DNA of 64,000 nucleotides from a virus. The notes under the pieces are model-generated. The model made no database searches. It saw nothing but the letters and a program-made list of their open reading frames with translations, and had not been told where the DNA came from. The first letter of the stretch is position 1. Every line of letters starts with the position of its first letter. Location of the stretch: IMG/VR virus record IMGVR_UViG_3300036846_000555, positions 1-64,000 of that record; one strand, written 5' to 3'. A program made the position numbers and the translations under genes. Positions 1-64,000 of the stretch are shown here, in pieces.

Positions 1-383
1 TGCGGATCGCGGTCAACGAGCGCCGCAAGAACCAGGCCACCAACGACTGGGAGGACCGCCCCAACTACTTCAACGTGACGATCTGGAGCGGCCTGGGCGA
101 GTGGGTCGCCAACAACCTGGGCAAGGGCGCCGGGATCGCCGTGTCCGGCCGGTTGAGCTGGCATGAGTGGGACACGCAGGACGGCCAGCATCGCGAGGCG
201 GTCGACATCATCGCCGACTCGATCATGCCTCAGCGCGACCACACCGGCGGCACCGGCGGCCCGTCCGCCGGGCGTGTCCGCGAGCCCGAGTCCGACGTCC
301 CGATCGACACGGGTGACCTGCCGCCCGTCCCGGTCGGCACCGCGGCGACACCAGTAGACGACACGGATGACATCCCGTTTTGA
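1..383 (+). CDS. ssb: Single-stranded DNA-binding protein, C-terminal part
   Basis: The reading frame is open from base 3 and enters from upstream, so the N-terminus is missing. The visible part reads as the second half of a bacterial SSB OB-fold (ANxxFNVTIWSGLGE-like strand, then NNLGKGAGIAVSGRLSWHEW) followed by a disordered Pro/Asp-rich linker. It ends in the acidic tip DDIPF, the usual SSB partner-binding tail. SSB coats ssDNA during replication and recombination and recruits partners through that tail. It is the only recognisable replication protein in the window, so the replication module probably lies upstream. Confidence 0.93.
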   Translation, partial: RIAVNERRKNQATNDWEDRPNYFNVTIWSGLGEWVANNLGKGAGIAVSGRLSWHEWDTQDGQHREAVDIIADSIMPQRDHTGGTGGPSAGRVREPESDVPIDTGDLPPVPVGTAATPVDDTDDIPF

Positions 384-402
384 TTGACCGTTCTGTCATC
401 AT

Positions 403-864
403 GTGCGTGTGCCCATGCGGCCGACCTGTACGTGCGGCGAGTGCCGGAAGTGCAAGGCGCGTGAGCGTGCGCGCAGCAACTACCAGGCGAAGACACCCGA
501 GCAACGCCGGGCCATCGTAGAGGCGCGGGACTCTGAGAAGGTTCGTGCCGCCGACCGAGCCCGCTATCAGCGCGACAGGGAGAAGCGAGTAGCTGCGCAG
601 GTGGCCTACCAGGCGACGCCCGAGGGCAAGGCAGCCCACAACCGCGCTGCGCGCGAATGGGCGCAGCGCAACGTGCTGAAGCGGAAGGCACACGAGGCCG
701 TTGGCAACGCGATCCGGGATCGCAGGCTCACGAAGGGCCCGTGCGAGGTCGGCGTCGGCTGCAAGGGCAGGGTGCAGGCGCACCACGAGGACTACTCCAA
801 GCCGCTGGACGTCCGGTGGCTCTGCACGAAGCATCACCGCGTGGCGCACGCGGCCATCGGGTAG
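403..864 (+). CDS. HNH-like zinc-binding protein
   Basis: This is a 153-residue basic protein. The N-terminus has a CxCxxCxxC cluster (TCTCGECRKCK). The middle is a long charged helix, and the C-terminus (about residues 110-150) has Cys, an AHHEDYSKPLDVRWLC segment and KHHRVAH. This Cys/His pattern with HHEDY is common in small phage proteins annotated as HNH endonucleases or HNH-like Zn proteins, so nuclease activity is plausible but not shown. The GTG at 403 is the longest start; ATG 415 is an alternative. It follows ssb by 19 bp. Confidence 0.6.
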   Translation: MRVPMRPTCTCGECRKCKARERARSNYQAKTPEQRRAIVEARDSEKVRAADRARYQRDREKRVAAQVAYQATPEGKAAHNRAAREWAQRNVLKRKAHEAVGNAIRDRRLTKGPCEVGVGCKGRVQAHHEDYSKPLDVRWLCTKHHRVAHAAIG

Positions 865-873
865 CAGGAGACC

Positions 874-1053
874 GTGTTGACAATTCCTCTCACACCTCTC
901 GCTGTCCTGCTGCTGGGCATCTGGGCGCTGTTCCGCACCCTGGGCCACATCTCCAAGACGGCCGCGCTGATCCTGATCATCGTGTCGATGATCCTCGCGA
1001 TCCTCGCGATGCTCCGCCCGTACGCGTTCCGGCGCACAGTGCCTCCCGAGTGA
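874..1053 (+). CDS. Small membrane protein, 59 aa
   Basis: GTG start with an AGGAG ribosome site at 866-870, 9 bp after the preceding stop. The peptide has two hydrophobic stretches, PLAVLLLGIWALF and AALILIIVSMILAILAML, separated by RTLGHISK, and a short basic tail. It should be a two-helix inner-membrane peptide. A holin-like role is possible because phage holins look like this, but no second lysis gene is adjacent. Confidence 0.6.
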   Translation: MLTIPLTPLAVLLLGIWALFRTLGHISKTAALILIIVSMILAILAMLRPYAFRRTVPPE

Positions 1054-1083
1054 GGTCGTGCCTGATTGGGGTAGCTCTAGGGC

Positions 1084-1242
1084 ATGATCGGAGCCATCCT
1101 GGTGATTGCCGGACTACTGATATGGCTGCTTGCTGGCCTGCCTCTAGTCGGCATCATTCTGCTAGTCATCGGGCTGTGTTTCCTGTTCGCCGGTCCCTAT
1201 AGCTACAGCTACGGGTGGCACGGCCGCAGAGCGCCGCCTTAG
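1084..1242 (+). CDS. Small hydrophobic membrane peptide, 52 aa
   Basis: ATG start at 1084, then an almost continuous hydrophobic run (IGAILVIAGLLIWLLAGL, then VGIILLVIGLCFLFAG) forming one hairpin or two transmembrane helices. A Tyr-rich, Arg-rich cytoplasmic tail follows (YSYSYGWHGRR). The ribosome site is weak. With the preceding gene it forms a pair of tiny membrane proteins of unknown role. Confidence 0.5.
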   Translation: MIGAILVIAGLLIWLLAGLPLVGIILLVIGLCFLFAGPYSYSYGWHGRRAPP

Positions 1243-1323
1243 ATGACGTGGCCCGCCGCCAGTCGGGGCTGGCGGCGGACCGCCAAAGACGCTAACCGCG
1301 GATCGGCCGAGACTCACAAGCCA

Positions 1324-1352
1324 TTGCGTAAGCGCACGTCGTGTGCTATCAT
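1324..1352 (+). promoter_or_regulatory. Extended -10 promoter with operator-like dyad
   Basis: TTGCGT (1324-1329), a 17-bp spacer, then TGC plus TATCAT (1347-1352). The spacer holds the dyad GCGCACG-t-CGTGTGC (1332-1346), which abuts the -10. This is the best-formed member of a family of about a dozen similar sites between 1.3 and 30 kb and it drives the gene at 1523. Confidence 0.8.
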
Positions 1353-1505
1353 CTAGGTGCGGGGTGAGGAAGGGCCTCCCGGCCGGAGCGCTCTCTCCCC
1401 CCGGCTTTCGAAGCCGTCACCGCTCTCGGGGGTCACCGGATCCGGCGTCCAGAGAGGAGACCGGCGCCACGGATGGCGCGACGTTGACGGCGGCGGGACA
1501 CGACC
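1353..1505 (+). other. Long structured 5' leader without ORF
   Basis: These 150 bp lie between the promoter at 1324 and the ribosome site of the gene at 1523. The start (AGGTGCGGGGTGAGGAAGGG) resembles that of the leader or RNA at 22401. Several short inverted repeats are visible: GAGG/CCTC around AAGGG, CGGC/GCCG around TTTCGAA, and CCGGATCCGG. No reading frame here has a ribosome site. It may be a regulatory leader or a processed small RNA. Confidence 0.4.
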
Positions 1506-1522
1506 AACGACCGAGGAGAACC

Positions 1523-1840
1523 ATGCCACTGCCAGACCCTCAGCTCGCCTACTACGACGCGCTGATCGCCGCCGCTGAGAAGCAGCTCGACGCTGACGCG
1601 TTCGAATGGGCGGCATCGACCGAGCCCGAGTCGCACGACTTCTACGGCGGCTCGTACGAGAACGGCTACGACGATCCCGACGAGTACCGCGCGACCGTGC
1701 TGGAGATCGGCGCCCGCGACGTCGCCGGGAAGATCGAGCACTGGGAGTCGGCGATCGCCTCCGCGGACGACCCGAGCGTGCCGTTCCGGCCGCGCGGGCT
1801 GGACCCGATTCAGCGGGCCGAGATACGAGCGGGCGCGTAG
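1523..1840 (+). CDS. Hypothetical acidic protein, 105 aa
   Basis: Starts at ATG 1523 because the conserved ribosome context AACGACCGAGGAG (1506-1518) lies just upstream; the longer frame from 1343 would begin inside the leader. The protein is mostly helical and acidic (EKQLDADAFEWAAS..., a GSYENGYDDPDEYR loop, then DVAGKIEHWESAIASADD). It matches no family I recognise. It is monocistronic, followed by a GC hairpin. Confidence 0.75.
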   Translation: MPLPDPQLAYYDALIAAAEKQLDADAFEWAASTEPESHDFYGGSYENGYDDPDEYRATVLEIGARDVAGKIEHWESAIASADDPSVPFRPRGLDPIQRAEIRAGA

Positions 1841-1945
1841 CGCGCCCTCCCTCTCGCCAAGGGCCTCCTTGTGGTCCTGAATGCGGGGAGAGCGCCGGGG
1901 AAGTGGCAAGCAACCCGGCGCACCGGTATTGCCATACCAGGCGCC

Positions 1946-1978
1946 GAGGGCCCGGCGGCCGGTTGATGCCGGGCCCTC
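1946..1978 (+). terminator. GC-rich terminator-like hairpin
   Basis: GAGGGCCCGGC (1946-1956) pairs perfectly with GCCGGGCCCTC (1968-1978) across an 11-nt loop. There is no T-tract. A small hairpin GGTAT-tgcc-ATACC (1925-1938) precedes it. Nothing else is evident in the gap 1841-2106. Confidence 0.6.
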
Positions 1979-2107
1979 AGACCCCTGGATGACCAGGCTG
2001 CGCACGTCGGAGAGGCCTGCACGTTAATGAGGGGCGATCACCGGGCCGCGCGTAGCCATCAGTGAGTCTCTCACCCCGACACCGCAACACCTCACACGGA
2101 TCCGTGT

Positions 2108-2130
2108 TCTAGCGCACGACGTGGTATAAC
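2108..2130 (+). promoter_or_regulatory. Promoter of the operator family, diverged
   Basis: TAGCGCACGACGTGG followed by TATAAC (2125-2130). It keeps GCGCACGACGTG but lacks the final GTGC half and the TGC extension of the other sites. It lies 50 bp before the secreted protein gene at 2183. Confidence 0.55.
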
Positions 2131-2182
2131 GCCACACCAGCCGTCGCGTGGCGCGGCGGCGCTAACCGAAGAGGGGTGAGAA

Positions 2183-2965
2183 GTGCGCAGAGCCCTGATG
2201 GCCATTCCGGGCATCGCGGGTATCGCGGCGGCGGTCCTGGCAGCAACGGCGCTGGCCGGTCAGCCCGGGGGACAGCTTCCGGGGTGCGAGCCGTCGCATC
2301 AGACGCCGCAGAAGTGCATGTGCCCGGACGGGCACCACGTGTCGATGGACGGCAACCGCCGCGATAAGTGCCCGACCGAGGAGAAGTGCGACGACGCCAA
2401 GATGAAGTCGCCGTGCTGCGATTCGGACAACGACAGGGATGACGTCGACTGCCCGACCAGCAGCAGCAGCAGCACGAGCAGTAGCAGCACGAGCAGTAGC
2501 AGTACCACAAGCAGCACGCCGACGACCAGCTCGACGACGAGCAGCCAGACGGTGACGGTGTCCGTGACCGGCCCTCCCGGCCCTCCCGGCCCTCCTGGCG
2601 CAACGGGGCCTGCCGGACCAGGCGGTCCGAACGGCGCGAACGGCGCGAACGGCAAGAACGGCAAGCCCGCCAAGCCGTGCGTCGTGACCCTGAAGTCGGC
2701 GGAGACGCGGCGTCTGCCAGCGCGGTTCGCCAAGGTCAAGCGGCTGGCCGTGCTCGTTCCCGGGCGCAGGCCGCAGATCCAGCCGGTGCTCCGGGGACCG
2801 CGCGTCCGCGTCAACCTCAAGGGCCTGAAGTGCGGCACGTACGGGATCGTCATCACCGTGCCGAACAGCCGGATCATGCCGGTGCTGCGAATCTGGATCC
2901 TGCCTGGCGGTAAGCGCCTGGAGCGGGTCGGGTTCCCGCTGCCGGTCCCGCCCGAGCTGAACTGA
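2183..2965 (+). CDS. Secreted Ser/Thr-rich collagen-like protein
   Basis: GTG start with GAGGGGTGAG just upstream. An N-terminal signal peptide (about residues 1-26, AGIAAAVLAATALAG) is followed by a Cys-rich segment with eight cysteines (PGCEPSH to DVDCP). Then come a 45-residue Ser/Thr linker, a short collagen stretch (GPPGPPGPPGATGPAG) and a basic C-terminal domain of about 100 residues containing two cysteines (CVVTLKSAE, KCGTYGIV). The composition is that of an exported, possibly host-surface protein rather than a virion fibre. Function is unknown. It converges on the minus-strand wall-enzyme pair. Confidence 0.7.
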   Translation: MRRALMAIPGIAGIAAAVLAATALAGQPGGQLPGCEPSHQTPQKCMCPDGHHVSMDGNRRDKCPTEEKCDDAKMKSPCCDSDNDRDDVDCPTSSSSSTSSSSTSSSSTTSSTPTTSSTTSSQTVTVSVTGPPGPPGPPGATGPAGPGGPNGANGANGKNGKPAKPCVVTLKSAETRRLPARFAKVKRLAVLVPGRRPQIQPVLRGPRVRVNLKGLKCGTYGIVITVPNSRIMPVLRIWILPGGKRLERVGFPLPVPPELN

Positions 2966-2977
2966 GCGGACATCCTG

Positions 2978-3007
2978 GGCAGCCACCGCCTCGCGGCGGT
3001 GGCTGCC
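2978..3007. terminator. Bidirectional terminator hairpin
   Basis: GGCAGCCACCGCC and GGCGGTGGCTGCC form a perfect 13-bp stem with a TCGC tetraloop. It lies exactly between the convergent genes ending at 2965 (+) and 3015 (-). Confidence 0.8.
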
Positions 3008-3014
3008 GAGGAGC

Positions 3015-3536
3015 CTAGTAGACGTGGTAGCCGACGCTGCCGACGCCGCCGAAGCCGAGCGCTCCGGCGGTGTTCTGGCTCAGGTCGATGTTGCGGCCGC
3101 CCGCGTACGGCCCGTGATCGTCGACGACGGCCGTGACCTGCCGACCGCCGTAGAACAGCAGGATCCGCGTCCCGAACGCGTAGCACGGCCCGGCTGAGCC
3201 GCACATCGCTACCCCGTAGGTGGCGTGCCACCCCGAGGCGGTCTGCCCGCTGTCGTCATACCAGGACGCCAGCCACAGGCCGTCGGGCTGCGGGTGGCGG
3301 CGTAACCGCCACGCCTTGACGGCACGCGCCCTGTAGGCCCGTATGCGGGCCTTGGAGACGGCCGGGCGGGCGCAGCGCACGAAGCGCCGCAGATGGGCTC
3401 TGTCGGCCCGTGTGACGTCCCTGGTGCCGCCGTAGGCGACGCTGATCGCCCGCTTGATCATCGGCCCGGAGAACGTCTTGGGGCAGGCAGGCTGGGGCGT
3501 GACGGCCGTGATGGCCGCCACCAGCAGAGCGGTCAT
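3015..3536 (-). CDS. RlpA-like double-psi beta-barrel secreted protein
   Basis: 173 residues. A short hydrophobic N-terminus (TALLVAAITAVT) is followed by a basic helical region. The C-terminal domain (about residues 88-173) matches the RlpA/expansin-type double-psi barrel: ASWYDDSGQTASGWHATYG, a CGSAGPCYAFGTRI core, VVDDHGPYAGGRNIDLSQ, then an LGF...VGYHVY end. RlpA-family members act on peptidoglycan glycan strands. ATG start overlaps the upstream gene's end by 4-nt spacing, so the two are co-transcribed. Most likely a lysis or wall-remodelling enzyme; the catalytic Asp of RlpA is plausible in DDHGP. Confidence 0.75.
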   Translation of the reverse strand: MTALLVAAITAVTPQPACPKTFSGPMIKRAISVAYGGTRDVTRADRAHLRRFVRCARPAVSKARIRAYRARAVKAWRLRRHPQPDGLWLASWYDDSGQTASGWHATYGVAMCGSAGPCYAFGTRILLFYGGRQVTAVVDDHGPYAGGRNIDLSQNTAGALGFGGVGSVGYHVY

Positions 3537-3539
3537 GAC

Positions 3540-4103
3540 TCAGCCGCCGCAGCCGACCCACTGGCCTGCGCCAGCGGCATGGTAGATCCGCTCCGCGCAC
3601 ACGTCCTGCCCGGCGGGCGTACTCAGATCGCAACCATAACCCGCTGCTGTAGAGGGCAGAATCTGGTAGCGACCCGTAGCTCCTGAGCTGGGGTTCGTGT
3701 TGTCGGGACCGGTCGAGTAGTTCGTGCCGGATTCCGACGCGCAAGCAGGCACTCCTGCCGCCCCACCGCCGCCGTAGGAAGTGGACGCGGGGTGGTAGGA
3801 GCTATTCGCTGCCGCGACGCTGGGCGCTGCCGCGACGCTGGGCGCGTGGTACACCGGCCGTGGCGCGAACATTCGGTGAAGCACGCTGATCGAGGCTCGG
3901 ATCCGCGCGTCGGTCATGTGACCGGTGCAGCTTGCGTGGGGCCCGATCAGCTTGCACCCGGCGGAGCGGCTGCCGAACCTGTCGGCGACGTGAGCGTAGG
4001 CCCGGCCGTAGGAGACGGCCTCCGCGTGCGTGAGCGCCTGCGCGCTGCCTGCGGGTACAGCAACGGCGAGCACGAAGCTCGCCGTGAGGGTCAATCGCTT
4101 CAA
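3540..4103 (-). CDS. Secreted transglycosylase/Rpf-like lysozyme-fold protein
   Basis: 187 residues from TTG 4103, chosen because AGGAG lies 8 nt upstream on the minus strand. Signal peptide residues 1-24 (LTLTASFVLAVAVPAGSAQA). The C-terminal domain reads VPACASESGTNYSTG..., SGATGRYQILPSTAAGYGCD, then STPAGQDVCAERIYHAAGAGQW and a final WVGCGG. This resembles the lysozyme-like domain of actinobacterial resuscitation factors and related transglycosylases, with the likely catalytic Glu in ASESG. It cleaves the peptidoglycan backbone. With the RlpA-like gene 3 bp downstream it probably forms the lysis cassette. Confidence 0.78.
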   Translation of the reverse strand: MKRLTLTASFVLAVAVPAGSAQALTHAEAVSYGRAYAHVADRFGSRSAGCKLIGPHASCTGHMTDARIRASISVLHRMFAPRPVYHAPSVAAAPSVAAANSSYHPASTSYGGGGAAGVPACASESGTNYSTGPDNTNPSSGATGRYQILPSTAAGYGCDLSTPAGQDVCAERIYHAAGAGQWVGCGG

Positions 4104-4309
4104 GATGACTCCTGACGGTTGATGTGGTCACTGGACTGCAGGCGCGCTAGGCCTGACGACGGCCCGACCTACCCGGGGCTCCTGCCCCTCACTTCGGAGC
4201 GCGCTGAGTGTGGTCCGTGGGTACTCCTCCTTTGGTTGCGTTCAGGGCGGCCCCGAGTACTCCGGTTTTCGGGACCGCCCGTGCTGGCACAGCGCCGGGC
4301 ACTGTAACA
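4104..4309. other. Divergent intergenic region with inverted repeat
   Basis: About 200 bp separate the minus-strand wall-enzyme operon from the plus-strand small-gene operon. A 12-bp inverted repeat with one mismatch (4245-4256 with 4269-4280, GGGCGGCCCCGA/TCGGGACCGCCC) lies here and could terminate or regulate either direction. No credible ORF with a ribosome site is present. The minus-strand promoter should be here but no clear -10 was found. Confidence 0.5.
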
Positions 4310-4325
4310 CGATGCGCGCTATCCT
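4307..4325 (+). promoter_or_regulatory. Promoter of the operator family
   Basis: AACACGATGCGCGC followed by TATCCT (4320-4325), then a ribosome context CCGACCGAGGAGG at 4344-4356 before ATG 4362. The TG of the extended -10 is CG here, and no stem-loop follows, so it is a weaker member. Confidence 0.6.
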
Positions 4326-4361
4326 GTACCAAACCGATCCCGACCGACCGAGGAGGACTGG

Positions 4362-4619
4362 ATGAGTACCGAACCACCGCGCGAGGTGTTGTGGATCGGC
4401 GAGCTGCTGAACGACGACGGCGCCGTCACCGCGCGCGCGCTGGTCCCCGAGGATCAGGTCCAGACAGCCAAGGCGGCACACTGGCGGGTGCTGCGCTACA
4501 CGCTGGCGGATCCGAGCATCTCCGAGGCCATCGACATCGGCGTGCGCCTGGCGAACGCGCAGCGGGTCGACGCGCCGCGTGGCTTTCAGCGCAGGCGCCG
4601 ACGTTGGCGGGCGGCATGA
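4362..4619 (+). CDS. Hypothetical protein, first gene of small-gene operon
   Basis: 85 residues, ATG six bases after CCGACCGAGGAGG. Sequence: EVLWIGELLNDDGAVTARALV, a helix, then a strongly basic C-terminus (GFQRRRRRWRAA). Not recognised. It opens a chain of overlapping genes up to 5802 with ATGA/GTGA couplings. Confidence 0.75.
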   Translation: MSTEPPREVLWIGELLNDDGAVTARALVPEDQVQTAKAAHWRVLRYTLADPSISEAIDIGVRLANAQRVDAPRGFQRRRRRWRAA

Positions 4620-4807
4620 CTGACGAGCGTGGGCATCCGCCCATCGACATCACGAACCGACGAGACAGGGAGAGCAAGGTCGTCCGCTTGCAGCCAACAT
4701 GCCACCTGGCGCAGTGGTGGTACAACGGCCGCTGCCACCATCCCGACCACCACTACGACCACCGCGGGCGGCTGGTCTACGTCAAGGTGGATCGAGGGCG
4801 ACGGTGA
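4616..4807 (+). CDS. Small His/Cys-rich protein, 63 aa
   Basis: ATGAC overlap with the preceding stop gives the start at 4616. The middle reads CHLAQWWYNGRCHHPDHHYDH, with two cysteines and several histidines that could bind one zinc. Function unknown. It overlaps the next gene by TGATG. Confidence 0.65.
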   Translation: MTDERGHPPIDITNRRDRESKVVRLQPTCHLAQWWYNGRCHHPDHHYDHRGRLVYVKVDRGRR

Positions 4808-5028
4808 TGGCGCTCTACGACGCTGAGCTGAACGCTCGCCGGGCGTCCGCGCCGGAGCCGATCAACAACGCGACCCTTCCCGCCGGGTCGCCGATGTACT
4901 ACTACTGCAAGTCGTGCGGTCACCTCACGGCCGAGCTGCCCGAGGACTGGTACGCAACGCCGCCGCCGACGTTCTGCGACTGGTGCGTCGAGCATGGCTA
5001 TGGCTCATCGAAGGCACCTTCGTCATGA
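4807..5028 (+). CDS. Zinc-ribbon protein, 73 aa
   Basis: Starts at ATG 4807 within TGATG. CKSCG and CDWC are separated by 18 residues, giving a four-cysteine zinc ribbon in the C-terminal half. Such ribbons are common in small phage proteins that bind nucleic acids or host proteins. Specific role unknown. Confidence 0.65.
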   Translation: MALYDAELNARRASAPEPINNATLPAGSPMYYYCKSCGHLTAELPEDWYATPPPTFCDWCVEHGYGSSKAPSS

Positions 5029-5264
5029 GCGAGGGCGCGAAGGCCTACCACCTGCAGCTCAGCCGCGAGGACGACGACGTCATGGAGATCCCAAACGTCG
5101 GCCCGATCAGCGTGCTGCGTGCCTCGATTGGCGGGAGCGCCGAGTTCGGCTACTACCTCAAGTTCCGCGGTGACCCGGCCGACGTCGTGGCGATGCTGGA
5201 GCTGATCACCGAGGCCGCCAAGCAGCAGCTTCCCCGCGGCGCCTACGACGATCTCCGGTCGTGA
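5025..5264 (+). CDS. Hypothetical protein, 79 aa
   Basis: ATGAGC start coupled to the previous stop. KAYHLQLSREDDDVMEIPNVGPISVLRASIG, an FGYYLKFRGDP strand and a C-terminal helix (VVAMLELITEAAKQQL). Compact alpha/beta domain of a type frequent in phage early operons; no family recognised. Confidence 0.65.
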   Translation: MSEGAKAYHLQLSREDDDVMEIPNVGPISVLRASIGGSAEFGYYLKFRGDPADVVAMLELITEAAKQQLPRGAYDDLRS

Positions 5265-5476
5265 GCTACTACCAGGTCGTCACCACGCTCGTCCGGGTCG
5301 ACGACGACCGCATCGCGCCGGTCACCGTCGGCCACTCCGTGCAGCGCCTCGACGAGCCCGAGCCGCGCAGCGACTACTACCAGTGGCATGCCGCCCAGCA
5401 GAACCACCTCGACGAGGGGAACGGCATCCAGCAGTTCACGGTCCTGGTGGGAGTCACCCGCGTCAAGATCGGATGA
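5261..5476 (+). CDS. Hypothetical protein, 71 aa
   Basis: GTGAGC start overlaps the upstream TGA. Beta-rich: YYQVVTTLVRVDDDRIAPVTVGHSV and a C-terminal QQFTVLVGVTRVKIG strand. Not recognised. Confidence 0.6.
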   Translation: MSYYQVVTTLVRVDDDRIAPVTVGHSVQRLDEPEPRSDYYQWHAAQQNHLDEGNGIQQFTVLVGVTRVKIG

Positions 5477-5802
5477 GCCGCAGCCCGTGCCCGAGCTGCC
5501 CGTGGCGGGTCGATCAGCACGCCGACGAGATCCCCGGCTTCAACCTGGAGCTGGCCGAGGGGCTGACCGCGACGCTGGACGACCAGCTCGGCGCGCCGAT
5601 GATGGCCTGCCACGGCTCCAAGACGGACCGCGAGGTGATCTGCGTCGGCTGGCTGTGGCGCTACGGCTGGGACTCGATCGGCGTCCGGCTGAAGCTACTG
5701 CGCGGCGACCTGGCGCCCGAGGATCTGGAGCCCGATCCGAGCATCCGGCTGCACGCCGACTTCGAAGAGTTCATCGCGAAGCTCCGCGCTGACTTTGAGT
5801 GA
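5473..5802 (+). CDS. Cys-rich phage protein, DUF6283-like
   Basis: 109 residues from ATG 5473. The N-terminus CPSCPWRVDQHADEIPGF, then MACHGSKTDREVICVGWLW, reproduces the CxxCPWR ... ACH ... C.GW arrangement of the small phage family DUF6283, whose function is unknown. The four Cys and one His could bind a metal. Last gene of the first coupled block; a 30-bp palindrome follows it. Confidence 0.6.
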   Translation: MSRSPCPSCPWRVDQHADEIPGFNLELAEGLTATLDDQLGAPMMACHGSKTDREVICVGWLWRYGWDSIGVRLKLLRGDLAPEDLEPDPSIRLHADFEEFIAKLRADFE

Positions 5803-5807
5803 CCGCC

Positions 5808-5837
5808 GGATCAATGTCGCGATCGCGACATTGATCC
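5808..5837. promoter_or_regulatory. Perfect 30-bp palindrome, operator candidate
   Basis: GGATCAATGTCGCGA is followed directly by its exact reverse complement, with no loop. It ends 5 bp before the -10-like TAGCCT (5843-5848) and covers the -35 position of the promoter for the gene at 5856. That placement suits a repressor site. It could also act as a terminator for the upstream block, though it has no T-tract. Confidence 0.6.
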
Positions 5838-5842
5838 ACCGC

Positions 5843-5855
5843 TAGCCTCGGCCTC
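5843..5855 (+). promoter_or_regulatory. Leaderless-type promoter TAGCCT
   Basis: TAGCCT at 5843-5848 followed by 7 bp and ATG 5856. Transcription would start at or next to the start codon. No good -35 hexamer is seen; the palindrome sits there. Confidence 0.5.
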
Positions 5856-5957
5856 ATGGCTGTGACGACCGTGGTCGAGATCGTCGTCGGCTGGTTGCTC
5901 GTAGCGGTCGCGGTCGGGATTCTCGTCGGCACGATGTTCGACCGCAACGGCAAGTGA
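5856..5957 (+). CDS. Single-pass membrane peptide, 33 aa
   Basis: Too short for usual gene callers but well placed: leaderless-type promoter in front and GTGA overlap to the next gene behind. One hydrophobic helix (VVEIVVGWLLVAVAVGILVG) with a short basic tail FDRNGK. Role unknown. Confidence 0.5.
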   Translation: MAVTTVVEIVVGWLLVAVAVGILVGTMFDRNGK

Positions 5958-6190
5958 CTGACGACATCAGGCGCTACGAGCAGGCGATGGTGTGGCGCTC
6001 GCAGGCACTGCCGTTCATGCGCCTGAGCCTGGAGCATCTCCTCCAGGCGCGGGACGCGTGCCCGATGACGGGGCCGACGATGGAGCGCCGGAAGATCGAG
6101 CAGGCGATCAAGCTGGCGCGCGCGGCGTTGAAGGAGTGCGAGAACAACCTGGTGGTCGCCCGGCGGATGGTCGAGCGCCAGACACGCTAG
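5954..6190 (+). CDS. Hypothetical helical protein, 78 aa
   Basis: GTGACT start overlaps the peptide stop. Entirely helical and rich in Arg/Leu/Met (RYEQAMVWRSQALPFMRLSLEHLLQARD, then KIEQAIKLARAALKECENNLVVARR). Could form a two-helix coiled coil. Not recognised. Confidence 0.65.
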   Translation: MTDDIRRYEQAMVWRSQALPFMRLSLEHLLQARDACPMTGPTMERRKIEQAIKLARAALKECENNLVVARRMVERQTR

Positions 6191-6191
6191 C

Positions 6192-6212
6192 GCGCAAGAT
6201 GAGTGCTAGGGT
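6192..6212 (+). promoter_or_regulatory. Operator-family promoter giving a leaderless start
   Basis: GCGCAAGATGAGTGC precedes TAGGGT (6207-6212), then GTAGGCG and ATG 6220. It keeps the dyad half GTGC and the TAGG start of the family, but only 7 bp separate the -10 from the ATG, and CCGACCGAGGAG occurs after the ATG. Confidence 0.5.
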
Positions 6213-6219
6213 GTAGGCG

Positions 6220-6639
6220 ATGGCCGACCGAGGAGAAGCGAACAGCTTCAAGCACATCGTGTGGGACGACAGCAGCGTCCCCGAGCTGCAGGGCGCTTAC
6301 GTCATCCGCACCGGCGACGGCTTCATGCTGCACTGGCCGCACAGCCACGCGAGCATCATCCTCGCGAAGGGCGAGGACTGCGACCGGGCTCACATGGACC
6401 TGCTGATCGGCTACCTGCTCGACGCCGACGTCCCGCACGCCCGGCTACGCAAGGCCGGTGCTCGCGCCTACCTGTACGAGCCGTGGAAGATGCGGATCTT
6501 CGTGGACGAGATCAACCCGGGCTGGGGCAGCACGTGGCGCGCGCGGTTCCACGGGCTCGACATCAAGCTCGGGCGCCTGCGCAACTTCCGCGCGCTGCTG
6601 AACGAGCTGCGCGAGCAGCAGATCGAGAGGACCGGATGA
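6220..6639 (+). CDS. Hypothetical protein, 139 aa
   Basis: The frame opens at ATG 6220 with codons 2-6 reading ADRGE, which is the family ribosome context CCGACCGAGGAG (6224-6235) translated. Initiation is therefore ambiguous: a leaderless start at 6220, or a start downstream such as GTG 6259 served by that site. The body (HIVWDDSSVPELQGAYVIRTGDGFMLHWPHSHASIIL...) is alpha/beta with a basic C-terminal half. Family not recognised. It heads the second coupled block of small genes (6220-8727). Confidence 0.7.
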   Translation: MADRGEANSFKHIVWDDSSVPELQGAYVIRTGDGFMLHWPHSHASIILAKGEDCDRAHMDLLIGYLLDADVPHARLRKAGARAYLYEPWKMRIFVDEINPGWGSTWRARFHGLDIKLGRLRNFRALLNELREQQIERTG

Positions 6640-6887
6640 GCGAGATCCCGTACGAGGTCACAGACCGTGGCTTCCGGCACTACGAGCCGATTGACACTCT
6701 CTACGGGCACAAGGTGCTCGTCTACGAGTCGTCCTCGGCGGCTGAGCCAGCGATCTGGCTCAGCGTCGGGCCGGGACAGACCGCGGGCGGGACCGCGCAC
6801 ATGAGCCTTGATCAGGCACGGCAACTGATCGTTGCGCTCACGGCCGCCATCGAGGGTCACTACCAGACGCGAGGGGACTCCGGATGA
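6636..6887 (+). CDS. Hypothetical protein, 83 aa
   Basis: ATGAGC start coupled to the previous stop. HKVLVYESSSAAEPAIWLSV strands, then a C-terminal helix typical of small phage regulatory proteins (MSLDQARQLIVALTAAIEGH). No family recognised. Confidence 0.6.
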   Translation: MSEIPYEVTDRGFRHYEPIDTLYGHKVLVYESSSAAEPAIWLSVGPGQTAGGTAHMSLDQARQLIVALTAAIEGHYQTRGDSG

Positions 6888-7129
6888 GCGAGATGCAGAT
6901 CACCCTGTCGGACGGGACGACGCTCACCTTCAGCCTCGCGATGACGCTCGGGCGGCTGCGCGACGAGCATGGCGTGGACAAGACGCACTGGCACAGGAAC
7001 GAGTGCGGTTGCTGCGTGACGCTGCACGCGCCGGTCGGCAGTTACCTGATCGGCAGTGACGGTGAGGCGGACTTCTTCCCGGGCGTGCATTGCGGCTGCG
7101 GCGACGACGTGACCGGACAGACGCGATGA
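6884..7129 (+). CDS. Cys-rich protein, possible ferredoxin-like fold, 81 aa
   Basis: ATGAGC overlap. It begins MQITLSDGTTLTF and has LRDEHGVDKTHWHRNECGCCVTLH, then FFPGVHCGCG. The spacing of H, C-G-C-C and C-G-C resembles a small metal-binding domain. Redox role is a guess. Confidence 0.55.
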   Translation: MSEMQITLSDGTTLTFSLAMTLGRLRDEHGVDKTHWHRNECGCCVTLHAPVGSYLIGSDGEADFFPGVHCGCGDDVTGQTR

Positions 7130-7362
7130 GCGCGCCCGGTCGCACCTTCCAGTTGCTGTGGTGCGAGCGGTGCGGCCACGCCGACGACGAGCTTCGACCG
7201 CCAAGACTCCCCGACTTCGCGCTCGCGTCAGGGCCGCTGGTCTGCACGGGCTGCAACGAGTCACTGACCCTCCTTGACTGCGAGGTGGCAGGCGGCGGCT
7301 TGCGTGACCGTCACAGCGGACGCTGGACGTGGGGCGCCCAGGACTTGGCGAGGGTCCGATGA
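7126..7362 (+). CDS. Zinc-ribbon protein, 78 aa
   Basis: ATGAGC overlap. CERCG and CTGC knuckles about 27 residues apart form a zinc ribbon, with an Arg/Trp-rich tail (GLRDRHSGRWTWGAQDL). Unknown role. Confidence 0.6.
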   Translation: MSAPGRTFQLLWCERCGHADDELRPPRLPDFALASGPLVCTGCNESLTLLDCEVAGGGLRDRHSGRWTWGAQDLARVR

Positions 7363-7556
7363 TCATCAAGGTCGAGACCTGGATCTACGTCGACGTCAAG
7401 GACACCGACCAGGCCGAGGAGGCCTGCCACGCGCTCATGCGCCTGGACCGGCAGATCAGCCGTGGCTTCCCGCACGGCGAGATCGTCGACACCAACGTCG
7501 ACCACTACGAGGTCGTCTCCGCGGAGGAGATCGCCGAGCGAGGCCTGGAGGAGTAG
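7359..7556 (+). CDS. Hypothetical protein, 65 aa
   Basis: ATGATC start overlapping the previous stop. Regular ferredoxin-like pattern: IIKVETWIYVDVKDTDQAEEACHALM, then VDTNVDHYEVVSAEEIAE. Acidic. Unrecognised. Confidence 0.6.
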   Translation: MIIKVETWIYVDVKDTDQAEEACHALMRLDRQISRGFPHGEIVDTNVDHYEVVSAEEIAERGLEE

Positions 7557-7654
7557 TGGGCCAGATCCTCGTCGACGTGATCGCGGGCCTGACGGTCCTG
7601 GTCGCGGTCGGCTTCGGCGTCGCTGCCTGGCAGGTATGGAAGGACGGACTGTGA
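7556..7654 (+). CDS. Single-pass membrane peptide, 32 aa
   Basis: GTG 7556 shares its G with the preceding TAG; the end overlaps the next GTG by 4 bases. One transmembrane helix (VIAGLTVLVAVGFGVAAW) with a short tail QVWKDGL. One of five such peptides in this window. Confidence 0.5.
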   Translation: MGQILVDVIAGLTVLVAVGFGVAAWQVWKDGL

Positions 7655-7845
7655 GAGCGACGGTCGAGAACCTCCACGGCGTCATCGCCGACCTGCAGGA
7701 AAGCGCGCCCGTGCTGATCGCCACCGAGAACGGACTCGCCGAAGCGGACGTCATCTGGGACTGGGTCATCCAGCGAGACGACGGCTCCTGGGTCGAAACG
7801 ATCCCCGGCGCCGAGGAATGCGTCCGGGCGGTGATCGTCCGATGA
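7651..7845 (+). CDS. Hypothetical protein, 64 aa
   Basis: GTGAGA start coupled to the membrane peptide. Small acidic alpha/beta protein (NLHGVIADLQESAPVLIAT, then WDWVIQRDDGSWVETIPG). Unrecognised. Confidence 0.6.
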   Translation: MRATVENLHGVIADLQESAPVLIATENGLAEADVIWDWVIQRDDGSWVETIPGAEECVRAVIVR

Positions 7846-8033
7846 TCATCGAGCTGAGCCATCCGTCGGATCCGCGCTTTCTCCTCGTGGCGGCACCGCC
7901 CGATCGCGTCGCGGTCGAGGATCTCGGAGCGTGGCGCTACGGCAAGCCGCTGATCCTCGCGCCTGGAGAGCCCGACCTGGTCTACGCGCAGCCGAATGGG
8001 CCCGGCACCGATTGGGTGCGCCCGGAGCGATGA
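7842..8033 (+). CDS. Hypothetical protein, 63 aa
   Basis: ATGATC coupled start. IIELSHPSDPRFLLVAAPPDRVAVEDLGAWRYGKPLILAPG; short beta-rich domain. It ends inside the methyltransferase start (CGATGACC). Confidence 0.6.
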   Translation: MIIELSHPSDPRFLLVAAPPDRVAVEDLGAWRYGKPLILAPGEPDLVYAQPNGPGTDWVRPER

Positions 8034-8545
8034 CCGCCGCCGTCGCGCTGATCAACCCGAAGTTTCCGCGCAACGTCGGCAACGCGTTGCGCGCCTGTTC
8101 GAACTTCGGAGCGCGCTACTGCGCGTGGACGCCGGACCGCGTCGAGGCGCCGGAGGACTGGCCGTCCGGCGAGCGTCTGCCGCGCGAGGAGCGCATGCGC
8201 CTGTACGAGGACGTCACCGTGATCACGCACAGCCGGACGATCATCGTCACCCGGTTCGCGGCGATGGGGTTCACGCCGGTCGCGATCGAGGTCCGCGACA
8301 GCGCCGAGCGCCTCCCCGAGTTCGTCCACCCCGACCGGGCGATCTACGTGTTCGGCCCCGAGGACGGGTCGCTGGACCGCGGGATCCTGTCGGCGTGCCA
8401 TCGGTTTGTGGTGATACCCGCGAGCAACTGCCTGAATCTCGCCGCGGCGGTCAACGTCGTGCTCTACGACCGCGCCGCCAAGGACGCGCGCCGCGCGGCA
8501 CGGATGCCGCGAGCGACGACCGCCTACATGCGGGTTGAGGGTTGA
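8030..8545 (+). CDS. SpoU/TrmH-family RNA 2'-O-methyltransferase
   Basis: 171 residues from the coupled ATG 8030. It carries the three SPOUT motifs: N-terminal NPKFPRNVGNALRACSNFG, the middle YVFGPEDGSLDRGI, and the C-terminal VVIPASNCLNLAAAVNVVLYD that forms the trefoil-knot SAM site. The Arg in motif 1 and the Asn in motif 3 are present. It lacks the extra N-terminal RNA-binding domain of rRNA enzymes and is of the short TrmH/TrmL size. Target is probably tRNA or rRNA ribose. It sits near the end of the small-gene operon, so it may protect phage or host tRNAs. Confidence 0.85.
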   Translation: MTAAVALINPKFPRNVGNALRACSNFGARYCAWTPDRVEAPEDWPSGERLPREERMRLYEDVTVITHSRTIIVTRFAAMGFTPVAIEVRDSAERLPEFVHPDRAIYVFGPEDGSLDRGILSACHRFVVIPASNCLNLAAAVNVVLYDRAAKDARRAARMPRATTAYMRVEG

Positions 8546-8727
8546 GTCTCGACCCGGGCGCCGTCGTCGGGCCCGGGTCGCTGCCGTGCGAGCAGAGCTG
8601 CGACGTTCCGCCGGGCGTGACGATGGTCGAGGTGCCGGTGCCGCGCCACGCGTGGACGGACGTGCTGGTGTGCCCTAACTGCGGCCGGGCGTGGCTGATC
8701 ACGCCGGTCGCGACGGCCGCCTCTTAG
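8542..8727 (+). CDS. Zinc-ribbon protein, 61 aa
   Basis: TTGA start overlapping the methyltransferase stop. CEQSC near residue 16 and CPNCG near residue 44 form a four-cysteine ribbon followed by RAWLITPV. Last gene of the coupled block. Confidence 0.55.
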   Translation: MSLDPGAVVGPGSLPCEQSCDVPPGVTMVEVPVPRHAWTDVLVCPNCGRAWLITPVATAAS

Positions 8728-8740
8728 CCACTTCTTCAGA

Positions 8741-8764
8741 GAAGCGCACGACGCGTGCTAGAGT
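8741..8764 (+). promoter_or_regulatory. Operator-family promoter of collagen-like gene
   Basis: AAGCGCACGACGCGTGC followed by TAGAGT (8759-8764), with the TGC extension at 8756-8758. The dyad GCGCACG-a-CGCGTGC is nearly symmetric. A 93-bp leader without the usual hairpin or CCGACCGAGGAG leads to ATG 8858. Confidence 0.65.
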
Positions 8765-8857
8765 TAGCGCAAGACCGGAGCTAAAGAGTTTCGGGGCTCC
8801 TGCCGATAACACGGGGCACAGGGGCAACCAATCAACCACAGACAGGGGTACCACTTC

Positions 8858-9949
8858 ATGCTGAAGAGGTTCACTACGCGCATCGGCGTGCTCGTCACGC
8901 TGGGCGTACTCGCAGTAGGAGCAGGCAGCGCACTTGCTGCCAGCCATAGCCATTGGCTCATCACGTCCACGCACCAGGTCAAGCCGTCGGTGCTCAAGCA
9001 CCTGCACGGCAAGAAGGGCAAGCACGGCAAGCAGGGCGTTCACGGTGCTACCGGTGCCACCGGAGCGACCGGCGCCACCGGCGCTCAGGGATCGCAAGGC
9101 CTCACGGGTGACACCGGGGCAACTGGCGCGAAGGGCGACACCGGCGCTACCGGAGCAACGGGCGCTCAGGGGTCGCAAGGTCTCAAGGGCGACACCGGCG
9201 CCGCTGGCACCAAGGGCGACAAGGGCGACACTGGAGCCAATGGCGCTGACGGCACCAATGGCACCAATGGTGCCAAGGGCGACAAGGGCGACAAAGGCGA
9301 CCAGGGCCTCACGGGTAACCGTGGATCCGACGGTAGCGATGGCTACAACGGGATCAACGGCGCTGGCCTGACCATCGTCAGCCACGACGGCAACTGCCGC
9401 ACGTTCTCCTGGACTGACGGCTCCGCGCCGGACTTCCAGGTCTGCAACGGCGACCAGGGCCCGAAGGGCGACACCGGCTCGGCCGGTGCCAACGGCAACG
9501 ACGGTGCTCCCGGTCAGCAGGGCTCGCAGGGCAACCCCGGCCACGACGGCGTGGACGGCAAGGACGGCGCCCCGGGTCAGACCGGCGCGACCGGACAGGA
9601 TGGCGCCCCCGGCCAGCAGGGCCCGAAGGGCAACGACGGGACTCCCGGCGTCGACGGGACTCCCGGCCACGACGGTGCAACCGGCCCGGCCGGTGCTCCC
9701 GGCCAGGCAGGTAAGGACGGCGCCCAGGGACCGCAGGGTCCGAAGGGCGACAAGGGCGACACGGGCGCGGCTGGTCCGACCGGACCGCAGGGTAACCCTG
9801 GCGCGAACGGCAAGGACGCAACACTCCCCGCCCCGACCGTCGTCTGCGTCGTGACCAACCCGCAGGGCAAGAACCCGCAGCTCGCCATCGGCGATGCGGC
9901 CTGCGCCGGTCAGACGCAGCTTCAGGTCTACACGGTGCCGACTGCCTAA
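8858..9949 (+). CDS. Secreted collagen-like repeat protein, 363 aa
   Basis: Signal peptide residues 1-28 ([20 protein letters not shown]), a basic His/Lys segment ([17 protein letters not shown]), and two blocks of Gly-X-Y repeats (about residues 60-165 and 203-325). They are rich in GATGATGA and KGDTG and separated by a 35-residue non-collagen insert with two cysteines (GNCRTFSW...FQVCNG). The C-terminus is a short Cys-containing domain (VVCVVTNP...AACAGQTQL). It is exported rather than virion-like. The ribosome site is weak (CAGGGGTACC). A strong terminator follows. Confidence 0.8.
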
Positions 9950-10007
9950 GCCTCGGTACGGACACCAACCGGCACGGACGCCGATCTAGCACGGAAGCTG
10001 GGGCATG

Positions 10008-10037
10008 GGGGGGTCTCTTCGGAGGCCCCCCTCTTTT
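10008..10037 (+). terminator. Intrinsic terminator with UUCG loop and T-tract
   Basis: GGGGGGTCTC (10008-10017) pairs with GAGGCCCCCC (10022-10031) across a TTCG tetraloop and is followed by TCTTTT. It ends the collagen-like transcript and is the most canonical terminator in the window. Confidence 0.9.
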
Positions 10038-10101
10038 GTGCCGAACCTCTTTCCAATCGAAAAGAAGTGGTTCGGAGTTAGCTCACGTCCGATGCCGTCG
10101 G

Positions 10102-10107
10102 TAGCGT
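10102..10107 (+). promoter_or_regulatory. Leaderless-type promoter TAGCGT
   Basis: TAGCGT, then 7 bp, then ATG 10115. No ribosome site precedes that ATG. Confidence 0.5.
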
Positions 10108-10114
10108 GCCCCGC

Positions 10115-10402
10115 ATGCCGCTATCGGACGAGACCATCAACGCGCTGCCGCAGAACGTCATCAACGAGATGGCGATCCTGGAAGACCGCGCGCTCCGCGC
10201 CGAGGGCCAGCTCACGCACAAGACCCGGCAGCTCGCCGCACTGACCGACGAGGTCGCCAAGCTCCGCGGCGAAGTCGGCCTGCTGCTCGACCTCGCAGCC
10301 GCGCTGCAGGAGTTCGCTCAGACCATCGCCGACAGCGCCAGCGTCGAAGCGCGCAGAGTCGAACAGGAGCTTCGCCACTTCCTGGTGGTGCAAGCCGGGT
10401 GA
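10115..10402 (+). CDS. Hypothetical coiled-coil protein, 95 aa
   Basis: ATG 10115 is preferred to GTG 10106 because it lies 7 bp after a TAGCGT -10 and would be leaderless. The protein is a continuous amphipathic helix from about residue 15 (NVINEMAILEDRALRAEGQL...KTRQLAALTDEVAKLRGEVG) to the end. It should form a coiled coil. Unknown function. Confidence 0.65.
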   Translation: MPLSDETINALPQNVINEMAILEDRALRAEGQLTHKTRQLAALTDEVAKLRGEVGLLLDLAAALQEFAQTIADSASVEARRVEQELRHFLVVQAG

Positions 10403-10632
10403 CCGCCACCCTGCGCCTGTTCGTCTCCGAGCGCGACGCCGCCGAGGACCGGCGTCTCGCCCGGATCGAACGGGCGCTAACGCAGCCGCGCTGCACGAGC
10501 TGCGGCCGGTTCGCGCGCGAGTTTTGGTTCGACTCCATCTGCCTGAACTGCATGCACGATCCGCGGCCCGCGATCCGGTTCAAGGTCGACCAGGCGCGCC
10601 GCTGGTACGCCGCCGTCGGCACATTGCGCTGA
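10399..10632 (+). CDS. Zinc-ribbon protein, 77 aa
   Basis: GTGACC start coupled to the preceding stop. An N-terminal Arg-rich helix (RDAAEDRRLARIERAL) and a ribbon CTSCG...CLNC, then RPAIRFKVDQARRWY. Unrecognised. Confidence 0.6.
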   Translation: MTATLRLFVSERDAAEDRRLARIERALTQPRCTSCGRFAREFWFDSICLNCMHDPRPAIRFKVDQARRWYAAVGTLR

Positions 10633-10671
10633 AGCACCAGCCGCTGCGGGGGTTACCATGGCGCCCGAGTC

Positions 10672-13485
10672 ATGGACCTCGTCACCATCGCGCGCGAGAA
10701 CGCAACGCTCCGCGAGGAGTTTCTGCGCCGTGGACTGGTCCCCGAGGACGAGCTGGACCAGATCGGCTGGGTGTCGCACTCCGACCTTGACCTGTGGCAG
10801 GAGGCGGGCGTCCTGGAGCTGGGCGTCACCGGATTGCAGGAGACGTGGGGTCACAGCGTCCCCGGCGGCATCCGCGTCGGTAGCGGGCATCACGGCGCGT
10901 GGGGGCTCGGCGCGCTCAGCGGCGACATCTTCAACCGGCGGATCCTGCGCGGCCGCGGCGGCCGGTTCGCCGGAAGCCTCGGCGGCAAGTCAGAGGTGCC
11001 CGGCAAGAGTCACAACCGGCGCATCAAGAACATCCTGCACCCGCCGCGCGTCTCGCGCGTCGAACATCCCGGCGCCAAGAAGGACGAGCCGATCGCGACA
11101 GTCAAGACCGCCCGGGGCATCGGACTGCCATCCAAGAAGCTGAACGTGTACGCCACCCCGCCCGCCGCGCGCGCAGGCGAGCCGCGCGCCACGCCGGGGC
11201 TGCCGGAGCGGATGAGCGCCGCACAGGCCCAGGCCGAGTTCGTCAGCCAGGCCGAGCCCGCCGCCGGGCATCCCGACGAGCTGCACGCGCTCGGCCGCGA
11301 ACGGCTGCGGCGCATGGCCGACGCGGAGCACAAGGCGGGCGTCAGCGCCTGGAAAGCCGGTGACACCGAGGCCGCGAACAAGCATCACCGCAAGGCGGGC
11401 GAGCACATGGCGGCGATCCAGAACCCCGACGAGACGCTCAAGGCGGGCACCGCCGAGATCTACGAGCGGCGCACCAAGCGGCTGGAGAAGCGGATCTCGC
11501 GCACCGTCAAGAAGGCCGGGAAGCAGAAGCGCACCCCGGCCGCCCGCCAGCCGCGCGGCCCGAACGACCTGAGCGCCGCCGAAGCGCAGTTCAACGACGC
11601 CGGACGCGTATCGCAGAAGACGCTGCTGGCCTACGTCGAGCAGGCCGCGAGCCAGCCGTCGACCGCGTCGATGTACCGCGACGCGAACGGCAACTACCAC
11701 CCGTCGCGCGCGGCCTTGCACGCCGACATCATCGACAAGCTGATGCGCCAGCACGGCACCACGACGGTGATGAAGGACGGCGTGCCGGTCGAGGAGGACG
11801 CCGGGCTGAGCGGCACCACGCCTGCGCTGAAGCCGCCCGCAGACGGCAAGCCGACCGTGATCTTCACCGGCGGCGGCTACGCGGCCGGGAAAGGCGGCGT
11901 CGTCAAGCAGCTCAAGCGGCAGGGTCAGTGGCCCGACGACGCGCTGCTGCTCGACCCCGACCTGATCAAGGCCGAGCTGCCGGAGTTCCAGAACGCCGCG
12001 ATGGACGACCCGGAAGCGAACCTGCGCGTCTACGCCGAGGCGTGGGACATCGCGCAGCAGGCGATGAAGATGGCGCAGGAGCGCGGCCTGAACGTCGTCG
12101 TCGACGGGATCACCGACACCAGCCCCGACGAGGTCGCTCAGCGGGTCAAGACCTTCACCGACAAGGGCTACGTCAACCCGCGGATCATCTACGTCAGCGT
12201 CCCGACCGACGAGGCGATCAAGCGCGCGAAGGGCCGCGCCGCGAAGGCCGAGACCCCGGCGGACCGGCGGATGATCCCCGAGGTCATCATGCGCGCCGTT
12301 CACCGCGACGTGTCCGCGACGCTGCCGGGCGTCATATCGCGCGCGAAGGACATGGGCGCCAGCGTCCAGGTGTACGACACCAATCAGGGCATCGACGAGA
12401 AGAGCGGCAAGTTCAACCCGCCGAAGCTGGTCGCCGAGGCGACACCGGAGGGCAACACCCACTACCCGGACCCCGAGGGCTACCAGACGATCCTGAACAA
12501 GGCGCAGGAGACGATCCCGAACGTGCCGGAGGTCGAGGCGCCTCAGCGTGGCGCGTGGCAGACCGGCGGGCAGATCACGTCGATCGACAAGGCGGCCGAG
12601 AAGGCCGTCGGCCGGGATCTGGCAGCGGCGACGCCGCACGCGCCAGAGGCGCATCGCGGCCAGCCGACCAGCGACGTCGGGGAGCTGTCCAGAATCGCGA
12701 AACAGCAGGGTCATCCCGCCTACCAGGCGCTGATGAACGGGGTCGCGGACGCGCTCGGCGCGACCGTTCACGACACCTCGGCGGGCAAGTCGTTCGGCGA
12801 CACCGGCAAGGACATCGCCGCGAACATGGGCCAGACGCACGTGATCATCGCGCCGCCCAAGGACGAAAAACGCGCGCTGGCGAAGGTCGCCGGGCTCGGC
12901 CAGGCCAACAACGTGACCGACCTGCACGACATGGTGCGCGGAACCGTGACCGTGCCGACGGCGCAGGATCTGCCGACCGCGATGGCGAAGATCCGGCGGG
13001 AGATGGAGCAGCAGGGCTGGGCGGTCGAGAACGTCAATCCGCGGCTGGTCGACGAGAGCGGCTCCAAGCGATCCGAGGCCAACGGCTACGGCGACACGCA
13101 ACTGATCCTCCGCGGGCCCAAGAGCGCGGGCGGCATGCTGGCCGAGCTGCAGCTCACCACCAATCCGATGTGGTGGGCCAAGGAGGTCGGGCCCGGCCAC
13201 GATCTCTACAAGCTGGAGCGCCAGGTCACGACTCGCGCATCGGCTGAGAAGCGCAAGCCGACCAACGAGGAGTCAAAGCTCGCGGGCGAGATCCAGAAGG
13301 CCGCCAAGCCGATGTATGACCGGGCGTGGGGCGCGTCGCTGAGCGGCGGCATCCACGGCCACCCGGACGTCGTCCTGGGCGATGGGAAGGAGCGGTCGGC
13401 GAGCGTCGCCAAGATCAAGGAGCTGGGCCGCAGAACGGCCGGGCTGATCAGCGGAACGCCAGCAGCAGCGAGGGCGGCCGCCTGA
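10672..13485 (+). CDS. Large multidomain protein with zeta-toxin-like kinase and RelA/SpoT-like domain
   Basis: 937 residues. The N-terminal third is helical, basic and low complexity, and includes the phage-structural-type motif RGRGGRFAGS near residue 95. Residues about 395-575 form a zeta-toxin/PezT-type P-loop kinase: GGGYAAGKGG (Walker A), LLLDPDLIKAELPE, VVVDGITDTSPDEV and RRMIPEVIMRAVHRD. Zeta toxins phosphorylate UDP-amino-sugars. Residues about 745-855 (DMVRGTVTV, ANGYGDTQLILRG, AELQLTTNPMWW, GHDLYKLERQ) look like a RelA/SpoT nucleotidyltransferase fold, less certain. The first gene of its block, it may be a virion-carried effector or polymorphic toxin; that is inference. No portal or MuF domain is recognisable. 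Confidence 0.7.
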   Translation: MDLVTIARENATLREEFLRRGLVPEDELDQIGWVSHSDLDLWQEAGVLELGVTGLQETWGHSVPGGIRVGSGHHGAWGLGALSGDIFNRRILRGRGGRFAGSLGGKSEVPGKSHNRRIKNILHPPRVSRVEHPGAKKDEPIATVKTARGIGLPSKKLNVYATPPAARAGEPRATPGLPERMSAAQAQAEFVSQAEPAAGHPDELHALGRERLRRMADAEHKAGVSAWKAGDTEAANKHHRKAGEHMAAIQNPDETLKAGTAEIYERRTKRLEKRISRTVKKAGKQKRTPAARQPRGPNDLSAAEAQFNDAGRVSQKTLLAYVEQAASQPSTASMYRDANGNYHPSRAALHADIIDKLMRQHGTTTVMKDGVPVEEDAGLSGTTPALKPPADGKPTVIFTGGGYAAGKGGVVKQLKRQGQWPDDALLLDPDLIKAELPEFQNAAMDDPEANLRVYAEAWDIAQQAMKMAQERGLNVVVDGITDTSPDEVAQRVKTFTDKGYVNPRIIYVSVPTDEAIKRAKGRAAKAETPADRRMIPEVIMRAVHRDVSATLPGVISRAKDMGASVQVYDTNQGIDEKSGKFNPPKLVAEATPEGNTHYPDPEGYQTILNKAQETIPNVPEVEAPQRGAWQTGGQITSIDKAAEKAVGRDLAAATPHAPEAHRGQPTSDVGELSRIAKQQGHPAYQALMNGVADALGATVHDTSAGKSFGDTGKDIAANMGQTHVIIAPPKDEKRALAKVAGLGQANNVTDLHDMVRGTVTVPTAQDLPTAMAKIRREMEQQGWAVENVNPRLVDESGSKRSEANGYGDTQLILRGPKSAGGMLAELQLTTNPMWWAKEVGPGHDLYKLERQVTTRASAEKRKPTNEESKLAGEIQKAAKPMYDRAWGASLSGGIHGHPDVVLGDGKERSASVAKIKELGRRTAGLISGTPAAARAAA

Positions 13486-14222
13486 TGGCGCGCGACCCGT
13501 TGACACCCGCGGACCCGGGCGGCACGCAGGACACGTCCGTCGACCCGTCGCAGCTCGGCCCGAACATAGAGCCGCCGGACGGAGGATCGGGCTCCAGCCT
13601 GGACGGCGGCGACTACGACTACTGGCTGCGCGACGGCACGACGCCATACCGCACGCTCGGCCCGGCGGAGGGCGACGTGTTCTCCCAGGACGACGACGGC
13701 TGGATGATGCAGCACGCCGTCGACCGCGACAAGCTGTGGCCGTCCAGCGCGGAGCGGGTGGCGGGCATGATCGGCGGGCGCCAGCGGCTGATCGAGCCGT
13801 CGAAGGGCACCGCGCCGCTGTACCCCGGGCCTGACGAGGACTTCTCGCCGGTCGAGTCGCCCGACTACCTGGCCGAGGCCGACTCCAGCGGCGATCTGCC
13901 GCAGCCCGACGACGACGCCACCAACCTGCCGGAGCCGCCGCCGTCGATGGCGCAGCAGCCGGATGATTCTTCCGCGGGCATGACCGAGCAGCAGATCCGT
14001 GACGCGGGCCTGCGCATCGACGTGCCGTTCGAAAGTCCGCTTCCGGTGGACTTGAAGTACAAGGACACGGGGCAGCAGGCGTGGACTCCGCCTCCGGGGT
14101 TCCGTCAGGGCCTGCCTCCGATCGACGACTGGATCGCGGAACGGCTAGGCGTGCCGCGCGACTTAGGAACGGAAGGGGCCGAGAGTGGCGGTAGCGGAGA
14201 GACCGGGGAGCCCGGCGCCTGA
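13485..14222 (+). CDS. Hypothetical acidic low-complexity protein, 245 aa
   Basis: ATG 13485 overlaps the previous stop (TGATG), indicating coupling to the zeta-containing protein. Rich in Asp, Pro, Gly and Ser and mostly disordered, with one ordered-looking part (ERVAGMIGGRQRLIEPSKGTA). It could be a partner or neutralising protein for the upstream toxin-like domains, or a structural protein. No family recognised. Confidence 0.65.
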   Translation: MARDPLTPADPGGTQDTSVDPSQLGPNIEPPDGGSGSSLDGGDYDYWLRDGTTPYRTLGPAEGDVFSQDDDGWMMQHAVDRDKLWPSSAERVAGMIGGRQRLIEPSKGTAPLYPGPDEDFSPVESPDYLAEADSSGDLPQPDDDATNLPEPPPSMAQQPDDSSAGMTEQQIRDAGLRIDVPFESPLPVDLKYKDTGQQAWTPPPGFRQGLPPIDDWIAERLGVPRDLGTEGAESGGSGETGEPGA

Positions 14223-14514
14223 CTGCCCGCCGGGTCACCCGGACGAGTTCGTGGGACGGCCGGTCAACCCGGCCGAGCAGATTCGTGTTCTGCTGGTCCG
14301 CAAGAAGCGTCAGGGGATCATGGACTGGAGCCGCGTGTGGCCGTGGGCGGTCGGCCGCGTGCGCTGGCCGCATGACCGCGAGGAGCGGCACGAGTGGAAG
14401 CGGACGATCATGTGGGCGGAGGTGGCGTTCCGGTCGGCGTACGAGGGCGAGCACGTGATCGTGGACATGAGCGCGCTGATCATGTTTGAGCTGCGGATCA
14501 CCGAAGACGCGTAA
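14185..14514 (+). CDS. Hypothetical protein, 109 aa
   Basis: GTG 14185 lies within the end of the upstream gene, with GGAACGGAAGGGG before it. LLVRKKRQGIMDWSRVWPWAVGRVRWPHDREERHEWKRTIMWAE; basic and Trp-rich middle, then EHVIVDMSALIMFELRI. Unrecognised. Starting inside the neighbour by 38 bp suggests translational coupling. Confidence 0.6.
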   Translation: MAVAERPGSPAPDCPPGHPDEFVGRPVNPAEQIRVLLVRKKRQGIMDWSRVWPWAVGRVRWPHDREERHEWKRTIMWAEVAFRSAYEGEHVIVDMSALIMFELRITEDA

Positions 14515-14571
14515 GCACACATCGCGCGCTTAGGTGTGCTATCCTTGGTGGTGACCACCGACCGAGGAGGA
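14514..14571 (+). promoter_or_regulatory. Operator-family promoter, wide-dyad variant
   Basis: AGCACAC (14514-14520) and GTGTGCT (14534-14540) are an exact 7-bp inverted repeat with 13 bp between. The right arm runs into TATCCT (14540-14545) with TGC extension. GGTGG-tga-CCACC forms a small stem-loop, and CCGACCGAGGAGG (14558-14570) precedes GTG 14576. Confidence 0.7.
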
Positions 14572-14575
14572 AGCA

Positions 14576-14878
14576 GTGACCCATACCTACCACGACGCTC
14601 TGCCCGGCTTTGACGACCGGCAGATCCTGCACGACGGCTGCCATGAATGCGAGGACCGCGGCAAGGATCTCCGCAGTGCGCTGGCGCACATGGACAGCGT
14701 GACGTTCCGGCGCGCGTGGAAGCGCGCGTTTGACCTGTGGGCGTCTGACGGCGACCACGCCGCGGTCGGCCACGCCAGCGATACGGAGCAGAAGCTGCTG
14801 GAGGTGCTGTGGGGCATCCAGGTGCATCTGCAGCGCGAGGGCTACACGCTCGACGGCAACCTGCCGCGAATCGCATGA
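14576..14878 (+). CDS. Hypothetical protein, 100 aa
   Basis: GTG five bases after CCGACCGAGGAGG. Helical with an early CHEC pair (HDGCHECEDRGKDLRSAL) and FRRAWKRAFDLWASDGDHAAV, then LLEVLWGIQVHLQREG. Unrecognised. Coupled to the next gene by ATGA. Confidence 0.7.
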   Translation: MTHTYHDALPGFDDRQILHDGCHECEDRGKDLRSALAHMDSVTFRRAWKRAFDLWASDGDHAAVGHASDTEQKLLEVLWGIQVHLQREGYTLDGNLPRIA

Positions 14879-15156
14879 CCTTCCACGGCGACATGCTGGC
14901 GGCGCGCCAGGCCGAGCGCCAGCGACTGCTGGAGGAGCAGGCCGAGCGCCAGCGCCAGCGTGCGCCCGAGCCCGTCGAATGGCACGGCGAGGAGCTGGCC
15001 GAGGACGAGCAGCGGAGCATCGAGCGCTGGATGAAGTGGATCGCGGTCGCGATCGCGGTGGTCCTTGGGCTGACGGTCACCCCGTGGGCGTACTGGATCG
15101 GCCTGGCCGTGGCGGGGATCGCGATCCCGTCCATGGCGGCCCGCGCAGCTCGATGA
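14875..15156 (+). CDS. Membrane protein with N-terminal coiled coil, 93 aa
   Basis: ATGACC coupled start. Residues 1-50 are a Glu/Arg/Gln helix (RQAERQRLLEEQAERQRQR). Residues 56-90 hold two hydrophobic segments (WIAVAIAVVLGLTVT, IGLAVAGIAIPS). The layout would suit a membrane-anchored accessory protein; lysis or superinfection roles are possible. Confidence 0.65.
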   Translation: MTFHGDMLAARQAERQRLLEEQAERQRQRAPEPVEWHGEELAEDEQRSIERWMKWIAVAIAVVLGLTVTPWAYWIGLAVAGIAIPSMAARAAR

Positions 15157-15449
15157 ACGACGGTGACTGCTCCGTTCCTGACTGCCAGAATCCCGCTCAC
15201 GCGCGGGGCTGGTGCCGGAAGCACTACGCGCGGTGGCGCCGGTACGGCGACCCCGAGGGACGGCACGAGTACCCGCCGCCGGTTCACGGCAGGCCCAGCA
15301 CCTACAACAACCATCACTGCCGGTGCGCCGCCTGCACCAAGGCGTGGGCCGACAGCCACTACGAGTACATGCAGCGCAGCCCCGAGCAGCAGAAGAAGGC
15401 CAGGCAGCGCACGGAGCGCCGCCGCCTGCGCGAGTGGGCGTCACGTTAG
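15153..15449 (+). CDS. Zinc-finger protein, 98 aa
   Basis: ATGA overlap at 15153. CSVPDCQNPAHARGWCRKHY, WRRYGDPEGR and a second group CRCAACTKAWADSHYEYM make two Cys-rich parts like those found in phage HNH and recombination-associated proteins. Basic C-terminal helix. DNA binding is likely; nuclease activity cannot be claimed. Confidence 0.65.
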   Translation: MNDGDCSVPDCQNPAHARGWCRKHYARWRRYGDPEGRHEYPPPVHGRPSTYNNHHCRCAACTKAWADSHYEYMQRSPEQQKKARQRTERRRLREWASR

Positions 15450-15545
15450 GGCCGCGCAGCTCGGTTAGAGAAGTATGCGCGAGGAGGGCGGCCACCCAAC
15501 AGGAGGGGTTGTGCCCAGGCCAGAGCCTCCCAGAACCACCACCAC

Positions 15546-15569
15546 GGGCCCCGGTTTCGGCCGGGGCCC
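15546..15569 (+). terminator. GC hairpin, terminator candidate
   Basis: GGGCCCCGG and CCGGGGCCC form a 9-bp perfect stem with a TTTCGG loop. No T-tract follows. It lies in the gap 15450-15611, which otherwise holds no convincing gene. Confidence 0.55.
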
Positions 15570-15611
15570 GAAAGGTGTCAGGAATCATGGGGCTGGCGCG
15601 ACTCCTGATGT

Positions 15612-15914
15612 ATGGAGCAACCCACCCAACCCACCATCCTGCTGATGCTGTCCTACGAGCAGGCCACCGCGATCCGCGACGCCGTGACATGCCTCGGCCT
15701 GGCGGTCGACGGCGAGCTTGAGGCGATCGGCGAGACGTACGCCAAGTCCGACGGCCCGGACATGGGCGCCGCGAACCACTGGGCCGACGACCAGGTGCGC
15801 CTGGCGTACGAGGTCCATCACATGATCGACGAGCAGCAGCGCCCGTACATGGAGCGCTTCTCGCGCTGGTGGCGGGAGGTTCGCCACCAGTACGAGGCCC
15901 GCGCCGGGAGGTAG
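15612..15914 (+). CDS. Hypothetical protein, 100 aa
   Basis: ATG 15612. Helical, acidic first half (LLMLSYEQATAIRDAVTCLGLAVDGELEAIGE), later HHMIDEQQRPYMERFSRWWREV. No family recognised and no good ribosome site visible. Confidence 0.55.
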   Translation: MEQPTQPTILLMLSYEQATAIRDAVTCLGLAVDGELEAIGETYAKSDGPDMGAANHWADDQVRLAYEVHHMIDEQQRPYMERFSRWWREVRHQYEARAGR

Positions 15915-15929
15915 GCTTGCGGCGCTCCG

Positions 15930-16013
15930 ATGCGCCGCTCCTCCTTCCTCCGGTTCGTGTACGTGTTCGGCACGTTCGCGGCGGTGCTGTACGTCTGCGC
16001 GCACTTGAGCTAG
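15930..16013 (+). CDS. Possible membrane peptide, 27 aa
   Basis: ATG to TAG with a hydrophobic stretch (FVYVFGTFAAVLYVCA) and a basic start (MRRSSFLR). Upstream Shine-Dalgarno-like GGGAGGTAGG is 13 bp away. Reported because similar peptides occur elsewhere in this window. Confidence 0.35.
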   Translation: MRRSSFLRFVYVFGTFAAVLYVCAHLS

Positions 16014-16047
16014 CGGCGACGTCCTGCGCAAGCGGTAGCGTTCAGGT

Positions 16048-16124
16048 TGCGGTATGGAGCAGCGGCAGCTCGCCGGGGCGCCCGCACGCCCCGGAGGTCG
16101 TGGGTTCAAGTCCCACTACTTGCC
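16048..16124 (+). pseudogene. Degenerate tRNA-like sequence
   Basis: It follows the initiator-tRNA plan closely: GAGC-AGCGGCA-GCTC D-arm, AGGTC variable loop, GTGGG-TTCAAGT-CCCAC T-arm. The anticodon arm is wrong, however: it is an 8-bp stem CCGGGGCG/CGCCCCGG with a 6-nt loop, 22 nt instead of 17. Only about four acceptor pairs form. A TAGCGT box lies at 16036-16041. Probably a decayed tRNA or tRNA mimic. Confidence 0.5.
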
Positions 16125-16125
16125 C

Positions 16126-16155
16126 GAGAGGGCCGGACAAGGTTCCGGCCCTCTC
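16126..16155 (+). terminator. Strong GC hairpin after tRNA-like sequence
   Basis: GAGAGGGCCGGA pairs over 12 bp with TCCGGCCCTCTC around a CAAGGT loop. It starts 2 bp after the tRNA-like sequence and ends just before the next promoter. No T-tract. Confidence 0.65.
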
Positions 16156-16158
16156 CAC

Positions 16159-16187
16159 TTGAACTAGCGCGCGATGTGTGCTAACCT
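16159..16187 (+). promoter_or_regulatory. Operator-family promoter of tRNA-Glu transcript
   Basis: TTGAAC (16159-16164), a 17-bp spacer, then TGC plus TAACCT (16182-16187). The spacer has GCGCGATGTGTGC. A conserved AGGTGCGG and the stem GCGGTC/GGCCGC with loop GGAGTGA (16194-16212) follow. Confidence 0.78.
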
Positions 16188-16212
16188 TTAGGTGCGGTCG
16201 GAGTGAGGCCGC

Positions 16213-16439
16213 CGCCCCAGGAGGTCCCTCTCCGGAGTGGAGATCGAAAGCTGAGCGCCCGATCCACCGGGCCAGGGCTGGAGATCCCGGGGAGTCCGGG
16301 CTCAGTTCCCGGATGGGGCACCCAGCAGGACAAGCTTGGATCAGTACCGGCCCTCTGGGCCCCAGATCCTCTGATCCAGCGGGGAACGGCCTCGTTAGGG
16401 CTCGGCGCCTGGCCAGCGTCCGGCCCGCCCGCTAACTGA
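16213..16439 (+). other. Non-coding leader before tRNA-Glu
   Basis: About 225 bp between the 5' stem-loop and the tRNA contain no ORF with a ribosome site, although frames stay open by chance. CCGGG-CTCAGTT-CCCGG near 16295 resembles a T-arm but breaks the TTCRA rule and has no matching acceptor. It may hold a second decayed tRNA or a processed leader. Confidence 0.4.
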
Positions 16440-16511
16440 GCCGCGTTCGTCTAGTGGTCAGGACGCCGCCCTCTCACGGCGGTAGCACGGGTTCGAACCC
16501 CGTACGCGGTG
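16440..16511 (+). tRNA. tRNA-Glu (anticodon CTC)
   Basis: A complete 72-nt cloverleaf: acceptor GCCGCGT/ACGCGGT (first pair G-T wobble), D-arm GTCT...GGAC, anticodon stem CCGCC/GGCGG with loop CTCTCAC giving anticodon CTC. The T-arm is ACGGG-TTCGAAC-CCCGT. CCA is not encoded. It is transcribed with the gene at 16535 from the promoter at 16159. It decodes GAG, the dominant Glu codon in this high-GC genome. Confidence 0.93.
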
Positions 16512-16534
16512 CCTTTGAATCGAGGAGACAACCG

Positions 16535-16765
16535 ATGAAGTGGACCAAGCAGGAGGCAGGCTTCTACACGCTGGACGGCACCGACTACGCCGTCGCGTCG
16601 ATGAACGCGATGGGCGACGACGACGAGTTCGTCTCGCGGATGGAGTGGGCCCTGGTGCGGTTCAACCCGGGTGACCGGCGCGACTCGCAGGGCGGCGAGA
16701 ACCTGAACTGGTTCGACACGATGCGCCAGGCGCGAGTGGCCGCGGAGCGGCTGGCTCGCGGGTAG
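16535..16765 (+). CDS. Hypothetical protein, 76 aa
   Basis: ATG 16535 after CGAGGAG (16521-16527). KQEAGFYTLDGTDYAVASMN, then EFVSRMEWALVRFNPGD, NWFDTMRQARVAAERLARG. Compact alpha/beta domain; unrecognised. It shares a transcript with tRNA-Glu. Confidence 0.7.
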   Translation: MKWTKQEAGFYTLDGTDYAVASMNAMGDDDEFVSRMEWALVRFNPGDRRDSQGGENLNWFDTMRQARVAAERLARG

Positions 16766-16768
16766 TGT

Positions 16769-16834
16769 TCGGCCGGGCGCGCTGCCCTGGGGGCGCTCAG
16801 GGCGCGGCGCCGCCGCACGCCCGGCCGAGCTTTT
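16769..16834 (+). terminator. Compound terminator with T-tract
   Basis: TCGGCCGGGCG (16769-16779) pairs with CGCCCGGCCGA (16818-16828), enclosing a GCCCTG/CAGGGC hairpin. GCTTTTG follows. It ends the tRNA-Glu operon. Confidence 0.8.
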
Positions 16835-16974
16835 GCAAGATCCCTCTTAGGTAACGGTAGCCGCGGGGCGAAACTTCTCGCTAAATGCGAGAACGCTCAC
16901 ATCTGGAGCTAGCCGCGGCGGTCTGCCGGTGGCAGTATGCGGGTGTCCGGATGACAGCGAGGAGGGAGTCACGC

Positions 16975-17163
16975 ATGCGGGTTGCCGAGATCGACGCCAT
17001 GATGGCCGCCGGGATCCCGTTTGAGCGGATCGAGGCCGAGATCGAGTGCGCACAGGAGTCGGACGTGGTCAAGAGCGCGCTCTGGCTGTACGCGTGGACG
17101 GAGTCCGACCGGACCGCCCGGCGCCGCGCCGTCGGCGAGCTGATCGCCGGGCTCGGCCTCTAG
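16975..17163 (+). CDS. Hypothetical helical protein, 62 aa
   Basis: ATG 16975 is chosen because GAGGAGGGAG lies 8 bp upstream; ATG 16885 and 16951 have none. AEIDAMMAAGIPFERIEAEIECAQESDVVKSALWLYAWTESD is helical and acidic. Unknown function. The 120 bp before it hold a short repeat TTCTCGC/GCGAGAA (16870-16888). Confidence 0.6.
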   Translation: MRVAEIDAMMAAGIPFERIEAEIECAQESDVVKSALWLYAWTESDRTARRRAVGELIAGLGL

Positions 17164-17166
17164 TAT

Positions 17167-17227
17167 TAGCGCGCATCGTGTGCTATCCTGTAGGTGGGCC
17201 CAGAGAGGGCCCACACCGACCGAGGAG
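17167..17227 (+). promoter_or_regulatory. Complete expression cassette: dyad promoter, 5' hairpin, long ribosome site
   Basis: GCGCGCATCGTGTGC abuts TATCCT (17184-17189). GTGGGCCC (17194-17201) and GGGCCCAC (17207-17214) form a perfect 8-bp stem with loop AGAGA, starting at about +1. CCGACCGAGGAG (17216-17227) precedes ATG 17233 by 5 bp. This is the cleanest copy of the cassette. Confidence 0.8.
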
Positions 17228-17232
17228 CAGCG

Positions 17233-17418
17233 ATGGATTGGGGTTTCTACTTGCAGCCCGAGCCGCTGAGCGCGAGCGAGATGGCTGCCGTGCAGCACGC
17301 GGGACAGATCGACCGCGAGCGTCAGGCTGTCGAGCGCGCCCACCGGCGCGGCGACGAGCGTGCGCTGCGCCGGGCGCTGGCCCGCCTGCACGCGCGCGAG
17401 GAGAGGATCGAGCGATGA
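17233..17418 (+). CDS. Hypothetical helical protein, 61 aa
   Basis: ATG five bases after CCGACCGAGGAG. The sequence is a long charged helix (EMAAVQHAGQIDRERQAVERAHRRGDERALRRALARLHAREE). Likely a small coiled coil. ATGA overlap with the next gene. Confidence 0.7.
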   Translation: MDWGFYLQPEPLSASEMAAVQHAGQIDRERQAVERAHRRGDERALRRALARLHAREERIER

Positions 17419-17657
17419 CCGACACCAAACAGCAGAAGGCCGTCTTGCGGCAAAACAAGTCCGCGCGCGCCGCCCGCAAGAAGTTCCCCGTGGGCTCGCG
17501 CGTAACGAGCGCTGACCACGACGGCTTGCCGATCGGCGAGGTGATCCGCCACGTCCCGCAGAGCAACGCTCAGGGCGGCGTGATCGTGGTCCGCTGGCCG
17601 AACGGCCAGGTCGGACGTCACGGCCCGATCAGCTTGCGAGTGGTCGACGATGGCTAG
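17415..17657 (+). CDS. Small basic protein with SH3-like C-terminus, 80 aa
   Basis: Coupled ATGACC start. Lys/Arg-rich N-terminus (KQQKAVLRQNKSARAARKKF), then a beta-rich part (VGSRVTSADHDGLPIGEVIRHV, GGVIVVRWPNGQVGRHG) that resembles small KOW/SH3-like barrels. Nucleic-acid binding is plausible. Confidence 0.65.
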   Translation: MTDTKQQKAVLRQNKSARAARKKFPVGSRVTSADHDGLPIGEVIRHVPQSNAQGGVIVVRWPNGQVGRHGPISLRVVDDG

Positions 17658-17910
17658 GCGAGCGCTCTTCTTGATGCAGGACTACGCGGGCGGCACGCGC
17701 CAGCTCTACCGAGGCAAGAACCCCGGGATCGCCGAGGAGCGCAAGCGCGCCCTGATGCGCTCCGGCTGGCCCGCGAACACCTTCGTGACAGTGGAGGCCA
17801 TGAGCCTGGCCGAAGCTCACGACAAGGCGCAGGCGATCCTCTGGAAGCGCCTGCACATTGACGCACGTCGTGTGCTAAAATCAGAGCAGACAACGACCGA
17901 GGAGGAGTGA
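17650..17910 (+). CDS. Hypothetical protein, 86 aa
   Basis: ATG 17650 overlaps the previous gene by 8 bp. FLMQDYAGGTRQLYRGKNPGIAEERKRALMRSGW, then AEAHDKAQAILWKRLHIDARRVL. Its last codons contain the next promoter, so the C-terminus is dictated by an overlapping operator. Confidence 0.6.
   Translation: MARRALFLMQDYAGGTRQLYRGKNPGIAEERKRALMRSGWPANTFVTVEAMSLAEAHDKAQAILWKRLHIDARRVLKSEQTTTEEE
17861..17907 (+). promoter_or_regulatory. Operator-family promoter inside a coding end
   Basis: ACGCACGTCGTGTGC precedes TAAAAT (17876-17881), the closest to consensus of all the -10 boxes. No stem-loop follows; CGACCGAGGAGGAG (17894-17907) serves ATG 17913. Confidence 0.75.
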
Positions 17911-17912
17911 CA

Positions 17913-18704
17913 ATGCAACTAGGCTTCGGGTATTCCCGAGGTGTCCCGGAGGACATCACGACAGCGTGGGGTGCGCGACTCATCGCCCCGAACGATCTTC
18001 TGCACGACCGGCAGGATCTCGTTGCCGACAGCGACGAGGCCAAGCGCGAGCTGATCGCGTGGCTGAACGGCGCCACGCCCGGCAAGGGCGCGATCCGCGA
18101 GGCGCTCAAGGCGCTGAGCGAGCAGGCGTCCGAGCTGCGCTACCGCGAGGGCGAGTTCACCGTCTACGAGGACGAGGACGGCATCATCGTCGGTAACACT
18201 CAGCAGTCCGGCGGGTATGTGTACGTGAGCGGCTGGTTGAAGCCTGACCGGCTGTCGGCCGAGGAGCGCGAGCGGCTGACCGAGATCCGCCGGATGACCG
18301 AGCTGGGGCGCGCGCACGAGGATCTCAAGCAGGGCTGGTACCGGCTGATCCGCGGCTCGATCCCGGCCGAGCGCTGGGAGAAGGCGTACGGCTGGAGCGC
18401 CAAGGAGGCCGCGCAGATGGACGGCACCAGCTACGACGTCCGGCTGTTCTTCTACGAGCCCGACGGCTCCTACCGCGAGATCGGCGAGAACACCGACCTG
18501 CAGCTTGAGTTCGGCTACGGCGGCACCGGACCGCACACCTCCGCCGAGACCATCGTGCGCGACCTCACCGGCACCTACGACGGCAGTCCCGCCGGGCTGC
18601 GCACGCTGGTGCCCGAGGTGTTCGACGGTGGCCGCATCGCCAGCGAGGTGATCGTGTTCGCTGCCGACGTCAAGGCGCGGCTGGCGCAGCGGGCGGCGGC
18701 ATGA
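17913..18704 (+). CDS. Hypothetical protein, 263 aa
   Basis: ATG 17913, five bases after the GAGGAGGAG site. Mixed alpha/beta: LIAWLNGATPGKGAIREALKALSEQ, a beta region (GEFTVYEDEDGIIVG, GGYVYVSGWLKP), helix ERERLTEIRRMTELGRAHEDL, RLFFYEPDGSYREIGENTDLQLEFGYGG, then a helix-rich end. No family recognised. Confidence 0.75.
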   Translation: MQLGFGYSRGVPEDITTAWGARLIAPNDLLHDRQDLVADSDEAKRELIAWLNGATPGKGAIREALKALSEQASELRYREGEFTVYEDEDGIIVGNTQQSGGYVYVSGWLKPDRLSAEERERLTEIRRMTELGRAHEDLKQGWYRLIRGSIPAERWEKAYGWSAKEAAQMDGTSYDVRLFFYEPDGSYREIGENTDLQLEFGYGGTGPHTSAETIVRDLTGTYDGSPAGLRTLVPEVFDGGRIASEVIVFAADVKARLAQRAAA

Positions 18705-18910
18705 GGGGTCCCTGCAGGTGTCTGCATCGTGCCGCGTGGCGCGTCACGGCGTACCGCTGCAACTACTCCGCCTTCAACGGCTACCACTACACGCCGAGCG
18801 ACTACAGCGAGGTGACGTGCAGCCAGGACGCCGGGGGTTGCGGCAGGCGGTGGCGCACCAAGGCACGCTACGTCGAGGAGCTGCCGCGGATGGCCCGTAG
18901 CTCACGTTAG
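18701..18910 (+). CDS. Cys-rich small protein, 69 aa
   Basis: ATGAGG overlaps the previous stop. CRC, CNYSAFNGYHYTPSDYSEVTC and C-GGCGRRW give five cysteines, a likely zinc site, with a basic tail. Unknown role. Confidence 0.6.
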   Translation: MRGPCRCLHRAAWRVTAYRCNYSAFNGYHYTPSDYSEVTCSQDAGGCGRRWRTKARYVEELPRMARSSR

Positions 18911-18957
18911 GCGTTACGGGACGCTACACTGGGTCGGCGTACCCGACCCGAGGAGGA
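18911..18957 (+). promoter_or_regulatory. Variant cassette: promoter, hairpin and ribosome site
   Basis: TACACT (18925-18930) is preceded by GCGTTACGGGACGC, a different dyad (GCGT/ACGC). GGGTCGG-cgtac-CCGACCC (about 18931-18949) forms a stem whose right arm merges with CCGACCCGAGGAGG. Folding would hide part of the ribosome context. Confidence 0.6.
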
Positions 18958-18961
18958 CAAG

Positions 18962-19462
18962 ATGCCCAGTGCGACGCAGGACGCGCCCGCCCAGAACGGC
19001 AGCGCACCCCAGGTTCCGCATGCTGCCGAGATCATCCAGCAGCTCCGCGCCCTGATCGACGAGCGACGCAACCGGCTCGCCGAGCTGGACCAGGAGCGCG
19101 ACCGGATCAACGCCGAGGTGAAGGCCTACGAGCAGGCGATCAAGCCGCTGACCGGAGAGCAGCCACGCAAGCGCGGCCGAGCCAAGGCCCAGCAGCCCGG
19201 GAACCTGACGAGGGTCGGCACCAATCGCCTGGAGGAGCTGAAGAACTTCCTCCGCGCCTACGGCGCCGATCACGACGAGTTCCGGCAGGTCGACATCCGC
19301 GCCGCGATGGGCCAATGGGCGGACGGCGCCAAGATCAGCTCCGGCGCGAGCGCCTCGGCGTTTGAGACGCTGCGTCAGGAGCCGCACAACTTCTTGCGCA
19401 TCGGCCGGGTGGACGGCAATTCGAAGTACTACCGGCTGACCCGTGAAGCGCTGCGGTCATGA
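18962..19462 (+). CDS. Coiled-coil protein with possible winged-helix end, 166 aa
   Basis: ATG five bases after GAGGAGGACAAG. Residues 20-62 are a heptad-like helix (EIIQQLRALIDERRNRLAELDQERDRINAEVKAY). Then comes a basic linker (PRKRGRAKA) and a C-terminal domain (LEELKNFLRAYGADHDEFRQVDIRAAMGQWADG...FLRIGRVDGNSKYYRL) with the look of a winged helix. A DNA-binding regulator is possible. Coupled to the next gene. Confidence 0.65.
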   Translation: MPSATQDAPAQNGSAPQVPHAAEIIQQLRALIDERRNRLAELDQERDRINAEVKAYEQAIKPLTGEQPRKRGRAKAQQPGNLTRVGTNRLEELKNFLRAYGADHDEFRQVDIRAAMGQWADGAKISSGASASAFETLRQEPHNFLRIGRVDGNSKYYRLTREALRS

Positions 19463-19941
19463 GCGCGTCACGCAACGGCCGGGTCGACATGACCCTGCTG
19501 GGGATCTCCGACGCGGACATCCTCGGCATCCTCGATGACCTGAGCGACGAGAACGGCTGGGCGACGACCATGGCGGTCCGCGTTCAGCTTGGCGAGGACC
19601 CGTGGATTCCGTCCACGGGCGAGCACCGTTCCGGCGTCGGCATCCGGCTGGCGTGGCTGCGCCGGTACGGCTGGCTGGAGAAAGGCCAGCGCGAGAAGAT
19701 CGAGTCCGACGACGAGCGCGGCTGGCGCTGGTCGCAGTCGTGGCGGCTCACGGCGATGGGCCAGGCGCTGCTTGACCACCCGGAGCTGAGCCGGACGGTC
19801 GAGAAGGCGATGGACGGGCTGAACCCCGCGCAGCGGCTCCGGCTGGTCCGTGAGCTGGGCGAGTCGGGATTCGGCGCGGCGCCCGAGATCCACGCGGCGC
19901 TGCGTCGGCAGTGGCGACGTTCGATGCGGCTGCGCGCGTGA
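19459..19941 (+). CDS. Winged-helix-like protein, 160 aa
   Basis: ATGAGC coupled start. DILGILDDLSDENGWATTMAVRVQLG, then GVGIRLAWLRRYGWLEK and the RWSQSWRLTAMGQALLDHP turn form a MarR/PadR-style winged-helix pattern. A helical C-terminus follows. It may be a phage transcription factor; with its partner upstream it is a candidate reader of the operator sites in this window. Confidence 0.6.
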   Translation: MSASRNGRVDMTLLGISDADILGILDDLSDENGWATTMAVRVQLGEDPWIPSTGEHRSGVGIRLAWLRRYGWLEKGQREKIESDDERGWRWSQSWRLTAMGQALLDHPELSRTVEKAMDGLNPAQRLRLVRELGESGFGAAPEIHAALRRQWRRSMRLRA

Positions 19942-20132
19942 CCGGCTGCTACTGCCTGTGCGGGATCAACCACCCGTCCGTCCCGGGCCTGTGCGGCGGC
20001 GACGCCGAGACGAAGATCTTCGTCTGGGTCGGCGAGGAGCCCGAGCGCGAGCAGGTCCCCATCCCGATGTGCGAACGCTGCGCCGCGGCGACGCTGCAGC
20101 ACACTCCGGGAGCGTCCGCGACATCGTCATGA
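19938..20132 (+). CDS. Cys-rich small protein, 64 aa
   Basis: GTGACC at 19938 overlaps the previous TGA, so it is preferred to ATG 19911. CYCLCGINH, GLCGGDA and CERC provide six cysteines, probably one or two zinc sites. Unknown role. Confidence 0.6.
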   Translation: MTGCYCLCGINHPSVPGLCGGDAETKIFVWVGEEPEREQVPIPMCERCAAATLQHTPGASATSS

Positions 20133-20153
20133 GGTTGGGGGCCGACACGGCCG

Positions 20154-20159
20154 TACGCT
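20154..20159 (+). promoter_or_regulatory. Leaderless-type promoter TACGCT
   Basis: TACGCT, 6 bp, then GTG 20166. No ribosome site precedes this GTG. Confidence 0.4.
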
Positions 20160-20165
20160 TCCCGT

Positions 20166-21596
20166 GTGTCGGTCTCCGCACCTCAGCCCGCGGCGCCTGC
20201 TCCGCCACCCGCCGCGGGTGGCGGCGGCAGCTTCGAACAGCTCCATCCCCGTGGGCGGGGTGGGAAATGGATCGTCTCGCACGGCGCCGGGTACGGGGCC
20301 GGAGGGCCTGACCAGACCACCCTGCAGCTTCAGCAGCGCCTGAAGCAGCTCGGCTTCGACGTCCCCGCCGACGGCAAGTACGGTCCGGCGACGAAGCAGG
20401 CCGTCCAGGCGTTCCAGAACCGCTACGGGCTCCAAACGAGCGGCGGCGTGGACGCCGCGACGATGGCGATTCTGCAGAACCCGCCGCCGCAGACGCTCAA
20501 GCAGGCGCAGAAATCGCTGGGGCTCACCGCAAAGGGCACGCCGATCCCGACGAAGACGTCCAAGAAGGTGGCCAAGAAGACGTCCACGGCCAAGACCGCG
20601 ACCGGCGCGACCCGGAGTAAGGGCAAGACGATCTCGTCGCCCCAGGCGACGCTCACGCGGGCCCTGAACGCCACCGTGCAGGGGCCGGGGCATCTCGGTA
20701 ACGGCAACCTCGCTCAGGGCGCGGGCCTGACCGGCACGTCGAGCCCGGCCGTTTCGAACTTGCAGGCGACGCTCACCGCCGCCGGATTCAAGGTCACCAA
20801 GGACGGGCGGTTCGGCCCGCAGACGGAGGCAGCCGTGAGACAGCTCCAGCAGGCGCACGGGCTCCAGGTCGACGGCATCGTCGGACCCGAGACGAAGGGC
20901 CTGCTGATCGGCCTGGCCGCGGCTGCGCCGAAGGCCGCTTCGAAGGCCAGGGCCAAGAAGACCACGCGCGCGATCACGAGCCGGTCGATTCCGGGGCAGC
21001 CCGCCGTTCTGCGCACCAAGGCCGGGACGCCGCGGCACAGCGGCCGGTCCGGCGGAAGCCGGATGAAGCTCCAGCCGCCGAAGAAGGCGCCCGCGACCCT
21101 GAAGTACTCCGCGGAGGTGCCGACCGAGCAGCCCGAGCTGGAGGAGACGACCGTCCAGTTCGGCTACGGCGGCCAGCCGTCACGCTCGATCAAGGACGGC
21201 CGCGACACCACGCCCGCCGCTGACCAGCCGGTGTGGACACGGACCGGCGTCCAGACCGACATCGGCGACCTGGCGATCCCGGACGGCCGTGACCCGGCGC
21301 TGCCGACACCCAGCGTCGGCGAGATCCTCGCTGACGGCCGCGAGCCCGTGCCGCCGCTCTCCGGCCAGACGCTCGCCGACGGCCGCGAGCCTGTGCCGCC
21401 GCCGCCCGGCGACGAGACGATCCCGGACGGCCGCAACTACATCCGGACGGTGTCGCTGCTGGCCGAGGCCGTGCTGGAGCGCAAGGCCGCCAAGACCGGC
21501 ATCGAGTTCGTCTGCGCGCGGGCCCGCGAGCAGGCGCTGCGCGAGCGGCTCAGCGAGGCGGGCTACACCACGAGGAGGAGCAATGACCCTGCTTGA
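20166..21596 (+). CDS. Protein with two peptidoglycan-binding domains and repeat tail, 476 aa
   Basis: The N-terminus has HPRGRGGKWIVSHG, a motif also seen at residue 95 of the product at 10672. Two PG_binding_1 domains follow, about residues 53-103 (LQQRLKQLGFDVPADGKYGPATKQAV) and 197-252 (ATLTAAGFKVTKDGRFGPQTEAAVRQ). A Lys/Ala linker comes next, then four DGR repeats (PDGRDPALP, ADGREPVPP twice, PDGRNYIR). The end is a helix (AVLERKAAKTGIEF...RAREQALRERL) shared with the next two genes. A wall-binding structural or lysis-associated protein; no catalytic domain is seen. Confidence 0.72.
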   Translation: MSVSAPQPAAPAPPPAAGGGGSFEQLHPRGRGGKWIVSHGAGYGAGGPDQTTLQLQQRLKQLGFDVPADGKYGPATKQAVQAFQNRYGLQTSGGVDAATMAILQNPPPQTLKQAQKSLGLTAKGTPIPTKTSKKVAKKTSTAKTATGATRSKGKTISSPQATLTRALNATVQGPGHLGNGNLAQGAGLTGTSSPAVSNLQATLTAAGFKVTKDGRFGPQTEAAVRQLQQAHGLQVDGIVGPETKGLLIGLAAAAPKAASKARAKKTTRAITSRSIPGQPAVLRTKAGTPRHSGRSGGSRMKLQPPKKAPATLKYSAEVPTEQPELEETTVQFGYGGQPSRSIKDGRDTTPAADQPVWTRTGVQTDIGDLAIPDGRDPALPTPSVGEILADGREPVPPLSGQTLADGREPVPPPPGDETIPDGRNYIRTVSLLAEAVLERKAAKTGIEFVCARAREQALRERLSEAGYTTRRSNDPA

Positions 21597-21918
21597 AGAC
21601 CGATTGCAGGAGGCTGTCGACGCGCGCAAGGCGGCGACCACCTCGACTGAGTTCGTCCGCGCCCGCGCTCGCGAGAAGTTCTTCCGGCGCGAGCTGGAGG
21701 AGAAGGAGTTCACCGCGGCGCGCCGCGAGACGCTGGCGAAGAAGGGTCACGCGATGCCGCACGGCGGCTTCCCGATCGAGAACGGCGCGGATCTCGCCAA
21801 CGCGATCCAGGCGCTCGGCCGGGCGAAGAACCCGGAGGCGGCGAAGGCGCACATCATCAAGCGCGCGAAAGCGCTCGGGCTGACCAGCAAGCTGCCGGAC
21901 GGCTGGAACGTGAGCTGA
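21583..21918 (+). CDS. DUF6582-like protein with shared helix, 111 aa
   Basis: ATG 21583 with GAGGAGGAG upstream, overlapping the previous gene. Residues 1-40 are the shared helix (RKAATTSTEFVRARAREKFFRRELEE). The C-terminal part (HGGFPIENGADLANAIQALGR...HIIKRAKALG) matches the phage DUF6582-type domain often attached to capsid proteins. Function unknown; structural association is likely. Confidence 0.7.
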   Translation: MTLLEDRLQEAVDARKAATTSTEFVRARAREKFFRRELEEKEFTAARRETLAKKGHAMPHGGFPIENGADLANAIQALGRAKNPEAAKAHIIKRAKALGLTSKLPDGWNVS

Positions 21919-22373
21919 TGCCCGACGCTCTGGCGCAGGCGGTCGCAGACCGGGTCGGCGCGAAGACGTCGACCGAGTTCGTCCGGGCGCGCGCCCGCGA
22001 GCGGGTTCTGCGCGAGTGGCAGTGGCTCGACGAGCACGCCGAGGAGTGGCTGCCGACCGCGCTGCAGGAGTCCACCAAGACGGCCGGGTACAGCGTCACG
22101 CCGTCACCGTTCTCGCGGAGCAAGACGAGCAACTGGATCGCTCGGCTCGGCGGGCTCCCGGCGTACATCCAGAACGTCGCGAAGGGCATCATGAAGTCCG
22201 GCAAGTCCGAGTCGGAGGCGATCGCGTCGGCGATCGCCGTCATGAAGCGATGGGCGGCCGGGGGCGGCAAGGTGAGCGCCGAGGTGAAGGCGGCGGCAGC
22301 GAAGGCGCTCAGTCAGTGGGAGGCCCTCAAGGCCAAGAACGCCACGAAGAAGGGCGTCAAAGCCGCCGCATAA
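21918..22373 (+). CDS. Phage structural-type helical protein, 151 aa
   Basis: ATG at 21918 overlaps the previous stop. Residues 10-35 repeat the shared helix (GAKTSTEFVRARARERVLRE). The rest (NWIARLGGLPAYIQNVAKGIMKSG, then ESEAIASAIAVMKRWAAGGGKVS) is a helix-rich domain often seen beside phage head genes. The last of three genes with the shared segment. Confidence 0.65.
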   Translation: MPDALAQAVADRVGAKTSTEFVRARARERVLREWQWLDEHAEEWLPTALQESTKTAGYSVTPSPFSRSKTSNWIARLGGLPAYIQNVAKGIMKSGKSESEAIASAIAVMKRWAAGGGKVSAEVKAAAAKALSQWEALKAKNATKKGVKAAA

Positions 22374-22394
22374 GCGCACGACGTGTGCTATACT
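22372..22394 (+). promoter_or_regulatory. Operator-family promoter of an ORF-less transcript
   Basis: AAGCGCACGACGTGTGC abuts TATACT (22389-22394), with TGC extension. No -35 TTG. The downstream 190 bp carry no gene. Confidence 0.75.
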
Positions 22395-22400
22395 CAAAGC

Positions 22401-22581
22401 GTCGGGTGAGAGAAGGGTTCTCCCCGATTGGCGCGAGTCGCCGGTGGGGGCCCAGCTTCGATCCCAGGCGTGGGTGAGCGGCCCCGGCGTCAGGCTCGCG
22501 GCCCTTGAACGGGTGGCTGACAGAGAGCCCGCTCCGATCCCTGGTCCAACCGACTTCACCAGGCTGAGAGAAGAGCGGGCT
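22401..22581 (+). ncRNA. Candidate small structured RNA
   Basis: It starts at the predicted transcription start of the promoter at 22372. GAGA-AGGGT-TCTC is a 5' hairpin like that of the leader at 1353. The 3' end is a nested stem: AGCCCGCTC (22526-22534) with GAGCGGGCT (22573-22581), enclosing CCTGGT/ACCAGG. It ends directly before the next promoter. No reading frame has a ribosome site (a 23-codon GTG frame at 22406 does not). Function unknown. Confidence 0.5.
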
Positions 22582-22589
22582 TCGGGCTA

Positions 22590-22650
22590 AGCACGCATCG
22601 TGTGCTACAATGTAGGTGCGGCCACGAGGCCGTGATCCCCGACCGAGGAC
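22590..22650 (+). promoter_or_regulatory. Complete expression cassette
   Basis: AGCACGCATCGTGTGC, then TACAAT (22606-22611), the AGGTGCGG start, stem CGGCC-acga-GGCCG (22619-22632) and CCGACCGAGGA just before ATG 22654. Confidence 0.8.
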
Positions 22651-22653
22651 ACG

Positions 22654-22815
22654 ATGACCACCACCGAGAAGACGTTCACCATCACCTGCCAGCACGGCAA
22701 GTTCGCCAGTCGCTGGGTCGTGAGGGCGTACTGGCTCGGCGCGGAGCGTGTCGTGTACGAGAGCCCCAGCGTCTACGCCTGTTGCCGCTGGGTTGCCAAA
22801 CAGAAAGAGGACTGA
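22654..22815 (+). CDS. Hypothetical protein, 53 aa
   Basis: ATG downstream of the cassette ribosome site. EKTFTITCQHGKFASRWVVRAYWLGAERVVYES, then YACCRWVAKQKED. Three cysteines and a basic, beta-rich body. Followed without gap by the next ATG. Confidence 0.65.
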   Translation: MTTTEKTFTITCQHGKFASRWVVRAYWLGAERVVYESPSVYACCRWVAKQKED

Positions 22816-23025
22816 ATGAGCTACGCCCCCGAAGTGATCGCTGACGCCAGCGGCACGTGGGCAGGTAACGCGCTGCGGTTCGCCACCGAGCTGGAGGCCG
22901 AGATGTACGCGTTCGACCTGTCGATGCGCTGGGCGCTGGTGACTGCCACGCGCGTCGTCGAGTCCGACGACCCCGTCAACTACGCCATCGACAACGGCGT
23001 GCTGACCCGGATCGAGGCGGAATGA
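22816..23025 (+). CDS. Hypothetical protein, 69 aa
   Basis: ATG directly after the previous stop. WAGNALRFATELEAEMYAFDLSMRWALVTATRVVESDDPVNYAID matches a small phage domain with a conserved central helix, commonly found in early operons. No function known. Confidence 0.65.
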   Translation: MSYAPEVIADASGTWAGNALRFATELEAEMYAFDLSMRWALVTATRVVESDDPVNYAIDNGVLTRIEAE

Positions 23026-23189
23026 GCAAGCGCCGCGCCACCGGCCAGCCGCGCGTCCGTAGCTGGGTCGCTGTCGCGGCGCACATGCGCTCCGGCGCGG
23101 GCTCGCATGGCAAGCGCGGCAAGGGCCGCGGGCGCCGTGACGACCGCTCCCGCCAGAGCGTGCGCGCGTCGCTGCGAGACGCGCGATGA
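23022..23189 (+). CDS. Small very basic protein, 55 aa
   Basis: ATGAGC overlaps the previous stop and the gene overlaps the next ATG. KRRATGQPRVRSWVAVAAHMRSG, then a Gly/Lys/Arg tail (SHGKRGKGRGRRDDRSRQS). Likely nucleic-acid-binding and poorly structured. Confidence 0.6.
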   Translation: MSKRRATGQPRVRSWVAVAAHMRSGAGSHGKRGKGRGRRDDRSRQSVRASLRDAR

Positions 23190-23395
23190 GCCCCACCGAA
23201 GAGCAGAACGACCGCTTCGACGCGGTCCTTGACCGGCTCGACGATCGCTTCGTCGCGCGGGTGCTCGGCCTTGGCGGCTACGGCGCCGACTACGAGGCGA
23301 TCATCGTCCGCTTCGACAGCTTTTCGCAGGCGCGGGCTGAGCGGATTCTGCGGGCGCTGGAGGGCGAGGCCCGCCGGATCCAGGGATTGTGGTAA
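23186..23395 (+). CDS. Hypothetical protein, 69 aa
   Basis: Coupled ATGAGC start. EEQNDRFDAVLDRLDDRFVARVLGLGGYGADYEAIIVRF is helical, then FSQARAERILRALEGEARRI. Acidic; unrecognised. Confidence 0.6.
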   Translation: MSPTEEQNDRFDAVLDRLDDRFVARVLGLGGYGADYEAIIVRFDSFSQARAERILRALEGEARRIQGLW

Positions 23396-23457
23396 CGCAC
23401 GATGTGTGCTACAATTGAGGTGCGGTCAGAGAGTGGCCGCGACACCGACCGAGGAGC
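23387..23457 (+). promoter_or_regulatory. Complete expression cassette with -35
   Basis: TTGTGG (23387-23392), 17 bp, TGC plus TACAAT (23410-23415). The dyad is ACGCACGATGTGTGC. The stem GCGGTCA/TGGCCGC (23422-23428 and 23434-23440, one G-T pair) has loop GAGAG. CCGACCGAGGAG ends at about 23456, before the TTG start at 23462. Confidence 0.82.
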
Positions 23458-23461
23458 AGAT

Positions 23462-25330
23462 TTGACCACCACCCTGCAAGCCGTTTACGAGCGCCAGCAG
23501 GCTGCCGACAACGCGCGCTGGGACGTCCACGAGACCTACGAGCGCGTGTACTGGGAGCTGGACGCCCGGGCGCGCGAGCGCGTCAACGTGTACGAGCATC
23601 CCGACGTCGTCGCTGCCCAGCGGGTCGCCGACAAGCTGACCGCCGAGGTCGCCGCGCTCCGCGAGGAGGTCGGCGGGCGCGTGTTCCGCGTCGTCGACTC
23701 AAAGCTCGACGAGCTGCGCGCCCGCATCGAGAAGCTGAACAAGAAGGCCGCCAAGTACGAGACCGAGCCCGTCACGCTGATCGTCTCCGACGAGCACCAC
23801 CAGGACGTCATCCGCGAGGCCCGCCATGCCGCGGACGCGGTCGAGGCCTCCCTGGAGGCCGTCGAGGGCACCCGCCACTACACCGAGCGGATCGTCGACT
23901 ACACGTTCGTGGTGGTCGACGGGCCCAGCGCGGTGATCGAGGGCTGGGTGTTCGTGGCCACGCTGGACCACGACGCCGACCAGGGCGCCGATGAGAGCGT
24001 CGGCATCCGCCGGGCGCCCGTGGGCACCAACCTCGCCAACCGGATCGGCACCGACGCCGCCGCGGCGGTCGAGGCGGTCGACCTGACGAGCTACCGCCAC
24101 GCCAGCAATGACTGCGACCACTGCGGCTTCAAGCGCCGCCGGAACCAGACCTACGTGCTCTACGAGCTGGCCACCGGCGAGCTGCGCCAGATCGGCTCGA
24201 CGTGTCTGAAGGACTACACGGGCGCCAGCTCCGCTGAGCGGGCCGCGTCCTGGGCCGAGTGGCTGCAGGCGCTGTACAGCGACCTCGGCGGCGGCGGCAA
24301 CTACGAGGATGAGGGCCCCGGCGGCGGACGGATCGCCTACCGGACCGACGACTTCCTGGCCAACGTCGCCGCGGTCACCCGCGAGAACGGCTGGCAGTCA
24401 CGCTGGAGCAAGGACGGCTACGGCGGCTTTGAGCGCAACCACAACGCCACGGCCGACCAGGCGCTGGCCAACATGACCGCCCGCAAGCCTGACATCAAGG
24501 TCACCACCGAGGACCGCGAGGAGGCTCGGATCGCGCTGGAGTGGGTCCGCGACGACCTGGCCGAGCGCGACGAGCTGGACGAGTTCCAGCACAACCTCGC
24601 GACCTACTGCCGCGCGGACTACCTGCCCGCCAAGGGCGACGGATTCGTGGCCTACGCCATCGAGGCGCGCAAGCGCGAGATCGGCGACCGGCTGGAGTAC
24701 GAGCGCAAGCAGCGGGTCGCGGTCGAGTCCGAGTGGATCGGCGAGGTGAAAGAGCGGCTGAAGGGCCTGACCTTCACCGTCACGTTCACCAAGACGATCG
24801 ACGGGAACTACGGCGCCAAGCAGCTCACCAAGGGCCACGACGAGAACGGGAACCTGCTGATCTGGTGGGCGTCCGGCGGGACCTGGCTCGACCAGGGCCA
24901 CACGTACGAGCTGACCGCCACGGTCAAGGCTCACGACCGCGACAGCTACCAGAACGACGCGAAGGTGACCGAGATCACCCGGGTCCACGGCCCCTCCGTC
25001 ACCGACATCACCGTGTGCGACGACTGCGGCGAGCGGCTGCAGCCCGACCCCGAGAAGGCTGGCAGCAGTAAGGCCGAGATCTGCGCCTGCACCATCAAGG
25101 CGCGTGAGGAGGCCGCCGCCGAGGAGGCCGCGGCGGCGGCGGCCTTCGACGCCGAGCACGCTGAGCTGCGCGCGGTCTATGACCGGGTCCGCGAGAACCC
25201 CGAGAGCACCTGGCGGTACCTCCCCTTTGAGAGCTTCGTCCGGACGGCCGGGAACGACCCGGAGCTGGTCGAAGCGCTCGTCAAGAGCCTGGACGAGAAG
25301 GCAGCAGCAACGACCGAGGAGACACGATGA
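23462..25330 (+). CDS. Large Zn-finger protein with coiled coil, 623-residue phage family
   Basis: TTG 23462 is five bases after the cassette ribosome site; the longer frame from 23402 would begin upstream of it. Residues 1-140 are a coiled coil (VVAAQRVADKLTAEVAALREEV, KLDELRARIEKLNKKAAKY). About residue 205-270 is a CDHC...KRRRNQTYVLYELATG...GSTCLKDYTG zinc finger. Residues about 430-520 form a beta domain (VTFTKTIDGNYGAKQLTKG, GHTYELTATVKAHD). Then a CDDCGERL...CAC cluster and a helical tail. A well-known uncharacterised protein of actinobacteriophages and plasmids; function unknown. Confidence 0.75.
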   Translation: MTTTLQAVYERQQAADNARWDVHETYERVYWELDARARERVNVYEHPDVVAAQRVADKLTAEVAALREEVGGRVFRVVDSKLDELRARIEKLNKKAAKYETEPVTLIVSDEHHQDVIREARHAADAVEASLEAVEGTRHYTERIVDYTFVVVDGPSAVIEGWVFVATLDHDADQGADESVGIRRAPVGTNLANRIGTDAAAAVEAVDLTSYRHASNDCDHCGFKRRRNQTYVLYELATGELRQIGSTCLKDYTGASSAERAASWAEWLQALYSDLGGGGNYEDEGPGGGRIAYRTDDFLANVAAVTRENGWQSRWSKDGYGGFERNHNATADQALANMTARKPDIKVTTEDREEARIALEWVRDDLAERDELDEFQHNLATYCRADYLPAKGDGFVAYAIEARKREIGDRLEYERKQRVAVESEWIGEVKERLKGLTFTVTFTKTIDGNYGAKQLTKGHDENGNLLIWWASGGTWLDQGHTYELTATVKAHDRDSYQNDAKVTEITRVHGPSVTDITVCDDCGERLQPDPEKAGSSKAEICACTIKAREEAAAEEAAAAAAFDAEHAELRAVYDRVRENPESTWRYLPFESFVRTAGNDPELVEALVKSLDEKAAATTEETR

Positions 25331-25557
25331 CCACGACCGAGACCGTCACGGTCGGCCGGATCACCTACGAGGTGACCGCCACCAGCGACGAGCACACGCC
25401 GTACGAGCTGCGCGGACCGCGCGGCGCGCACTACGGGCTGATGCGCAACGTGCCCAACCCGCACCTGCTCTTCATGTTCAACCTGCGGGGATTCACCCGC
25501 GGCACCCCCGACGCCTGGTTCACCGACCGGAGCGGGACCCTGGAGCTACTGCGATGA
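25327..25557 (+). CDS. Conserved small phage protein, 76 aa
   Basis: ATGACC start coupled to the upstream gene. ITYEVTATSDEHTPYELRGPRGAHYGLMRNVPN, then FMFNLRGF...WFTDRSGTLELL. This arrangement recurs in phage genomes beside the preceding family. No function known. Confidence 0.65.
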   Translation: MTTTETVTVGRITYEVTATSDEHTPYELRGPRGAHYGLMRNVPNPHLLFMFNLRGFTRGTPDAWFTDRSGTLELLR

Positions 25558-25781
25558 CCGAACCGTTCACGATCGGACCCGACTACCTCAATGAGGCCCT
25601 GGAGGCCGCCGAGGTGAAGGGCATCACGATGACCAAGAACTGGCGCGGGCAGCTCAAGCTCGACACCGAGATGTCGTCGACCGAGGCGATCAACGTCCTC
25701 GTCAGCGGCCTGGCCCGGCTGTATGCCAAGCTGATGCGCGCCCGCAACGAGCTGGCCCGCCAGCAAGAGCACGCATCATGA
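25554..25781 (+). CDS. Hypothetical protein, 75 aa
   Basis: Coupled ATGACC. FTIGPDYLNEALEAAEVKGITMTKNWRGQLKLDTEM, then a long C-terminal helix (INVLVSGLARLYAKLMRARNELARQ). Unrecognised. Confidence 0.6.
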   Translation: MTEPFTIGPDYLNEALEAAEVKGITMTKNWRGQLKLDTEMSSTEAINVLVSGLARLYAKLMRARNELARQQEHAS

Positions 25782-26056
25782 GCGCCGCGCGGGAGTACTG
25801 GCTAGAGCAGCAGGAGGCCGCCCCGAAGGTGACCATCCTGCGCGAGGGCACCCTGCGCGTCGTGCGCAAGCCGCGGCGGCTGTCCTGCGGCGGGCACGCC
25901 GAGCCGGGCTGGAGCATCCGCCAGACCGTCGGCTTGGTCGACGGCGAGTTCTTCAGCGACGAGATCTGCCAGGTCTGCGAGTACGACCAGCACGGCGCCG
26001 AGCCCGGGCCCGACTGGCCCAAGCACGGCAACGTCCCGGCTACCCCGCGCAGATAG
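25778..26056 (+). CDS. Hypothetical protein, 92 aa
   Basis: ATGAGC coupled start. A CGGHAEPGW and CQVCEYDQHG pair gives three cysteines and histidines able to bind zinc. It overlaps the convergent minus-strand gene by 17 bp, so neither has a separate terminator. Confidence 0.6.
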   Translation: MSAAREYWLEQQEAAPKVTILREGTLRVVRKPRRLSCGGHAEPGWSIRQTVGLVDGEFFSDEICQVCEYDQHGAEPGPDWPKHGNVPATPRR

Positions 26057-26999
26057 CGAACACGGTTAGCTGCCACTGCGTCCCGTTCGGGAAGCCGTTC
26101 TCACCGGCCTGAACATGCCAGGCGTTGCCGTCAGGCTCGTCGGTGAACGCGACCAGCTCAGGCGTCGCGGGCATGACGTGGTAGCCGCCTGAGAGCAGCG
26201 TCGTCCCGGCTGGACAGGGCGTGATCACGTCCTTGGTCTGCCCGGCGCTGTTCGGACTGGCGTTGGAGACGAGCTGCGTGGTGGCGGTGCCGGATGAGCC
26301 CGGCGGCCCCTGTGGTCCGGCCGGACCGGCCGGTCCTGTCGCGCCGATCGGCCCGGGATCTCCCTGGGAGCCCTTGGCGCCCGCTGGCCCGGTTGCGCCT
26401 GGGGGTCCGACGCACGACGGGTCGCTGGGGGCGCACGCGGCCCCTTGCGGCCCCTTGGGTCCGTCCGCGCCGGTGGCGCCTGCTGCGCCGGTCGCGCCTG
26501 CTGTTCCGTCGAGGCCATTCGCGCCGGGTGCGCCAACGTCGCCCGCCGGTCCGGCGGTTCCGGCTGGCCCCGCAGCGCCTGCGGCTCCGGCCGAGCCCGT
26601 GTCGCCCTTGACGCCCTTCGGTCCCTTCGGACCGGGCGCCGCGGCGGCGGTGGCGACGGCCGACCCCGGTGCGCCCGGCAGGCCGGGAGCGCCGTCCTTG
26701 CCGTTGGCGCCGGGCACGCCGGGGAGGCCTTGCTTGCCCATCATGTAGAGCAGGATGTTGTTGCTCTTGCCGTTCGCGCGCCCGGCGCTGTTGTGCGCGT
26801 TGTCGGCGACGAGCTGCGCGGTGTGCGACTGGTGGCGGGCGACGTGCTGGGCGAGCAGCAGCGCGATGGAGGTCAGGATCGCGAGCAGGAACAGCGCGAG
26901 CCACGTCCCGAGGAACCGCTTGCGCGAGTAGCCGAGCACGCGCTTGTTCGAATCGGCAAGCTGCTGCACGGGGTCGGGCGGAGGATCAGGCACTGCCAT
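26040..26999 (-). CDS. Membrane-anchored collagen-like protein, 319 aa
   Basis: Starts at ATG 26999 because GGAG lies about 8 nt upstream; the longer frame to 27041 has none. A cytoplasmic N-terminus is followed by one transmembrane helix (about residues 28-50, FLGTWLALFLLAILTSIALLL). Collagen Gly-X-Y repeats follow (about 85-240, interrupted by CAPSDPSCVG), then a C-terminal domain of about 65 residues (TPCPAGTTLLSGGYHV...WQLTVFAICAG). The topology would display the collagen part outside the cell. Probably a host-surface protein rather than a virion fibre. Confidence 0.72.
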   Translation of the reverse strand: MAVPDPPPDPVQQLADSNKRVLGYSRKRFLGTWLALFLLAILTSIALLLAQHVARHQSHTAQLVADNAHNSAGRANGKSNNILLYMMGKQGLPGVPGANGKDGAPGLPGAPGSAVATAAAAPGPKGPKGVKGDTGSAGAAGAAGPAGTAGPAGDVGAPGANGLDGTAGATGAAGATGADGPKGPQGAACAPSDPSCVGPPGATGPAGAKGSQGDPGPIGATGPAGPAGPQGPPGSSGTATTQLVSNASPNSAGQTKDVITPCPAGTTLLSGGYHVMPATPELVAFTDEPDGNAWHVQAGENGFPNGTQWQLTVFAICAG

Positions 27000-27294
27000 C
27001 GTCGGTCTCCTTCGGGTCGATTCTGCGCATCTTGCCTCCAAGCTCGGCCTGCGTCTCGGCTAGCTGGCGGCGCGCCTCACGCAGCTCGCCGGTGAGTTCG
27101 GCGTTGCGCGCGCGCTCCTCGTCGCGCTGCACGCGCAGTTCGGCGTTCAGCGTGGTCATCTCCTTGACGATCGTGTCCTGCTGGGCGAGGACGGCGGTGG
27201 TGTCGTCGCGTCGCCAGCGCAGCGCGGTGAAGATCAGTCCGGCGACGCCAGCGACGCCGATGGCGAGCGAGACGAGCTGCGGGATGTCGACCAC
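26986..27294 (-). CDS. Membrane protein with coiled coil, holin candidate, 102 aa
   Basis: GTG 27294 is chosen; the frame is open further but contains the promoter for the plus strand. Residues 4-25 are a transmembrane helix (LVSLAIGVAGVAGLIFTALRW), then an extended Glu/Arg coiled coil (LNAELRVQRDEERARNAELTGELREARRQLAE). This plan resembles small phage holin or spanin-like accessory proteins. It overlaps the collagen-like gene by 14 bp and is likely in the same transcript. Confidence 0.55.
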   Translation of the reverse strand: MVDIPQLVSLAIGVAGVAGLIFTALRWRRDDTTAVLAQQDTIVKEMTTLNAELRVQRDEERARNAELTGELREARRQLAETQAELGGKMRRIDPKETDDGSA

Positions 27295-27323
27295 ACCCCG
27301 AGTTGTAAGCCCGGATCCGGAGG

Positions 27324-27329
27324 TAGGCT
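27324..27329 (+). promoter_or_regulatory. Leaderless-type promoter TAGGCT
   Basis: TAGGCT, then 7 bp, then GTG 27337. It lies in the 42-bp divergent gap with the minus-strand membrane gene. Confidence 0.45.
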
Positions 27330-27336
27330 CACCGGA

Positions 27337-27510
27337 GTGTCCGATCTCTTGCCGCCGCTGTACGCCGACGTCGAGACGCCCCGCACGTACGCCGACGTCG
27401 AGGATCCGCACGCCTACGCCGACGCCGCCAACCCGCGCGCGTACGCCGACGTCCAGGATCCGACCGCCACGGTCGACGTGATCAATCCCGAGGTACTGGT
27501 CGAAAGCTAA
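27337..27510 (+). CDS. Short repeat protein with four YADV units, 57 aa
   Basis: GTG at 27337, with a GGAGG upstream (27319-27323) as well as a -10 7 bp before. Almost the whole protein is four 9-residue repeats (YADVETPRT, YADVEDPHA, YADAANPRA, YADVQDPTA) flanked by short ends. The 27-bp repeats differ by substitutions. It immediately precedes tail-fibre-type genes. I know no family. Confidence 0.6.
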   Translation: MSDLLPPLYADVETPRTYADVEDPHAYADAANPRAYADVQDPTATVDVINPEVLVES

Positions 27511-27535
27511 CTGCGGCCCGGCGCACCGCGGCTCT

Positions 27536-27547
27536 TACGATGCCGTC
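27536..27547 (+). promoter_or_regulatory. Leaderless-type promoter TACGAT
   Basis: TACGAT at 27536-27541, 6 bp, then ATG 27548. No ribosome site. Confidence 0.45.
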
Positions 27548-28252
27548 ATGGCGCTCCTCACTGGCCCGTGGAAGATCAAGCGCGGCGCCACCTCCCCGCC
27601 GTATCAGGTGACGCTGCGTAACGCTGACAAGAGCCCGGTCGACCTGAGCCTCGCCGATCACGTGAACTTCGTCATGTGCCTGCGCGGCGAGACCGAGCTG
27701 CCGACCGTCGACGCGCTGGCAGCCACGCTCCAGGAGGGCGACGCGGACACCGGCACGGACGTCGGCATGTGCGAGTACGACTGGGCGCAGGGCGACACGG
27801 ATGCGATCGGGATCTACGACGTCGAGTTCGCGCTCTACGACGCCACCGGCAACGTGTACGCGCGGATCCCGAACGACGGCTACCTGGAGCTGCAGGTGCT
27901 CGGGAACCTGTCGGCGCCGGAGGTCGAGGAGATCGGCCTGCCGGTCACCTACGACCTCCGCATCTACCACGGCGACACGTGGGCGCAGGCGTTCCGGCTG
28001 CTTCAGCAGGGCGCTCCGGTCGACCTGACCGGCTCGACGGTCGAGTCGTCTGCCGAGGACACGAACAACGTCACGACAGCGCTGACGGTCACGATCCTCG
28101 ACGCTGTCGACGGGCGGCTGCAGATCTCCGCGCCCGCGGGCACGCTCGCGGTCGGCGACTACGACTACGACGTGCAGGTGACCGACGCCAGCAGCGACGT
28201 CACCACCTGGATCAAGGGTCAGCTCATCGTTGATCCGGACGTGACCCCGTGA
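27548..28252 (+). CDS. Tail/baseplate protein with two BppU-like beta domains, 234 aa
   Basis: Two related beta-sandwich halves. The first is [32 protein letters not shown]; the second is [29 protein letters not shown], each ending in a GxYxYDVxV strand and xGxLxV. The pattern (polar receptor, DLT, then a beta hairpin) resembles the N-terminal domain of BppU-type phage tail adaptors. It heads a module of fibre-type genes (27548-29996) located apart from the main baseplate. Confidence 0.6.
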
Positions 28253-28569
28253 GCACCGGCAGCGTCGAGATCATCGGATTCGACGCGACGGTCGAGATCA
28301 CCCCGCCCGCAACCGCGGCGGTGGAGGTCGTCGCTTCTGCTGGCCCGGAGGGCCCGGAGGGCCCCGCCGGTCCGGAGGGCTCGGTTGGGCCGGTAGGACC
28401 GCAGGGGCCGCCGGGGCCGACAGGGGCGCCGGGGCCAGCGGGGCCGACGGGGCCAGCGGGGCCGACGGGGGCGACGGGGCCACCCGGCCCGTGGACGCAG
28501 ATCACGCAAGCCGCGTACGACGCGCTCGCGCCGCCGGACCCGAACACGCTGTATGTGATCGTCGGATGA
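28249..28569 (+). CDS. Short collagen-like tail protein, 106 aa
   Basis: GTGAGC overlap. An N-terminal beta part ([23 protein letters not shown]), then 17 Gly-X-Y triplets ([20 protein letters not shown]...). The C-terminal [20 protein letters not shown] is a segment often found at phage fibre ends. Virion fibre is likely. Confidence 0.7.
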
Positions 28570-29996
28570 CCGAGCTGAACACCGCCGGTGCCGTCTATTT
28601 GGGCGCGGCCAGGGCGAGTGCGGTCTACGTCGGAGCGAACCAGGCATGGCCCCAGCTCCCGGCCAGGCTCCCGGGGCTGCTGTTCTGGCTCGACGCGTCG
28701 AAGCTGCCCGGCGCCATCGGCAGCGCCGTCAGCACGTGGCCGGACCTCAGCGGCAACAGACACGACTGCACGGCCATCGGGGCACCGCCGACGCTGCAGG
28801 CGTCGCCGAACGGCCTGCCGTGGGTCCAGTTCAACGGTGCTGGTCTGACAGCGGCGGGACTCGCTGCCGCGCTGTCGGATCGAGCGGAGCTTGGCTACGC
28901 GCTCATGCTGTGGCCGACCGCGTTCAACAACTCGATCGTGATCGAGGCGCCTTCGACGAACGTCTGGGATCTGATGGTCCTGTACGGCGGCGGCGGCGCG
29001 GTCTACGTCGGCACCAAGCAGCCGTCCTACCGGCTGCTGACGCCTCCCGCGCCCGGCGTCCTGGACGACTGGAACCTCGTGACGATCGACATGGCAACGG
29101 ACACGCGGCTGTGGCTCAACGCTGTGGAGGTGACGACCTACTCGGACGGCGGCGGTGGTGTTGCGCTGCCGACGATCTCGCTGGGCACCGACGCGGTGGT
29201 CGGCCAGTACTACAACGGGAACTTCCCGTGGCTGGGGCAGATGGCGGAGATCTGCGTCTACGACCATGCGCTGGCCGACACCGACCGCCAGGCGCTTGAG
29301 CGCTACCTGCACGCGAAGTGGCTGAAGAACCTGGCAGCGATACCGGGGCTGCTGTGGTGGCTCGACGCATCCCAGCTCGCGCTCTCCTCGGGCGCAGACG
29401 TTACGACATGGCCCGACCGGGGACCGAGCCACTACGACGCGACCGCGACCGAGACGCCACCGACGTTCGTCCCCGGCGCGGTGCGCTTCGCGGCGTCGTC
29501 TAACCGGATGCGAGTCGCGGGCCTGGGCACGGCAATGAGCGGACGGTCGGACTACAGCATCGTCTGCCGCTTCAACTCGGCCGATGTCAGCAACTGGCCG
29601 GTCTTCTTCACGTCGCCGTATGACGCGCTCTGGCAGTGGATGCTTGAGCTTGACGCGAGCACCTCCGGCATCTACGTCGGCTCGGGGAATGGGCGCTTCC
29701 GCCTGTTCAACGGCGTGCCGGTGCAGACGAACGCGTGGTCGGTTATGTCCGTCACCGTCACGAACGGCCTGCCGCGCCTGTGGTTGAACGGCGCCGAGGT
29801 CACGAGCTATCAGCTCGGACCCAACGGCGACTGTCTGCCATCCATCTCCGAGATCACTGCCGATGTGCTGCTGTGCGGGTACTACGCCGGTCCCAGCTAC
29901 TCGTTCACCGGCGACATCGCGCACCTCGCGCTGTACGACCACGCGCTGACCGACGCCGAGCGGCAGACCGCCGAGACGTACCTGAACATCGGCTAG
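28566..29996 (+). CDS. Tail fibre with two LamG-like domains, 476 aa
   Basis: ATGACC coupled start. The N-terminus has [23 protein letters not shown], a tail-protein adhesion pattern. Two tandem concanavalin/LamG-like domains follow ([14 protein letters not shown]...[11 protein letters not shown]...[22 protein letters not shown], and [14 protein letters not shown]...[18 protein letters not shown]). They are about 40% alike by eye, so tandem duplication. Probably receptor-binding. Confidence 0.72.
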
Positions 29997-30000
29997 TCGA

Positions 30001-30065
30001 AGCGCACATCTTGTGCTACAATGTAGGTGCGGGCCGGAGAGCCCGCCCCCCCCGACCGAGGAGGC
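30001..30065 (+). promoter_or_regulatory. Complete expression cassette
   Basis: AGCGCACATCTTGTGC abuts TACAAT (30017-30022). AGGTGCGG follows, then the stem GCGGGC (30029-30034) and GCCCGC (30041-30046) with loop CGGAGA. CCGACCGAGGAGG precedes ATG 30071. The dyad's centre is altered (ATCTT). Confidence 0.8.
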
Positions 30066-30070
30066 ACAGG

Positions 30071-30217
30071 ATGGTGAAGGTGAAGATCACGTTCGCCAGC
30101 GGCGCGAGCCGGTCCGCCAAAGGCAAGACCGCTGAGGCGGCTGTCGCCAGGCTGAAGAAGTACGTGGGCTCGCTGGGCGCCATCACCGCGGTCGACGTGA
30201 AAGGAGCAGCAGCGTGA
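30071..30217 (+). CDS. Hypothetical protein, 48 aa
   Basis: ATG after the cassette ribosome site. [38 protein letters not shown]; basic alpha/beta. Below the usual gene-call length but well supported by the cassette and by coupling to the next GTG. Confidence 0.7.
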
Positions 30218-30756
30218 GCAAGATTCAAGCGGGCGACCGGGTGATCACGCGCGACAATGCGCTGGCCAAGGTCGTCTACACCTGGCGCGAGGAGGGCGTC
30301 GAGTTCGCCGCCATCGCGTACGAGGACCGGCGCAAGCTCGGCCTCGGAGCACTGAACCCGGAGGCTGGGCTGGACGAGCACCGGGTCAAGACGGGCAAGG
30401 TCGTCCGGTCGGGCGGCGACTACTACAACCCCGAGGACTGGGTGCCCGAGCAGGGGCTGCGGCGTGCTACGCCGCACAACCTGCGCCGCGCAGGGCTGGA
30501 CGCGACCGAGCCGACCGAGGCGCCGACCGAGGCGCCGAAGGAGACCTGCCAGTGGCTGATCCAGGTCGCCAGCGATAACCCCGAGCCGGACTTCCCCGAG
30601 GATCTCTGGCGGACGATCGAGTGCGGCGCGGAGCTGACCGTCAACGAGTACGGCTCCTGGCGCTGCGCCGCCGGTCACGAACACGTGACCTTTGACGATC
30701 CCGCCCGCGGCGCCTACGACGCCGAGCAGGCGTTCATCGAGCGGCAGGAGGGCTGA
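30214..30756 (+). CDS. Hypothetical protein with C-terminal zinc site, 180 aa
   Basis: GTGAGC coupled start. A beta part (KIQAGDRVITRDNALAKVVYTWREEGVEFAAIAYED) is followed by a Pro/Thr/Glu linker (EPTEAPTEAPKE). A C-terminal Cys/His group follows (CQWLI, IECGAELTVNEYGSWRCAAGHEH). The C-terminal part recurs in small phage proteins. A hairpin terminator follows. Confidence 0.65.
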   Translation: MSKIQAGDRVITRDNALAKVVYTWREEGVEFAAIAYEDRRKLGLGALNPEAGLDEHRVKTGKVVRSGGDYYNPEDWVPEQGLRRATPHNLRRAGLDATEPTEAPTEAPKETCQWLIQVASDNPEPDFPEDLWRTIECGAELTVNEYGSWRCAAGHEHVTFDDPARGAYDAEQAFIERQEG

Positions 30757-30760
30757 GGAG

Positions 30761-30782
30761 GTGGCCGCCCCCGAGCGGCCAC
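30761..30782. terminator. Terminator hairpin between convergent genes
   Basis: GTGGCCGC and GCGGCCAC form a perfect 8-bp stem with loop CCCCGA. It sits between the genes ending at 30756 (+) and 30801 (-). Confidence 0.65.
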
Positions 30783-30800
30783 AAAGCCCCCCGGCGGTGC

Positions 30801-31502
30801 TTAGAACGTCGTCGCGGTCCCGAAGACGATGCACGCGTTCGACAGCCCGTTGGGGCCGTCGGCGAGATCGACTGCGGCGATCGAGATCGACGTGTCCTTG
30901 CCAGCGTTGCTGACGTAGTGAACCTCGACGTCGGCGCGGCTCGATGCCGAGCTGAGCGGCGAGAGCAGCACGCGCGCCGTGGTGTTGGCGGTCCCGAACC
31001 GGGGCACGATGGCGAAGTTGGTGCCATCACGCTCGGTCAGGATGCCCGGCGCCACGTTGGTGGCCACGGCGGTCAGGGTCAGACGGCCGAATGCGTCGCA
31101 GGCCGCGTTGAGCTTGACGCCGTCCAGGTCGGAGACGTCCGTGTTGGGCGTGTTCGTGTCGCCCTTGAACGTGAACTCCGTGGCGTTGTTGCCGCCACCG
31201 GGCCCGGGAGGACCGGCGACGCCCTGCGGACCCATCGGGCCGGTGTCGCCCTTCGGACCGGCAGGACCGGCCGGACCGAGCGGACCAGCGGGACCAGCAG
31301 GGCCGGGCAGGCCCATCTGACCCATCGGACCGGCAGGACCGGCAGGACCAGCGGGACCACGCGGGCCCCTCGGGCCGCGCGGGCCCACGTGCGAACCGGC
31401 GGCCGTTGCCGGATGCGCGGACGCCACGGCCGCGCCAAACACCATGCACGCTGCCGCGACCACGAGGGACGCGACCAGCAGTGCTCTTACGGAAACCTTC
31501 AT
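30801..31502 (-). CDS. Secreted collagen-like protein, 233 aa
   Basis: ATG 31502 with a GGAG ribosome site. Signal peptide residues 1-29 ([22 protein letters not shown]). Collagen repeats follow (about 39-105: [13 protein letters not shown]... [13 protein letters not shown]), then a C-terminal beta-rich domain of about 125 residues ([17 protein letters not shown]..., [15 protein letters not shown]). It is exported, with the C-terminal domain likely a sandwich fold. Related in plan to the proteins at 8858 and 26040. Confidence 0.75.
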
Positions 31503-31720
31503 GCGCTGTGTTCTCCTTGAGAAGTGATACGGCAGGATGACTTGCTGCCCTACGCACGGATTCCTCGTCTAAGCCCCACCCCCTCGTTGTCGCCCTAGCC
31601 CCGTAACAGGATCGGCTGGTGGGAGTTGCGCTGCTCCGATCCGTTACCGCGCATATCGTCTCATGCGCAGCAGAATCCATCTGAGGGACAGCGCACAGGC
31701 CGCCGTAGTATCGGCTCACC
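31503..31720. other. Divergent intergenic region before head genes
   Basis: 218 bp between the collagen-like gene (-) and the capsid gene block (+). It holds a 12-bp inverted repeat with one bulge (31603-31615 with 31636-31647, GTAACAGGATCGG/CCGATCCGTTAC) and a GCGCAT/ATGCGC dyad (31649-31668). TAGTAT (31706-31711) lies 9 bp before the ATG at 31721, a possible leaderless start. None of the operator cassettes occurs from here on. Confidence 0.5.
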
Positions 31721-33226
31721 ATGGGCGCCACCACGGTCACGGACCCTTCCACGGAGACGCTTGAGCTGCGGGAGGCGATGTACGCGCTCCCGCGCAGCGC
31801 CGTCGAGTTCCCCACCGAGCTGCAGGAAGAGCGCGTCCAGCGGCTCGTCGGCCACGGTCTGAGCCTGGAGGAAGCCACCGCCCGCGAGGAGCAGGAGCGC
31901 TCCAAGCTGCTGCCGCTGCACATCCTGCGCCCGTGCGTCGGCAAGGGCAAGGGCCGCCACATCTACGAGGCCAAGATGCTGGAGGAGAACGCCCACAAGT
32001 TCGCGGGCTGGCGCCAGTACATCGACCACCTCTCCCCCGAGGCGCGCCGCGCGGCAAAGGGTCTGCCGCGCTCGATCCGCGACCTGGGCGGCCGGATCGT
32101 GGAGAGCTACTGGGACGGCAGCGTGCCACCCAGCCCCGACAAGGGGTTCGGCCAGGGCGCCGTCGTCGGCTGGTCGCTCCCGACACCGTTCATTCGCGAG
32201 CTGGCCGAGAACGACCCAGAGCTGGTCGAAGCTTCGATCTCCGCGAATGCCACCGGCGTGCAGCCGACGATGCGTGACGGCCGCCGGGCGTGGCTGGTCG
32301 AAGGCATCGAGGACCGCGGAAGCGTTGACTGGGTGACGGAGGCGGGCGCTGGCGGCCGCGTCGTCGCGTTGATGGAAGCTGCCTACGAGGAGGACGGGAT
32401 GGGACTGCTTGAGTCCATGACCGACGAGGAGTTCATCACCTACGTCGAAGAGGTGCGCCCCCACCTGCTCACCGAGCAGTCCGACGGCGACGCCGAGGAT
32501 GCGGAGGACGGCGGCGACGACGAGCTTGAGGAGATGATCGCGCGGATGATGAAGCGCAACCCCAAGCTGAACCGCAGCCAGGCCGAGGCGCTCGCCAAGA
32601 AGGCGCTCGCTCAGTCAAGTTCATCAGTGGCGGAAGCCGAGACCACAAAGGAGACAGACATGGGTGCGATCACCCCAGAGGCGCTCCAGGAGGCTCTCCA
32701 GAGTGAGGACTCTCGCAGCGCCCTGGAGGCCGTCATCGAGCCGATGGTCGAGCAGCGCGTCAAGGCGCTGGTCGAGTCGGCGGTGGCGAGCGAGCGCGAG
32801 CTGATCCGCGCGGAGGCGCATGCTGACGCGGACCGGCAGCTTGAGCTGCGCGACATGCGCGACGTGGCTCACCGGCAGATCAGCGAGGCGAAGCTTCCCG
32901 GAGCGTTCTCGGACCGCGCGAAGGCGCTGTTTGAGATCACCGACAACGGCCCGACGTCGACGCTGGACGTCGTCGACGACGTCGACGAGGGGGGCGCGGT
33001 CACCAAGAAGGCGGCCGACAAGCTCCAGGAGGCGGTGGATGCCGCCATCCAGGATCAGCGCGAGCTGCTCGCCGCGGCGAACCCGACGACCGTCCGCGGT
33101 CAGGGTCCGGGCGCTCCCGCCAAGCGCGGCGAGGGCGACGAGGAGCCGAAGAAGGGCGAGGGAACGCTCTACGGCGCTCTGCTTCAGGAATCGGGAGTCG
33201 ATCCCGCGACAGCGTGGAACGACTGA
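31721..33226 (+). CDS. Capsid maturation protease with scaffold domain, 501 aa
   Basis: N-terminal region with HILRPCVGKGKGRHIYEAKMLEENAHKFAGW, ARLAEN-type SISANATGVQPTM and GIEDRGSVDWVTEAGAGG. These are patterns seen in phage prohead proteases that clear scaffold. The C-terminal half (from about residue 310) is a charged helical scaffold (EALQEALQSEDSRSALEAVIEPMVEQRVKALVESAVAS...). The start is ATG 31721. Downstream order (decoration, major capsid) supports the assignment. Catalytic residues could not be assigned confidently. Confidence 0.75.
   Translation: MGATTVTDPSTETLELREAMYALPRSAVEFPTELQEERVQRLVGHGLSLEEATAREEQERSKLLPLHILRPCVGKGKGRHIYEAKMLEENAHKFAGWRQYIDHLSPEARRAAKGLPRSIRDLGGRIVESYWDGSVPPSPDKGFGQGAVVGWSLPTPFIRELAENDPELVEASISANATGVQPTMRDGRRAWLVEGIEDRGSVDWVTEAGAGGRVVALMEAAYEEDGMGLLESMTDEEFITYVEEVRPHLLTEQSDGDAEDAEDGGDDELEEMIARMMKRNPKLNRSQAEALAKKALAQSSSSVAEAETTKETDMGAITPEALQEALQSEDSRSALEAVIEPMVEQRVKALVESAVASERELIRAEAHADADRQLELRDMRDVAHRQISEAKLPGAFSDRAKALFEITDNGPTSTLDVVDDVDEGGAVTKKAADKLQEAVDAAIQDQRELLAAANPTTVRGQGPGAPAKRGEGDEEPKKGEGTLYGALLQESGVDPATAWND
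32660..33226 (+). CDS. Internal in-frame scaffold protein, 188 aa
   Basis: An in-frame ATG at 32660 (MGAITPEALQEALQSE) follows AAAGGAGACAGAC, a ribosome site with ideal spacing, inside the protease gene. This is the layout of lambda C/Nu3, where the scaffold is made separately in excess. The product would be helical and very acidic. Confidence 0.65.
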   Translation: MGAITPEALQEALQSEDSRSALEAVIEPMVEQRVKALVESAVASERELIRAEAHADADRQLELRDMRDVAHRQISEAKLPGAFSDRAKALFEITDNGPTSTLDVVDDVDEGGAVTKKAADKLQEAVDAAIQDQRELLAAANPTTVRGQGPGAPAKRGEGDEEPKKGEGTLYGALLQESGVDPATAWND

Positions 33227-33255
33227 GGCCATCGGTAGGCAGAAAGGAGTGACTC

Positions 33256-33639
33256 ATGCCGTATAACCGTCCAGGCCCCGGCGTCTACGTCGTCAACGGT
33301 GGGACAGCGATCAACCATGGCGCGCCGGTGCAGCAGAACGGCTTCGTCGGCGTCGCGGTCAAGCAGCAGTTGGTGCCGTGGGATCAGGGACTCTCCGTCC
33401 AGGCGGTGATCCAGCCGAGCGAGCCGTACTTCATCATCACCAAGGGCGTCGTCCAGGTGCCGAACGCGGGGATCACCGCGAACGTCAAGGGCGACCCGAT
33501 CTACATCGGTGCGGGCAACGTGCTCACGGCCACGACCGGCAGCCCGAAGTTCGGGCGGGTCGTGGAGGTCGCGGGCTCGCGCGGTGTGCCGCCGAACAAG
33601 GTCCGGATCGACCTGGACTCCAAGGACAGCTTCGTCTAG
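33256..33639 (+). CDS. Head decoration or DUF2190-like protein, 127 aa
   Basis: Beta-rich (GVYVVNGGTAINHGAPVQQNGFVGVAV, then YFIITKGVVQVPNAGITANVKGDPIYIGAGNVLT). This resembles the small decoration or capsid-stabilising proteins placed before the major capsid gene. AAAGGAG precedes the ATG. A hairpin after it may limit readthrough. Confidence 0.7.
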   Translation: MPYNRPGPGVYVVNGGTAINHGAPVQQNGFVGVAVKQQLVPWDQGLSVQAVIQPSEPYFIITKGVVQVPNAGITANVKGDPIYIGAGNVLTATTGSPKFGRVVEVAGSRGVPPNKVRIDLDSKDSFV

Positions 33640-33641
33640 TT

Positions 33642-33669
33642 CTCAGCCGGGTTCCCCACCCCGGCTGAG
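33642..33669 (+). terminator. Hairpin between decoration and capsid genes
   Basis: CTCAGCCGGG and CCCGGCTGAG form a perfect 10-bp stem with an 8-nt loop. There is no T-tract. Such partial terminators can tune stoichiometry before a major capsid gene. Confidence 0.55.
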
Positions 33670-33750
33670 TCGGCCCCTCGGGGCATCATCATGGGCGCGT
33701 TGCGCCTCCCGGGGAGAAGCAGGCAGAACACATCACGAGGAGCAACGCAC

Positions 33751-34806
33751 ATGAACGGCAATCCATATGGGGTCTTCGGACGGCCGATCCGGCTGCTTGA
33801 GGCCTACCGCGAGTGGCGCGACGAGCGGATGCTGGAGGAGGCCGACTCCAAGGCCGACTTCCCATCCTTCCTGTACGGCCCGGTCCGTCAGTCGATGTGG
33901 ACCGGCTACAGCCGCGCCCAGGCGCAGTACCAGCGCTACACCCGCCAGGAGAACGCACCCGACTTCCGTGACCGGCGGCTGCGCGGCCTGAACGGGCTGC
34001 AGGGAATCGGCTACGTGGGCGACCACGGGCACTACCCGGGCATGGCGCGGACGGAGCGTCCGCCCGCCCGGCTGGCGGTCGACACCTACGGCGGCGTCTA
34101 CCAGATCACCCGCCAGGCGATCATCAACGACGACAGCAACGAGCTGCTGAACCGCAACCCGGCCGACATGGGCTACGCGGCCGGGGTGTTCATCCTGCAG
34201 ACCGTGATCGCGATGATCCAGAACCCCGGCAACGCGCCGGACGGCAACCCGTTCTACAGCGTCGCTCGCGGCAACCAGGTGGTCACGCCGCTGTCCGAGG
34301 ACGCGCTCGCGGACGCGATCGGGTTCATGGAGGCCCAGGTCGACGACGACGGCCGCCAGATCGTCGTCACGCCGCAGGTGCTGGTGGTCCGCAACGCCCG
34401 GATGCAGATGATTGCGCAGCGGATCCTGAACTCGACGCAGACCGGCACGCAGATCCAGTACACCGGCGCAGCCGGTGCCGGGTCCAACGTGTTCGACAAG
34501 GGCACGATCAACCCGCTGGCCGGGATCCTGCCCGCCGACGGCGTGATTCGCGACCCGTGGTTCAGCGATTCCAACGACTGGTACCTGTTCGCCGACCCCG
34601 GCGACGTCCCGTCGTTCGCCGTGGGCTTCCTCAACGGGCAGTCGGAGCCGCAGGTGATGCTCAAGGACCCGATGGTCCGGATGGCGCTCGGAGCGGGTAC
34701 CGACCCGTACCAGTTCGAACTCGACTCGGTCGACTTCAAGGTGAGGTCGGACTTCGGCGTGGCGCCTGTCGATCCCAAGGGCGCGTTCCGCTCAATCGTC
34801 CCGTAA
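33751..34806 (+). CDS. Major capsid protein, Mu gpT-like, 351 aa
   Basis: ATG 33751 follows GAGGAGCAACGCAC; the longer frame from 33691 has no ribosome site. Core patterns match the gpT-like HK97-fold capsid family: GVYQITRQAIINDDSNELLNRNPADMGYAAG, FMEAQVDDDGRQIVVTPQVLVVRNA, then SNDWYLFADPGDVPSFAVGFL and VDFKVRSDFGVAPVDPKG. The family builds the icosahedral head of contractile-tailed phages. Its position after the protease and decoration genes agrees. Confidence 0.85.
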   Translation: MNGNPYGVFGRPIRLLEAYREWRDERMLEEADSKADFPSFLYGPVRQSMWTGYSRAQAQYQRYTRQENAPDFRDRRLRGLNGLQGIGYVGDHGHYPGMARTERPPARLAVDTYGGVYQITRQAIINDDSNELLNRNPADMGYAAGVFILQTVIAMIQNPGNAPDGNPFYSVARGNQVVTPLSEDALADAIGFMEAQVDDDGRQIVVTPQVLVVRNARMQMIAQRILNSTQTGTQIQYTGAAGAGSNVFDKGTINPLAGILPADGVIRDPWFSDSNDWYLFADPGDVPSFAVGFLNGQSEPQVMLKDPMVRMALGAGTDPYQFELDSVDFKVRSDFGVAPVDPKGAFRSIVP

Positions 34807-34849
34807 CGCGGGTAGCCTCAGCACATCGAACCAAGGAGCAGACACAGCC

Positions 34850-35416
34850 ATGAGCCCGAGAGGTAACGATGCGGAGGCGGCGGGCACCGAGCTGCAGGCC
34901 CGGACCGGCGAGCCTCCCAACGCGGAGACGATGATCGCGGAGAACCAGGCGCGCTGGCCCGAGGGGCTGCGCGCCGCAAACAACCGCCCGATCGACCAGG
35001 ACGCGACCGACGAGCTGGAAGCGGATGAGGTCGAGGGCATGCTCGACGTGGAGGGTGACGTTCGCGTTCTCGGCCACGCGGTGCGCGGCCCGTTCGTCGT
35101 CGTCGTCTACGAGGACGAGAACGGCAACGTCCACAAGGAGGCGGTGCAGCGCAAGGGCCACGAGAAGCAGGCCAAGCGCATGGCAGGCCCGGAGCCGGAC
35201 GATCCCGAGAAGGCCGACCAGGAGTACCAGGACAAGGCCACGAAGCGCGCCAAGAAGGCGTGGGAGGCGCAGCAGAAGGCCGAGAAGGAGGCCGACGAGG
35301 ACGACGACGGCGAGTCCACTGAGCCTGCCGCGCCCGCTGAGCCTGCCGCGCCCGCTGAGCCCGCAGCGCCGCAGACGACGCCTGCCGCTGCTGGCCGCGG
35401 CCGCCGCCAGCAGTAG
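34850..35416 (+). CDS. Acidic/basic low-complexity protein after capsid, 188 aa
   Basis: ATG follows AAGGAGCAGACACAGCC. A TAGCCT box (34813-34818) upstream may be an internal promoter. A folded part (VEGDVRVLGHAVRGPFVVVVYEDENGNVHKEAV) is followed by a charged helix (KAKRAKKAWEAQQKAEKEADEDDD) and three PAAPAE repeats. Head-associated by position only. Confidence 0.6.
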   Translation: MSPRGNDAEAAGTELQARTGEPPNAETMIAENQARWPEGLRAANNRPIDQDATDELEADEVEGMLDVEGDVRVLGHAVRGPFVVVVYEDENGNVHKEAVQRKGHEKQAKRMAGPEPDDPEKADQEYQDKATKRAKKAWEAQQKAEKEADEDDDGESTEPAAPAEPAAPAEPAAPQTTPAAAGRGRRQQ

Positions 35417-35428
35417 GAGGAGGCGACG

Positions 35429-36016
35429 GTGAGCGTCACAACCTCATCGGGGCTGCCGCCCACCGTCGCCGACCTGGAGAGCTGGAGCCGGATCGACTTC
35501 TCGTCGCTCGACGCGCCGTTCACCGACAGCGACCTGGGCGTGCAGATCGTGCGCGCGACGGCGTACCTGACCGCGGTCACCGGCCGGGCGATGGACGACA
35601 CGATGCCGCCGCCGCTCGTCCCGATCGCGCAGGACGCCTACCAGCTCCAGGTCGAGCAGGAGGTGTTCAAGAGCCAGCCCGACTACGTCGAGACGTCCGC
35701 GGACGATCTCATCCAGAGCTTCTCGGCGGGCAACTACTCCGAGACCCGGAAGGAGCCTGGGCGCGCGACGCGCCGGTCGGTCATGCCGCTCGGGCTGCCG
35801 GACATCAACCCGGACCCGCGGCTGAACACCGACATCTGGCTGCTCTGCACGCCTGAGATGCAGGACTACTGGCGCTTCATCCTGCAGGGCGCGGGCGCCC
35901 CGACGTTTGAGGTCACCGAGGCCGACTGGGGCAACTACGACGGGCTGTACCCGTACAGCTACGGCGTGGGTGCGTTCCGCGGGCCGGTGCTCGATCCGGG
36001 CGTCTGGGGTGCGTAG
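35429..36016 (+). CDS. Head-tail connector (gp6-like), 195 aa
   Basis: GTG 35429 after AGGAGGAGGCGAC. PPTVADLESWSRIDFSSLDAPFTDSDLGVQIVRATAYLTAVTGRAM is typical of the HK97 gp6-like connector family: an N-terminal helical bundle that docks under the portal. It is followed by neck genes in the usual order. Confidence 0.75.
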   Translation: MSVTTSSGLPPTVADLESWSRIDFSSLDAPFTDSDLGVQIVRATAYLTAVTGRAMDDTMPPPLVPIAQDAYQLQVEQEVFKSQPDYVETSADDLIQSFSAGNYSETRKEPGRATRRSVMPLGLPDINPDPRLNTDIWLLCTPEMQDYWRFILQGAGAPTFEVTEADWGNYDGLYPYSYGVGAFRGPVLDPGVWGA

Positions 36017-36414
36017 TGTCGCTGCAGACCGCGCTGGTTGACCGAGCCCGTCAGGTCAGCGAGACGCCGACCGGCGAGAAGGTCGAGGGCTCGACGATCT
36101 TCCAGACGTCCAACGGCCCGTGGTTCAAGGTGCGGCTCACCATGTCGCCCGCGCCGGAGGCCGATGATCCGCAGGCCGGGCGTCGACGCGTCCCGCATCC
36201 CGGGACGATCCTGTGCGGCGTCAAGGACGCCGACGGCGGCGCGGTGACGATCAGCTCCGCGGACCGGCTGTGGGTCAACTCCAAGGAGTTGGGCGACGCG
36301 CTGTACGAGATCACCTCCGACGGTGAGCCGATCCGCAAGAGGCGCAAGCTGATCGGCTGGATGGCGAACATCACGCGCCTGGAGGAGCATCCCTTCACCC
36401 CGGCGGAGCTGTGA
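36016..36414 (+). CDS. Head closure/neck protein, 132 aa
   Basis: GTG 36016 overlaps the connector stop. VDRARQVSETPTGEKVEGSTIFQTSNGPWFKVRLT, then beta-rich GTILCGVKDADGG, LWVNSKELGDALYEIT, GEPIRKRRKLIGWMANI. Matches the small beta-barrel stopper position in the neck operon. Family assignment is by position and style. Confidence 0.6.
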   Translation: MSLQTALVDRARQVSETPTGEKVEGSTIFQTSNGPWFKVRLTMSPAPEADDPQAGRRRVPHPGTILCGVKDADGGAVTISSADRLWVNSKELGDALYEITSDGEPIRKRRKLIGWMANITRLEEHPFTPAEL

Positions 36415-36417
36415 GCC

Positions 36418-36954
36418 GTGGCGTGGGCGATTGAAGGCAAGTACTACGGGCCGAGTCTCTCCAACGCGTTCGCGCCCGAACCGGCGCGCGCGGCGGCCAA
36501 GAAGATGGCGCGCACCGGCACCGACCGCCTGCACGACCTGATCGTCGAGTTCACGCCGGTCAGGACCGGGAACCTGCGGTCGAGCTGGTACACGACCGGC
36601 ACGATCTCGGCCGAGCTGGCGGGCCGCGAGGGACACTACGTCGGACGGGTCAAGACCGATGTTGACTACGCGCCGGACGTGAACTACGGGACGGGGCTGT
36701 GGGGCCCGGAGCACCGCAAGTACCTGATCGAGCCGCACGCCCCCAACAAGTTCCTGTCGTGGATCGACCCGGCCACCGGCAGGCGCGTGTTCGCGCGGCG
36801 GGTGTGGCATCCGGGCAGTGAGGGCGCGCACATGATCGAGAAGGCGGCGGCGGTGCTGGAGGGAATGAGCGACCCGGCGCTGGAGGAGGATCTCCGGGAC
36901 TTCAAGCGGGCGATGGAGGACCAGATGATCGAGGCTCAGGCCGGGGCGAAGTGA
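36418..36954 (+). CDS. HK97 gp10-like neck protein, 178 aa
   Basis: GTG 36418. The pattern TPVRTGNLRSSWYTT, VDYAPDVNYGTGLWGPEHRKYLIEP, HPGSEGAHMIEKA is that of the HK97 gp10 / Mu gpG-like tail-completion family, found between connector and tail terminator. Confidence 0.75.
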   Translation: MAWAIEGKYYGPSLSNAFAPEPARAAAKKMARTGTDRLHDLIVEFTPVRTGNLRSSWYTTGTISAELAGREGHYVGRVKTDVDYAPDVNYGTGLWGPEHRKYLIEPHAPNKFLSWIDPATGRRVFARRVWHPGSEGAHMIEKAAAVLEGMSDPALEEDLRDFKRAMEDQMIEAQAGAK

Positions 36955-37535
36955 GCACCGGTAACGGCAACGGGCTGGACGTCGGGCGCAGCCATATCGA
37001 CGCGCTGCGCAGCGTCAAGCGCTACGTCTCGGTCGCGCTCGGCGACGACTGGGAGGTGCGCCTGGCGCGCGAGGAGGGCGCGTTCGCTCGCCCGTTCGCC
37101 CGCGTCTGGCAGGTCGCCGGGACGACGTACCCGCTGCTCAGCGGACGGTGGCTGACCGACATGGTGCAGCCGTTCGTGATCGCTGCCTACCCGGAGCAGG
37201 GCCGCGATCCGGACCAGGCGCTGCTGTTCGCCCAGTCGGTCGAGAACACGCTGTACAGGGCGTTCCGCGTCGGCGTGGAGGACGGCCGGGCGCTGCGCGT
37301 CCCGCTGTACAACTACTACCGGGTCAAGAGCTGGGATGCAGGCGTGTGGTATCCGCGGGCGTTCATGCGCGTCCAAGACCTCTCGACGCAGCCGTTCCCC
37401 GACCCGGATGAGAACACGCTGTGGACCGTGGTCTGTGACGTGCGCCTGACCTGGCGGCGGCTGGGCGAAACGATCCCGGAGCAGCCCGCGCTCAAGGGCG
37501 TCACCGTCTCAACTCCGTCTGTGGCCGGGCCCTGA
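36951..37535 (+). CDS. Tail terminator/completion protein, 194 aa
   Basis: GTGAGC coupled start. YVSVALGDDWEVRLAREEGAFARPFARVWQVAG, a central RAFRVGVEDGRALRVPLYNYYRV, then LWTVVCDVRLTWRRLGET. The alpha/beta plan and position before the sheath suit the tail terminator that caps the tube. Confidence 0.6.
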   Translation: MSTGNGNGLDVGRSHIDALRSVKRYVSVALGDDWEVRLAREEGAFARPFARVWQVAGTTYPLLSGRWLTDMVQPFVIAAYPEQGRDPDQALLFAQSVENTLYRAFRVGVEDGRALRVPLYNYYRVKSWDAGVWYPRAFMRVQDLSTQPFPDPDENTLWTVVCDVRLTWRRLGETIPEQPALKGVTVSTPSVAGP

Positions 37536-37591
37536 TCCAGCCTTACTATCCGGCGCAGCCCGTCTGTGGGGTTCACAGAGAGGAGCACTGA

Positions 37592-37909
37592 ATGTCGGAA
37601 GAAGCAACACCACGCCGCGCGAGCAGAGCGAAGACCGAGGCCACGCCGGAGGCTCCCACCGAGACTCCCACCGAGGCCGCGACAGAGGGCACGACAGAGG
37701 GTGAAGGGGCGCAGAGCACCGGCGCGGAGGAGTCCGCTTCCATTCCGGTCACCCAACTGGTCGAGGAGTCAACCGGGTTCCTCGGCGTTCCGTCACACAC
37801 CGCCATGGGCGCGCTGAGCGGCGACCTGAGCGAGACGATGACGGTCGACGAGGCCAAGATGAAGGTGGACGAGTGGCTACAGCAGCCAGTCAAGGTCGAG
37901 GAGGGGTAA
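37592..37909 (+). CDS. Low-complexity protein before sheath, 105 aa
   Basis: ATG after GAGAGGAGCACTG; a small CTGTG/CACAG hairpin precedes the site and a TACTAT box (37544-37549) lies upstream. Residues 1-50 are Thr/Glu/Ala repeats; the rest (PVTQLVEESTGFLGVPSHTAMGALS...VDEAKMKVDEWLQQPVKV) looks folded. Unknown function. Confidence 0.6.
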   Translation: MSEEATPRRASRAKTEATPEAPTETPTEAATEGTTEGEGAQSTGAEESASIPVTQLVEESTGFLGVPSHTAMGALSGDLSETMTVDEAKMKVDEWLQQPVKVEEG

Positions 37910-37912
37910 CAC

Positions 37913-39388
37913 ATGCCTGGCGTCTTCTCCAAGGAAGCGCGGCCGGTTCGCCCCGGCGCGTACTTCGACTGGGCGGCGGAGCCGGTCGAGACCATCCTCC
38001 CGAGCATCGGCTCGGTGGTGCTGCTCGGCATCGTCCACGACTGGGGCCCGGCCGAGCAGGTGACCCCGACCGTGTCGCTGGGCGACTTCCAGTCCAAGTT
38101 CGGCTCGTCCAACACGCCGGGCTACCGCGCCGTCAAGCAGGCCTTCAAGGGCGAAGGGCTCCAGGGCCGAGGCGGCGCGGGAGAGGTGCTCGTCTACCGG
38201 ATCACCGGCGCCAGCGGTGCAGCCGCGTCGGCTGACGTGCAGAACACGACGCCCGCCACCGCGCTCACGCTGACGGCGAAGTACCCGGGCTCGTTCGGCA
38301 ACAACATCGGCTACAAGAGCCACGCCGACGTGGACGTGACGAAGAACGACTTCCTGATCTACGTCAACGGGCAGTTCGTCGAGACCTACACGTACGACAA
38401 GGCCGACATCCAGGGCCTCGTTGATCAGATCAACGCCACCTCGGTGTGGGTGTCGGCCACGCTCGGGATCGACGGCACGGCGCTCCCGACCACGGCATCG
38501 CCGGACGTGATCACGCCGCTGGCCACGGGCGACGACGGCTCGACACTGGTGCAGCAGGACTGGCAGGACTTGATCACCGCCTGCTCCAGCGCGCGCTTCT
38601 CGCTGTTCGCCGCGTTCGACCTGATCGACCCGACGACGCTGACGTCGCTGCAGCAGTGGTGCCAGCAGTCCAACCTGGGCGGCCGCCGGTTCATGCTGGT
38701 TGTCGGCGGTGGCACCGGTGACACCGCGACGACGGCCATCGCGCGCTCGACGACGCTGGAAGCGATGTCCTCGGGTGGCGGCGGCGAGAACATCGTCAAC
38801 GTCGGTGTTGGCACGCTGATCGACAACGAGTTCGGTGAGCTGTCCACGTCGCAGCTCGCGCCGCGGATCGCCGGGATCCTGGCGGCGCGCGGCGAGTCGA
38901 TGAGCCTGACGTTCGCGCGGCTGGCCGACACGGTCGCCGGGGTGCTGCCGAGCGACTCCGACGTCACCGCGTGCTTCAACGGCGGCGTCGTCGTGTTCGG
39001 GCAGGACTCCAACCAGGCGTCCCCGATCCGGGTCGAGAAGGGCCTGACGACCTACACCGGCGGCGACTCCACCAAGCCGTACCTGATCTACCGCAACCCG
39101 AAGTTCGTCAGGACCATGCACGGCATCGAGCTGGACATCACCGAGTGGTCCACGTCGAACGCCATCGGCTCGCTGCAGGTCAACGACGCGACTCGCGCGT
39201 ACGTCGTCGGCTACGCGCACCAGGTCATCCAGTCGCGTGCCGACCGAGGCGTGATCCAGTCCGGCTTCAGCGTCGGGATCGACCCGATCCCGCCGCCCAC
39301 CGACGACGACGAGTTCATCGCGCTGGTGTACGGCATCGCGTTCGGCCGCTCGGTCGAGCAGATCTTCAACCTCGTCTACATCAGTTAG
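37913..39388 (+). CDS. Tail sheath protein, 491 aa
   Basis: PGVFSKEARPVRPGAYFDWAAE, SIGSVVLLGIVHDWGPAEQVTPTVSLGDFQSKFG, then RPAIVANFGAG-type stretches and a C-terminal tail ending YGIAFGRSVEQIFNLVYIS. These match the contractile sheath family: an N-terminal arm, a variable domain and a conserved C-terminal fold. The sheath contracts to drive the tube through the envelope. Directly followed by the tube gene. Confidence 0.9.
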   Translation: MPGVFSKEARPVRPGAYFDWAAEPVETILPSIGSVVLLGIVHDWGPAEQVTPTVSLGDFQSKFGSSNTPGYRAVKQAFKGEGLQGRGGAGEVLVYRITGASGAAASADVQNTTPATALTLTAKYPGSFGNNIGYKSHADVDVTKNDFLIYVNGQFVETYTYDKADIQGLVDQINATSVWVSATLGIDGTALPTTASPDVITPLATGDDGSTLVQQDWQDLITACSSARFSLFAAFDLIDPTTLTSLQQWCQQSNLGGRRFMLVVGGGTGDTATTAIARSTTLEAMSSGGGGENIVNVGVGTLIDNEFGELSTSQLAPRIAGILAARGESMSLTFARLADTVAGVLPSDSDVTACFNGGVVVFGQDSNQASPIRVEKGLTTYTGGDSTKPYLIYRNPKFVRTMHGIELDITEWSTSNAIGSLQVNDATRAYVVGYAHQVIQSRADRGVIQSGFSVGIDPIPPPTDDDEFIALVYGIAFGRSVEQIFNLVYIS

Positions 39389-39400
39389 GAGGTGTGAGCG

Positions 39401-39943
39401 ATGTCAATCGGATCAAGCGAGGGCCTATACCGCGTCAGCGGGATGTACGGCTACGTGATCATGGACGGTCACGTCCGAGCGGAGATCACCGACGTCACGG
39501 CGACCATCACGATCGCCAAGGTCGAGATCCCGCTCGTGGGCGCCACCCGGATGGGCATCAAGCCGGGCCGGGAGACGCGCGAGGGCACGTTCACGGTGCA
39601 GAAGGTGGATTCGCACTGGGAGAAGTACGTCTTCAGCTACCTGTCGCAGAGCTTGGCCGACCGCCGGGCCGCGCGCGGCACGCAGGCGGGCTCGATGCGC
39701 TCGTTCGCGATGCAGGTGTGGCTGGACGACCCGGACGCGCTCGGCTACGAGGTCTGGCAGTTCAACGGCTGCATGATCTGGGACCTGCCGCTCGGGTTCA
39801 ACATCACCACCGACGTGCTCGACCGCTCGTTCACGTTCGGGTGGGAGACCGAGAAGCCGCTGGAGTCCTACGAGATCATCCAGGGCCAGACCAACCCGGT
39901 CACCGGCCAGCCCGCGATCACGGTGCTCGACTCGCTGAGCTGA
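39401..39943 (+). CDS. Tail tube protein, 180 aa
   Basis: SGMYGYVIMDGHVRAEITDVTATITIAKVEIPLVGATRMGIKPG, then GTFTVQKVDSHWEKYVFSYLSQSL. The pattern is the phage tail tube/XkdM-like fold of contractile tails, and its place between sheath and chaperone agrees. AGGAGG site upstream. Confidence 0.82.
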   Translation: MSIGSSEGLYRVSGMYGYVIMDGHVRAEITDVTATITIAKVEIPLVGATRMGIKPGRETREGTFTVQKVDSHWEKYVFSYLSQSLADRRAARGTQAGSMRSFAMQVWLDDPDALGYEVWQFNGCMIWDLPLGFNITTDVLDRSFTFGWETEKPLESYEIIQGQTNPVTGQPAITVLDSLS

Positions 39944-39947
39944 TCCG

Positions 39948-40385
39948 ATGCTGAAAGACGACGCATGGTTCTCGGGCTTCGTCGCTGGCGAGGGGTCGTT
40001 CTACCTCGCGGGACCGCGCCACGTGCCGCGGTTCAGCATCAAGCTGCGGGATGACGACTCGGCCGTCCTTCTTCTCGTGCAGCAGAGCTTCGGTGGGCGT
40101 CTGCTCTGGGGAAAGAGCAACTACCTGAGCGCCAACGGGCTGGTCGATTGGTCGGTCACGAACAAGAAGGGCTTGCGTGGCCTCGTCGAATACTTCGACC
40201 GCTTCCCGCTCTACAACAAGAAGGCGTGGGACTACGCGCTCTGGCGTGAAGCCGTGCTCGCGTATCTCCGGGCCGGATACCGCGCGCCGGAGTTGGCAAC
40301 CATCGCGGCCAGCTTCCGCGACGTACGCGACTACAGCCCGCAGCAGGCCAGCATGGTCCAGCGCCATCTGGAGGCCGTGGCATGA
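39948..40385 (+). mobile_element. LAGLIDADG homing endonuclease, 145 aa
   Basis: The N-terminal WFSGFVAGEGSFYLAG is a single LAGLIDADG motif with the acidic catalytic Glu. FSIKLRDDDSAVLLLVQQSFGG, then the SYYSVTNKKGLRGLVEYFDRFPLYNKKAWDY pattern, are typical of this fold. Single-motif enzymes act as homodimers and cut a long site, which promotes copying of their own gene. It lies free-standing between the tube and chaperone genes, the classic site of invasion next to essential tail genes. Confidence 0.85.
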
Positions 40386-40588
40386 CCGTGGTGGATTGGG
40401 AGCGGGCCTGGTTGGAACTCAAGACCTACCTGCTCACGAAGAACAGTCACGGCCAACGAGACCTCCTGTCTCAACTCACACGCATCGAGGTCGCCTGCCG
40501 CCTGCCTGAAGGCGAGCGCGACTTCGACCCCACACCGCAACGACAGTCCCCTACGCGCGCACTCCGCGAGGTGCAGCGGCATGGCTGA
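40382..40588 (+). CDS. Hypothetical protein downstream of homing endonuclease, 68 aa
   Basis: ATGACC coupled to the endonuclease. VDWERAWLELKTYLLTKNSHGQRDLLSQLTRIEVACRLPEGERD; basic C-terminus. Probably part of the inserted unit, of unknown role. Confidence 0.55.
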   Translation: MTVVDWERAWLELKTYLLTKNSHGQRDLLSQLTRIEVACRLPEGERDFDPTPQRQSPTRALREVQRHG

Positions 40589-40633
40589 TCCGACCCACCG
40601 TCGCGAGGCCACCGGCCCCGGAGGAGCAGTCAC

Positions 40634-41242
40634 ATGGCAGACGCACCCGTCGCGGAAGACGTCCGCGTACAGTCGCCACCGCAGTCGCGGCAGCGTAAGC
40701 AGTCCCCGCCGTTGCCGCCGCCCACGGCTCTGAGAGGCCGCGAGGATCGCCCGCAGGAGGAGCGTCCCGTCCCGGAGGTTCTCGACTCGCTGGCGGGCGA
40801 CCGGCCCGTCACGGAGACCGAGGCGACGTCGGCGCTGGAGTGGTTCCTGTCCGAGGAGCCCGACGAGGACGGCGAGCAGACGCACACGATCGAGATCAAC
40901 GTCGGCATCGGCGATGCGCAGCACTGGATCTCGTGGGTCGTGCGGCCCATCGACGGCGACGTGCTGCGCCGGATTCAGCGCCAGACCTCGGCGATGCGTC
41001 GCCGCGGCCGCTCGGACGACCTGGCGGTCGACCAGCTCGGGAACCTCAAGGTGATCGTGGCGGGCTCCGTCGACCCGGACGTCGAGACGCTGGCGGAGCA
41101 GCAGGGCAAGCAGCCCGAGGCGATCCTGCTCAAGCGCTTCTCAAAGAAGCCGGGCCTGATCGCGCAGCTCGCGACGCAGATCATGGCGCTGTCCGGCTTC
41201 GATGACGACGACGTACGGGACGCCCTGAGCGCAAAAAACTGA
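40634..41242 (+). CDS. Tail assembly chaperone, short (G-type) product, 202 aa
   Basis: ATG after GGAGGAGCAGTCAC. It has a disordered N-terminus, then ETEATSALEWFLSEEPDEDGEQTHTIEINVGIG...WISWVVRPIDGDVLRRIQRQT, and a helical end. It stops at TGA 41240-41242, immediately after the slippery heptamer. G-type chaperones coat the tape measure during tail-length determination. Confidence 0.82.
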   Translation: MADAPVAEDVRVQSPPQSRQRKQSPPLPPPTALRGREDRPQEERPVPEVLDSLAGDRPVTETEATSALEWFLSEEPDEDGEQTHTIEINVGIGDAQHWISWVVRPIDGDVLRRIQRQTSAMRRRGRSDDLAVDQLGNLKVIVAGSVDPDVETLAEQQGKQPEAILLKRFSKKPGLIAQLATQIMALSGFDDDDVRDALSAKN

Positions 41243-41496
41243 TCAAGGCCGGGGGCGAGGCGCGGCTTCTGTCCCTGGCCTGGAGGTACGGCGGTGAGGA
41301 CCCTTACCGGACCTACAACGGGCTCGACGAGGACTACCGCCCGCTCGGGCGCCCGAACGAGGACGCGCGCCCGCCCATGTACCCGAGCCGTCTGCGGCAC
41401 TTCATGTACGGGTGCGCGATGGCGGCGCTCGATCAGGACACGAAGATCGCGGGTGGCTCGACGGCGCGCCGGGCGGTTAGGGCGATGGGGGGCTAG
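40634..41496 (+). CDS. Tail assembly chaperone, -1 frameshift (GT-type) product, 287 aa
   Basis: The heptamer A-AAA-AAC at 41233-41239 is in the correct phase, one codon before the zero-frame stop. A -1 slip makes codon CTG at 41239 next and gives LIKAGGEARLLSLAWRYGGEDPYRTYNGLDEDYRPLGR..., ending at TAG 41494-41496, directly before the tape-measure ATG. The extension has the classic T-domain look (LRHFMYGCAMAAL). Programmed frameshifts in this position are conserved across long-tailed phages. Confidence 0.85.
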
Positions 41497-44400
41497 ATGG
41501 CGGTAAGCCTGGAAGCCGTCTTCAACCTGATCGACCGGGCCAGCGGGCCGCTGCGCACGATCCAGCGCAACGCGATGCTGACCGACAAGGCGCTGGGCTC
41601 GATGGGCAAGAACCGGCAGCTCTCGATGCTCAGCGACAGCTTCGGCAAGGTCGGGTGGTCCTCCAAGCAGATGCGCGGGGAGGTCGAGAAGACGAGGTGG
41701 ACGGTGCAGTGGCTGGGGAAGGAGCTGGACCGCGACGCGCTCAAGTTCAAGAACATCAAGAACCACATCGAGAACTTCACCCGGTCGCTGGTGCAGTCGC
41801 ACCCGGCTATTCAGGGCGCCGCCCAGGGGCTGGGTGGTCTGGGTGGTGCGGTGAAGGGGTTCGCGACGGCGCTCCCGATGATGGGGACGCTGATCATCAC
41901 GGCGATCCCGATCATCCTCCAGCTCGCCGGGGCGATCGGCGCCGTCAGCACGTCCCTGATCGGGGCGGCTGGCGGCGGCGCGCTGCTCGGCGGCGGCCTG
42001 CTCGGCGCGTTCGGGGTCGGGCTCGGCTCGGTGGCGGTGCTCGCCAAGCCCGCGATCACGCAGCTCACCAACTACCAGAAGGCCGTCACCAACCTGAACA
42101 AGGCGATCGCGTCGGGGAAGCCGGGGCAGATCAAGGCGGCTCAGCTCAACGTTGACCGGCTCGCGAAGGCCAACCCGGGCGTGGCCGGGCTCGCACAGAA
42201 CATCGCCAAGTTCAAGAAGGAGTGGGACAAGGCGACGGCGCCGGGCAAGGCGAGCTTCCTCAAGCTCGCGAACGAGGGGATCGCGCTCCTGGTCAAGAAC
42301 ACGCAGTGGCTCGCCAAAGAGGTCGACAAGAACATGGCCGCGGTCGAGCGGGCGATCCGGACGCACATGGGGCCGTTGGTCAAAGCGCTCAAGCCCCTGA
42401 TCGGCGGGCTCGGCGGCGTCTTCCGCGCGAATATCGGCGGCGCCGTCGGCGGCGTCGTGGATCTCCTGAAGGGTCTCGGCAACATCCTCAAGGTCATCGC
42501 GCCGACCCTGGACAAGGCGGGCGGCGCGTTCCAGAGGATGGCCAAGGCGTTTGAGTCGTGGACGGGGTCGGCACACGGGCGGCAGACGGTCAAGAACATG
42601 ACCGATGCGTTCAAGGAGTGGGCGCGGCTGCTCGGCGGGATCGCGCGGATCATCGGCGACGTCATCGGCGCCGGGATGCAGACCGGCACCGGCGTGGTCA
42701 AGAAGTGGGCGGACTCCGTCACCGCCGTCGCCAACATGCTCGCGAAGCCGGGCGGCACGAAGGGGATCGAGAGCTGGTTCAAACGGACGATGGATCAGGC
42801 CGGGAAGCTCATGCCCGTCCTGAAAACCATCGCGTCGTCGATGCTCCAGCTCTACCAGATCTGGAAGCCGCTCGGGGCCGTTACGCAGGCCGTCTTGAAG
42901 GCTGTCCCGTCCTGGATGCTGACGGTGGGTGCGCTGGGCTTCATCGGCGGGAAGGCCGTCGCTGGAGCGGCCGGTCCCGTCAAGGCGATCGGCAAGGCGT
43001 TCGGCAAGTTCAAGGACAAGGGCGACCGGCCGACGGACCCGCTGTTCGTCGCGGTCGTCGGGGAAACCGGCAAGACCACCAGCGGTCTGTTCGGCGGCGG
43101 CAAGTTCAGCGAACGCCTATCGAAGTGGGAGGAGAAGGGCGGATGGCGAGGCAAGCTCGCCGGGGGTCTCCGGAAGGTCGGGATCGGCCGGGCCGCGGAA
43201 GAGGCCGAGCAGTTGGCGATCCCCGGACTGGAAGCAGCAGCGGGCGTCACCGCTGCAGGCGCCGCAGGCAAGGGCGGTCTGCTGAGCAAGGTTGGCGGCT
43301 TCTTCAGCAAGATCGGCGGCAAGCTCGGGCTCAGCGGACTGTTCAAGGGTGGCGGCGGCATCGAGGGCGAGATCGGCAGGCTCGCCAAGGTCGGTGGGCA
43401 CTTCGGGCGCTTCGGCGGTGTTGCTGCGCTGGGCGTCCCGCTGCTGGAGAGCATGATCCCGTCGAAGGTCATGGGGTCCACCGTCGGCAAGATCGCCGGG
43501 TCGACGTTGTCGGGCGCAGGCTTCGGCGCGATTCTCGGCCCGGAGGGCGCGGCGGTCGGCGCAGGTCTCGGCGCCGCGTACGGCGGAGCGAAGGCGCTCG
43601 GCCTGGACCCGGGGAAGCTCGGCGGTCTCGCCAAGAAGGGGTTCACGGCGGTCAAGGGCGCGGCTGGGGACGCGTGGAAGTGGATCAAGGGGCACTGGGA
43701 CTGGCTCGGCATCCTCGCCGGTCCGCTGGGGCTCGCGACCACGATGATCATCAAGCACTTCGGGGCGATCAAGAAGGCGATCGGCGCGGCGTGGAACTGG
43801 ATCAAGCGCGCCGCCACCAATGCCGCCAAGTGGATAGTGGACGCGTTCAGCAACGCGTGGAAGTGGATCAAGAACGCCGCCACCAATGTCGCCAAGTGGG
43901 TGTCGGGCGCGTTCACCAACGCGTGGAACTGGATCAAGACCGGTGTCAGCAATGCGGCGAAGTGGATAGTCGGCGCGTTCAACAACGCGTGGAACTGGAT
44001 CAAGGCTCTGCCGGGCAAGATCGCGGGCGTATTCGCCAAACTGCCCGGCCTGCTCCTGGGCGCGCTGAAGGGGATCGGGCACGCGATCACCAAGCCGTTC
44101 ACGGACGCGTTCGACTTCGTCAAGAAGCACATCCCGCACTTCCACAGCCACAAGATCCTCGGGGTCTCCGTGCCGCTCCCGTTCGCGGAGGGCGGCACGG
44201 TGCCGCGGACCACGGACGTGCTCGTCGGGGAGGCCGGACCGGAGGTTCTGCATCTGCCCGCCGGGACTCGCGTGACGCCAAACCATGCGCTGCCGACGAT
44301 GTACGCGCAGACCGGCACGCCCACGCCGATGCCCGGCAGTGCAGCGTCAGCAACGGGCGCGCGAGGAGCCCAGAACTTCACGCAGACGCTCCGGGCGACG

Positions 44401-46440
44401 CAGGTTGCGATGACCAAGCTTGTGCAGCAGTCGCAGCAGATCTTGGCGGCGCTGAACAACATGGGCAAGGCGCTCCAGAACACCGAGAACGAGCTGACCA
44501 ACCCGCGCTCGGGGATGGTGGGCGCACTCAACGCTGTTGAAACCGAGTTCTCGCAGTTCTCCAAGGCCAGCCACAACGCCGCCCAGGCGATCCAGAACGA
44601 CATGACCTGGCTCGGCAACCAGATGAACGCGATCCTGCCGCCGCAGAGCAAGGCGGCGTTCGACGCGATGGTGACCAACTTCACCGCCACCAGGGCGAGC
44701 CTGCAGAAGGTCTGGACGCAGGTGATCACCGACGTCAACTGGGGCGTCGGCCAGATCTTCAAGTCGATGGCGGGCGCGTTCAAGACGATGGGCGTAAACC
44801 CGCCTGCAGGCGTCGCTGCGGCCACGAAAGGCAAGGCGAGGGGTGGGCGCCTACCCGGGGAGCCGCGTGGCGACCACATCCCCCTGTACGGCTCTGGCGG
44901 CACGCTGCTGGGCATGGCTGACGGCGGGGAGCTGGTCGTCAACCGTCACACCGAGCAGCGCGTCAACCGGATGCTGCCGCGCGGGACGTCGCTCGGCGGG
45001 GAGGTCGCGGGCGAGACGACGCCGCACTTCAAGTCGGGCAGCTTCGCGCACGGCGGCCGGATCCCCGGCTACCAGACCGGCGGGGTGGTCGGCCAGATCA
45101 ACTCGCTGGCGTCCGCGTCCGGGTTCAACAAGACCGCCATCGCCGGGCTGCTCGGCAACGCGATGCAGGAGTCGAGCCTGAACCCGAACACGCCCGGCGG
45201 CGGCCTGTGGCAGCAGATCTCCAACTTCGGCTCGGGCACCGGCGGGTCGGTGCAGGCACAGTGGGCGCGGATGCTGCCGCAGATCATGGGCATCCGCGGG
45301 TCGATGAACAACGCGGGCAGCCCCGGCGCCGCCGCCACGATCTTCGAACAGTCGTTTGAGCGGGCGGGCATCCCGGCGCTCGCGAACCGCATCCGGTACG
45401 CGAACGCGGCGTTCTCGGGCTCGCTCGGCCCGCTCACCGGCGGCGCGGGCGCTGGCGGCGGTGTCGCGCCGACGATCAGGGCACCGGGAGTCAAGGGCCC
45501 GGCGGGCGCGATCACCGCGATGGGCCAGGCCGCGATCGCTCAGATCGTCAACGCCGCCAACAAGGCGGTGCAGGCGGCGCAGCCTGCGATCATCGGCGGC
45601 GGCGGCGGCGCGGGCCCCACGTTCGTGCCGACCGGCGGTCCCGTCCCCCCGAAGGTTCAGGCGGCGTTGCAGTTCGCGAACGAGCTGGCGACCCGCCATC
45701 CGCCGTACGGCCACCAGGGCGCCGGATGGGGACTCGGCGCCTACGACTGCTCCTCGTACGTGAGCACGGTCATGGACGCGGCGGGCATCTGGCCGAAGTG
45801 GGCGTACTACACGGCGGCGCAGCCGATCAACCAGCACACCGACCCCGGACCGGGCCAGTGGATCACGCTCGGCACGTGGGGCAGCTCGGGGCAGCAGGCG
45901 CACACGATGATGGAGATCGACGGCCACTACTTCGAATCGGGCGGCGGCGACGGCGGACCGCACCGCGACTCGGGCTGGTCGCAGAAGTTCGACCAGTACC
46001 GCCATCCACACGGCTTCGCGCTCGGCGGCGTCGTGGACAACGCGAGCGCGGCGAAGTCGAAGAAGAACCTGTTCCTCCGCGTGAACCCGGGCGTTGGCAA
46101 GGCCGGTTACCAGCCGACGCAGGAAGAGGCCGCGGGCATCCAGGCCAACCAGCAGGCGATCCGCACGCAGTTCGCGAAAGGTCACGCGATGGGCGGCTAC
46201 CTGCCGGTGCCGTGGTTCGCGGAGGGCGGCGACTTCATCGCCAAGCGCCCGCAGATCATCGGCGTCGGCGACCGGCCCGGCGGCGAGCGGGTCACGGTGC
46301 AGCCCGCGGGCCAGGGGCGTATCGGCAGTCCTGTCCACATCGAGATCCACAAGGTCGAGGTTCATCGCAAGGGCGACATCCAGAAGATCGTCGACGAGGA
46401 GCTGGCGGCGCTCGCCAGCTCGCTGGAGGCGCAGCTCTGA
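41497..46440 (+). CDS. Tape measure protein with two peptidoglycan-cleaving domains, 1647 aa
   Basis: N-terminal coiled coils and hydrophobic segments, e.g. GMMGTLIITAIPIILQLAGAIGAV and GGGLLGAFGVGLGSVAVLA. Around residues 760-840 lies a Trp-rich tandem repeat, WIKxAATNAAKWIV and variants, four units. About residues 1205-1300 resemble the phage tail lysozyme domain (IAGLLGNAMQESSLNP, catalytic Glu). About 1387-1505 is an NlpC/P60-like or CHAP peptidase with Cys in AYDCSS near 1417 and His in AHTMMEID near 1469. Length sets the tail length; the enzymes should open the wall on injection. Confidence 0.88.
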   Translation: MAVSLEAVFNLIDRASGPLRTIQRNAMLTDKALGSMGKNRQLSMLSDSFGKVGWSSKQMRGEVEKTRWTVQWLGKELDRDALKFKNIKNHIENFTRSLVQSHPAIQGAAQGLGGLGGAVKGFATALPMMGTLIITAIPIILQLAGAIGAVSTSLIGAAGGGALLGGGLLGAFGVGLGSVAVLAKPAITQLTNYQKAVTNLNKAIASGKPGQIKAAQLNVDRLAKANPGVAGLAQNIAKFKKEWDKATAPGKASFLKLANEGIALLVKNTQWLAKEVDKNMAAVERAIRTHMGPLVKALKPLIGGLGGVFRANIGGAVGGVVDLLKGLGNILKVIAPTLDKAGGAFQRMAKAFESWTGSAHGRQTVKNMTDAFKEWARLLGGIARIIGDVIGAGMQTGTGVVKKWADSVTAVANMLAKPGGTKGIESWFKRTMDQAGKLMPVLKTIASSMLQLYQIWKPLGAVTQAVLKAVPSWMLTVGALGFIGGKAVAGAAGPVKAIGKAFGKFKDKGDRPTDPLFVAVVGETGKTTSGLFGGGKFSERLSKWEEKGGWRGKLAGGLRKVGIGRAAEEAEQLAIPGLEAAAGVTAAGAAGKGGLLSKVGGFFSKIGGKLGLSGLFKGGGGIEGEIGRLAKVGGHFGRFGGVAALGVPLLESMIPSKVMGSTVGKIAGSTLSGAGFGAILGPEGAAVGAGLGAAYGGAKALGLDPGKLGGLAKKGFTAVKGAAGDAWKWIKGHWDWLGILAGPLGLATTMIIKHFGAIKKAIGAAWNWIKRAATNAAKWIVDAFSNAWKWIKNAATNVAKWVSGAFTNAWNWIKTGVSNAAKWIVGAFNNAWNWIKALPGKIAGVFAKLPGLLLGALKGIGHAITKPFTDAFDFVKKHIPHFHSHKILGVSVPLPFAEGGTVPRTTDVLVGEAGPEVLHLPAGTRVTPNHALPTMYAQTGTPTPMPGSAASATGARGAQNFTQTLRATQVAMTKLVQQSQQILAALNNMGKALQNTENELTNPRSGMVGALNAVETEFSQFSKASHNAAQAIQNDMTWLGNQMNAILPPQSKAAFDAMVTNFTATRASLQKVWTQVITDVNWGVGQIFKSMAGAFKTMGVNPPAGVAAATKGKARGGRLPGEPRGDHIPLYGSGGTLLGMADGGELVVNRHTEQRVNRMLPRGTSLGGEVAGETTPHFKSGSFAHGGRIPGYQTGGVVGQINSLASASGFNKTAIAGLLGNAMQESSLNPNTPGGGLWQQISNFGSGTGGSVQAQWARMLPQIMGIRGSMNNAGSPGAAATIFEQSFERAGIPALANRIRYANAAFSGSLGPLTGGAGAGGGVAPTIRAPGVKGPAGAITAMGQAAIAQIVNAANKAVQAAQPAIIGGGGGAGPTFVPTGGPVPPKVQAALQFANELATRHPPYGHQGAGWGLGAYDCSSYVSTVMDAAGIWPKWAYYTAAQPINQHTDPGPGQWITLGTWGSSGQQAHTMMEIDGHYFESGGGDGGPHRDSGWSQKFDQYRHPHGFALGGVVDNASAAKSKKNLFLRVNPGVGKAGYQPTQEEAAGIQANQQAIRTQFAKGHAMGGYLPVPWFAEGGDFIAKRPQIIGVGDRPGGERVTVQPAGQGRIGSPVHIEIHKVEVHRKGDIQKIVDEELAALASSLEAQL

Positions 46441-47258
46441 TGGCCGACGGGCTGAACATCACGCTCTCCGCCATCGGCGACGGGCTGACCGTCGACAAGA
46501 ACGGGCGGCCGCTGCTGCCGGTCCCGTTCGTGTTCCAGTGCTCGCCGCTGGAGGAGTTCTCGATCGTCCACGCGTTCAACATGGGCACCTACGACACCAT
46601 CGACGACGACCAGTTCGTCCGCCGCGGCTCGCGTCAGCTCGACACCTGGACGTTCGACACGATGGCGATGTACCTCGGCGACGACGGCTACGGCCACTAC
46701 CGGCCCGACTGGGTGCCGTACCCGACCCGCGAGAAGTCCGGCCGCCAGTACCAGCGCCCCGAGTGGTACAAGGACCAGCTCGTCAGCCTGTTCACGGCCG
46801 GGTCGCCGTTCCGGTTCGTCGCCGCGTTCAAGCACTCGACCACGATCCGCCGCGCGTTCGCGGTGCTGACCGCCTTCAACGAGGTGTACAAGCATGGCGA
46901 GGGCGACGCGATCTACTTCCAGGGCGTCGCGTTCCAGGAGTGGCGCGACCCGCGCGGCAAGACGGTGCCGTCGCGCGGCACGCACAAGCTCCCGGCGCAC
47001 GTGCGCTTCCGTTCCGTCGGCGGCCATTACATCGCCTACGACACCGCCAGCAATCGGAACCTCCCGCACGCGAAGGCGGCCTCGACCCTGTCCGATCTCG
47101 CGCGCTACTACTACGGCGACGCGTCGAAGTGGCGCCAGATCGCGAAGGCGAACCACCTGCGCGGCGGCGGCTCGACGTCGTACATCTTCAGCCGCTGGTA
47201 CCCGCACCGGTTGTCCAAGGGCAAGCCGAACGTGACGATGGTGATCCCGAAGAAATGA
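46440..47258 (+). CDS. Tail hub-associated LysM protein, 272 aa
   Basis: TGATG start. The N-terminal 200 residues (GRPLLPVPFVFQCSPLEEFSIVHAFNMGTYD...) are baseplate-like beta, similar to XkdP/gp53-type proteins. About residues 208-272 are LysM-like (STLSDLARYYYGDASKWRQIAKAN, PHRLSKGKPNVTMVIP). LysM binds peptidoglycan; here it likely anchors or guides the hub. Confidence 0.75.
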   Translation: MADGLNITLSAIGDGLTVDKNGRPLLPVPFVFQCSPLEEFSIVHAFNMGTYDTIDDDQFVRRGSRQLDTWTFDTMAMYLGDDGYGHYRPDWVPYPTREKSGRQYQRPEWYKDQLVSLFTAGSPFRFVAAFKHSTTIRRAFAVLTAFNEVYKHGEGDAIYFQGVAFQEWRDPRGKTVPSRGTHKLPAHVRFRSVGGHYIAYDTASNRNLPHAKAASTLSDLARYYYGDASKWRQIAKANHLRGGGSTSYIFSRWYPHRLSKGKPNVTMVIPKK

Positions 47259-48838
47259 CCACGCCCGTCATCAGCGCGGCGCAGCGCCACATGGAGATCC
47301 ACTTCGAAAAGGTCGCCGTCAGCGGGCTGGAGCAGACCATCTCCACGCCGGACATCTGGAAGACCCGGATCCGTCTGCTCGCGCGCGGCCAGGGCCAGAC
47401 GATCGACATCTCCAGCCTGGTCGACAACCTCACGTGGCAGGACGAGTCCTCCGACGATCTCGCGAACATCAACACGCAGGCGGCGCTGACCGGCTCGATC
47501 ACGCTGCACAAGCCGCCGCTGCGCCAGTACAAGACGCTGGCGCCGCTGCTCTACCCCGGCGAGTCGCTGAGCGCCCGCGTCGTCAAGTCCGGCTCGCAGG
47601 AGCGCTCCGGCTTTGGCGCGATGGGCGTCGTGATCATCTGCCAGGTCGGCTACGGCAACCAGTACTCCAACGTGTGGGCGATGCGCGTCGGGCCGGGCTA
47701 CGACTCGGGCGTGGCCGACACGGTGACGCTGTCGGACGGAAGCTGGAACCTGAATCTCACCGACGACCTGTGGACGCTCGCGCAGACCGTCGCCGACTTC
47801 AAGTACACGGCGGGCAAGACGTCACGCAAGCAGGGCTGGCGGTGCGACCAGATCGCCCACGACGTGTGCCAACGCTACCGGGTGCCGGTCCGCACGCTGT
47901 CGCAGGGCACCGCGTACTTCTCGATGGCGATCTCCTCGACGGCGCTGACCTCGCCGGTGCATGTCATCACCGCCGCCTACCACGAGGAGACCAAGCGGAC
48001 CGGGCGCACGTTCATCATCCGCTGGGGCGCGCCGGACGCCAAGCACCCGTTCGGCGCGCTGGAGGTGGTCCCGATGCGCCGCAACCGCGCGCTGTACAAG
48101 TTCCGCGAGCAGCTTCTCGACGCCACGCTCACCCGCAGCCAGGATCCCGGCTTCGCGACCGTCATCGAGGCCCGCGGCCAGATGAAGGGCAAGGGCGGCA
48201 AGACGCGCAAGATCACCCAGACCACGCTGAACGCCTCCGCGATCAAGCGGTTCGGGTTCATCCGCAAGACGGTCAGCTTCGGGTCGGTGTCGTCCGAGCT
48301 GGAGCTGCAGATCCTCGCCAAGCGCGCGCTCGCGCAGCGCCTGACGCCGTTACGCACCGCCGAGATCAACCATCCGGGGATCGCCACCATCCGCCGCGGC
48401 GACGCGATCCGCATCGACCTGCCCGAGGAGGGCTACGGCAACGTGGCGCTCACGTCGCTCGCGGCGCCCGGGACGAAGGGCCAGAGCAAGGCGTACATCG
48501 CGGCGCTGCAGGCCGCCGAGAAGTCCGACCCGACGATGTTCAGCCAGGCGAACCCGGCGGTGGCGGCGCAGGCCGCCGCGGGCGCGGGCTCCTCGACCAC
48601 CCCGAAGGCGGACGCGAACACGCCCGCGATGCTGCCGACCTCCAACCAGGGCATCGCGTTCGTGGTCACGGCCGCGCACGCGGTCGCGGCCGGGAGCTAC
48701 ACGATGGATCTGACGACCGGCTTCATCGACGTGCTCGACCCCAACGAGGTCCGCGCCCAGGTGGACAAGGCGATCCGCGACTGGAAGGCGGCGTCCAAGC
48801 CGTCGACGCCCGCGAAGACCGCGAAGGCGAAGCACTGA
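47255..48838 (+). CDS. Baseplate hub protein (gpD/XkdQ-like), 527 aa
   Basis: ATGACC coupled start. RIRLLARGQGQTIDISSLVDNLTWQDESSDDLANINTQAALT, then QIAHDVCQRYRVPVRTLSQG and a C-terminal DLTTGFIDVLDPNEV. These match the gpD-like tail hub family of contractile phages. It carries the spike protein. A low-complexity Ala/Thr linker lies near residues 415-450. Confidence 0.75.
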   Translation: MTTPVISAAQRHMEIHFEKVAVSGLEQTISTPDIWKTRIRLLARGQGQTIDISSLVDNLTWQDESSDDLANINTQAALTGSITLHKPPLRQYKTLAPLLYPGESLSARVVKSGSQERSGFGAMGVVIICQVGYGNQYSNVWAMRVGPGYDSGVADTVTLSDGSWNLNLTDDLWTLAQTVADFKYTAGKTSRKQGWRCDQIAHDVCQRYRVPVRTLSQGTAYFSMAISSTALTSPVHVITAAYHEETKRTGRTFIIRWGAPDAKHPFGALEVVPMRRNRALYKFREQLLDATLTRSQDPGFATVIEARGQMKGKGGKTRKITQTTLNASAIKRFGFIRKTVSFGSVSSELELQILAKRALAQRLTPLRTAEINHPGIATIRRGDAIRIDLPEEGYGNVALTSLAAPGTKGQSKAYIAALQAAEKSDPTMFSQANPAVAAQAAAGAGSSTTPKADANTPAMLPTSNQGIAFVVTAAHAVAAGSYTMDLTTGFIDVLDPNEVRAQVDKAIRDWKAASKPSTPAKTAKAKH

Positions 48839-49185
48839 TGCTCGGGCCCGAACCGCTCGTGCTCGCGGGCCGCCAGGCGTTCCTGGATGCGCAGGCCGAG
48901 TTCGCCGGGATCGTCGCGCCGCTCGGCTTCTTCACCGTGAGCTGGTACGGGTCGCAGATGTCCGACGAGCGCGGCAGCTTCGGGATCGTCGACCCGGCGA
49001 TGGGGCTCGCGAACTCCGTCGGCGACGTCGTCGAGGTCGGCTACGGCGGGGACACGGTACGCGTGTACGTGATCGGCTCCCAGGCCGGGCTCGGCACCGA
49101 CCTCGGCATCACCCGACGCTCCTACCTGGCGCTCGGCCTGCTCGCGGTCGAGCCGATCACGGCGACTGTGGGGACGGTGACATGA
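48838..49185 (+). CDS. Baseplate spike/gpV-like protein, 115 aa
   Basis: ATGCTC start coupled to the hub. YGSQMSDERGSFGIVDPAMGLANSVGDVVEVGYGGDTVRVYVIG. A short beta domain in the place of the spike/gp45 or OB-fold hub adaptor. Assignment rests mainly on position. Confidence 0.5.
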   Translation: MLGPEPLVLAGRQAFLDAQAEFAGIVAPLGFFTVSWYGSQMSDERGSFGIVDPAMGLANSVGDVVEVGYGGDTVRVYVIGSQAGLGTDLGITRRSYLALGLLAVEPITATVGTVT

Positions 49186-52100
49186 CCGGCAAGCTCGCGC
49201 TGCGCGACGCGTTGAACAAGCACGGCCAGCGGATGGTCGAGAAGCACAAGGGGTCGCACTGGGCGTCGGTCATCGACACGACCCCGCTGACGCTCGACAT
49301 CCACGACTACGACCACAACGTGTTTGAGGGCGACGACTTCTCGCTGTCGCAGTCGCTGACCAGCTACCGCCAGTCGGTCGGCCTGCACGTCGATGATCTC
49401 GTGCTGCTGCAGGACGTCGGCGACGCGTGGGTGGCGGTCGACGTCGTCTCGGACAAGCCCGTCCCCGCGCTCGGCGGCGGCAAGGTCGGCCCGACGGGTC
49501 CCATCGGCCCGCAGGGCCCGATTGGCAACACGGGCCCTATCGGCGCGCAGGGCCCCATCGGCAACACGGGCGCGCAGGGACCGATCGGTAACACCGGGCC
49601 GCAGGGGGCGCAGGGGCCGCAGGGCGTCCAGGGCGTGCAGGGCGCGGTCGGTCCGGCCGGGCAGTCGTTCACGTACCGCGGGGCGTGGGCCAGCGGCACC
49701 GCCTACGTGCTCGACGACGTCGTCACCGGCTCGGACGGGTCGAGCTACATCGCGATGCAGGCCAACACCGGGCATGACCCGACAACCGACTCGGCGCACA
49801 CGTATTGGTCGCCGATGGCGATCCACGGCGCGACCGGCCCGCAGGGCGCGCAGGGCGCGCAGGGGGTCGCCGGGCCGACCGGCCCGAAGGGCGACCAGGG
49901 ACTCATAGGAACGACGGGGAACACCGGCCCGACGGGTCCCGCGGGCGGGCTCCTGTACACCCAGACGATCGGCGACGGTTCCAGCACGCAGTTCGTCGTC
50001 ACTCACGGGCTCGGCACGGTCTCCGTCCAGGTGACCGTGTATCAGACCGCGGCGCCGCACGCCGAGGTCACCGCCGAGATCGCGCACACCGACGCGAACA
50101 CGATCACCGTGACGACGACCGCCGTGCCCGCGTCGGGCGAGTTCACGGTGGCGGTCAACAGCCCGGGCGGCCCCGGGCCGCAGGGGCCGGTCGGTCCGCG
50201 CGGCTCGCAGTTCAACACGTACACCGGCTCGGGGACGCCGCCGACGGGCACCTTCCCCGGCGAGAGGGACGGCGATCAGGCGGTGCGGGCCAGCGACGGC
50301 GAGATGTTCCAGCGCGTCAACGGCGTCTGGGTGGATCAGGGATGGAGGAGCGTCGGCGCCACCTACGACAGCGATCAGATCGGCACCGTCAAGACCTACA
50401 GCGGCGCGACGATCCCGACCAACTGGATGCTGGCGGACGGCCGTGCGCTACAACGCGCCTCCTACCCCGACCTGTTCACGGCGCTGGGCGGCACGTCGAG
50501 CCCGTGGGGATTGCCGGACTCCGCGACGTTCAACATCCCCGATCTGCGCAGCCGCATGCTGGTCGCGGCCGGTCAGGGCGCTGGTCTGACCGCTCGGGCG
50601 ATGGCTGCCGCCAGCGGCTCGGAGAGCGTCACGCTCGACGCGACGATGATCCCTGGGCACAGCCACCAGTTCAACGTCAACTCGGGCTACATCTCCAGCG
50701 ACCATTCGCACTCTCTGAACATCAACAGCGGTGGCGCGAGCGCTCGGCACAACCACTACACGGTCGGTAATCAACAGGCAGTGCCATCGGCGGGAAGCTG
50801 GCCGCTGGCGGGCGGCGGCGCGAGCATCAGCGCCGGGGCCTACCCGTATATGTACCCCGGAGCGAACTTCACCCCCAACCAGGTTGGGACCAGCAACGAC
50901 CTGCAGGACCACGGGCACAACGTCAGCGGCGGCACGAGCGGGGTCAGCGCCAACCACTACCACAACGTCGCCGGAGGAACCGACAACGGCAGCGGCGGCG
51001 GGCTGTCGCACTCCAACATGCCGCCCTGGTGTGCGATCGCGATGATCGTCAAGGTGACCGGCGCGCAGATCAATCCTGGCGGCGCGCTGCAGGGCGCCAC
51101 GGGTCAGCGCGGCGCGATCTGGTACATCTGGAACGGGGCGGGCATCCCGCCCGCGGGCACGTTCGTCGGCGAGCTGGACGGCGATTGGGCGATCCGTCAG
51201 TCCGATGGCGAGAACTTTGAGCGCGTCGGCGGGGTGTGGGTTGATCAGAACTTCACGAACCGCACGAACGCGACGCCGGTTGCCGCGAGGGGGTATGGCG
51301 TCGGGACGCTCACCTTGACCTCTGGGGCGTTCACGAAGATCCCTCTGGACACGATCGACCATGACACGGGCGGGAATATGTCAACCGCGACCGGGCGGTT
51401 TACCTGCCCGTCGCCCGGCTGGTATCAGGCGAGCGGCTCGGTGGAGACCCCTGTCGCAGCGGGCGCGCGCGCTATTGCCGCCATCTTCAAGAACGGAACC
51501 GAGGTCTCGCGAGGCTCGGGCGGGACGGCCGACACCAACGTCACGGTCAGTGCCGCCCTGTACTGCGCTGCTGGCGACTACCTGGAGCTGTGGGCTTACA
51601 ACTCGGGAGCCGTAACTGGCAACATTCCGGGCGGCGGCCAGTTCCGCTATCTCTCCGTGGCGCTGATCACCGCGGGCTCGGGACCGCAGGGCGCCCGCGG
51701 CGCAATCTGGTTCACCTACAACGGGACCGGGACGCCCGCCACGGGTACGTTCAGCAACGAGGCCGACAACGACATGGCGATGCGCTCGTCAGACGGCGAG
51801 GTGTTCAAGCGCGTCTCGGGAGCATGGGTCGATCAGGGGTGGAAGGCGACGGCAGGGATCACGCAGACGCCAACGGCGGTGCGCATGCGCCGCGCTGCGG
51901 CGTTCTCACTCACCGCGAACACATGGATGAGACTCCCGCTCGATACTGCCGATTTCGATACCGCCGGGATGGCGAGCGTCGCCAACGGACGCGTCAACAT
52001 TCTGACCGACGGGGTGTACCAAGTCGATGCGAACGTCCTGCTCAACGCGAGCGCCACCGGTACCTACACCACCGTCGCGTGCGGAATCTATAAGAACGGC

Positions 52101-53903
52101 GCGCAATACAGCCAGAACTATTCGCAGCCTGCAATCCAGATACTGGGGTCTGCCACGGCCTCCGACAAGATCCAGTGCAAGGCGGGCGATTATCTTGAGC
52201 TGTACGCCCTCAACTCGCAGGGTCTGACGACGTGGTCCGGGGTCAGCGCGAACTACTTGTCTGTGGCGCTGATCGCTGCCGGGCCTGGTCCACAGGGGCA
52301 GCGCGGCTCCAACTGGTTCACGTACACGGGCGCGGGCACACCCGCTGCCGGGACGTTCACCGGCGAGCTTGACGGCGACATGGCGGTCAGGGCATCCGAT
52401 GGCGAGGTGTTCCGCCGCATCGCTGGCGCGTGGGCGGACCAGAACTGGAAGCAATCGACCGGCATGGCGACGATGGATAAGTGGCATCAGGTCGGGCAGC
52501 CCGGTGAGCCCGCTTTCCTCAACGCTTGGGTGAACTATGGCGGCACGTATGCGCCCGCGCAGTTCCGGAAGTACCCCGACGGGACGGTCAGGATCCGTGG
52601 GCTCGTGCAGGCCGGAGCCAGCAGCACGGCGGTGTTCACGCTACCGCCCGGCTACCGTCCGCAGACCGGCCAGCAGATCATCAACGCCACGGACATCAAC
52701 GCAGAGGTCCACTCGCGCTTGGAGATCTACCCCGACGGGACGGTGATCCTCATCTGGGTGGCTCCCGGCGGCAGCGGCTACGCCTCGATCAACTGCAACT
52801 TCGACACCGACACGGTGACGAACTACGCGGTTGGCACGCGGGGGGCGAACTGGTTCGCGTATAGCGGCGCGGGCGTGCCGCCGACGCCGTCGTTCACCGG
52901 CGAGATCGACAACGACATGGCCGTGCGCACCTCCGACAGCGAGGTGTTCAAACGGATCGCCGGAGTGTGGACCGACCAGAGCTACAAGGCTGGCGTGAAC
53001 ATCACGTCAACAGCACAGGTCACGGCACGGATGCACGTGGGGGCAGCCCAGACAACGAACGGCTGGACGAAGGTCGCGCTTGACACGATCGACTTCGACG
53101 CGAGCGCCACCGTTGCCGACCTACCGAATCATCGGATGATCGCTCCCACGACCGGCTACTACCGGATCACGGGCCTCGTCACCTGGGGCGGGTCAACGTG
53201 GACGGGGACTTGCATCGCTTCGGTTTACGTGAACGGAGTCGAGACCCGTGGGATGGAGCAGTACGCCACCGGGAACGGCAGCGACTTGCGGAGCTTCCTG
53301 GTTGACGATGTCTTCCGTCTGAAGCAGGGCGATGTCGTCGAGCTGTGGGCCTACTCAGCCGTGGGCTTCAGTCTCAACGTCGGCCCGGTGGCGGGGTGCT
53401 TCCTGTCCATGACGCTGGATACGGCCGGGCCCGGCCCGCAAGGACCGCCAGGACCGGGACCGGGCGGCTCGGTGCAGCGCAACATCGGCAAGTACGCGGG
53501 CTACAACACGATGTCCGGGAGTGCCAACATCCTGGACGGAGCAGGCGGCGGAGGTGCCGGGAACGCGCTGATCCTGACGGTCACGCCGACCGTGCCGTCG
53601 TGGTGGGAGGTCAACTTCTACTGCGCGAACATCCTGGCGGTATCGGCCGCGTACTACTACACGCAGCTCACAATGGGCCTCTCGCCCGCCGACCTGGATG
53701 GAATCAGCGCCACCGACGGCTGGGTGATCACGCAGCACAGCCAGGTGCAGACCTACGAGGGCCGCGCGTTCCTGCGTATCTTCCGGCTGGCGGCGAATCA
53801 GACGTACACGATCACACCGGCGCTCGCAACCTCGGGCGGCTCGTTCCAGTACTACACCGCGCCGTCACACCTCTGGATCGAAGGGAAACTATGGCCGCAG
53901 TAG
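49182..53903 (+). CDS. Giant tail fibre: collagen, collar and C1q-like domains, 1573 aa
   Basis: ATGACC coupled start. N-terminal region ([21 protein letters not shown]) binds the baseplate. Collagen Gly-X-Y follows (residues about 105-155, [16 protein letters not shown]...). A tail-collar domain is at about 402-470 ([35 protein letters not shown]). Then three C1q/TNF-like jelly-roll domains ([36 protein letters not shown]) plus a TLPPGYRP module. All are joined by a linker ([22 protein letters not shown], DGEVFxRIxGxWxDQ) that occurs five times. Receptor-binding fibre. Confidence 0.85.
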
Positions 53904-54268
53904 GGACATACGCGTTCGTGGACAAGACCGAGGGCGTGGTGACGAATCTCATCACCGCAGGTGAGGAAATCCACCCTGCCGACATCCGTGAGGACACGCA
54001 CTGGGTGGTGGACGTGACCGACCTGCCCACGCAGCCCGAGATCGGCTGGGCGTACGACGGGGCGACGTTTACTGAGCCCGTCGCTGACGTCAACCGCCGG
54101 TCGCTGAACCAAAAGGCTGCGAACGCGTTGAAGGGCAACCAGACGTTCCAGGCGCTGCAGTCGCCCACTAACGCGCAGGTGCTGGCGCAGGTGCAGGCGC
54201 TCACCCGGCAGGCGACTGCGCTGATCCGACTGGTGGCAGATCAGCTCGACACGACGGACGGGGCATAA
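53891..54268 (+). CDS. Fibre-associated protein, 125 aa
   Basis: ATG 53891 overlaps the fibre stop. YAFVDKTEGVVTNLITAGEEIHPADIREDTHWVVDVTDL, PEIGWAYDGATFTEPV, then a helix (NALKGNQTFQALQSPTNAQVLAQVQAL). Similar in plan to the N-terminal half of the product at 59122, so likely paralogues, of a type found beside tail fibres and called fibre-assembly proteins. Confidence 0.65.
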   Translation: MAAVGTYAFVDKTEGVVTNLITAGEEIHPADIREDTHWVVDVTDLPTQPEIGWAYDGATFTEPVADVNRRSLNQKAANALKGNQTFQALQSPTNAQVLAQVQALTRQATALIRLVADQLDTTDGA

Positions 54269-54270
54269 CA

Positions 54271-54603
54271 ATGCCGATCTACATCGTTTTCGTAGTCAAC
54301 CAGTCTCCGGCGGAGACCGATATAGCTCCGACGTGGGCGATGCTCAACCGGGCGGACAGCCCCGAGGACGCGGTGCAGGAGATCATTGCGACTGGCATGC
54401 TGCCGCCCAGCGACGAGGTCTACGTCAGCGACGTGACCGACGCGGACATCTTCATGGTGGAGCGCACGATCGACGTGACGATCAAGCCGGTGCCGTCCGG
54501 GGACCCGCCGCTGGTCCAGCATCTGGCCGCGGAGCTGCCCGCGGAGAGTCTTCCCGTCTCGGAGGACGTTCCCGTGTCGGGCAACGGGGGCGCTGGTGCC
54601 TGA
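54271..54603 (+). CDS. Hypothetical protein between fibre genes, 110 aa
   Basis: Two bp after the previous stop. YIVFVVNQSPAETDIAPTWAMLNRADSPEDAVQEII, VYVSDVTDADIFMVERTIDVTIK; a small alpha/beta domain with a disordered acidic tail (PAESLPVSEDVPVSG). Overlaps the next GTG by 8 bp. Confidence 0.6.
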   Translation: MPIYIVFVVNQSPAETDIAPTWAMLNRADSPEDAVQEIIATGMLPPSDEVYVSDVTDADIFMVERTIDVTIKPVPSGDPPLVQHLAAELPAESLPVSEDVPVSGNGGAGA

Positions 54604-57600
54604 CACCATCGGCAGGCTCCGCGCCCCGCGGCTCGCGAGCGCTCCGGCCTCCCCGGCCCGCGGCGAGGAGTACTACGACCTCGGGCTCGACCAGCTCCTG
54701 TACTGGAACGGGACGAAGTGGATCGCTGGCGCCGGGAGCGGTAACGGCGGAGGCGGTGGCGGTGGCGCCGGGCACACGATCCAGGACGAAGGGGCTGCGC
54801 TACCGGCGCGCACCAATTTGAACTTCAAGGGCGCGGGCGTCACGGCGACCGACAACGGAGCCAGCAGCTCGACGGACGTGACGATCCCCGGTGGGATGGC
54901 GGCGACCGTGGCGGCGCGCGCGTACCGCAATGCAGCGGTTGCGCTTGCCACCGGCTGGACGAAGATCCCGCTCGATACGGTGTCCTTCGACACGTCTGGG
55001 ATCGTGCAGGTTGCCCAGGGGCGCATACAGGTTCAGCAGGCGGGCTACTACCAGATCTCCGGTGGCCTGGGGGAGATCACCTATGCGGTAGGTGACTTCG
55101 TGTGCTCGATCTACGTCAACGGGGTCGAGCGCAACCGGGGGTCGCGAGCTTCGGTTGCAGCAAACTGGAACGCCTCCGAGGTGGCGGCCACGCTCCAGCT
55201 CAACGCTGGGGATTACGTCGAGATCTGGGCGTTCTGCATGGCGGCCCAGACGCTCAATGCTGGTCAAGCGAACAACAACTATCTGTCGCTGTCGCTGATC
55301 TCGTCGCTGACAGCTACGGCGGCGCCGGTCACCGCTGCGCGCGGTTATCGCAACGCTGCATTCACGGGTGTGGCGGCTCAGTGGAACAAGATCGCGCTTG
55401 ACACCACCGTCTTCGATCCCGGCGGCAACCTGCAGCTTGCCAATGGCCGCTACGTCGCACCGGCGACTGGGCAGTATCAGGTCAACGGCGAGACCGCGTG
55501 GCAGCCGGGCGCCGCCAATACGAACCTCATGTCCCACGCCGCGATCTACGTCAATGGCGCGCTGCGAACCACGGGCGGAGTTATGCCCTACACGGACAGC
55601 TCCGGCTACGTCCGCGCGAACGTCAGCGATGTCCTCAATCTGAACGCTGGCGACTACGTTGAGCTTTATAGCTACACCAGCGGGGCGTGGCCGCTCATGA
55701 CGGGGACGGGCCCCGCCTACAACTACTTGTCGATTGTTCAGGTCGGTCAGCAGTCCCAGCTTCAGAGCGGTCTGACCACGGGAGCGGTGGCCGCGCGGGC
55801 GTACCGCAATGCTGCGCTCACGCTCGCTGCCAACTTCGTCAAGGTTCCGCTCGACGCGATCTCCTTCGACACGGCGGGAATAGTGCAGACCGCCAACGGC
55901 CGCATCCAGATTCAGACGCCGGGCTACTACCAAGTTGACGCCCTCGTGAACTACGTCCCTGGTGCGAGTTCGTTCTTCATCGTGTCGGTGTACGTCAACG
56001 GCGTGGAACGGGCGCGCGGCAGCCAGATTCAGGCGTCGGTCTCAAACAACACCGCCTTTTCGGCCGCAGATGTAATGCAGCTCAACGCGGGCGACTACCT
56101 TGAGCTATGGGCATACGGGTCCGGGCCAGTGAGCCCTGGACCATCGGTGACGTATCTGGCGGTGTCGATGGTCGCAGCGTTGCCGAGCACGCCTGCGCCG
56201 GTCACCGTTGCCCGCGCATACCGGCAGGCAGCCCTCTCGATCGGTGCTGCTGCGTGGACGAAGATCCCCGTCGATACCGTCTCCACCGATCCCGGCGGGA
56301 ACATGGCGCTCGGCAGCGGTCGGTACGTGTGCCCCGCGTCGGGCTGGTATCAGGCCAATCTCGGCGCGACGCTGAGCGCGTCAGCGGGCGGCGCGATGGG
56401 CGTCTGCCTCTACAAGAACGGCGCGCAGGTCTCCAAGGAGATCTTGACCGAGGCAACGCCGACCGCCTCGGGGGTGCTGAGCGCGCACGGCTCAGACATC
56501 GTGCAATGCAACGCCGGGGACTACCTGGAGATGTACGTCTACACCAGCCAGGCGCTCAGCCTGCTCGTCGAGGCCGACGTCAACTTCCTGTCGGTCGTGA
56601 TGGTCGGGCAGACGGCGGCGGTGTACGCGACGGCGATGCAGACGGCTGCTCGGGCATACCTCATGGCGGCGTTCAGCCTCACGAGCAGTTGGCACAAGAT
56701 ACCCGTCGATACGCTCAGCTTTGACGCGAGCGGCGGGGCCATGCAGCTCGCCACCGGGCGCTACGTGTGCCCGACCGCGGGTTACTACTCGGTAGAGGGT
56801 TGCGTCGTGGTGAACAACACCACGAATGCGCTGCTTATAGCTGGGATCTACAAGAACGGAGCGAGGGTCGCGCAGGGCAGCGGCTTGGCGGCGGTGAACA
56901 CGTATGCCGAGTCGCATGTCAATGTGGCCGACGTCGTCCAGTGCAACGCTGGCGACTACCTCGAACTGTGGGGTTACGCCAGTGCGACGGAGCCTCTTTT
57001 CAACGACCCTACGAGCAACTACCTCTCCGTGGTCAAGGTCGATGTCGGTGGGCAGCGTGGAGCCCAGTGGTACACCTACACCGGCTCGGGGACGCCGCCC
57101 GCGAGCACATTCGCGGGCGAGCAGGACGGCGATCAGTGCGTGCGCTCGTCTGACAGCGAGGTGTTCAGGCGGGTCAGTGGGGCGTGGGTCGATCAGGGCT
57201 ACGCGATGGGCTACGCGATGCAGACCGCCGCGCTGCTGTACCGCAGCGCGGCGTACAGCACGACCGCAGGCACGCAGAAGGTCCCGCTCGACGCGACGAC
57301 CTTCGACGCGGGCGGCAATGTCACGCTTGCCACCAGCCGCTACGTGTGCCCGGTCGCAGGCTACTACCAGGTCAACGGCGTTATTACGGCGGGCGGCGCG
57401 ACCAGCAGCACACAGTCGATGCAGGCGATGATCTACAAGAACGGGGCCACCGCGTGCGCCGGGGGCGTCGTTGGCGGCAACCCTGGCGGGATCGGCGTCC
57501 CGGTGTCGGCCGTCCTGCAGTGTGCTGCGGGCGACTATCTGGAGCTGTACGTCTGGGCTCAGCCTGCCGGGCTTGCCTTGAGTAACAGCGCCGCCACGGT

Positions 57601-59101
57601 TTACCTCTCCGTCGTCAAGGTGGACGTGGGCGGCCGACCGGGACCGCAGGGACCGCAGGGGCAAGCGGGGCCCGCGGGAGCACCGGGCACCCTCGACGTC
57701 TACGCCCAGACTCAGAACACGTCTGCCGCCGCTCAGGCGATCCCGTCGCAGGCGTGGACGATTGTGACGCTTCCCACTCTCACCATCAGCAAGTCCGATG
57801 GGACCAATGCCGACTTCACCGCCAACGCCGACGGGTCGCTCACGATCCTGAAGGCGGGCAACTACAGCTTCGCAGCCGCCGTCTTCGCGTCGTCGGCTCT
57901 CGCCGACAACACGAACCTCAATATGTCGCTGAATCGCAAGGCGGGCGCGACCCCCACCACCGTGACCGATGGGCAGTTCGTCAACAGCGATGCCACCTAC
58001 GGAACATCGGGTAACAACTACTGCTCGATCCTCGCTGCCGCCGACCTCGTGTGCGCTGTTGGCGATCGCATCTGCGTCTTCCTCTGGCAGAGCGCTGCGC
58101 AGACGAGCTTCCGGATCGGGAACTTCTCAGCCACGCGCCAGGGCGCGGGGCCGCAGGGGCCGCCTGGGCCGACGGGCGGCAACGCGACGGTGCCGATCGA
58201 CCCGTGGCATACGGTTGGGAGCGACGGCGGCGCAACCAGTCTCCTGAATGGTTGGACCGGGACGGTCCAGTACCGCAAGGACCCGCTGGGCCGAGTGTGG
58301 GTGCGCGCTACCAACGCCAGTGGCGGCGCGACTGGCACGTCGGTGTTCACGTTGCCGGTGGGTTACCGCCCCAAGACCGACCAAGTCTTCGACAACCTCC
58401 AAGCGAGCGGAACGGCCGGAACCTATGTGGGGGTAGGCGCAGCAGGCAACGTCTCACCGACCTACGCGGGGACCGGTGTTTACATCGACCTCAGCTTCGA
58501 CACCGAGACCGTGACGCAGATGCCGACCGGGCCGACCGGGCCGACCGGGCCGCAGGGGCCGCCCGGCAACCCCGCGCCGACCGTCACCTCGCTCCCGGGC
58601 AGCCCCGTCGATGGGCAGGAGTGCTACTTCGTCGCTGACGCCACGAACGGCATCGTCTGGCATCTGAAGTACCGGGCCGCATCCTCGTCAACGTACAAGT
58701 GGGAGTGTGTTGGCGGGCCACCACTCCGCGCCGACGTGACCACGGGGCAGACCGCATCGACAGCCAGCGCATGGGTTGACCTGGCGACTCCCGGCCCGCT
58801 TGTCACCCCGCCGCTTGGCGGTGACTTCGACGTGCTGTACGGCTGTTTCATGAGCGCAGCACCGACCAGCGGGTTCATCTGGATCGCAGGGGTTGGAGTA
58901 GGCGGCGGCGCCCCAACGCGCATGGCTAGGCTGGACGGCCCGTCGGGCGGCGGAGCGGCCGTCACCTCGACTCCGTCAGACAAGTTCCGGGCGACCGGCA
59001 TTGCCGCGGGCACCACGTTCAAGATGCAGTACCAGTACGTCAACGTCACCCCGACGTGGTCCCAACGTTACCTTGAGGTGCGGCCCGTGCGAGTCGGCTG
59101 A
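54596..59101 (+). CDS. Second giant fibre protein with six C1q-like repeats, 1501 aa
   Basis: GTG 54596. The N-terminus has EEYYDLGLDQLLYWNGTKWI. A Gly-rich hinge precedes six 135-residue C1q/TNF-like domains, recognised by ARAYRNAA...KIPLDTVSFD at 54.91, 55.34, 55.79, 56.21, 56.65 and 57.22 kb and a seventh diverged one at 57.7 kb. The linker [23 protein letters not shown]... appears once (57.07 kb) and the TLPVGYRPKTDQ module once (58.3 kb), both shared with the fibre at 49182. Short collagen runs lie at 57.64, 58.15 and 58.53 kb. Receptor-binding or decorating fibre. Confidence 0.82.
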   Translation: MPDTIGRLRAPRLASAPASPARGEEYYDLGLDQLLYWNGTKWIAGAGSGNGGGGGGGAGHTIQDEGAALPARTNLNFKGAGVTATDNGASSSTDVTIPGGMAATVAARAYRNAAVALATGWTKIPLDTVSFDTSGIVQVAQGRIQVQQAGYYQISGGLGEITYAVGDFVCSIYVNGVERNRGSRASVAANWNASEVAATLQLNAGDYVEIWAFCMAAQTLNAGQANNNYLSLSLISSLTATAAPVTAARGYRNAAFTGVAAQWNKIALDTTVFDPGGNLQLANGRYVAPATGQYQVNGETAWQPGAANTNLMSHAAIYVNGALRTTGGVMPYTDSSGYVRANVSDVLNLNAGDYVELYSYTSGAWPLMTGTGPAYNYLSIVQVGQQSQLQSGLTTGAVAARAYRNAALTLAANFVKVPLDAISFDTAGIVQTANGRIQIQTPGYYQVDALVNYVPGASSFFIVSVYVNGVERARGSQIQASVSNNTAFSAADVMQLNAGDYLELWAYGSGPVSPGPSVTYLAVSMVAALPSTPAPVTVARAYRQAALSIGAAAWTKIPVDTVSTDPGGNMALGSGRYVCPASGWYQANLGATLSASAGGAMGVCLYKNGAQVSKEILTEATPTASGVLSAHGSDIVQCNAGDYLEMYVYTSQALSLLVEADVNFLSVVMVGQTAAVYATAMQTAARAYLMAAFSLTSSWHKIPVDTLSFDASGGAMQLATGRYVCPTAGYYSVEGCVVVNNTTNALLIAGIYKNGARVAQGSGLAAVNTYAESHVNVADVVQCNAGDYLELWGYASATEPLFNDPTSNYLSVVKVDVGGQRGAQWYTYTGSGTPPASTFAGEQDGDQCVRSSDSEVFRRVSGAWVDQGYAMGYAMQTAALLYRSAAYSTTAGTQKVPLDATTFDAGGNVTLATSRYVCPVAGYYQVNGVITAGGATSSTQSMQAMIYKNGATACAGGVVGGNPGGIGVPVSAVLQCAAGDYLELYVWAQPAGLALSNSAATVYLSVVKVDVGGRPGPQGPQGQAGPAGAPGTLDVYAQTQNTSAAAQAIPSQAWTIVTLPTLTISKSDGTNADFTANADGSLTILKAGNYSFAAAVFASSALADNTNLNMSLNRKAGATPTTVTDGQFVNSDATYGTSGNNYCSILAAADLVCAVGDRICVFLWQSAAQTSFRIGNFSATRQGAGPQGPPGPTGGNATVPIDPWHTVGSDGGATSLLNGWTGTVQYRKDPLGRVWVRATNASGGATGTSVFTLPVGYRPKTDQVFDNLQASGTAGTYVGVGAAGNVSPTYAGTGVYIDLSFDTETVTQMPTGPTGPTGPQGPPGNPAPTVTSLPGSPVDGQECYFVADATNGIVWHLKYRAASSSTYKWECVGGPPLRADVTTGQTASTASAWVDLATPGPLVTPPLGGDFDVLYGCFMSAAPTSGFIWIAGVGVGGGAPTRMARLDGPSGGGAAVTSTPSDKFRATGIAAGTTFKMQYQYVNVTPTWSQRYLEVRPVRVG

Positions 59102-59121
59102 CGTCACCAGAGGAGAGGAAG

Positions 59122-59814
59122 ATGACCCTGATCGCAGAGCTGGACCACGAGCAGGACCCCGCCGTCGTCGTCACGCTGTACGACTACGGCGCGGACACCG
59201 TACCGCCGCACATGACCGCGCCCGCGTTCGTGGACGTGACCGACGAGGACCCGCGACCCGAGCCGGGCTACATCTACGACGGGGAGGCGTTCGCGCCGGG
59301 TGCGCCGCAGCAACAGGAGGCAGTCAGGCAGCAGGCTGCGAGCAACGCTCTGGCGGCGGTCGATGCCAACGCGGACTTTCTGGCGTTGGCGAGCCCTACG
59401 CCTGAGCAGGTCATTGCGCAGGTAACGATCCTGACCCAGCACGTCAACGCACTGACCCGTGTGCAATTGTCGCGGGTGGCCCCGGGGCAGTATCCGATCG
59501 AGGGACTGCCGGGATTCCCGGCTACGCTGCCGCCGGTGCCGCCGGACGTCGAGCCGTCGCCTCCCGTCGCGTCGTTCACATTCACACCGGCCGACCCCCA
59601 GAAGGGCGACCAGATCCAGTTCGATGCGAGCGCGTCAACGGCGGGCTCGACTCCGATCACCCGCTACGACTGGAGCTTCGGAGACACGGCTGCGCCCGAT
59701 GCAGGCCCGACGCCGACGTACACGTTCACCAAGTTCGGCGACTATGACGTGACGCTGACGCTCACCGACGAGGACGGGCTCACCGACCAGGCCACCCAAA
59801 CGATCACGATCTAA
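59122..59814 (+). CDS. Fibre-associated protein with PKD domain, 230 aa
   Basis: ATG after GAGGAGAGGAAG. The N-terminal half is paralogous to the product at 53891 (FVDVTDEDPRPEPGYIYDGEAFAPG..., LASPTPEQVIAQVTILTQHVNALTR). The C-terminal 85 residues are a PKD domain (VASFTFTPADPQKGDQIQFDASAS, TRYDWSFGDTAAPDAGPTPTYTF). PKD domains act as spacers or glycan-contact modules. Confidence 0.72.
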   Translation: MTLIAELDHEQDPAVVVTLYDYGADTVPPHMTAPAFVDVTDEDPRPEPGYIYDGEAFAPGAPQQQEAVRQQAASNALAAVDANADFLALASPTPEQVIAQVTILTQHVNALTRVQLSRVAPGQYPIEGLPGFPATLPPVPPDVEPSPPVASFTFTPADPQKGDQIQFDASASTAGSTPITRYDWSFGDTAAPDAGPTPTYTFTKFGDYDVTLTLTDEDGLTDQATQTITI

Positions 59815-59818
59815 CGCC

Positions 59819-60349
59819 ATGAGCATCATCGAACCCGACTCGCTTGACTACGACCTGATCCCACCCGACCCGGGGCTGATCAACCCGGACCTCCAGCTCG
59901 ACGCGGCGCTCGCGCCCGTCGAGGATGCCGGGCCAGACGCGCCGATCCCGTTCGGCAAGAGCTGGCGCTTCGACTTCATCGCCGGACAGTTCATCCGCGA
60001 CGGGTCCGCGCCCCAGGCGACCTACGAGCTGGACAGCCTGATCATGTGGATCGAGAAGACCGCCCGCACCGCCCGGTACGCCCACCCGATCTACTCCGAC
60101 CAGTACGGCGTCGAAGAGCCGTACGGGCTGATCGGCCAGCAGGCCGACGACGCGCTGCTGTCCGCGTACGAGGACGGGCTCACCGAGGCGCTGCTCGTCC
60201 ACGACCGGATCGTCGCGGTCGAGGGCTTCGGGTTCTCGCAGGATCCGTTTGACGAGGCGCTCTACGCGTCGTTCACAGTGGTCGTTGACGCGGCGCCGCC
60301 GCTAGAGGCGCAGCCGCTTGAATTCAGCAATATTCCGATCGCGACATGA
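59819..60349 (+). CDS. Baseplate wedge protein (DUF2634/gp25-like), 176 aa
   Basis: PFGKSWRFDFIAGQFIRDGSAPQATYELDSLIMWIEKTARTARYAHPIYSDQYGVEE, LTEALLVHDRIVAVEGFGFSQDPFDEALYASFTVVVD. This is the DUF2634/XkdS-like or gp25-like wedge component of contractile-tail baseplates. Its TGA (60347-60349) overlaps the ATG of the inserted HNH remnant. Confidence 0.78.
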   Translation: MSIIEPDSLDYDLIPPDPGLINPDLQLDAALAPVEDAGPDAPIPFGKSWRFDFIAGQFIRDGSAPQATYELDSLIMWIEKTARTARYAHPIYSDQYGVEEPYGLIGQQADDALLSAYEDGLTEALLVHDRIVAVEGFGFSQDPFDEALYASFTVVVDAAPPLEAQPLEFSNIPIAT

Positions 60350-60522
60350 TCCCCCTGTCCCAGACCTGCATAGCTTGCGGCCGAGACAAGCCCGCAGACC
60401 AGTTCTACGTCAGGAGGGACGGGCGCGAGCCTCGGCTCACCGGACGATGCAACTCGTACGCCAACACGCAGCCAGCGTGCGGTCCCTGTAACTGTCGGAA
60501 GGGCGGAAGGGTGGTGATCTGA
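60346..60522 (+). mobile_element. Internally deleted HNH endonuclease remnant, 58 aa
   Basis: ATG overlaps the gp25-like stop as ATGA. TCIACGRDKPADQFYVRRDG is the N-terminal zinc finger of phage HNH enzymes, and PACGPCNCRKGG their C-terminal end. The central HNH catalytic block between them is missing. Removing bases 60349-60523 joins ATG to ACGACCGACGTCACC and restores an ATGA overlap with an upstream extension of the baseplate J frame. The insert has thus separated that gene from its start. Confidence 0.7.
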
Positions 60523-60586
60523 AACGACCGACGTCACCGACCTCACCGAGATCTTCTCCGAGACGCTCGCGCGCGTCCGGGCCCGG

Positions 60587-62029
60587 ATGGATCAGGACGC
60601 CAACGCCGGGCTGACCGACGACGACCCGGACTGGGTCGACACCCGCGAGGGCTCGTTCTACTGGGACATGACGCAGCCGTCCGCGATGGAGTGCGCGCGG
60701 CTGTGGGATGCGATGACCGAGACGATCGCCGCGGCGTTCCCGTCGACCGCGTGGGGCGACTATCTCGACGAGCACGGCACCACGTTCGGGCTGACGCGCA
60801 ACCCGGCGACGCCCGCCACCGGGCAGCTCACGTTCCTCGCGTCAGCGGCGACGCTGATCGCGGCCGGGACGCAGGCGTCGGCGGTCGCTCCGCTGACCGG
60901 CGACGTGCAGAGCTACCAGACGACCGCGAGCGGCACGACCAGCGCGCCGCTGAAAGCGCCGACCGGCGTGGCGGTGGCCCCGAACAACGCGGGCGGCAAG
61001 CTGACCGCAGCCACCCGCTACTACCACGTGACCGCGCTGAACGCGTTCGGGGAGACGACCGGCACCGCCGACATCGCGGGCACGACGACGGGCACGGCGG
61101 GCCAGAACGTGATCACCTGGGGGGCGGTCACGGGCGCGACGTCCTACAACGTGTACGTCACGCAGACGGCGCAGTCCACCGGCGCGCTGCTCGGGAACAC
61201 GACCGCTCTGACCTACACCGACAACGGCAACGTCACGCCGAACGTCGCCGCGATCGAACCGACGACGAACACGACGTCGGGCATCACGCTCGACGCGGTC
61301 GCGTTGACGCCGGGCACGGCGGGCGACGTTGCCCCGAACGCCGTCACGTCGCTGGACACGGTGCTGCCGACGGTGATCTCGGTCACGAACCCGGTGCCGA
61401 TGGATGGCGGCACCGAGCTGGAGTCAGACGACGACTTCCGGCTGCGGATCCTCGGCGAGTACGTCGGCACGTCGGGCGGCGGGAACGTCACCGACTATCG
61501 GCGCTGGTCGGCGGGGGAGGGCGTCTCGCGCGTGGCGGTGATCCCGTGCTGGAACGTGACGGCGCAGAATCCAACGGGTGCCGGGACGGTGCTGGTCGTC
61601 GCGATGAACGCGGACGGCTCTCCGGTCGCGACCGCGACGGTCACCGCGCTGCAGGAGTTCCTTGACCCGGTGCCGGGGCTTGGGCAGGGCCAGGCTCCGG
61701 TTGGCGCGACGGTGACGGTGGTCACGTCCTCGATCCTGACGGTTACGATCTCGGCCACGGTCGTCGCCGAGAAGGGCTACTCGCTGGACGGCACCGGCAA
61801 CACCATCGCGACGCGGCAGGCGATCATGTCCGCGCTGGCGACCTACCTGCAGGGCCTGCAGCCGGGCGACACGATCATCTACGAGCACGTCCAGGCGGCC
61901 TTCTTCGTCACCGGCGTCCACAAGGTCAACAGCCTGCTGGTCAACAACGCCACCAACGACATCACGCTCGCGGCGGGCGCGTCGCCGCAGGTGGCGCTGC
62001 TGGGCACCGTGACCCTGACGGACGGCTGA
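60587..62029 (+). CDS. Baseplate J protein with inserted Fn3 domain, 480 aa
   Basis: ATG 60587 is the first canonical start. The frame continues upstream (TTDVTDLTEIFSETLARVRAR, 60524-60586) without a start, most likely the lost N-terminus. The J pattern is clear: DWVDTREGSFYWDMTQPSAMECARLWDA, WGDYLDEHGTTFGLTRNPATPATG, ELESDDDFRLRILGEYVGTSGGGNVTDYRRWS, VLVVAMNADG. About residues 124-225 are a fibronectin-III-like insert (APTGVAVAPNN..., YYHVTALNAFGETT..., ATSYNVYVT). J-type wedges join the hub to the fibres. Confidence 0.85.
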   Translation: MDQDANAGLTDDDPDWVDTREGSFYWDMTQPSAMECARLWDAMTETIAAAFPSTAWGDYLDEHGTTFGLTRNPATPATGQLTFLASAATLIAAGTQASAVAPLTGDVQSYQTTASGTTSAPLKAPTGVAVAPNNAGGKLTAATRYYHVTALNAFGETTGTADIAGTTTGTAGQNVITWGAVTGATSYNVYVTQTAQSTGALLGNTTALTYTDNGNVTPNVAAIEPTTNTTSGITLDAVALTPGTAGDVAPNAVTSLDTVLPTVISVTNPVPMDGGTELESDDDFRLRILGEYVGTSGGGNVTDYRRWSAGEGVSRVAVIPCWNVTAQNPTGAGTVLVVAMNADGSPVATATVTALQEFLDPVPGLGQGQAPVGATVTVVTSSILTVTISATVVAEKGYSLDGTGNTIATRQAIMSALATYLQGLQPGDTIIYEHVQAAFFVTGVHKVNSLLVNNATNDITLAAGASPQVALLGTVTLTDG

Positions 62030-62031
62030 GC

Positions 62032-63150
62032 ATGGCGGTCTCCGATCCACTCGCGGTCTTCTCCTCCGGCGTCATGACGACGGTCGCCCTGAGCGAGGAC
62101 ACTCCGGCTGATCTGCTCGGCGAGGTGCCGCCGTTTGAGCGCACGGCCTACGAGGTCCAGGCGGTGCTGCAGGTCGTCGCCAACGAGCTGTTCCGGCTGG
62201 AGCAGGCGCGCCAGGCGGTGATCCTGAACTTCCTGCCCAGCACCGCCGACGCGCTGCTGCCGATGTTCGAACAGCTCCTCGGCCTGCCGGTCGACCCGCC
62301 CGGGCTGACGCTCGCGTCCCGCCAGCAGCTCGTGCTCGCAACCATGCGGCGCCTGAAAGGCCAGGGTCGCGGCCTGGACTGGGAGGCGACCATCACCGCG
62401 CTGTTCGGGACGAGCTGGTCCTATCAGGAGTACAACCCGGCAGCGACCGTCACCGCGAACTTCGTACCGAACCCGTCGTTTGAGAAGGACACGGTCGGAA
62501 GCGCACCGGCGGTGTGGGCTTCGCGCGTCAACTTCAACAGCGCTGGCGGGGCGTTGACGTGCCAGGCGCAGGCCCAGGCGGGGTCGAAAGGCATGCAGGT
62601 CGTCGCCCCTAGCGGCGGCGCGGTCGGTGCGGAGGTCCCGCTCTCTGGCACGTTCACCAGTGGCGAGCCGTACACGTTCTCGGTCTGGTTGAAGGGCAAT
62701 GCCGGTGGGGAGCGCGTTGTCCTCCTGTTCGGCAGTGCGTCCGACGTGGTTCAGGGCGCGAACCTCACGCTGACCACCACGTGGACGCGGTATTCGGTCA
62801 CCTGGACGCCGACCGCGAACCGCACGGGTGTCTCGGCCGGTTTCCAGACGACCACGTCATCCGCCGTGACTGTGTTTGCGGACAGTGCGATGGTGTCGCA
62901 GGCGGCTGCGATGGGTCCGTACGTCGATGGGGACACGTCCGGCTACTCGTGGGCGGGTACGCCGGGGCAGAGCGCGACCATGCAGGCGAGTGGACCGCCC
63001 CCGAACACGGTCTCGATCCGGATCCCGCAGGCGTACGGCGGCTTTGGCTGGCCGTTCATCCGCGACCTCACGCCCGCGCACCTCGCGATCACCGAGGGCT
63101 ACTCCGACGGCTTCTTCGTCGGCATCACGAACATCGGAGGCACTCTGTGA
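62032..63150 (+). CDS. Tail protein I-like with inserted carbohydrate-binding domain, 372 aa
   Basis: ATG three bp after J. Residues 1-135 (YEVQAVLQVVANELFRLEQARQAVI...LPMFEQLLGLPVDPPGLTLASRQQLVLATMR) are the P2 gpI/YmfQ-like baseplate part. About residues 137-320 (NPSFEKDTVGSAPAVWAS, PYTFSVWLKGNAGGERV, TWTRYSVTWTPTANRTG) form a CBM4/9-type jelly roll. The gpI C-terminus follows (VSIRIPQAYGGFGWPFIRDLTPAHLAITEGY). The insert splits the family in two. Confidence 0.75.
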   Translation: MAVSDPLAVFSSGVMTTVALSEDTPADLLGEVPPFERTAYEVQAVLQVVANELFRLEQARQAVILNFLPSTADALLPMFEQLLGLPVDPPGLTLASRQQLVLATMRRLKGQGRGLDWEATITALFGTSWSYQEYNPAATVTANFVPNPSFEKDTVGSAPAVWASRVNFNSAGGALTCQAQAQAGSKGMQVVAPSGGAVGAEVPLSGTFTSGEPYTFSVWLKGNAGGERVVLLFGSASDVVQGANLTLTTTWTRYSVTWTPTANRTGVSAGFQTTTSSAVTVFADSAMVSQAAAMGPYVDGDTSGYSWAGTPGQSATMQASGPPPNTVSIRIPQAYGGFGWPFIRDLTPAHLAITEGYSDGFFVGITNIGGTL

Positions 63151-64000
63151 GCAAGCACCGGCAGCTCAACTACGGCCAGCCGATTCCCCAGGACTTCCTG
63201 GACGCGCTCCAGGAGTTCGTCGGCGTCGGCAGCCGCAACCTGTTCCTGACGCAGATCGGCTCCAACCAGGTCCAGATTGCCGCGGGCGTCGGGAACGCGC
63301 AGGTGTCGCTCGGGATCGACGGCCTGTGGCGCTACATCTCAGCGACCGTCCAGACGACCGTCACCGGCGCGGCCGGGACGTACAGCATCTTCGCGACCAC
63401 CGGCAACAACGCGTTCGCGACCAACCCGACGCCGCCGCCGCCCGAGACCGACTCGACCGACTACACGTTCGCGCTGACCGCGCTGCTGACCGGCAACCCC
63501 ACGGCCGCGCACTACCGCAAGATCGGCGAGGCGGTCTTCGACGGGACGCGCATCCTGAACCTCCGCCAGCTCATCGACGGCGGCGTCGACGGCGCGCAGC
63601 TCTGGCAGCCGGGCGACCTCAAGCTGACCGCCGTGGCGGCCCCGCCCGCTGGATGGCTCGCCTGCGACGGCTCCGCAGTCAGCCGCACCACCTACCCGGC
63701 GCTGTTCGCGGCCCTCGGTGGCGCGACGTCGCCGTGGGGGCAGGGCGACGGATCGACCACGTTCAACGTCCCGGACTTCCGCGGCCGCGTCCCGATCGGG
63801 GCAGGGCAGGGCGCGGGCCTGACCAACCGCGTCCGCGGCGAGTACGGCGGCGGGACGCTCGACACGGCCAGCCCCAAGCGCGGCGAAGAGGCTCACCTGC
63901 TCGCCGCGGCCGAGTCGGGCACCAACGGCAACGGCGGCACCGGCTACGTCTCCAACGACCACTCGCACGGCGTCAGCATCCAAAGCGGCGGCGCGAGCGC
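63147..64000 (+). CDS. Tail collar fibre protein, N-terminal part
   Basis: GTGAGC coupled start; the frame is open to the window end. N-terminal adaptor (HRQLNYGQPIPQDFLDALQEFVGV) and beta domain, then a tail-collar domain (WQPGDLKLTAVAAPPAGWLACDGSAVSRTTYPALF, FNVPDFRGRVPIG) and a histidine-containing loop (NDHSHGVSIQSGGASA). The last residues closely match the corresponding loop of the fibre at 49182 (near 50.7 kb). A further fibre or its C-terminal exchange partner. Confidence 0.82.
   Translation, partial: MSKHRQLNYGQPIPQDFLDALQEFVGVGSRNLFLTQIGSNQVQIAAGVGNAQVSLGIDGLWRYISATVQTTVTGAAGTYSIFATTGNNAFATNPTPPPPETDSTDYTFALTALLTGNPTAAHYRKIGEAVFDGTRILNLRQLIDGGVDGAQLWQPGDLKLTAVAAPPAGWLACDGSAVSRTTYPALFAALGGATSPWGQGDGSTTFNVPDFRGRVPIGAGQGAGLTNRVRGEYGGGTLDTASPKRGEEAHLLAAAESGTNGNGGTGYVSNDHSHGVSIQSGGAS

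Follow-up and report, generated by a model that had tools for sequence, protein, structure and literature searches.

A covarying RNA hairpin at the predicted 5' ends of many transcripts in a family of uncultured phages

Introduction

Actinophage repeats associated with gene starts have been without an agreed function since 2011. The SAS and ESAS elements of cluster K phages (PMC3203893; Adephagia, PMC11373665) are repeated at gene starts throughout a phage genome, include an extended Shine-Dalgarno sequence whose flanks do not pair with 16S rRNA, are joined on a subset of genes by an upstream inverted repeat and a promoter, and are enriched outside the structural genes. All these traits recur in the elements described here. 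The original prediction for the present DNA had likened them to cluster K, and its view of the layout is apt, but in cluster K the evidence that the inverted repeats fold into mRNA hairpins was reported to be scant (Pope et al. 2011, PMC3203893). A different precedent is provided by the 5'-terminal stem-loops of Escherichia coli ompA and papA (PMC3997798), whose stem lies at or within a few nt of the 5' end, a position predicted also for the hairpins reported below, and which share with these hairpins tolerance of sequence change and a ribosome-binding site that is not occluded.

Results and discussion

The phage contig and its relatives

The window analysed here (64,000 nucleotides) comprises bases 1-64000, or about half, of a 122,349-bp contig from an uncultured IMG/VR phage whose genome is 68% G+C. 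Its DNA matched none of 50,697 phage records, and for its capsid, primase and terminase the identity to cultured phages amounts to 26-31%. The best matches to the primase come from Arthrobacter and Gordonia phages (about 30% identity), and this similarity, judged together with the G+C content, suggests an actinobacterial host. Relatives were gathered by a capsid search and a promoter-pattern search, and include two contigs of about the same length (G002, 125 kb; G008, 122 kb), three in the range 105-110 kb (G009, G010 and G016) and approximately 25 fragments. All contigs are metagenomic and the gene calls are our own. Because several relatives share one metagenome, independence between leaders is incomplete, and the arm-swap test confined to orthologues (see below) is the best guard against this. 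Neither the 16-kb region nor the cassette has a DNA match in the cultured phages searched, none of which carries the hairpin/promoter cassette.

Among other genes of the contig, that at window 10672-13485 encodes a protein of 937 aa that includes a kinase domain of the zeta-toxin type (Pfam PF06414) and is present in all five large relatives. A SpoU-type RNA methylase (window 8030-8545) is 98% identical in G002 and was not found in G008, G009, G010 or G016, and a 1029-aa protein (contig 96757-99846) matches tRNA nucleotidyltransferase and HD-type phosphohydrolase families.

A repeated promoter and its candidate regulators

Directly upstream of every hairpin named below lies a promoter in which a 19-bp dyad, TAGCRCACGWYGTGTGCTA, is fused to an extended -10 element, TGYGCTANNNT. 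This promoter/operator, which is absent from the original prediction, makes the sites a regulon. Across 188 unique copies, information spans positions -29 to -7, the dyad is centred at approximately -20 with its right end forming the extended -10 (TG(C)TANNNT), and no conserved -35 is present. A weight-matrix scan finds 20-30 promoters per large contig and 0-3 in reversed sequence; at scores above 17, the 122-kb contig contains 27 sites, and the reversed sequence used as a control contains none. Related uncultured soil phages carry about 20-30 copies per genome, and at nearly half of these the predicted mRNA starts with a hairpin. Matches to the promoter pattern in bacterial and archaeal genomes were scattered over unrelated phyla, and these we read as chance.

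Given that the dyad is held in a fixed register with the -10, we infer that the copies form a phage-wide regulon under one dyad-binding regulator. Two products of the same gene cluster are candidates for this role. gp101 (contig 76,537-76,800, or from 76,459 with an upstream ATG) is HTH_17/MerR-like, occurs in all six large contigs and has the dyad in its own promoter, followed by a leader that is very short; gp105 (contig 77,652-78,224) passes the Pfam threshold for membership of the Mor activator family. Since G016 has variants of both the dyad (AGCTCAC...GTGTGCT) and the extended Shine-Dalgarno (CCGACCAAGGAG), both elements drift by phage. No promoter of this family occurs downstream of 30001 in the structural gene block (window 30000-64000), and the late genes therefore probably use another promoter type. 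Neither a tyrosine integrase nor a large serine recombinase was found in searches of the contig and five relatives, which makes a lysogeny role for the dyad sites doubtful.

Sites in the window

All sites are on the plus strand. At 17168..17189, the dyad AGCGCGCATCGTGTGCT overlaps the extended -10 TGCTATCCT (weight-matrix score 30). There follow an 8-bp hairpin, GTGGGCCC-AGAGA-GGGCCCAC, at 17194..17214 (covariance-model match 17190-17217, E=1.1e-6, as a member of the training set) and the extended Shine-Dalgarno CCGACCGAGGAG at 17216..17227, ahead of an ATG at 17233. Three further promoters combine the dyad with the -10 sequence TACAAT. That at 22590..22611 precedes a 7-bp hairpin, TGCGGCC-ACGA-GGCCGTG (22617..22634; E=0.047, not a training member), and CCGACCGAGGAC (22639..22650; ATG 22654); that at 23394..23415 precedes TGCGGTCA-GAGAG-TGGCCGCG, which includes a G-U pair (23421..23441), and CCGACCGAGGAG (23445..23456; TTG 23462); and that at 30001..30022 precedes GCGGGC-CGGAGA-GCCCGC (30029..30046) and CCGACCGAGGAG (30052..30063; ATG 30071). 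A fifth hairpin, GCGGTC-GGAGTGA-GGCCGC (16194..16212; E=4e-4, likewise outside the training set), follows a dyad promoter with the -10 sequence TAACCT (16166..16187), which drives a non-coding leader upstream of tRNA-Glu.

All five stems that had been proposed, at 17194, 22619, 23422, 30029 and 16194, are therefore present, the second and third with the slightly different bounds just given. Some details required correction. The supposedly conserved start reads AGGTGGGC at 17194, not AGGTGCGG. The purine-rich loops AGAGA, GAGAG, CGGAGA and GGAGTGA are as described, but the loop at 22617 is ACGA and so not purine-only. The extended Shine-Dalgarno attributed to four hairpin sites is exact at three (17216, 23445 and 30052), whereas the 22619 leader has CCGACCGAGGAC; at the additional sites it is exact at 14558 and 4344, whereas 1506 and 17894 read ACGACCGAGGAG. 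Finally, no ORF follows the hairpin at 16194; downstream of it lies non-coding sequence that extends towards tRNA-Glu (16440-16513).

Other promoters in the window depart from this arrangement. The extended -10 TGTGCTATCCT at 14535..14545 has its dyad displaced upstream (14514..14530), and the smaller stem expected before 14558 can be read in the sequence as GGTGG-TGA-CCACC (14547..14559), near the predicted +1 and ahead of CCGACCGAGGAG (14558..14569; GTG 14576). The promoter at 17860..17881 is of the hairpin-less class (extended Shine-Dalgarno 17894-17905, ATG 17913) and has hairpin-less orthologues in three other phages. A degenerate dyad promoter at 4304..4325 (score 13) is also hairpin-less, with its extended Shine-Dalgarno at 4344, and the promoter at 8743..8764 has neither a recognised hairpin start nor an extended Shine-Dalgarno.

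Non-coding transcripts

Several dyad promoters drive long leaders or transcripts without an ORF. A structured leader of approximately 170 nt follows the promoter at 1331..1352 before an extended Shine-Dalgarno at 1506 and an ATG at 1523, and this stretch (1331-1523) is possibly a regulatory leader or a small RNA. The promoter at 22373..22394 is followed by no ORF before the next promoter. The intervening stretch of about 200 nt (22373-22590) is highly conserved in G002, has a predicted strong fold and matches no Rfam entry; it is likely a new small RNA. The non-coding transcript at 16166-16440 begins with the hairpin, after which comes structured sequence that is also conserved in G008 and G010; in relatives this sequence ends in a T-arm-like GGGTTCGA motif upstream of tRNA-Glu. 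In this predicted transcript, and in its orthologues in G008 and G010, the hairpin heads an ORF-less RNA. A Y-RNA identity was considered for the neighbouring non-coding RNA and rejected, as the Rfam score is far below the cut-off and no Ro/TROVE gene was found. Apart from tRNA, no Rfam family scores above its gathering threshold in the window.

The hairpin is maintained as RNA pairing

In 42% of promoters, no more than 10 nt separate the -10 from the start of a hairpin; the corresponding figures are 8% for dinucleotide shuffles and 15% for a downstream control region. Shared consensus as a cause of pairing is removed by an arm-swap test, which exchanges the downstream halves of different leaders and in which arms pair with their own partners at 13.06 versus 10.43±0.17 when swapped; with swaps confined to orthologue groups, the values are 14.11 and 12.38±0.24. 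In both cases 0 of 5000 permutations reach the observed pairing, whereas a control placed 50 nt downstream gives a signal that is at most marginal (225/5000).

Because loop length varies, MAFFT could not align the 3' arms of orthologous leaders, and we therefore counted pairs in 18 leaders, with the swap test as the unselected control. In these leaders 96% of cells are paired, a percentage biased by their having been chosen for a hairpin, which affects covariation less. The covariation check suggested by the original prediction yields 14 double-change cells versus 2.8 in shuffles, and a covariation score of 0.458 versus 0.146±0.031 for shuffled and at most 0.093 for slid structures. The 30029 leader, for example, reads GCGGGC/GCCCGC in our phage and GCGGCC/GGCCGC in G002 (a double change), the 80961 leader reads TGCGGTC/GGCCGCA and TGTGGTC/GGCCACA in the same two phages, and one pair of the 23422 leader is U-G here, U-A in G002 and C-G in G008. 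Non-Watson-Crick stem cells comprise 26 G-U and 3 A-C (0 and 1 in the downstream control), all such cells being treated alike in stem finding. The covariance model built from the 18 leaders recovers untrained promoters, including those matched at 16188 and 22612, and the hairpin is retained at promoters whose dyad has moved away from the -10 (G010 at 76.7 kb, and G016). It is strongly supported that the stem is kept as RNA pairing, with sequence changing and structure conserved. Stems that vary in a compensatory way within a functional RNA element, as proposed earlier, thus find strong support in covarying orthologous leaders, in the strand asymmetry of G-U and A-C cells and in the conservation of leader class per gene described below.

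The loops are 3-8 nt long and 80% purine, and their sequence is not fixed: variants include ACGA, CTCGT, TAAG and AGTCC as well as the pentaloops AGAGA and GGAGA, and some are GNRA-like. No U-tract follows the hairpins, which instead lead into a C/A-rich linker and CCGACC. They are therefore not terminators, and an intrinsic terminator or attenuator is ruled out. Sequestration of the Shine-Dalgarno is excluded as well, since its predicted unpaired probability is 0.54 with the hairpin and 0.55 without it.

Leader classes and the predicted transcription start

The 191 unique leaders of the related contigs comprise 72 with a hairpin and an extended Shine-Dalgarno, 8 with a hairpin only, 66 with an extended Shine-Dalgarno only, 18 that are leaderless and 27 that are other or unclassified. 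In the leaderless set, the start codon lies mostly 6-8 nt after the -10, from which we infer a +1 at approximately 7 nt after the -10, where the stem would start. This predicted +1 falls inside the 5' arm in 72 of 80 hairpins and is G in 64 of the 72 leaders with hairpin and extended Shine-Dalgarno, compared with G or A equally in hairpin-less leaders. The predicted pairing of +1..+3 is 0.94 for hairpin leaders versus 0.30 for hairpin-less ones. The hairpin is predicted from these positions to be 5'-terminal, beginning at the first transcribed nucleotide. Leader class is concordant in 0.67 of orthologue pairs, versus 0.40±0.04 expected; hairpin use is gene-specific and conserved among orthologues. 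Hairpin promoters also score higher than hairpin-less promoters.

The sequence GACC[G/A]AGGAG precedes 118 of 145 promoter-proximal genes. It also precedes 90 of 1170 other genes, many within operons, and thus constitutes an independent element of translation starts that can occur apart from the promoter and the hairpin. In the window and its relatives, it marks approximately 8% of genes without a nearby dyad promoter, often at overlapping gene junctions. AGGAG alone can pair with the usual anti-Shine-Dalgarno; the CCGACC flank falls outside this pairing, like the flanks of the cluster K SAS.

Proposed function and its alternatives

The cassette runs from a promoter under a presumed regulator through a hairpin at the predicted +1 and a short C-rich linker to CCGACCGAGGAG and the start codon. 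We propose that the hairpin pairs the 5'-triphosphate end, such that a pyrophosphohydrolase and 5'-monophosphate-dependent RNases (RNase E/J type) would be unable to engage, and that the paired end would make some of the phage mRNAs longer-lived, with the ribosome-binding site still open. Secondary structure at the 5' end is known to block RppH and RNase E, both of which need single-stranded 5' ends (PMC3997798), and mycobacteria use an essential RNase E (PMC10641625); decay enzymes of this kind are assumed here for the host. We prefer this mechanism because a sequence-tolerant stem at +1 with an open ribosome site is the anatomy of known 5'-terminal stem-loops, and by this analogy we judge protection from 5'-end-dependent decay to be a somewhat probable function. 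Two observations count against it: simple end protection needs no purine-rich loop, and hairpin promoters head no longer operons than hairpin-less ones (p=0.91). A broader proposal, which we advance tentatively, is that the phage has a genome-wide system of 5'-hairpin caps, in which regulon genes are individually capped (hairpin plus extended Shine-Dalgarno), uncapped or leaderless, and mRNA lifetime and ribosome recruitment would be set per gene atop a shared transcriptional switch.

The main rival is a phage or host RNA-binding protein that reads the structure, with the hairpin as a translational operator or as an antitermination element of the N/boxB or put type. The short stems, the purine-rich loops, some of them boxB-sized pentaloops or GNRA-like, and a position at the transcript start that suits a nascent-RNA signal all speak for such a target. 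We nevertheless find it unlikely, given that loops vary in length and sequence, that the stem is almost unconstrained in sequence, that predicted access to the Shine-Dalgarno does not change, and that the leader sets contain no second conserved box, such as a boxA partner, between hairpin and extended Shine-Dalgarno. The hairpin might instead serve the initiation of translation, as a standby or spacer at the 5' end that stops the leader from folding back over the ribosome-binding site. In favour of this, 72 of 80 hairpins are tightly coupled to an extended Shine-Dalgarno (median gap to GACC, 5 nt). However, 66 leaders use the same element without a hairpin, its predicted access is the same either way, and one hairpin family heads the non-coding RNA before a tRNA, making this role quite improbable.

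The inverted repeat could also be a DNA operator for a dimeric protein, as cluster K repeats have been read, and a DNA dyad does adjoin it in the promoter. Yet it is pairing and not arm sequence that is conserved, displacement of the dyad leaves the hairpin in place, and G-U is tolerated where A-C is not, an asymmetry that is meaningful for the transcribed strand only and for which a double-stranded DNA site has no reason. This reading is already contradicted, and we reject it with little reservation. G+C-rich leaders fold easily, and their mean MFE is only modestly below that of the downstream control (-10.4 versus -9.6), as might be expected of chance folding where a promoter is duplicated in a genome of 68% G+C. 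However, every control (arm-swap, shuffle, slide and downstream) is separated from the observed leaders, which leaves such an artefact a negligible probability.

Comparison with known systems

The dyad sites and hairpins can be set beside those of other phage systems. In the cluster A phages L5 and Bxb1, with their stoperators and operator regulons, a single binding site recurs many times over the genome. The dyad sites are similarly numerous, but they are palindromic and locked in the -10 register. The lambda boxB/nut and HK022 put RNA elements are small phage-leader hairpins that are sequence-conserved and tied to antitermination, whereas the present hairpins are free in sequence and show no partner box. 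The cluster K SAS is a 13-bp GGGATAGGAGCCC, which differs from the consensus found here, CCGACCGAGGAG (CCGACCAAGGAG in G016), and our elements do not belong to that sequence family. Nor are they ESAS repeats, whose DNA half-sites are 17 bp long and conserved in sequence. In the present family the operator stands apart from the hairpin, which covaries as an RNA and lies at the predicted +1.

Layers that are blurred in cluster K are thus separated in the present phage family, and since promoter/operator, RNA hairpin and extended Shine-Dalgarno combine differently on orthologous genes, each is testable alone. The many hairpin leaders would also let 5'-end protection be tested on natural replicates in bacteria of high G+C, and would supply ready-made modular leaders whose 5' ends can be tuned. 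With ompA and papA they share conservation of structure rather than sequence and a ribosome-binding site predicted to be open. Stem-loops of that type are known as individual cellular leaders, whereas here one design recurs in approximately ten copies per phage genome, all belonging to one regulon. The novelty lies in this covarying RNA hairpin repeated on a whole regulon, and not in any single part.

Follow-up and report, generated by a model that had tools for sequence, protein, structure and literature searches.

A movable, predicted helical-hairpin unit on three adjacent phage proteins and the LxE junction beside it: a candidate capsid-targeting module

Bacteriophage T4 has a prohead protease, gp21, that cleaves after LxE-type sites, and otherwise unrelated proteins reach the T4 head by way of short N-terminal propeptides that serve as targeting signals (PMC9026906, PMC5694885). 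The T4 capsid targeting sequence, found in IPI-III and Alt, is an N-terminal peptide of 10-20 residues. The propeptides of head and ejection proteins in giant phages, such as SPN3US and phiKZ, are longer leaders, some of them with identical starts in paralogs, which end in xxE protease sites. Effector domains are also packaged with head proteins (PMC5512222), and the polyvalent proteins described in that survey (Iyer et al., 2017) include MuF, zeta-kinase, ParB-type and RelA/SpoT domains.

The DNA analyzed here, which we refer to as the window, comprises bases 1-64,000 of the 122,349-base IMG/VR record IMGVR_UViG_3300036846_000555, from an uncultured tailed bacterial virus whose lineage is one of large contractile-tailed phages. 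Three consecutive genes, all on the plus strand, each carry one copy of an Ala/Arg/Glu-rich unit of about 31-36 residues, namely, gene 1 (20166..21596), with a C-terminal copy at 21453..21563 (SLLAEAVLERKAAKTGIEFVCARAREQALRERLSEAG); gene 2 (21583..21918), with an N-terminal copy at 21592..21711 (LEDRLQEAVDARKAATTSTEFVRARAREKFFRRELEEKEF); and gene 3 (21918..22373), with an N-terminal copy at 21924..22025 (DALAQAVADRVGAKTSTEFVRARARERVLREWQW). A preliminary description of this DNA had reported a common segment at these three termini, and both profile searches and shuffling bear this out. Matches of a profile made from the three copies were confined to these three frames of the window, with E values from 1e-21 to 1e-24 and a next best match at E = 2.8; searching all 122,349 bases of the record at the protein level gave these three places again and nothing further, the extra matches of a later, longer profile covering only the HPR motif region considered below. 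Pairwise local alignment scores ranged from 85 to 92 and were never equalled in 2000 composition-preserving shuffles per pair, where the highest scores were 53-68. As to the consensus proposed earlier, the segment exists, and no single copy fits it literally: gene 1 reads FVCARARE, gene 2 AATTSTEFV and gene 3 VGAKTSTEFV at the points of departure. The absence of similarity between flanks was essentially correctly stated, as the slight similarity that remains with the unit masked was reached by 10, 8 and 58 of 500 shuffles and is of the size expected of Ala/Arg-rich protein.

The copies agree with each other at 18-19 of 31 residues (58-61%), and columns L, A, R, F and ARE are invariant. Where a pair has the same residue, the codon is also the same in 9, 12 and 9 cases for the three pairs; from codon usage alone one would expect 9.7, 10.2 and 8.7. 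Third positions match at 14-17 of 31 codons, where 13 matches are expected. Since silent sites are saturated while the protein sequence has been kept, the copies are ancient duplications maintained by selection on the protein, and a recent duplication is ruled out. A single polyprotein split by sequencing errors is likewise rejected, because relatives have them as separate genes, and genes 2 and 3 can lie as much as about 2.2 kb apart.

We found the unit in 12 IMG/VR contigs, window included. It is present in gene 1 in all 12, although in L041 gene 1 is cut by the contig start and its peptidoglycan-binding part is not visible, and at the gene 2 position also in all 12, weakly so in L047 (E = 0.0015). 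A copy of the unit in gene 3 is confined to the window and L019, so that just two of the three genes have it consistently across relatives. In L004, L005, L007, L008, L041, L045 and L086 the start of gene 3 is instead formed by the module PYxxxGNxVIRxDTGxVVK..KALAHLRALKANV, while gene 3 of L006 has a short N-terminus; the same WLDExAEEWL..KTAGYSVT domain follows all of these differing starts. In L008, moreover, the gene 2 copy is joined to another C-terminal domain. When 21 copies, taken from 10 contigs, were placed in a tree built on few columns, they formed groups for genes 1, 2 and 3 with bootstraps of 92, 87 and 94%; that is, copies sort by gene and not by genome. The unit is missing from seven further contigs that contain homologs of gene 2 or gene 3, a search of isolate phages with the unit gave no match, and tblastn of bacterial genomes with gene 2 found no relative. 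In the divergent relative L047 (4309-7655), gene 1 has three peptidoglycan-binding stretches and extra modules, and at the gene 2 position the hairpin is followed by HPRDRLGRF in place of the usual domain.

The domains to which the unit is attached can be recognized in other phages. That of gene 2, of about 65 residues (..GHAMPHGGFPIENGADLANAI..HIIKRAKALGLTSKLPDGW), recurs as the C-terminal tail of ChisanaKitsune gp30, which is annotated as a capsid maturation protease and is followed by the capsid gene, and as a tail of a GX15bay protein with a portal annotation. Its former designation as DUF6582-like found no backing, Pfam giving no family for the window protein at E <= 1 and only stray hits for relatives. 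The helical domain of gene 3 (..LPAYIQNVAKGIMKSGKSESEAIASAIAVMKRWAAGGG..) is found internally in Rasputia gp54, also annotated as a capsid maturation protease, and close to the N-terminus of Magritte gp11, adjoining terminase. The gene 2 and gene 3 homologs found in isolate phages lack the unit. Because the partner domains occur without it in distant phages, on capsid-maturation proteases or beside terminase, we regard the unit as a movable, lineage-specific module whose attached modules turn up again on head-assembly proteins. The earlier suggestion of a duplicated or shuffled unit thus gains support from unit-free partner domains, from orthologs that have swapped modules and from the grouping of copies by gene; the opposite situation, with the unit built into every one of these unrelated families in distant phages as well, was looked for and is not what was found.

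Structural predictions suggest that the unit folds as a helical hairpin. The AlphaFold2 model of gene 2, based on 13 sequences, has a helix at 3-16, a four-residue turn and a helix at 21-54 (mean pLDDT 81, pTM 0.55), and the turn holds extra residues in L086 and L093. A fold search of the PDB with this model gave nothing significant, and in a library of viral models several short alignments among the matches at E <= 0.001 fit the gene 2 domain alone. The model of gene 3, with a mean pLDDT of 62, was too poor to use. Sequence searches of solved structures with the unit, gene 2, gene 3 and the presumed protease described below returned no match.

Gene 1 encodes two PG_binding_1 domains (PF01471, two stretches, E = 1.4e-35). 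The catalytic peptidoglycan-cleaving domain expected of an endolysin was not found in it, Pfam giving binding domains only, and its PHROG endolysin matches span the binding repeats. The C-terminal third of the protein before the unit contains five (I/L)xDGR(D/E/N) repeats within a Pro-rich linker, kept in relatives, and the repeats are possibly a short binding motif. Across relatives the gene 1 unit is either C-terminal or internal. Copy 1 ends in LSEAGY, that is, L-x-E-A-x-Y; in the window the HPR motif and the cargo that would follow have been lost, and the protein terminates with LSEAGYTTRRSNDPA within the start of gene 2. In most relatives, in a feature that the preliminary description did not include, the unit runs directly into ..LAEAGLYKEALHPRGRGGKW.., an LxE-A...HPRGRGGKW junction shared with effector-type proteins, and then into variable cargo. 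This cargo is a zeta-toxin-type kinase in L005 (PF06414, E = 2.7e-24), matches a ParB-like domain weakly in L004 (E = 0.003) and is other sequence in other relatives; in L008 no HPR motif follows the unit. With few exceptions, the copies in genes 1 and 2 end in an LxE, which is not part of the gene 3 unit. The window copy in gene 2 ends in LEEKEF, and most gene 2 copies have K or R after LEE; several relatives lack the aromatic. As for gene 3, its LDE is part of the protein's own domain.

The same junction recurs between modules of the very large effector-type, or polyvalent, proteins of this lineage. An exact DNA pattern for HPRGRGGKW identified 28 stretches in IMG/VR, on about 20 contigs, and the consensus of 71 non-redundant contexts is L(-10)-x-E(-8)-A-x-[WYF](-5; 65/71)-x-E(-3; 51/71)-x-L(-1; 62/71)-HPRGRGGKW. 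A strict LxE occurs in 49 of the 71 contexts, compared with 7.8 in shuffles and with none of 2000 shuffles as high, for a pattern that was spotted post hoc, after inspecting the data; in an out-of-sample check of three new contexts, which are too few, strict LxE was found in none and I-x-E in two. The motif also stands at the N-terminus of gene 1 (20244..20270 in the window, plus strand), here with no LxE upstream. Such N-terminal instances have LxE in one of 10 cases, versus 60 of 70 elsewhere (Fisher 3.5e-6); in the lone exception a domain precedes the motif, and the other nine have nothing upstream to release. Across six effector-type frames, no Pfam domain spans a junction. In the window's own genome, three large frames lie directly after the portal gene (L135 6571-15998, equivalent to 92570-101997), each with HPR(G/D)R..G(K/R)W junctions: one is MuF-like, with a weak acetyltransferase match, another combines CCA-type tRNA nucleotidyltransferase and HD domains with DUF7178, and the third has no family match. 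By eye, this last frame contains a HEINHG metalloprotease-like stretch. Among cultured phages, a motif related to the junction is present at the N-terminus of gp67 of Gordonia phage GodonK. The large plus-strand protein at 10672..13485 has a zeta-toxin kinase domain (PF06414, E = 3.1e-22) and is a probable polyvalent effector; its C-terminal part looks RelA/SpoT-like by eye, and it is likely virion-borne. Homology between the unit and the helical region that precedes the junction in MuF-like proteins was considered and ruled out (12.6% probability).

LxEA sequences also mark boundaries in two head genes of the window. In the major capsid protein (33691..34806, plus strand), the conserved part starts at A51, right after LEE50 (phrog_133 match at 51-368, from a profile that covers both protease and capsid protein), and the site reads LEEADS in 20 of 21 relatives and LQEADS in the remaining one. 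In the ORF that precedes it (31721..33226, plus strand), conserved in 10-15 relatives, the protease-like part is bounded by LREAMY (E18) and LMEAAY (E219), and both LxEA-x-Y sites persist in almost every relative whose sequence extends over them. We presume this ORF to be the maturation protease together with an acidic scaffold, from its place ahead of the capsid gene and from its likeness to other such proteins. Pfam, PHROG and PDB gave no match for it; it is probably an unrecognized prohead protease-scaffold fusion.

Taking these observations together, we tentatively favor, as somewhat short of an even chance, the possibility that the unit is a capsid-targeting leader like that of T4, in the form of a hairpin, beside an LxE site where the maturation protease would free the cargo. 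The hairpin would dock the attached protein to the prohead or scaffold, so that the attached module, be it the peptidoglycan binder, a zeta-kinase, a ParB-like domain or the small head-protein domains, would be carried into the forming head. The protease would cut after LxE, at least in gene 1-type proteins with LxE-A-x-aromatic, and the freed cargo could then be ejected together with the DNA. The anatomy of unit and junction is well supported, and from it we infer both targeting and cutting; a maturation-protease site is plausible because LxEA is also found at the capsid start and at the protease-domain ends, with the precedent of T4. One point against it is that the unit of gene 1 is C-terminal or internal, and not an N-terminal leader as in a T4-like model. 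The weakest points are genes 2 and 3, in which cutting is doubtful, because K or R mostly follows the LEE of gene 2 and the LDE of gene 3 lies outside the unit. A broader version of this reading, possible and yet on the unlikely side, is that the injected effectors of this lineage are built as protease-separable cassettes, in which the hairpin or some other leader would target the chain to the prohead, and the junction L-x-E|A-x-(F/Y/W)-x-E-x-L-HPRGRGGKW would be cut by the capsid-maturing protease, setting each effector module free to be ejected.

The unit could instead be a docking or oligomerization hairpin. It would bind other copies of itself, or a single partner in the head or tail, and so hold the three gene products in one complex, with neither head targeting nor removal by a protease. 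The predicted hairpin, the conservation of the unit across unrelated neighboring genes and the gene 3 unit, to which no LxE belongs, all agree with this explanation, which we consider a minority possibility; for gene 3, plain docking fits better than targeting and cutting. What it leaves unexplained is why the same LxE-A junction follows the gene 1 unit of relatives and appears in effector proteins, and why most genomes keep gene 3 without the unit. The earlier proposal of a common docking tag for one partner is plausible in this sense, as it fits a predicted hairpin on unrelated head-region proteins, and is at its weakest for gene 3.

Somewhat improbable, in our judgment, is that the junction does no more than link domains, or acts as a peptide that binds nucleic acid or capsid, with LxE as a mere helix end and the unit as an adjoining spacer helix. 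HPRGRGGKW is basic, LxE is common in helices and absent where the upstream part is Pro-rich, and no protease of known specificity was identified, all of which would suit a linker; it accounts poorly for L, E, the aromatic and E at fixed spacing before the motif, and for the recurrence of LxEA at both ends of the protease domain and where the conserved capsid protein begins. The saturation of silent sites speaks against functionless helix copies left in neighboring genes by tandem duplication, as the protein pattern has nonetheless been kept in two genes of all 12 contigs; such a neutral relic is quite unlikely, even if some genomes have no unit in gene 3, or a different partner domain in gene 2. 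Finally, a chance or low-complexity likeness of Ala/Arg/Glu-rich helices, which biased composition at 69% GC might have produced, is already refuted by shuffles that never score as high, by the unique profile matches and by the invariant columns.

If the targeting reading holds, the hairpin together with LxE-A...HPRGRGGKW would be a readable signature of head-borne proteins and of their release in this lineage, an open question on polyvalent effectors would become a mass-spectrometry test, and the unit might serve as a new tag with which to load phage heads with proteins. The broader pattern, with a standard separator dividing effector modules, is the more valuable lead.

Compared with the polyvalent proteins, neither the hairpin unit nor the LxE-A...HPRGRGGKW linker is mentioned in the main text of the 2017 survey (PMC5512222). 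Several effector domains in a head-gene context are nevertheless found both in relatives, whose gene 1 has zeta-kinase or ParB-like cargo, and in the window's own genome, in the cluster of MuF-like and multi-domain frames after the portal at 92-102 kb. The giant-phage leaders of SPN3US and phiKZ resemble the present unit in their length and, for nearly all gene 1 and gene 2 copies, in a terminal xxE that would be the cutting site, but join paralogs, whereas the unit joins unrelated domains. With respect to the T4 sequence, the differences are that a predicted hairpin of about 36 residues replaces the short peptide, that an N-terminal position is found for the copies of genes 2 and 3 only, the gene 1 copy being C-terminal or internal, and that the presumed protease is not recognizably gp21-like. 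As in T4, however, one short sequence common to unrelated proteins of a single phage, here three non-homologous partners, lies beside an L-x-E site in head-related genes with swappable cargo.
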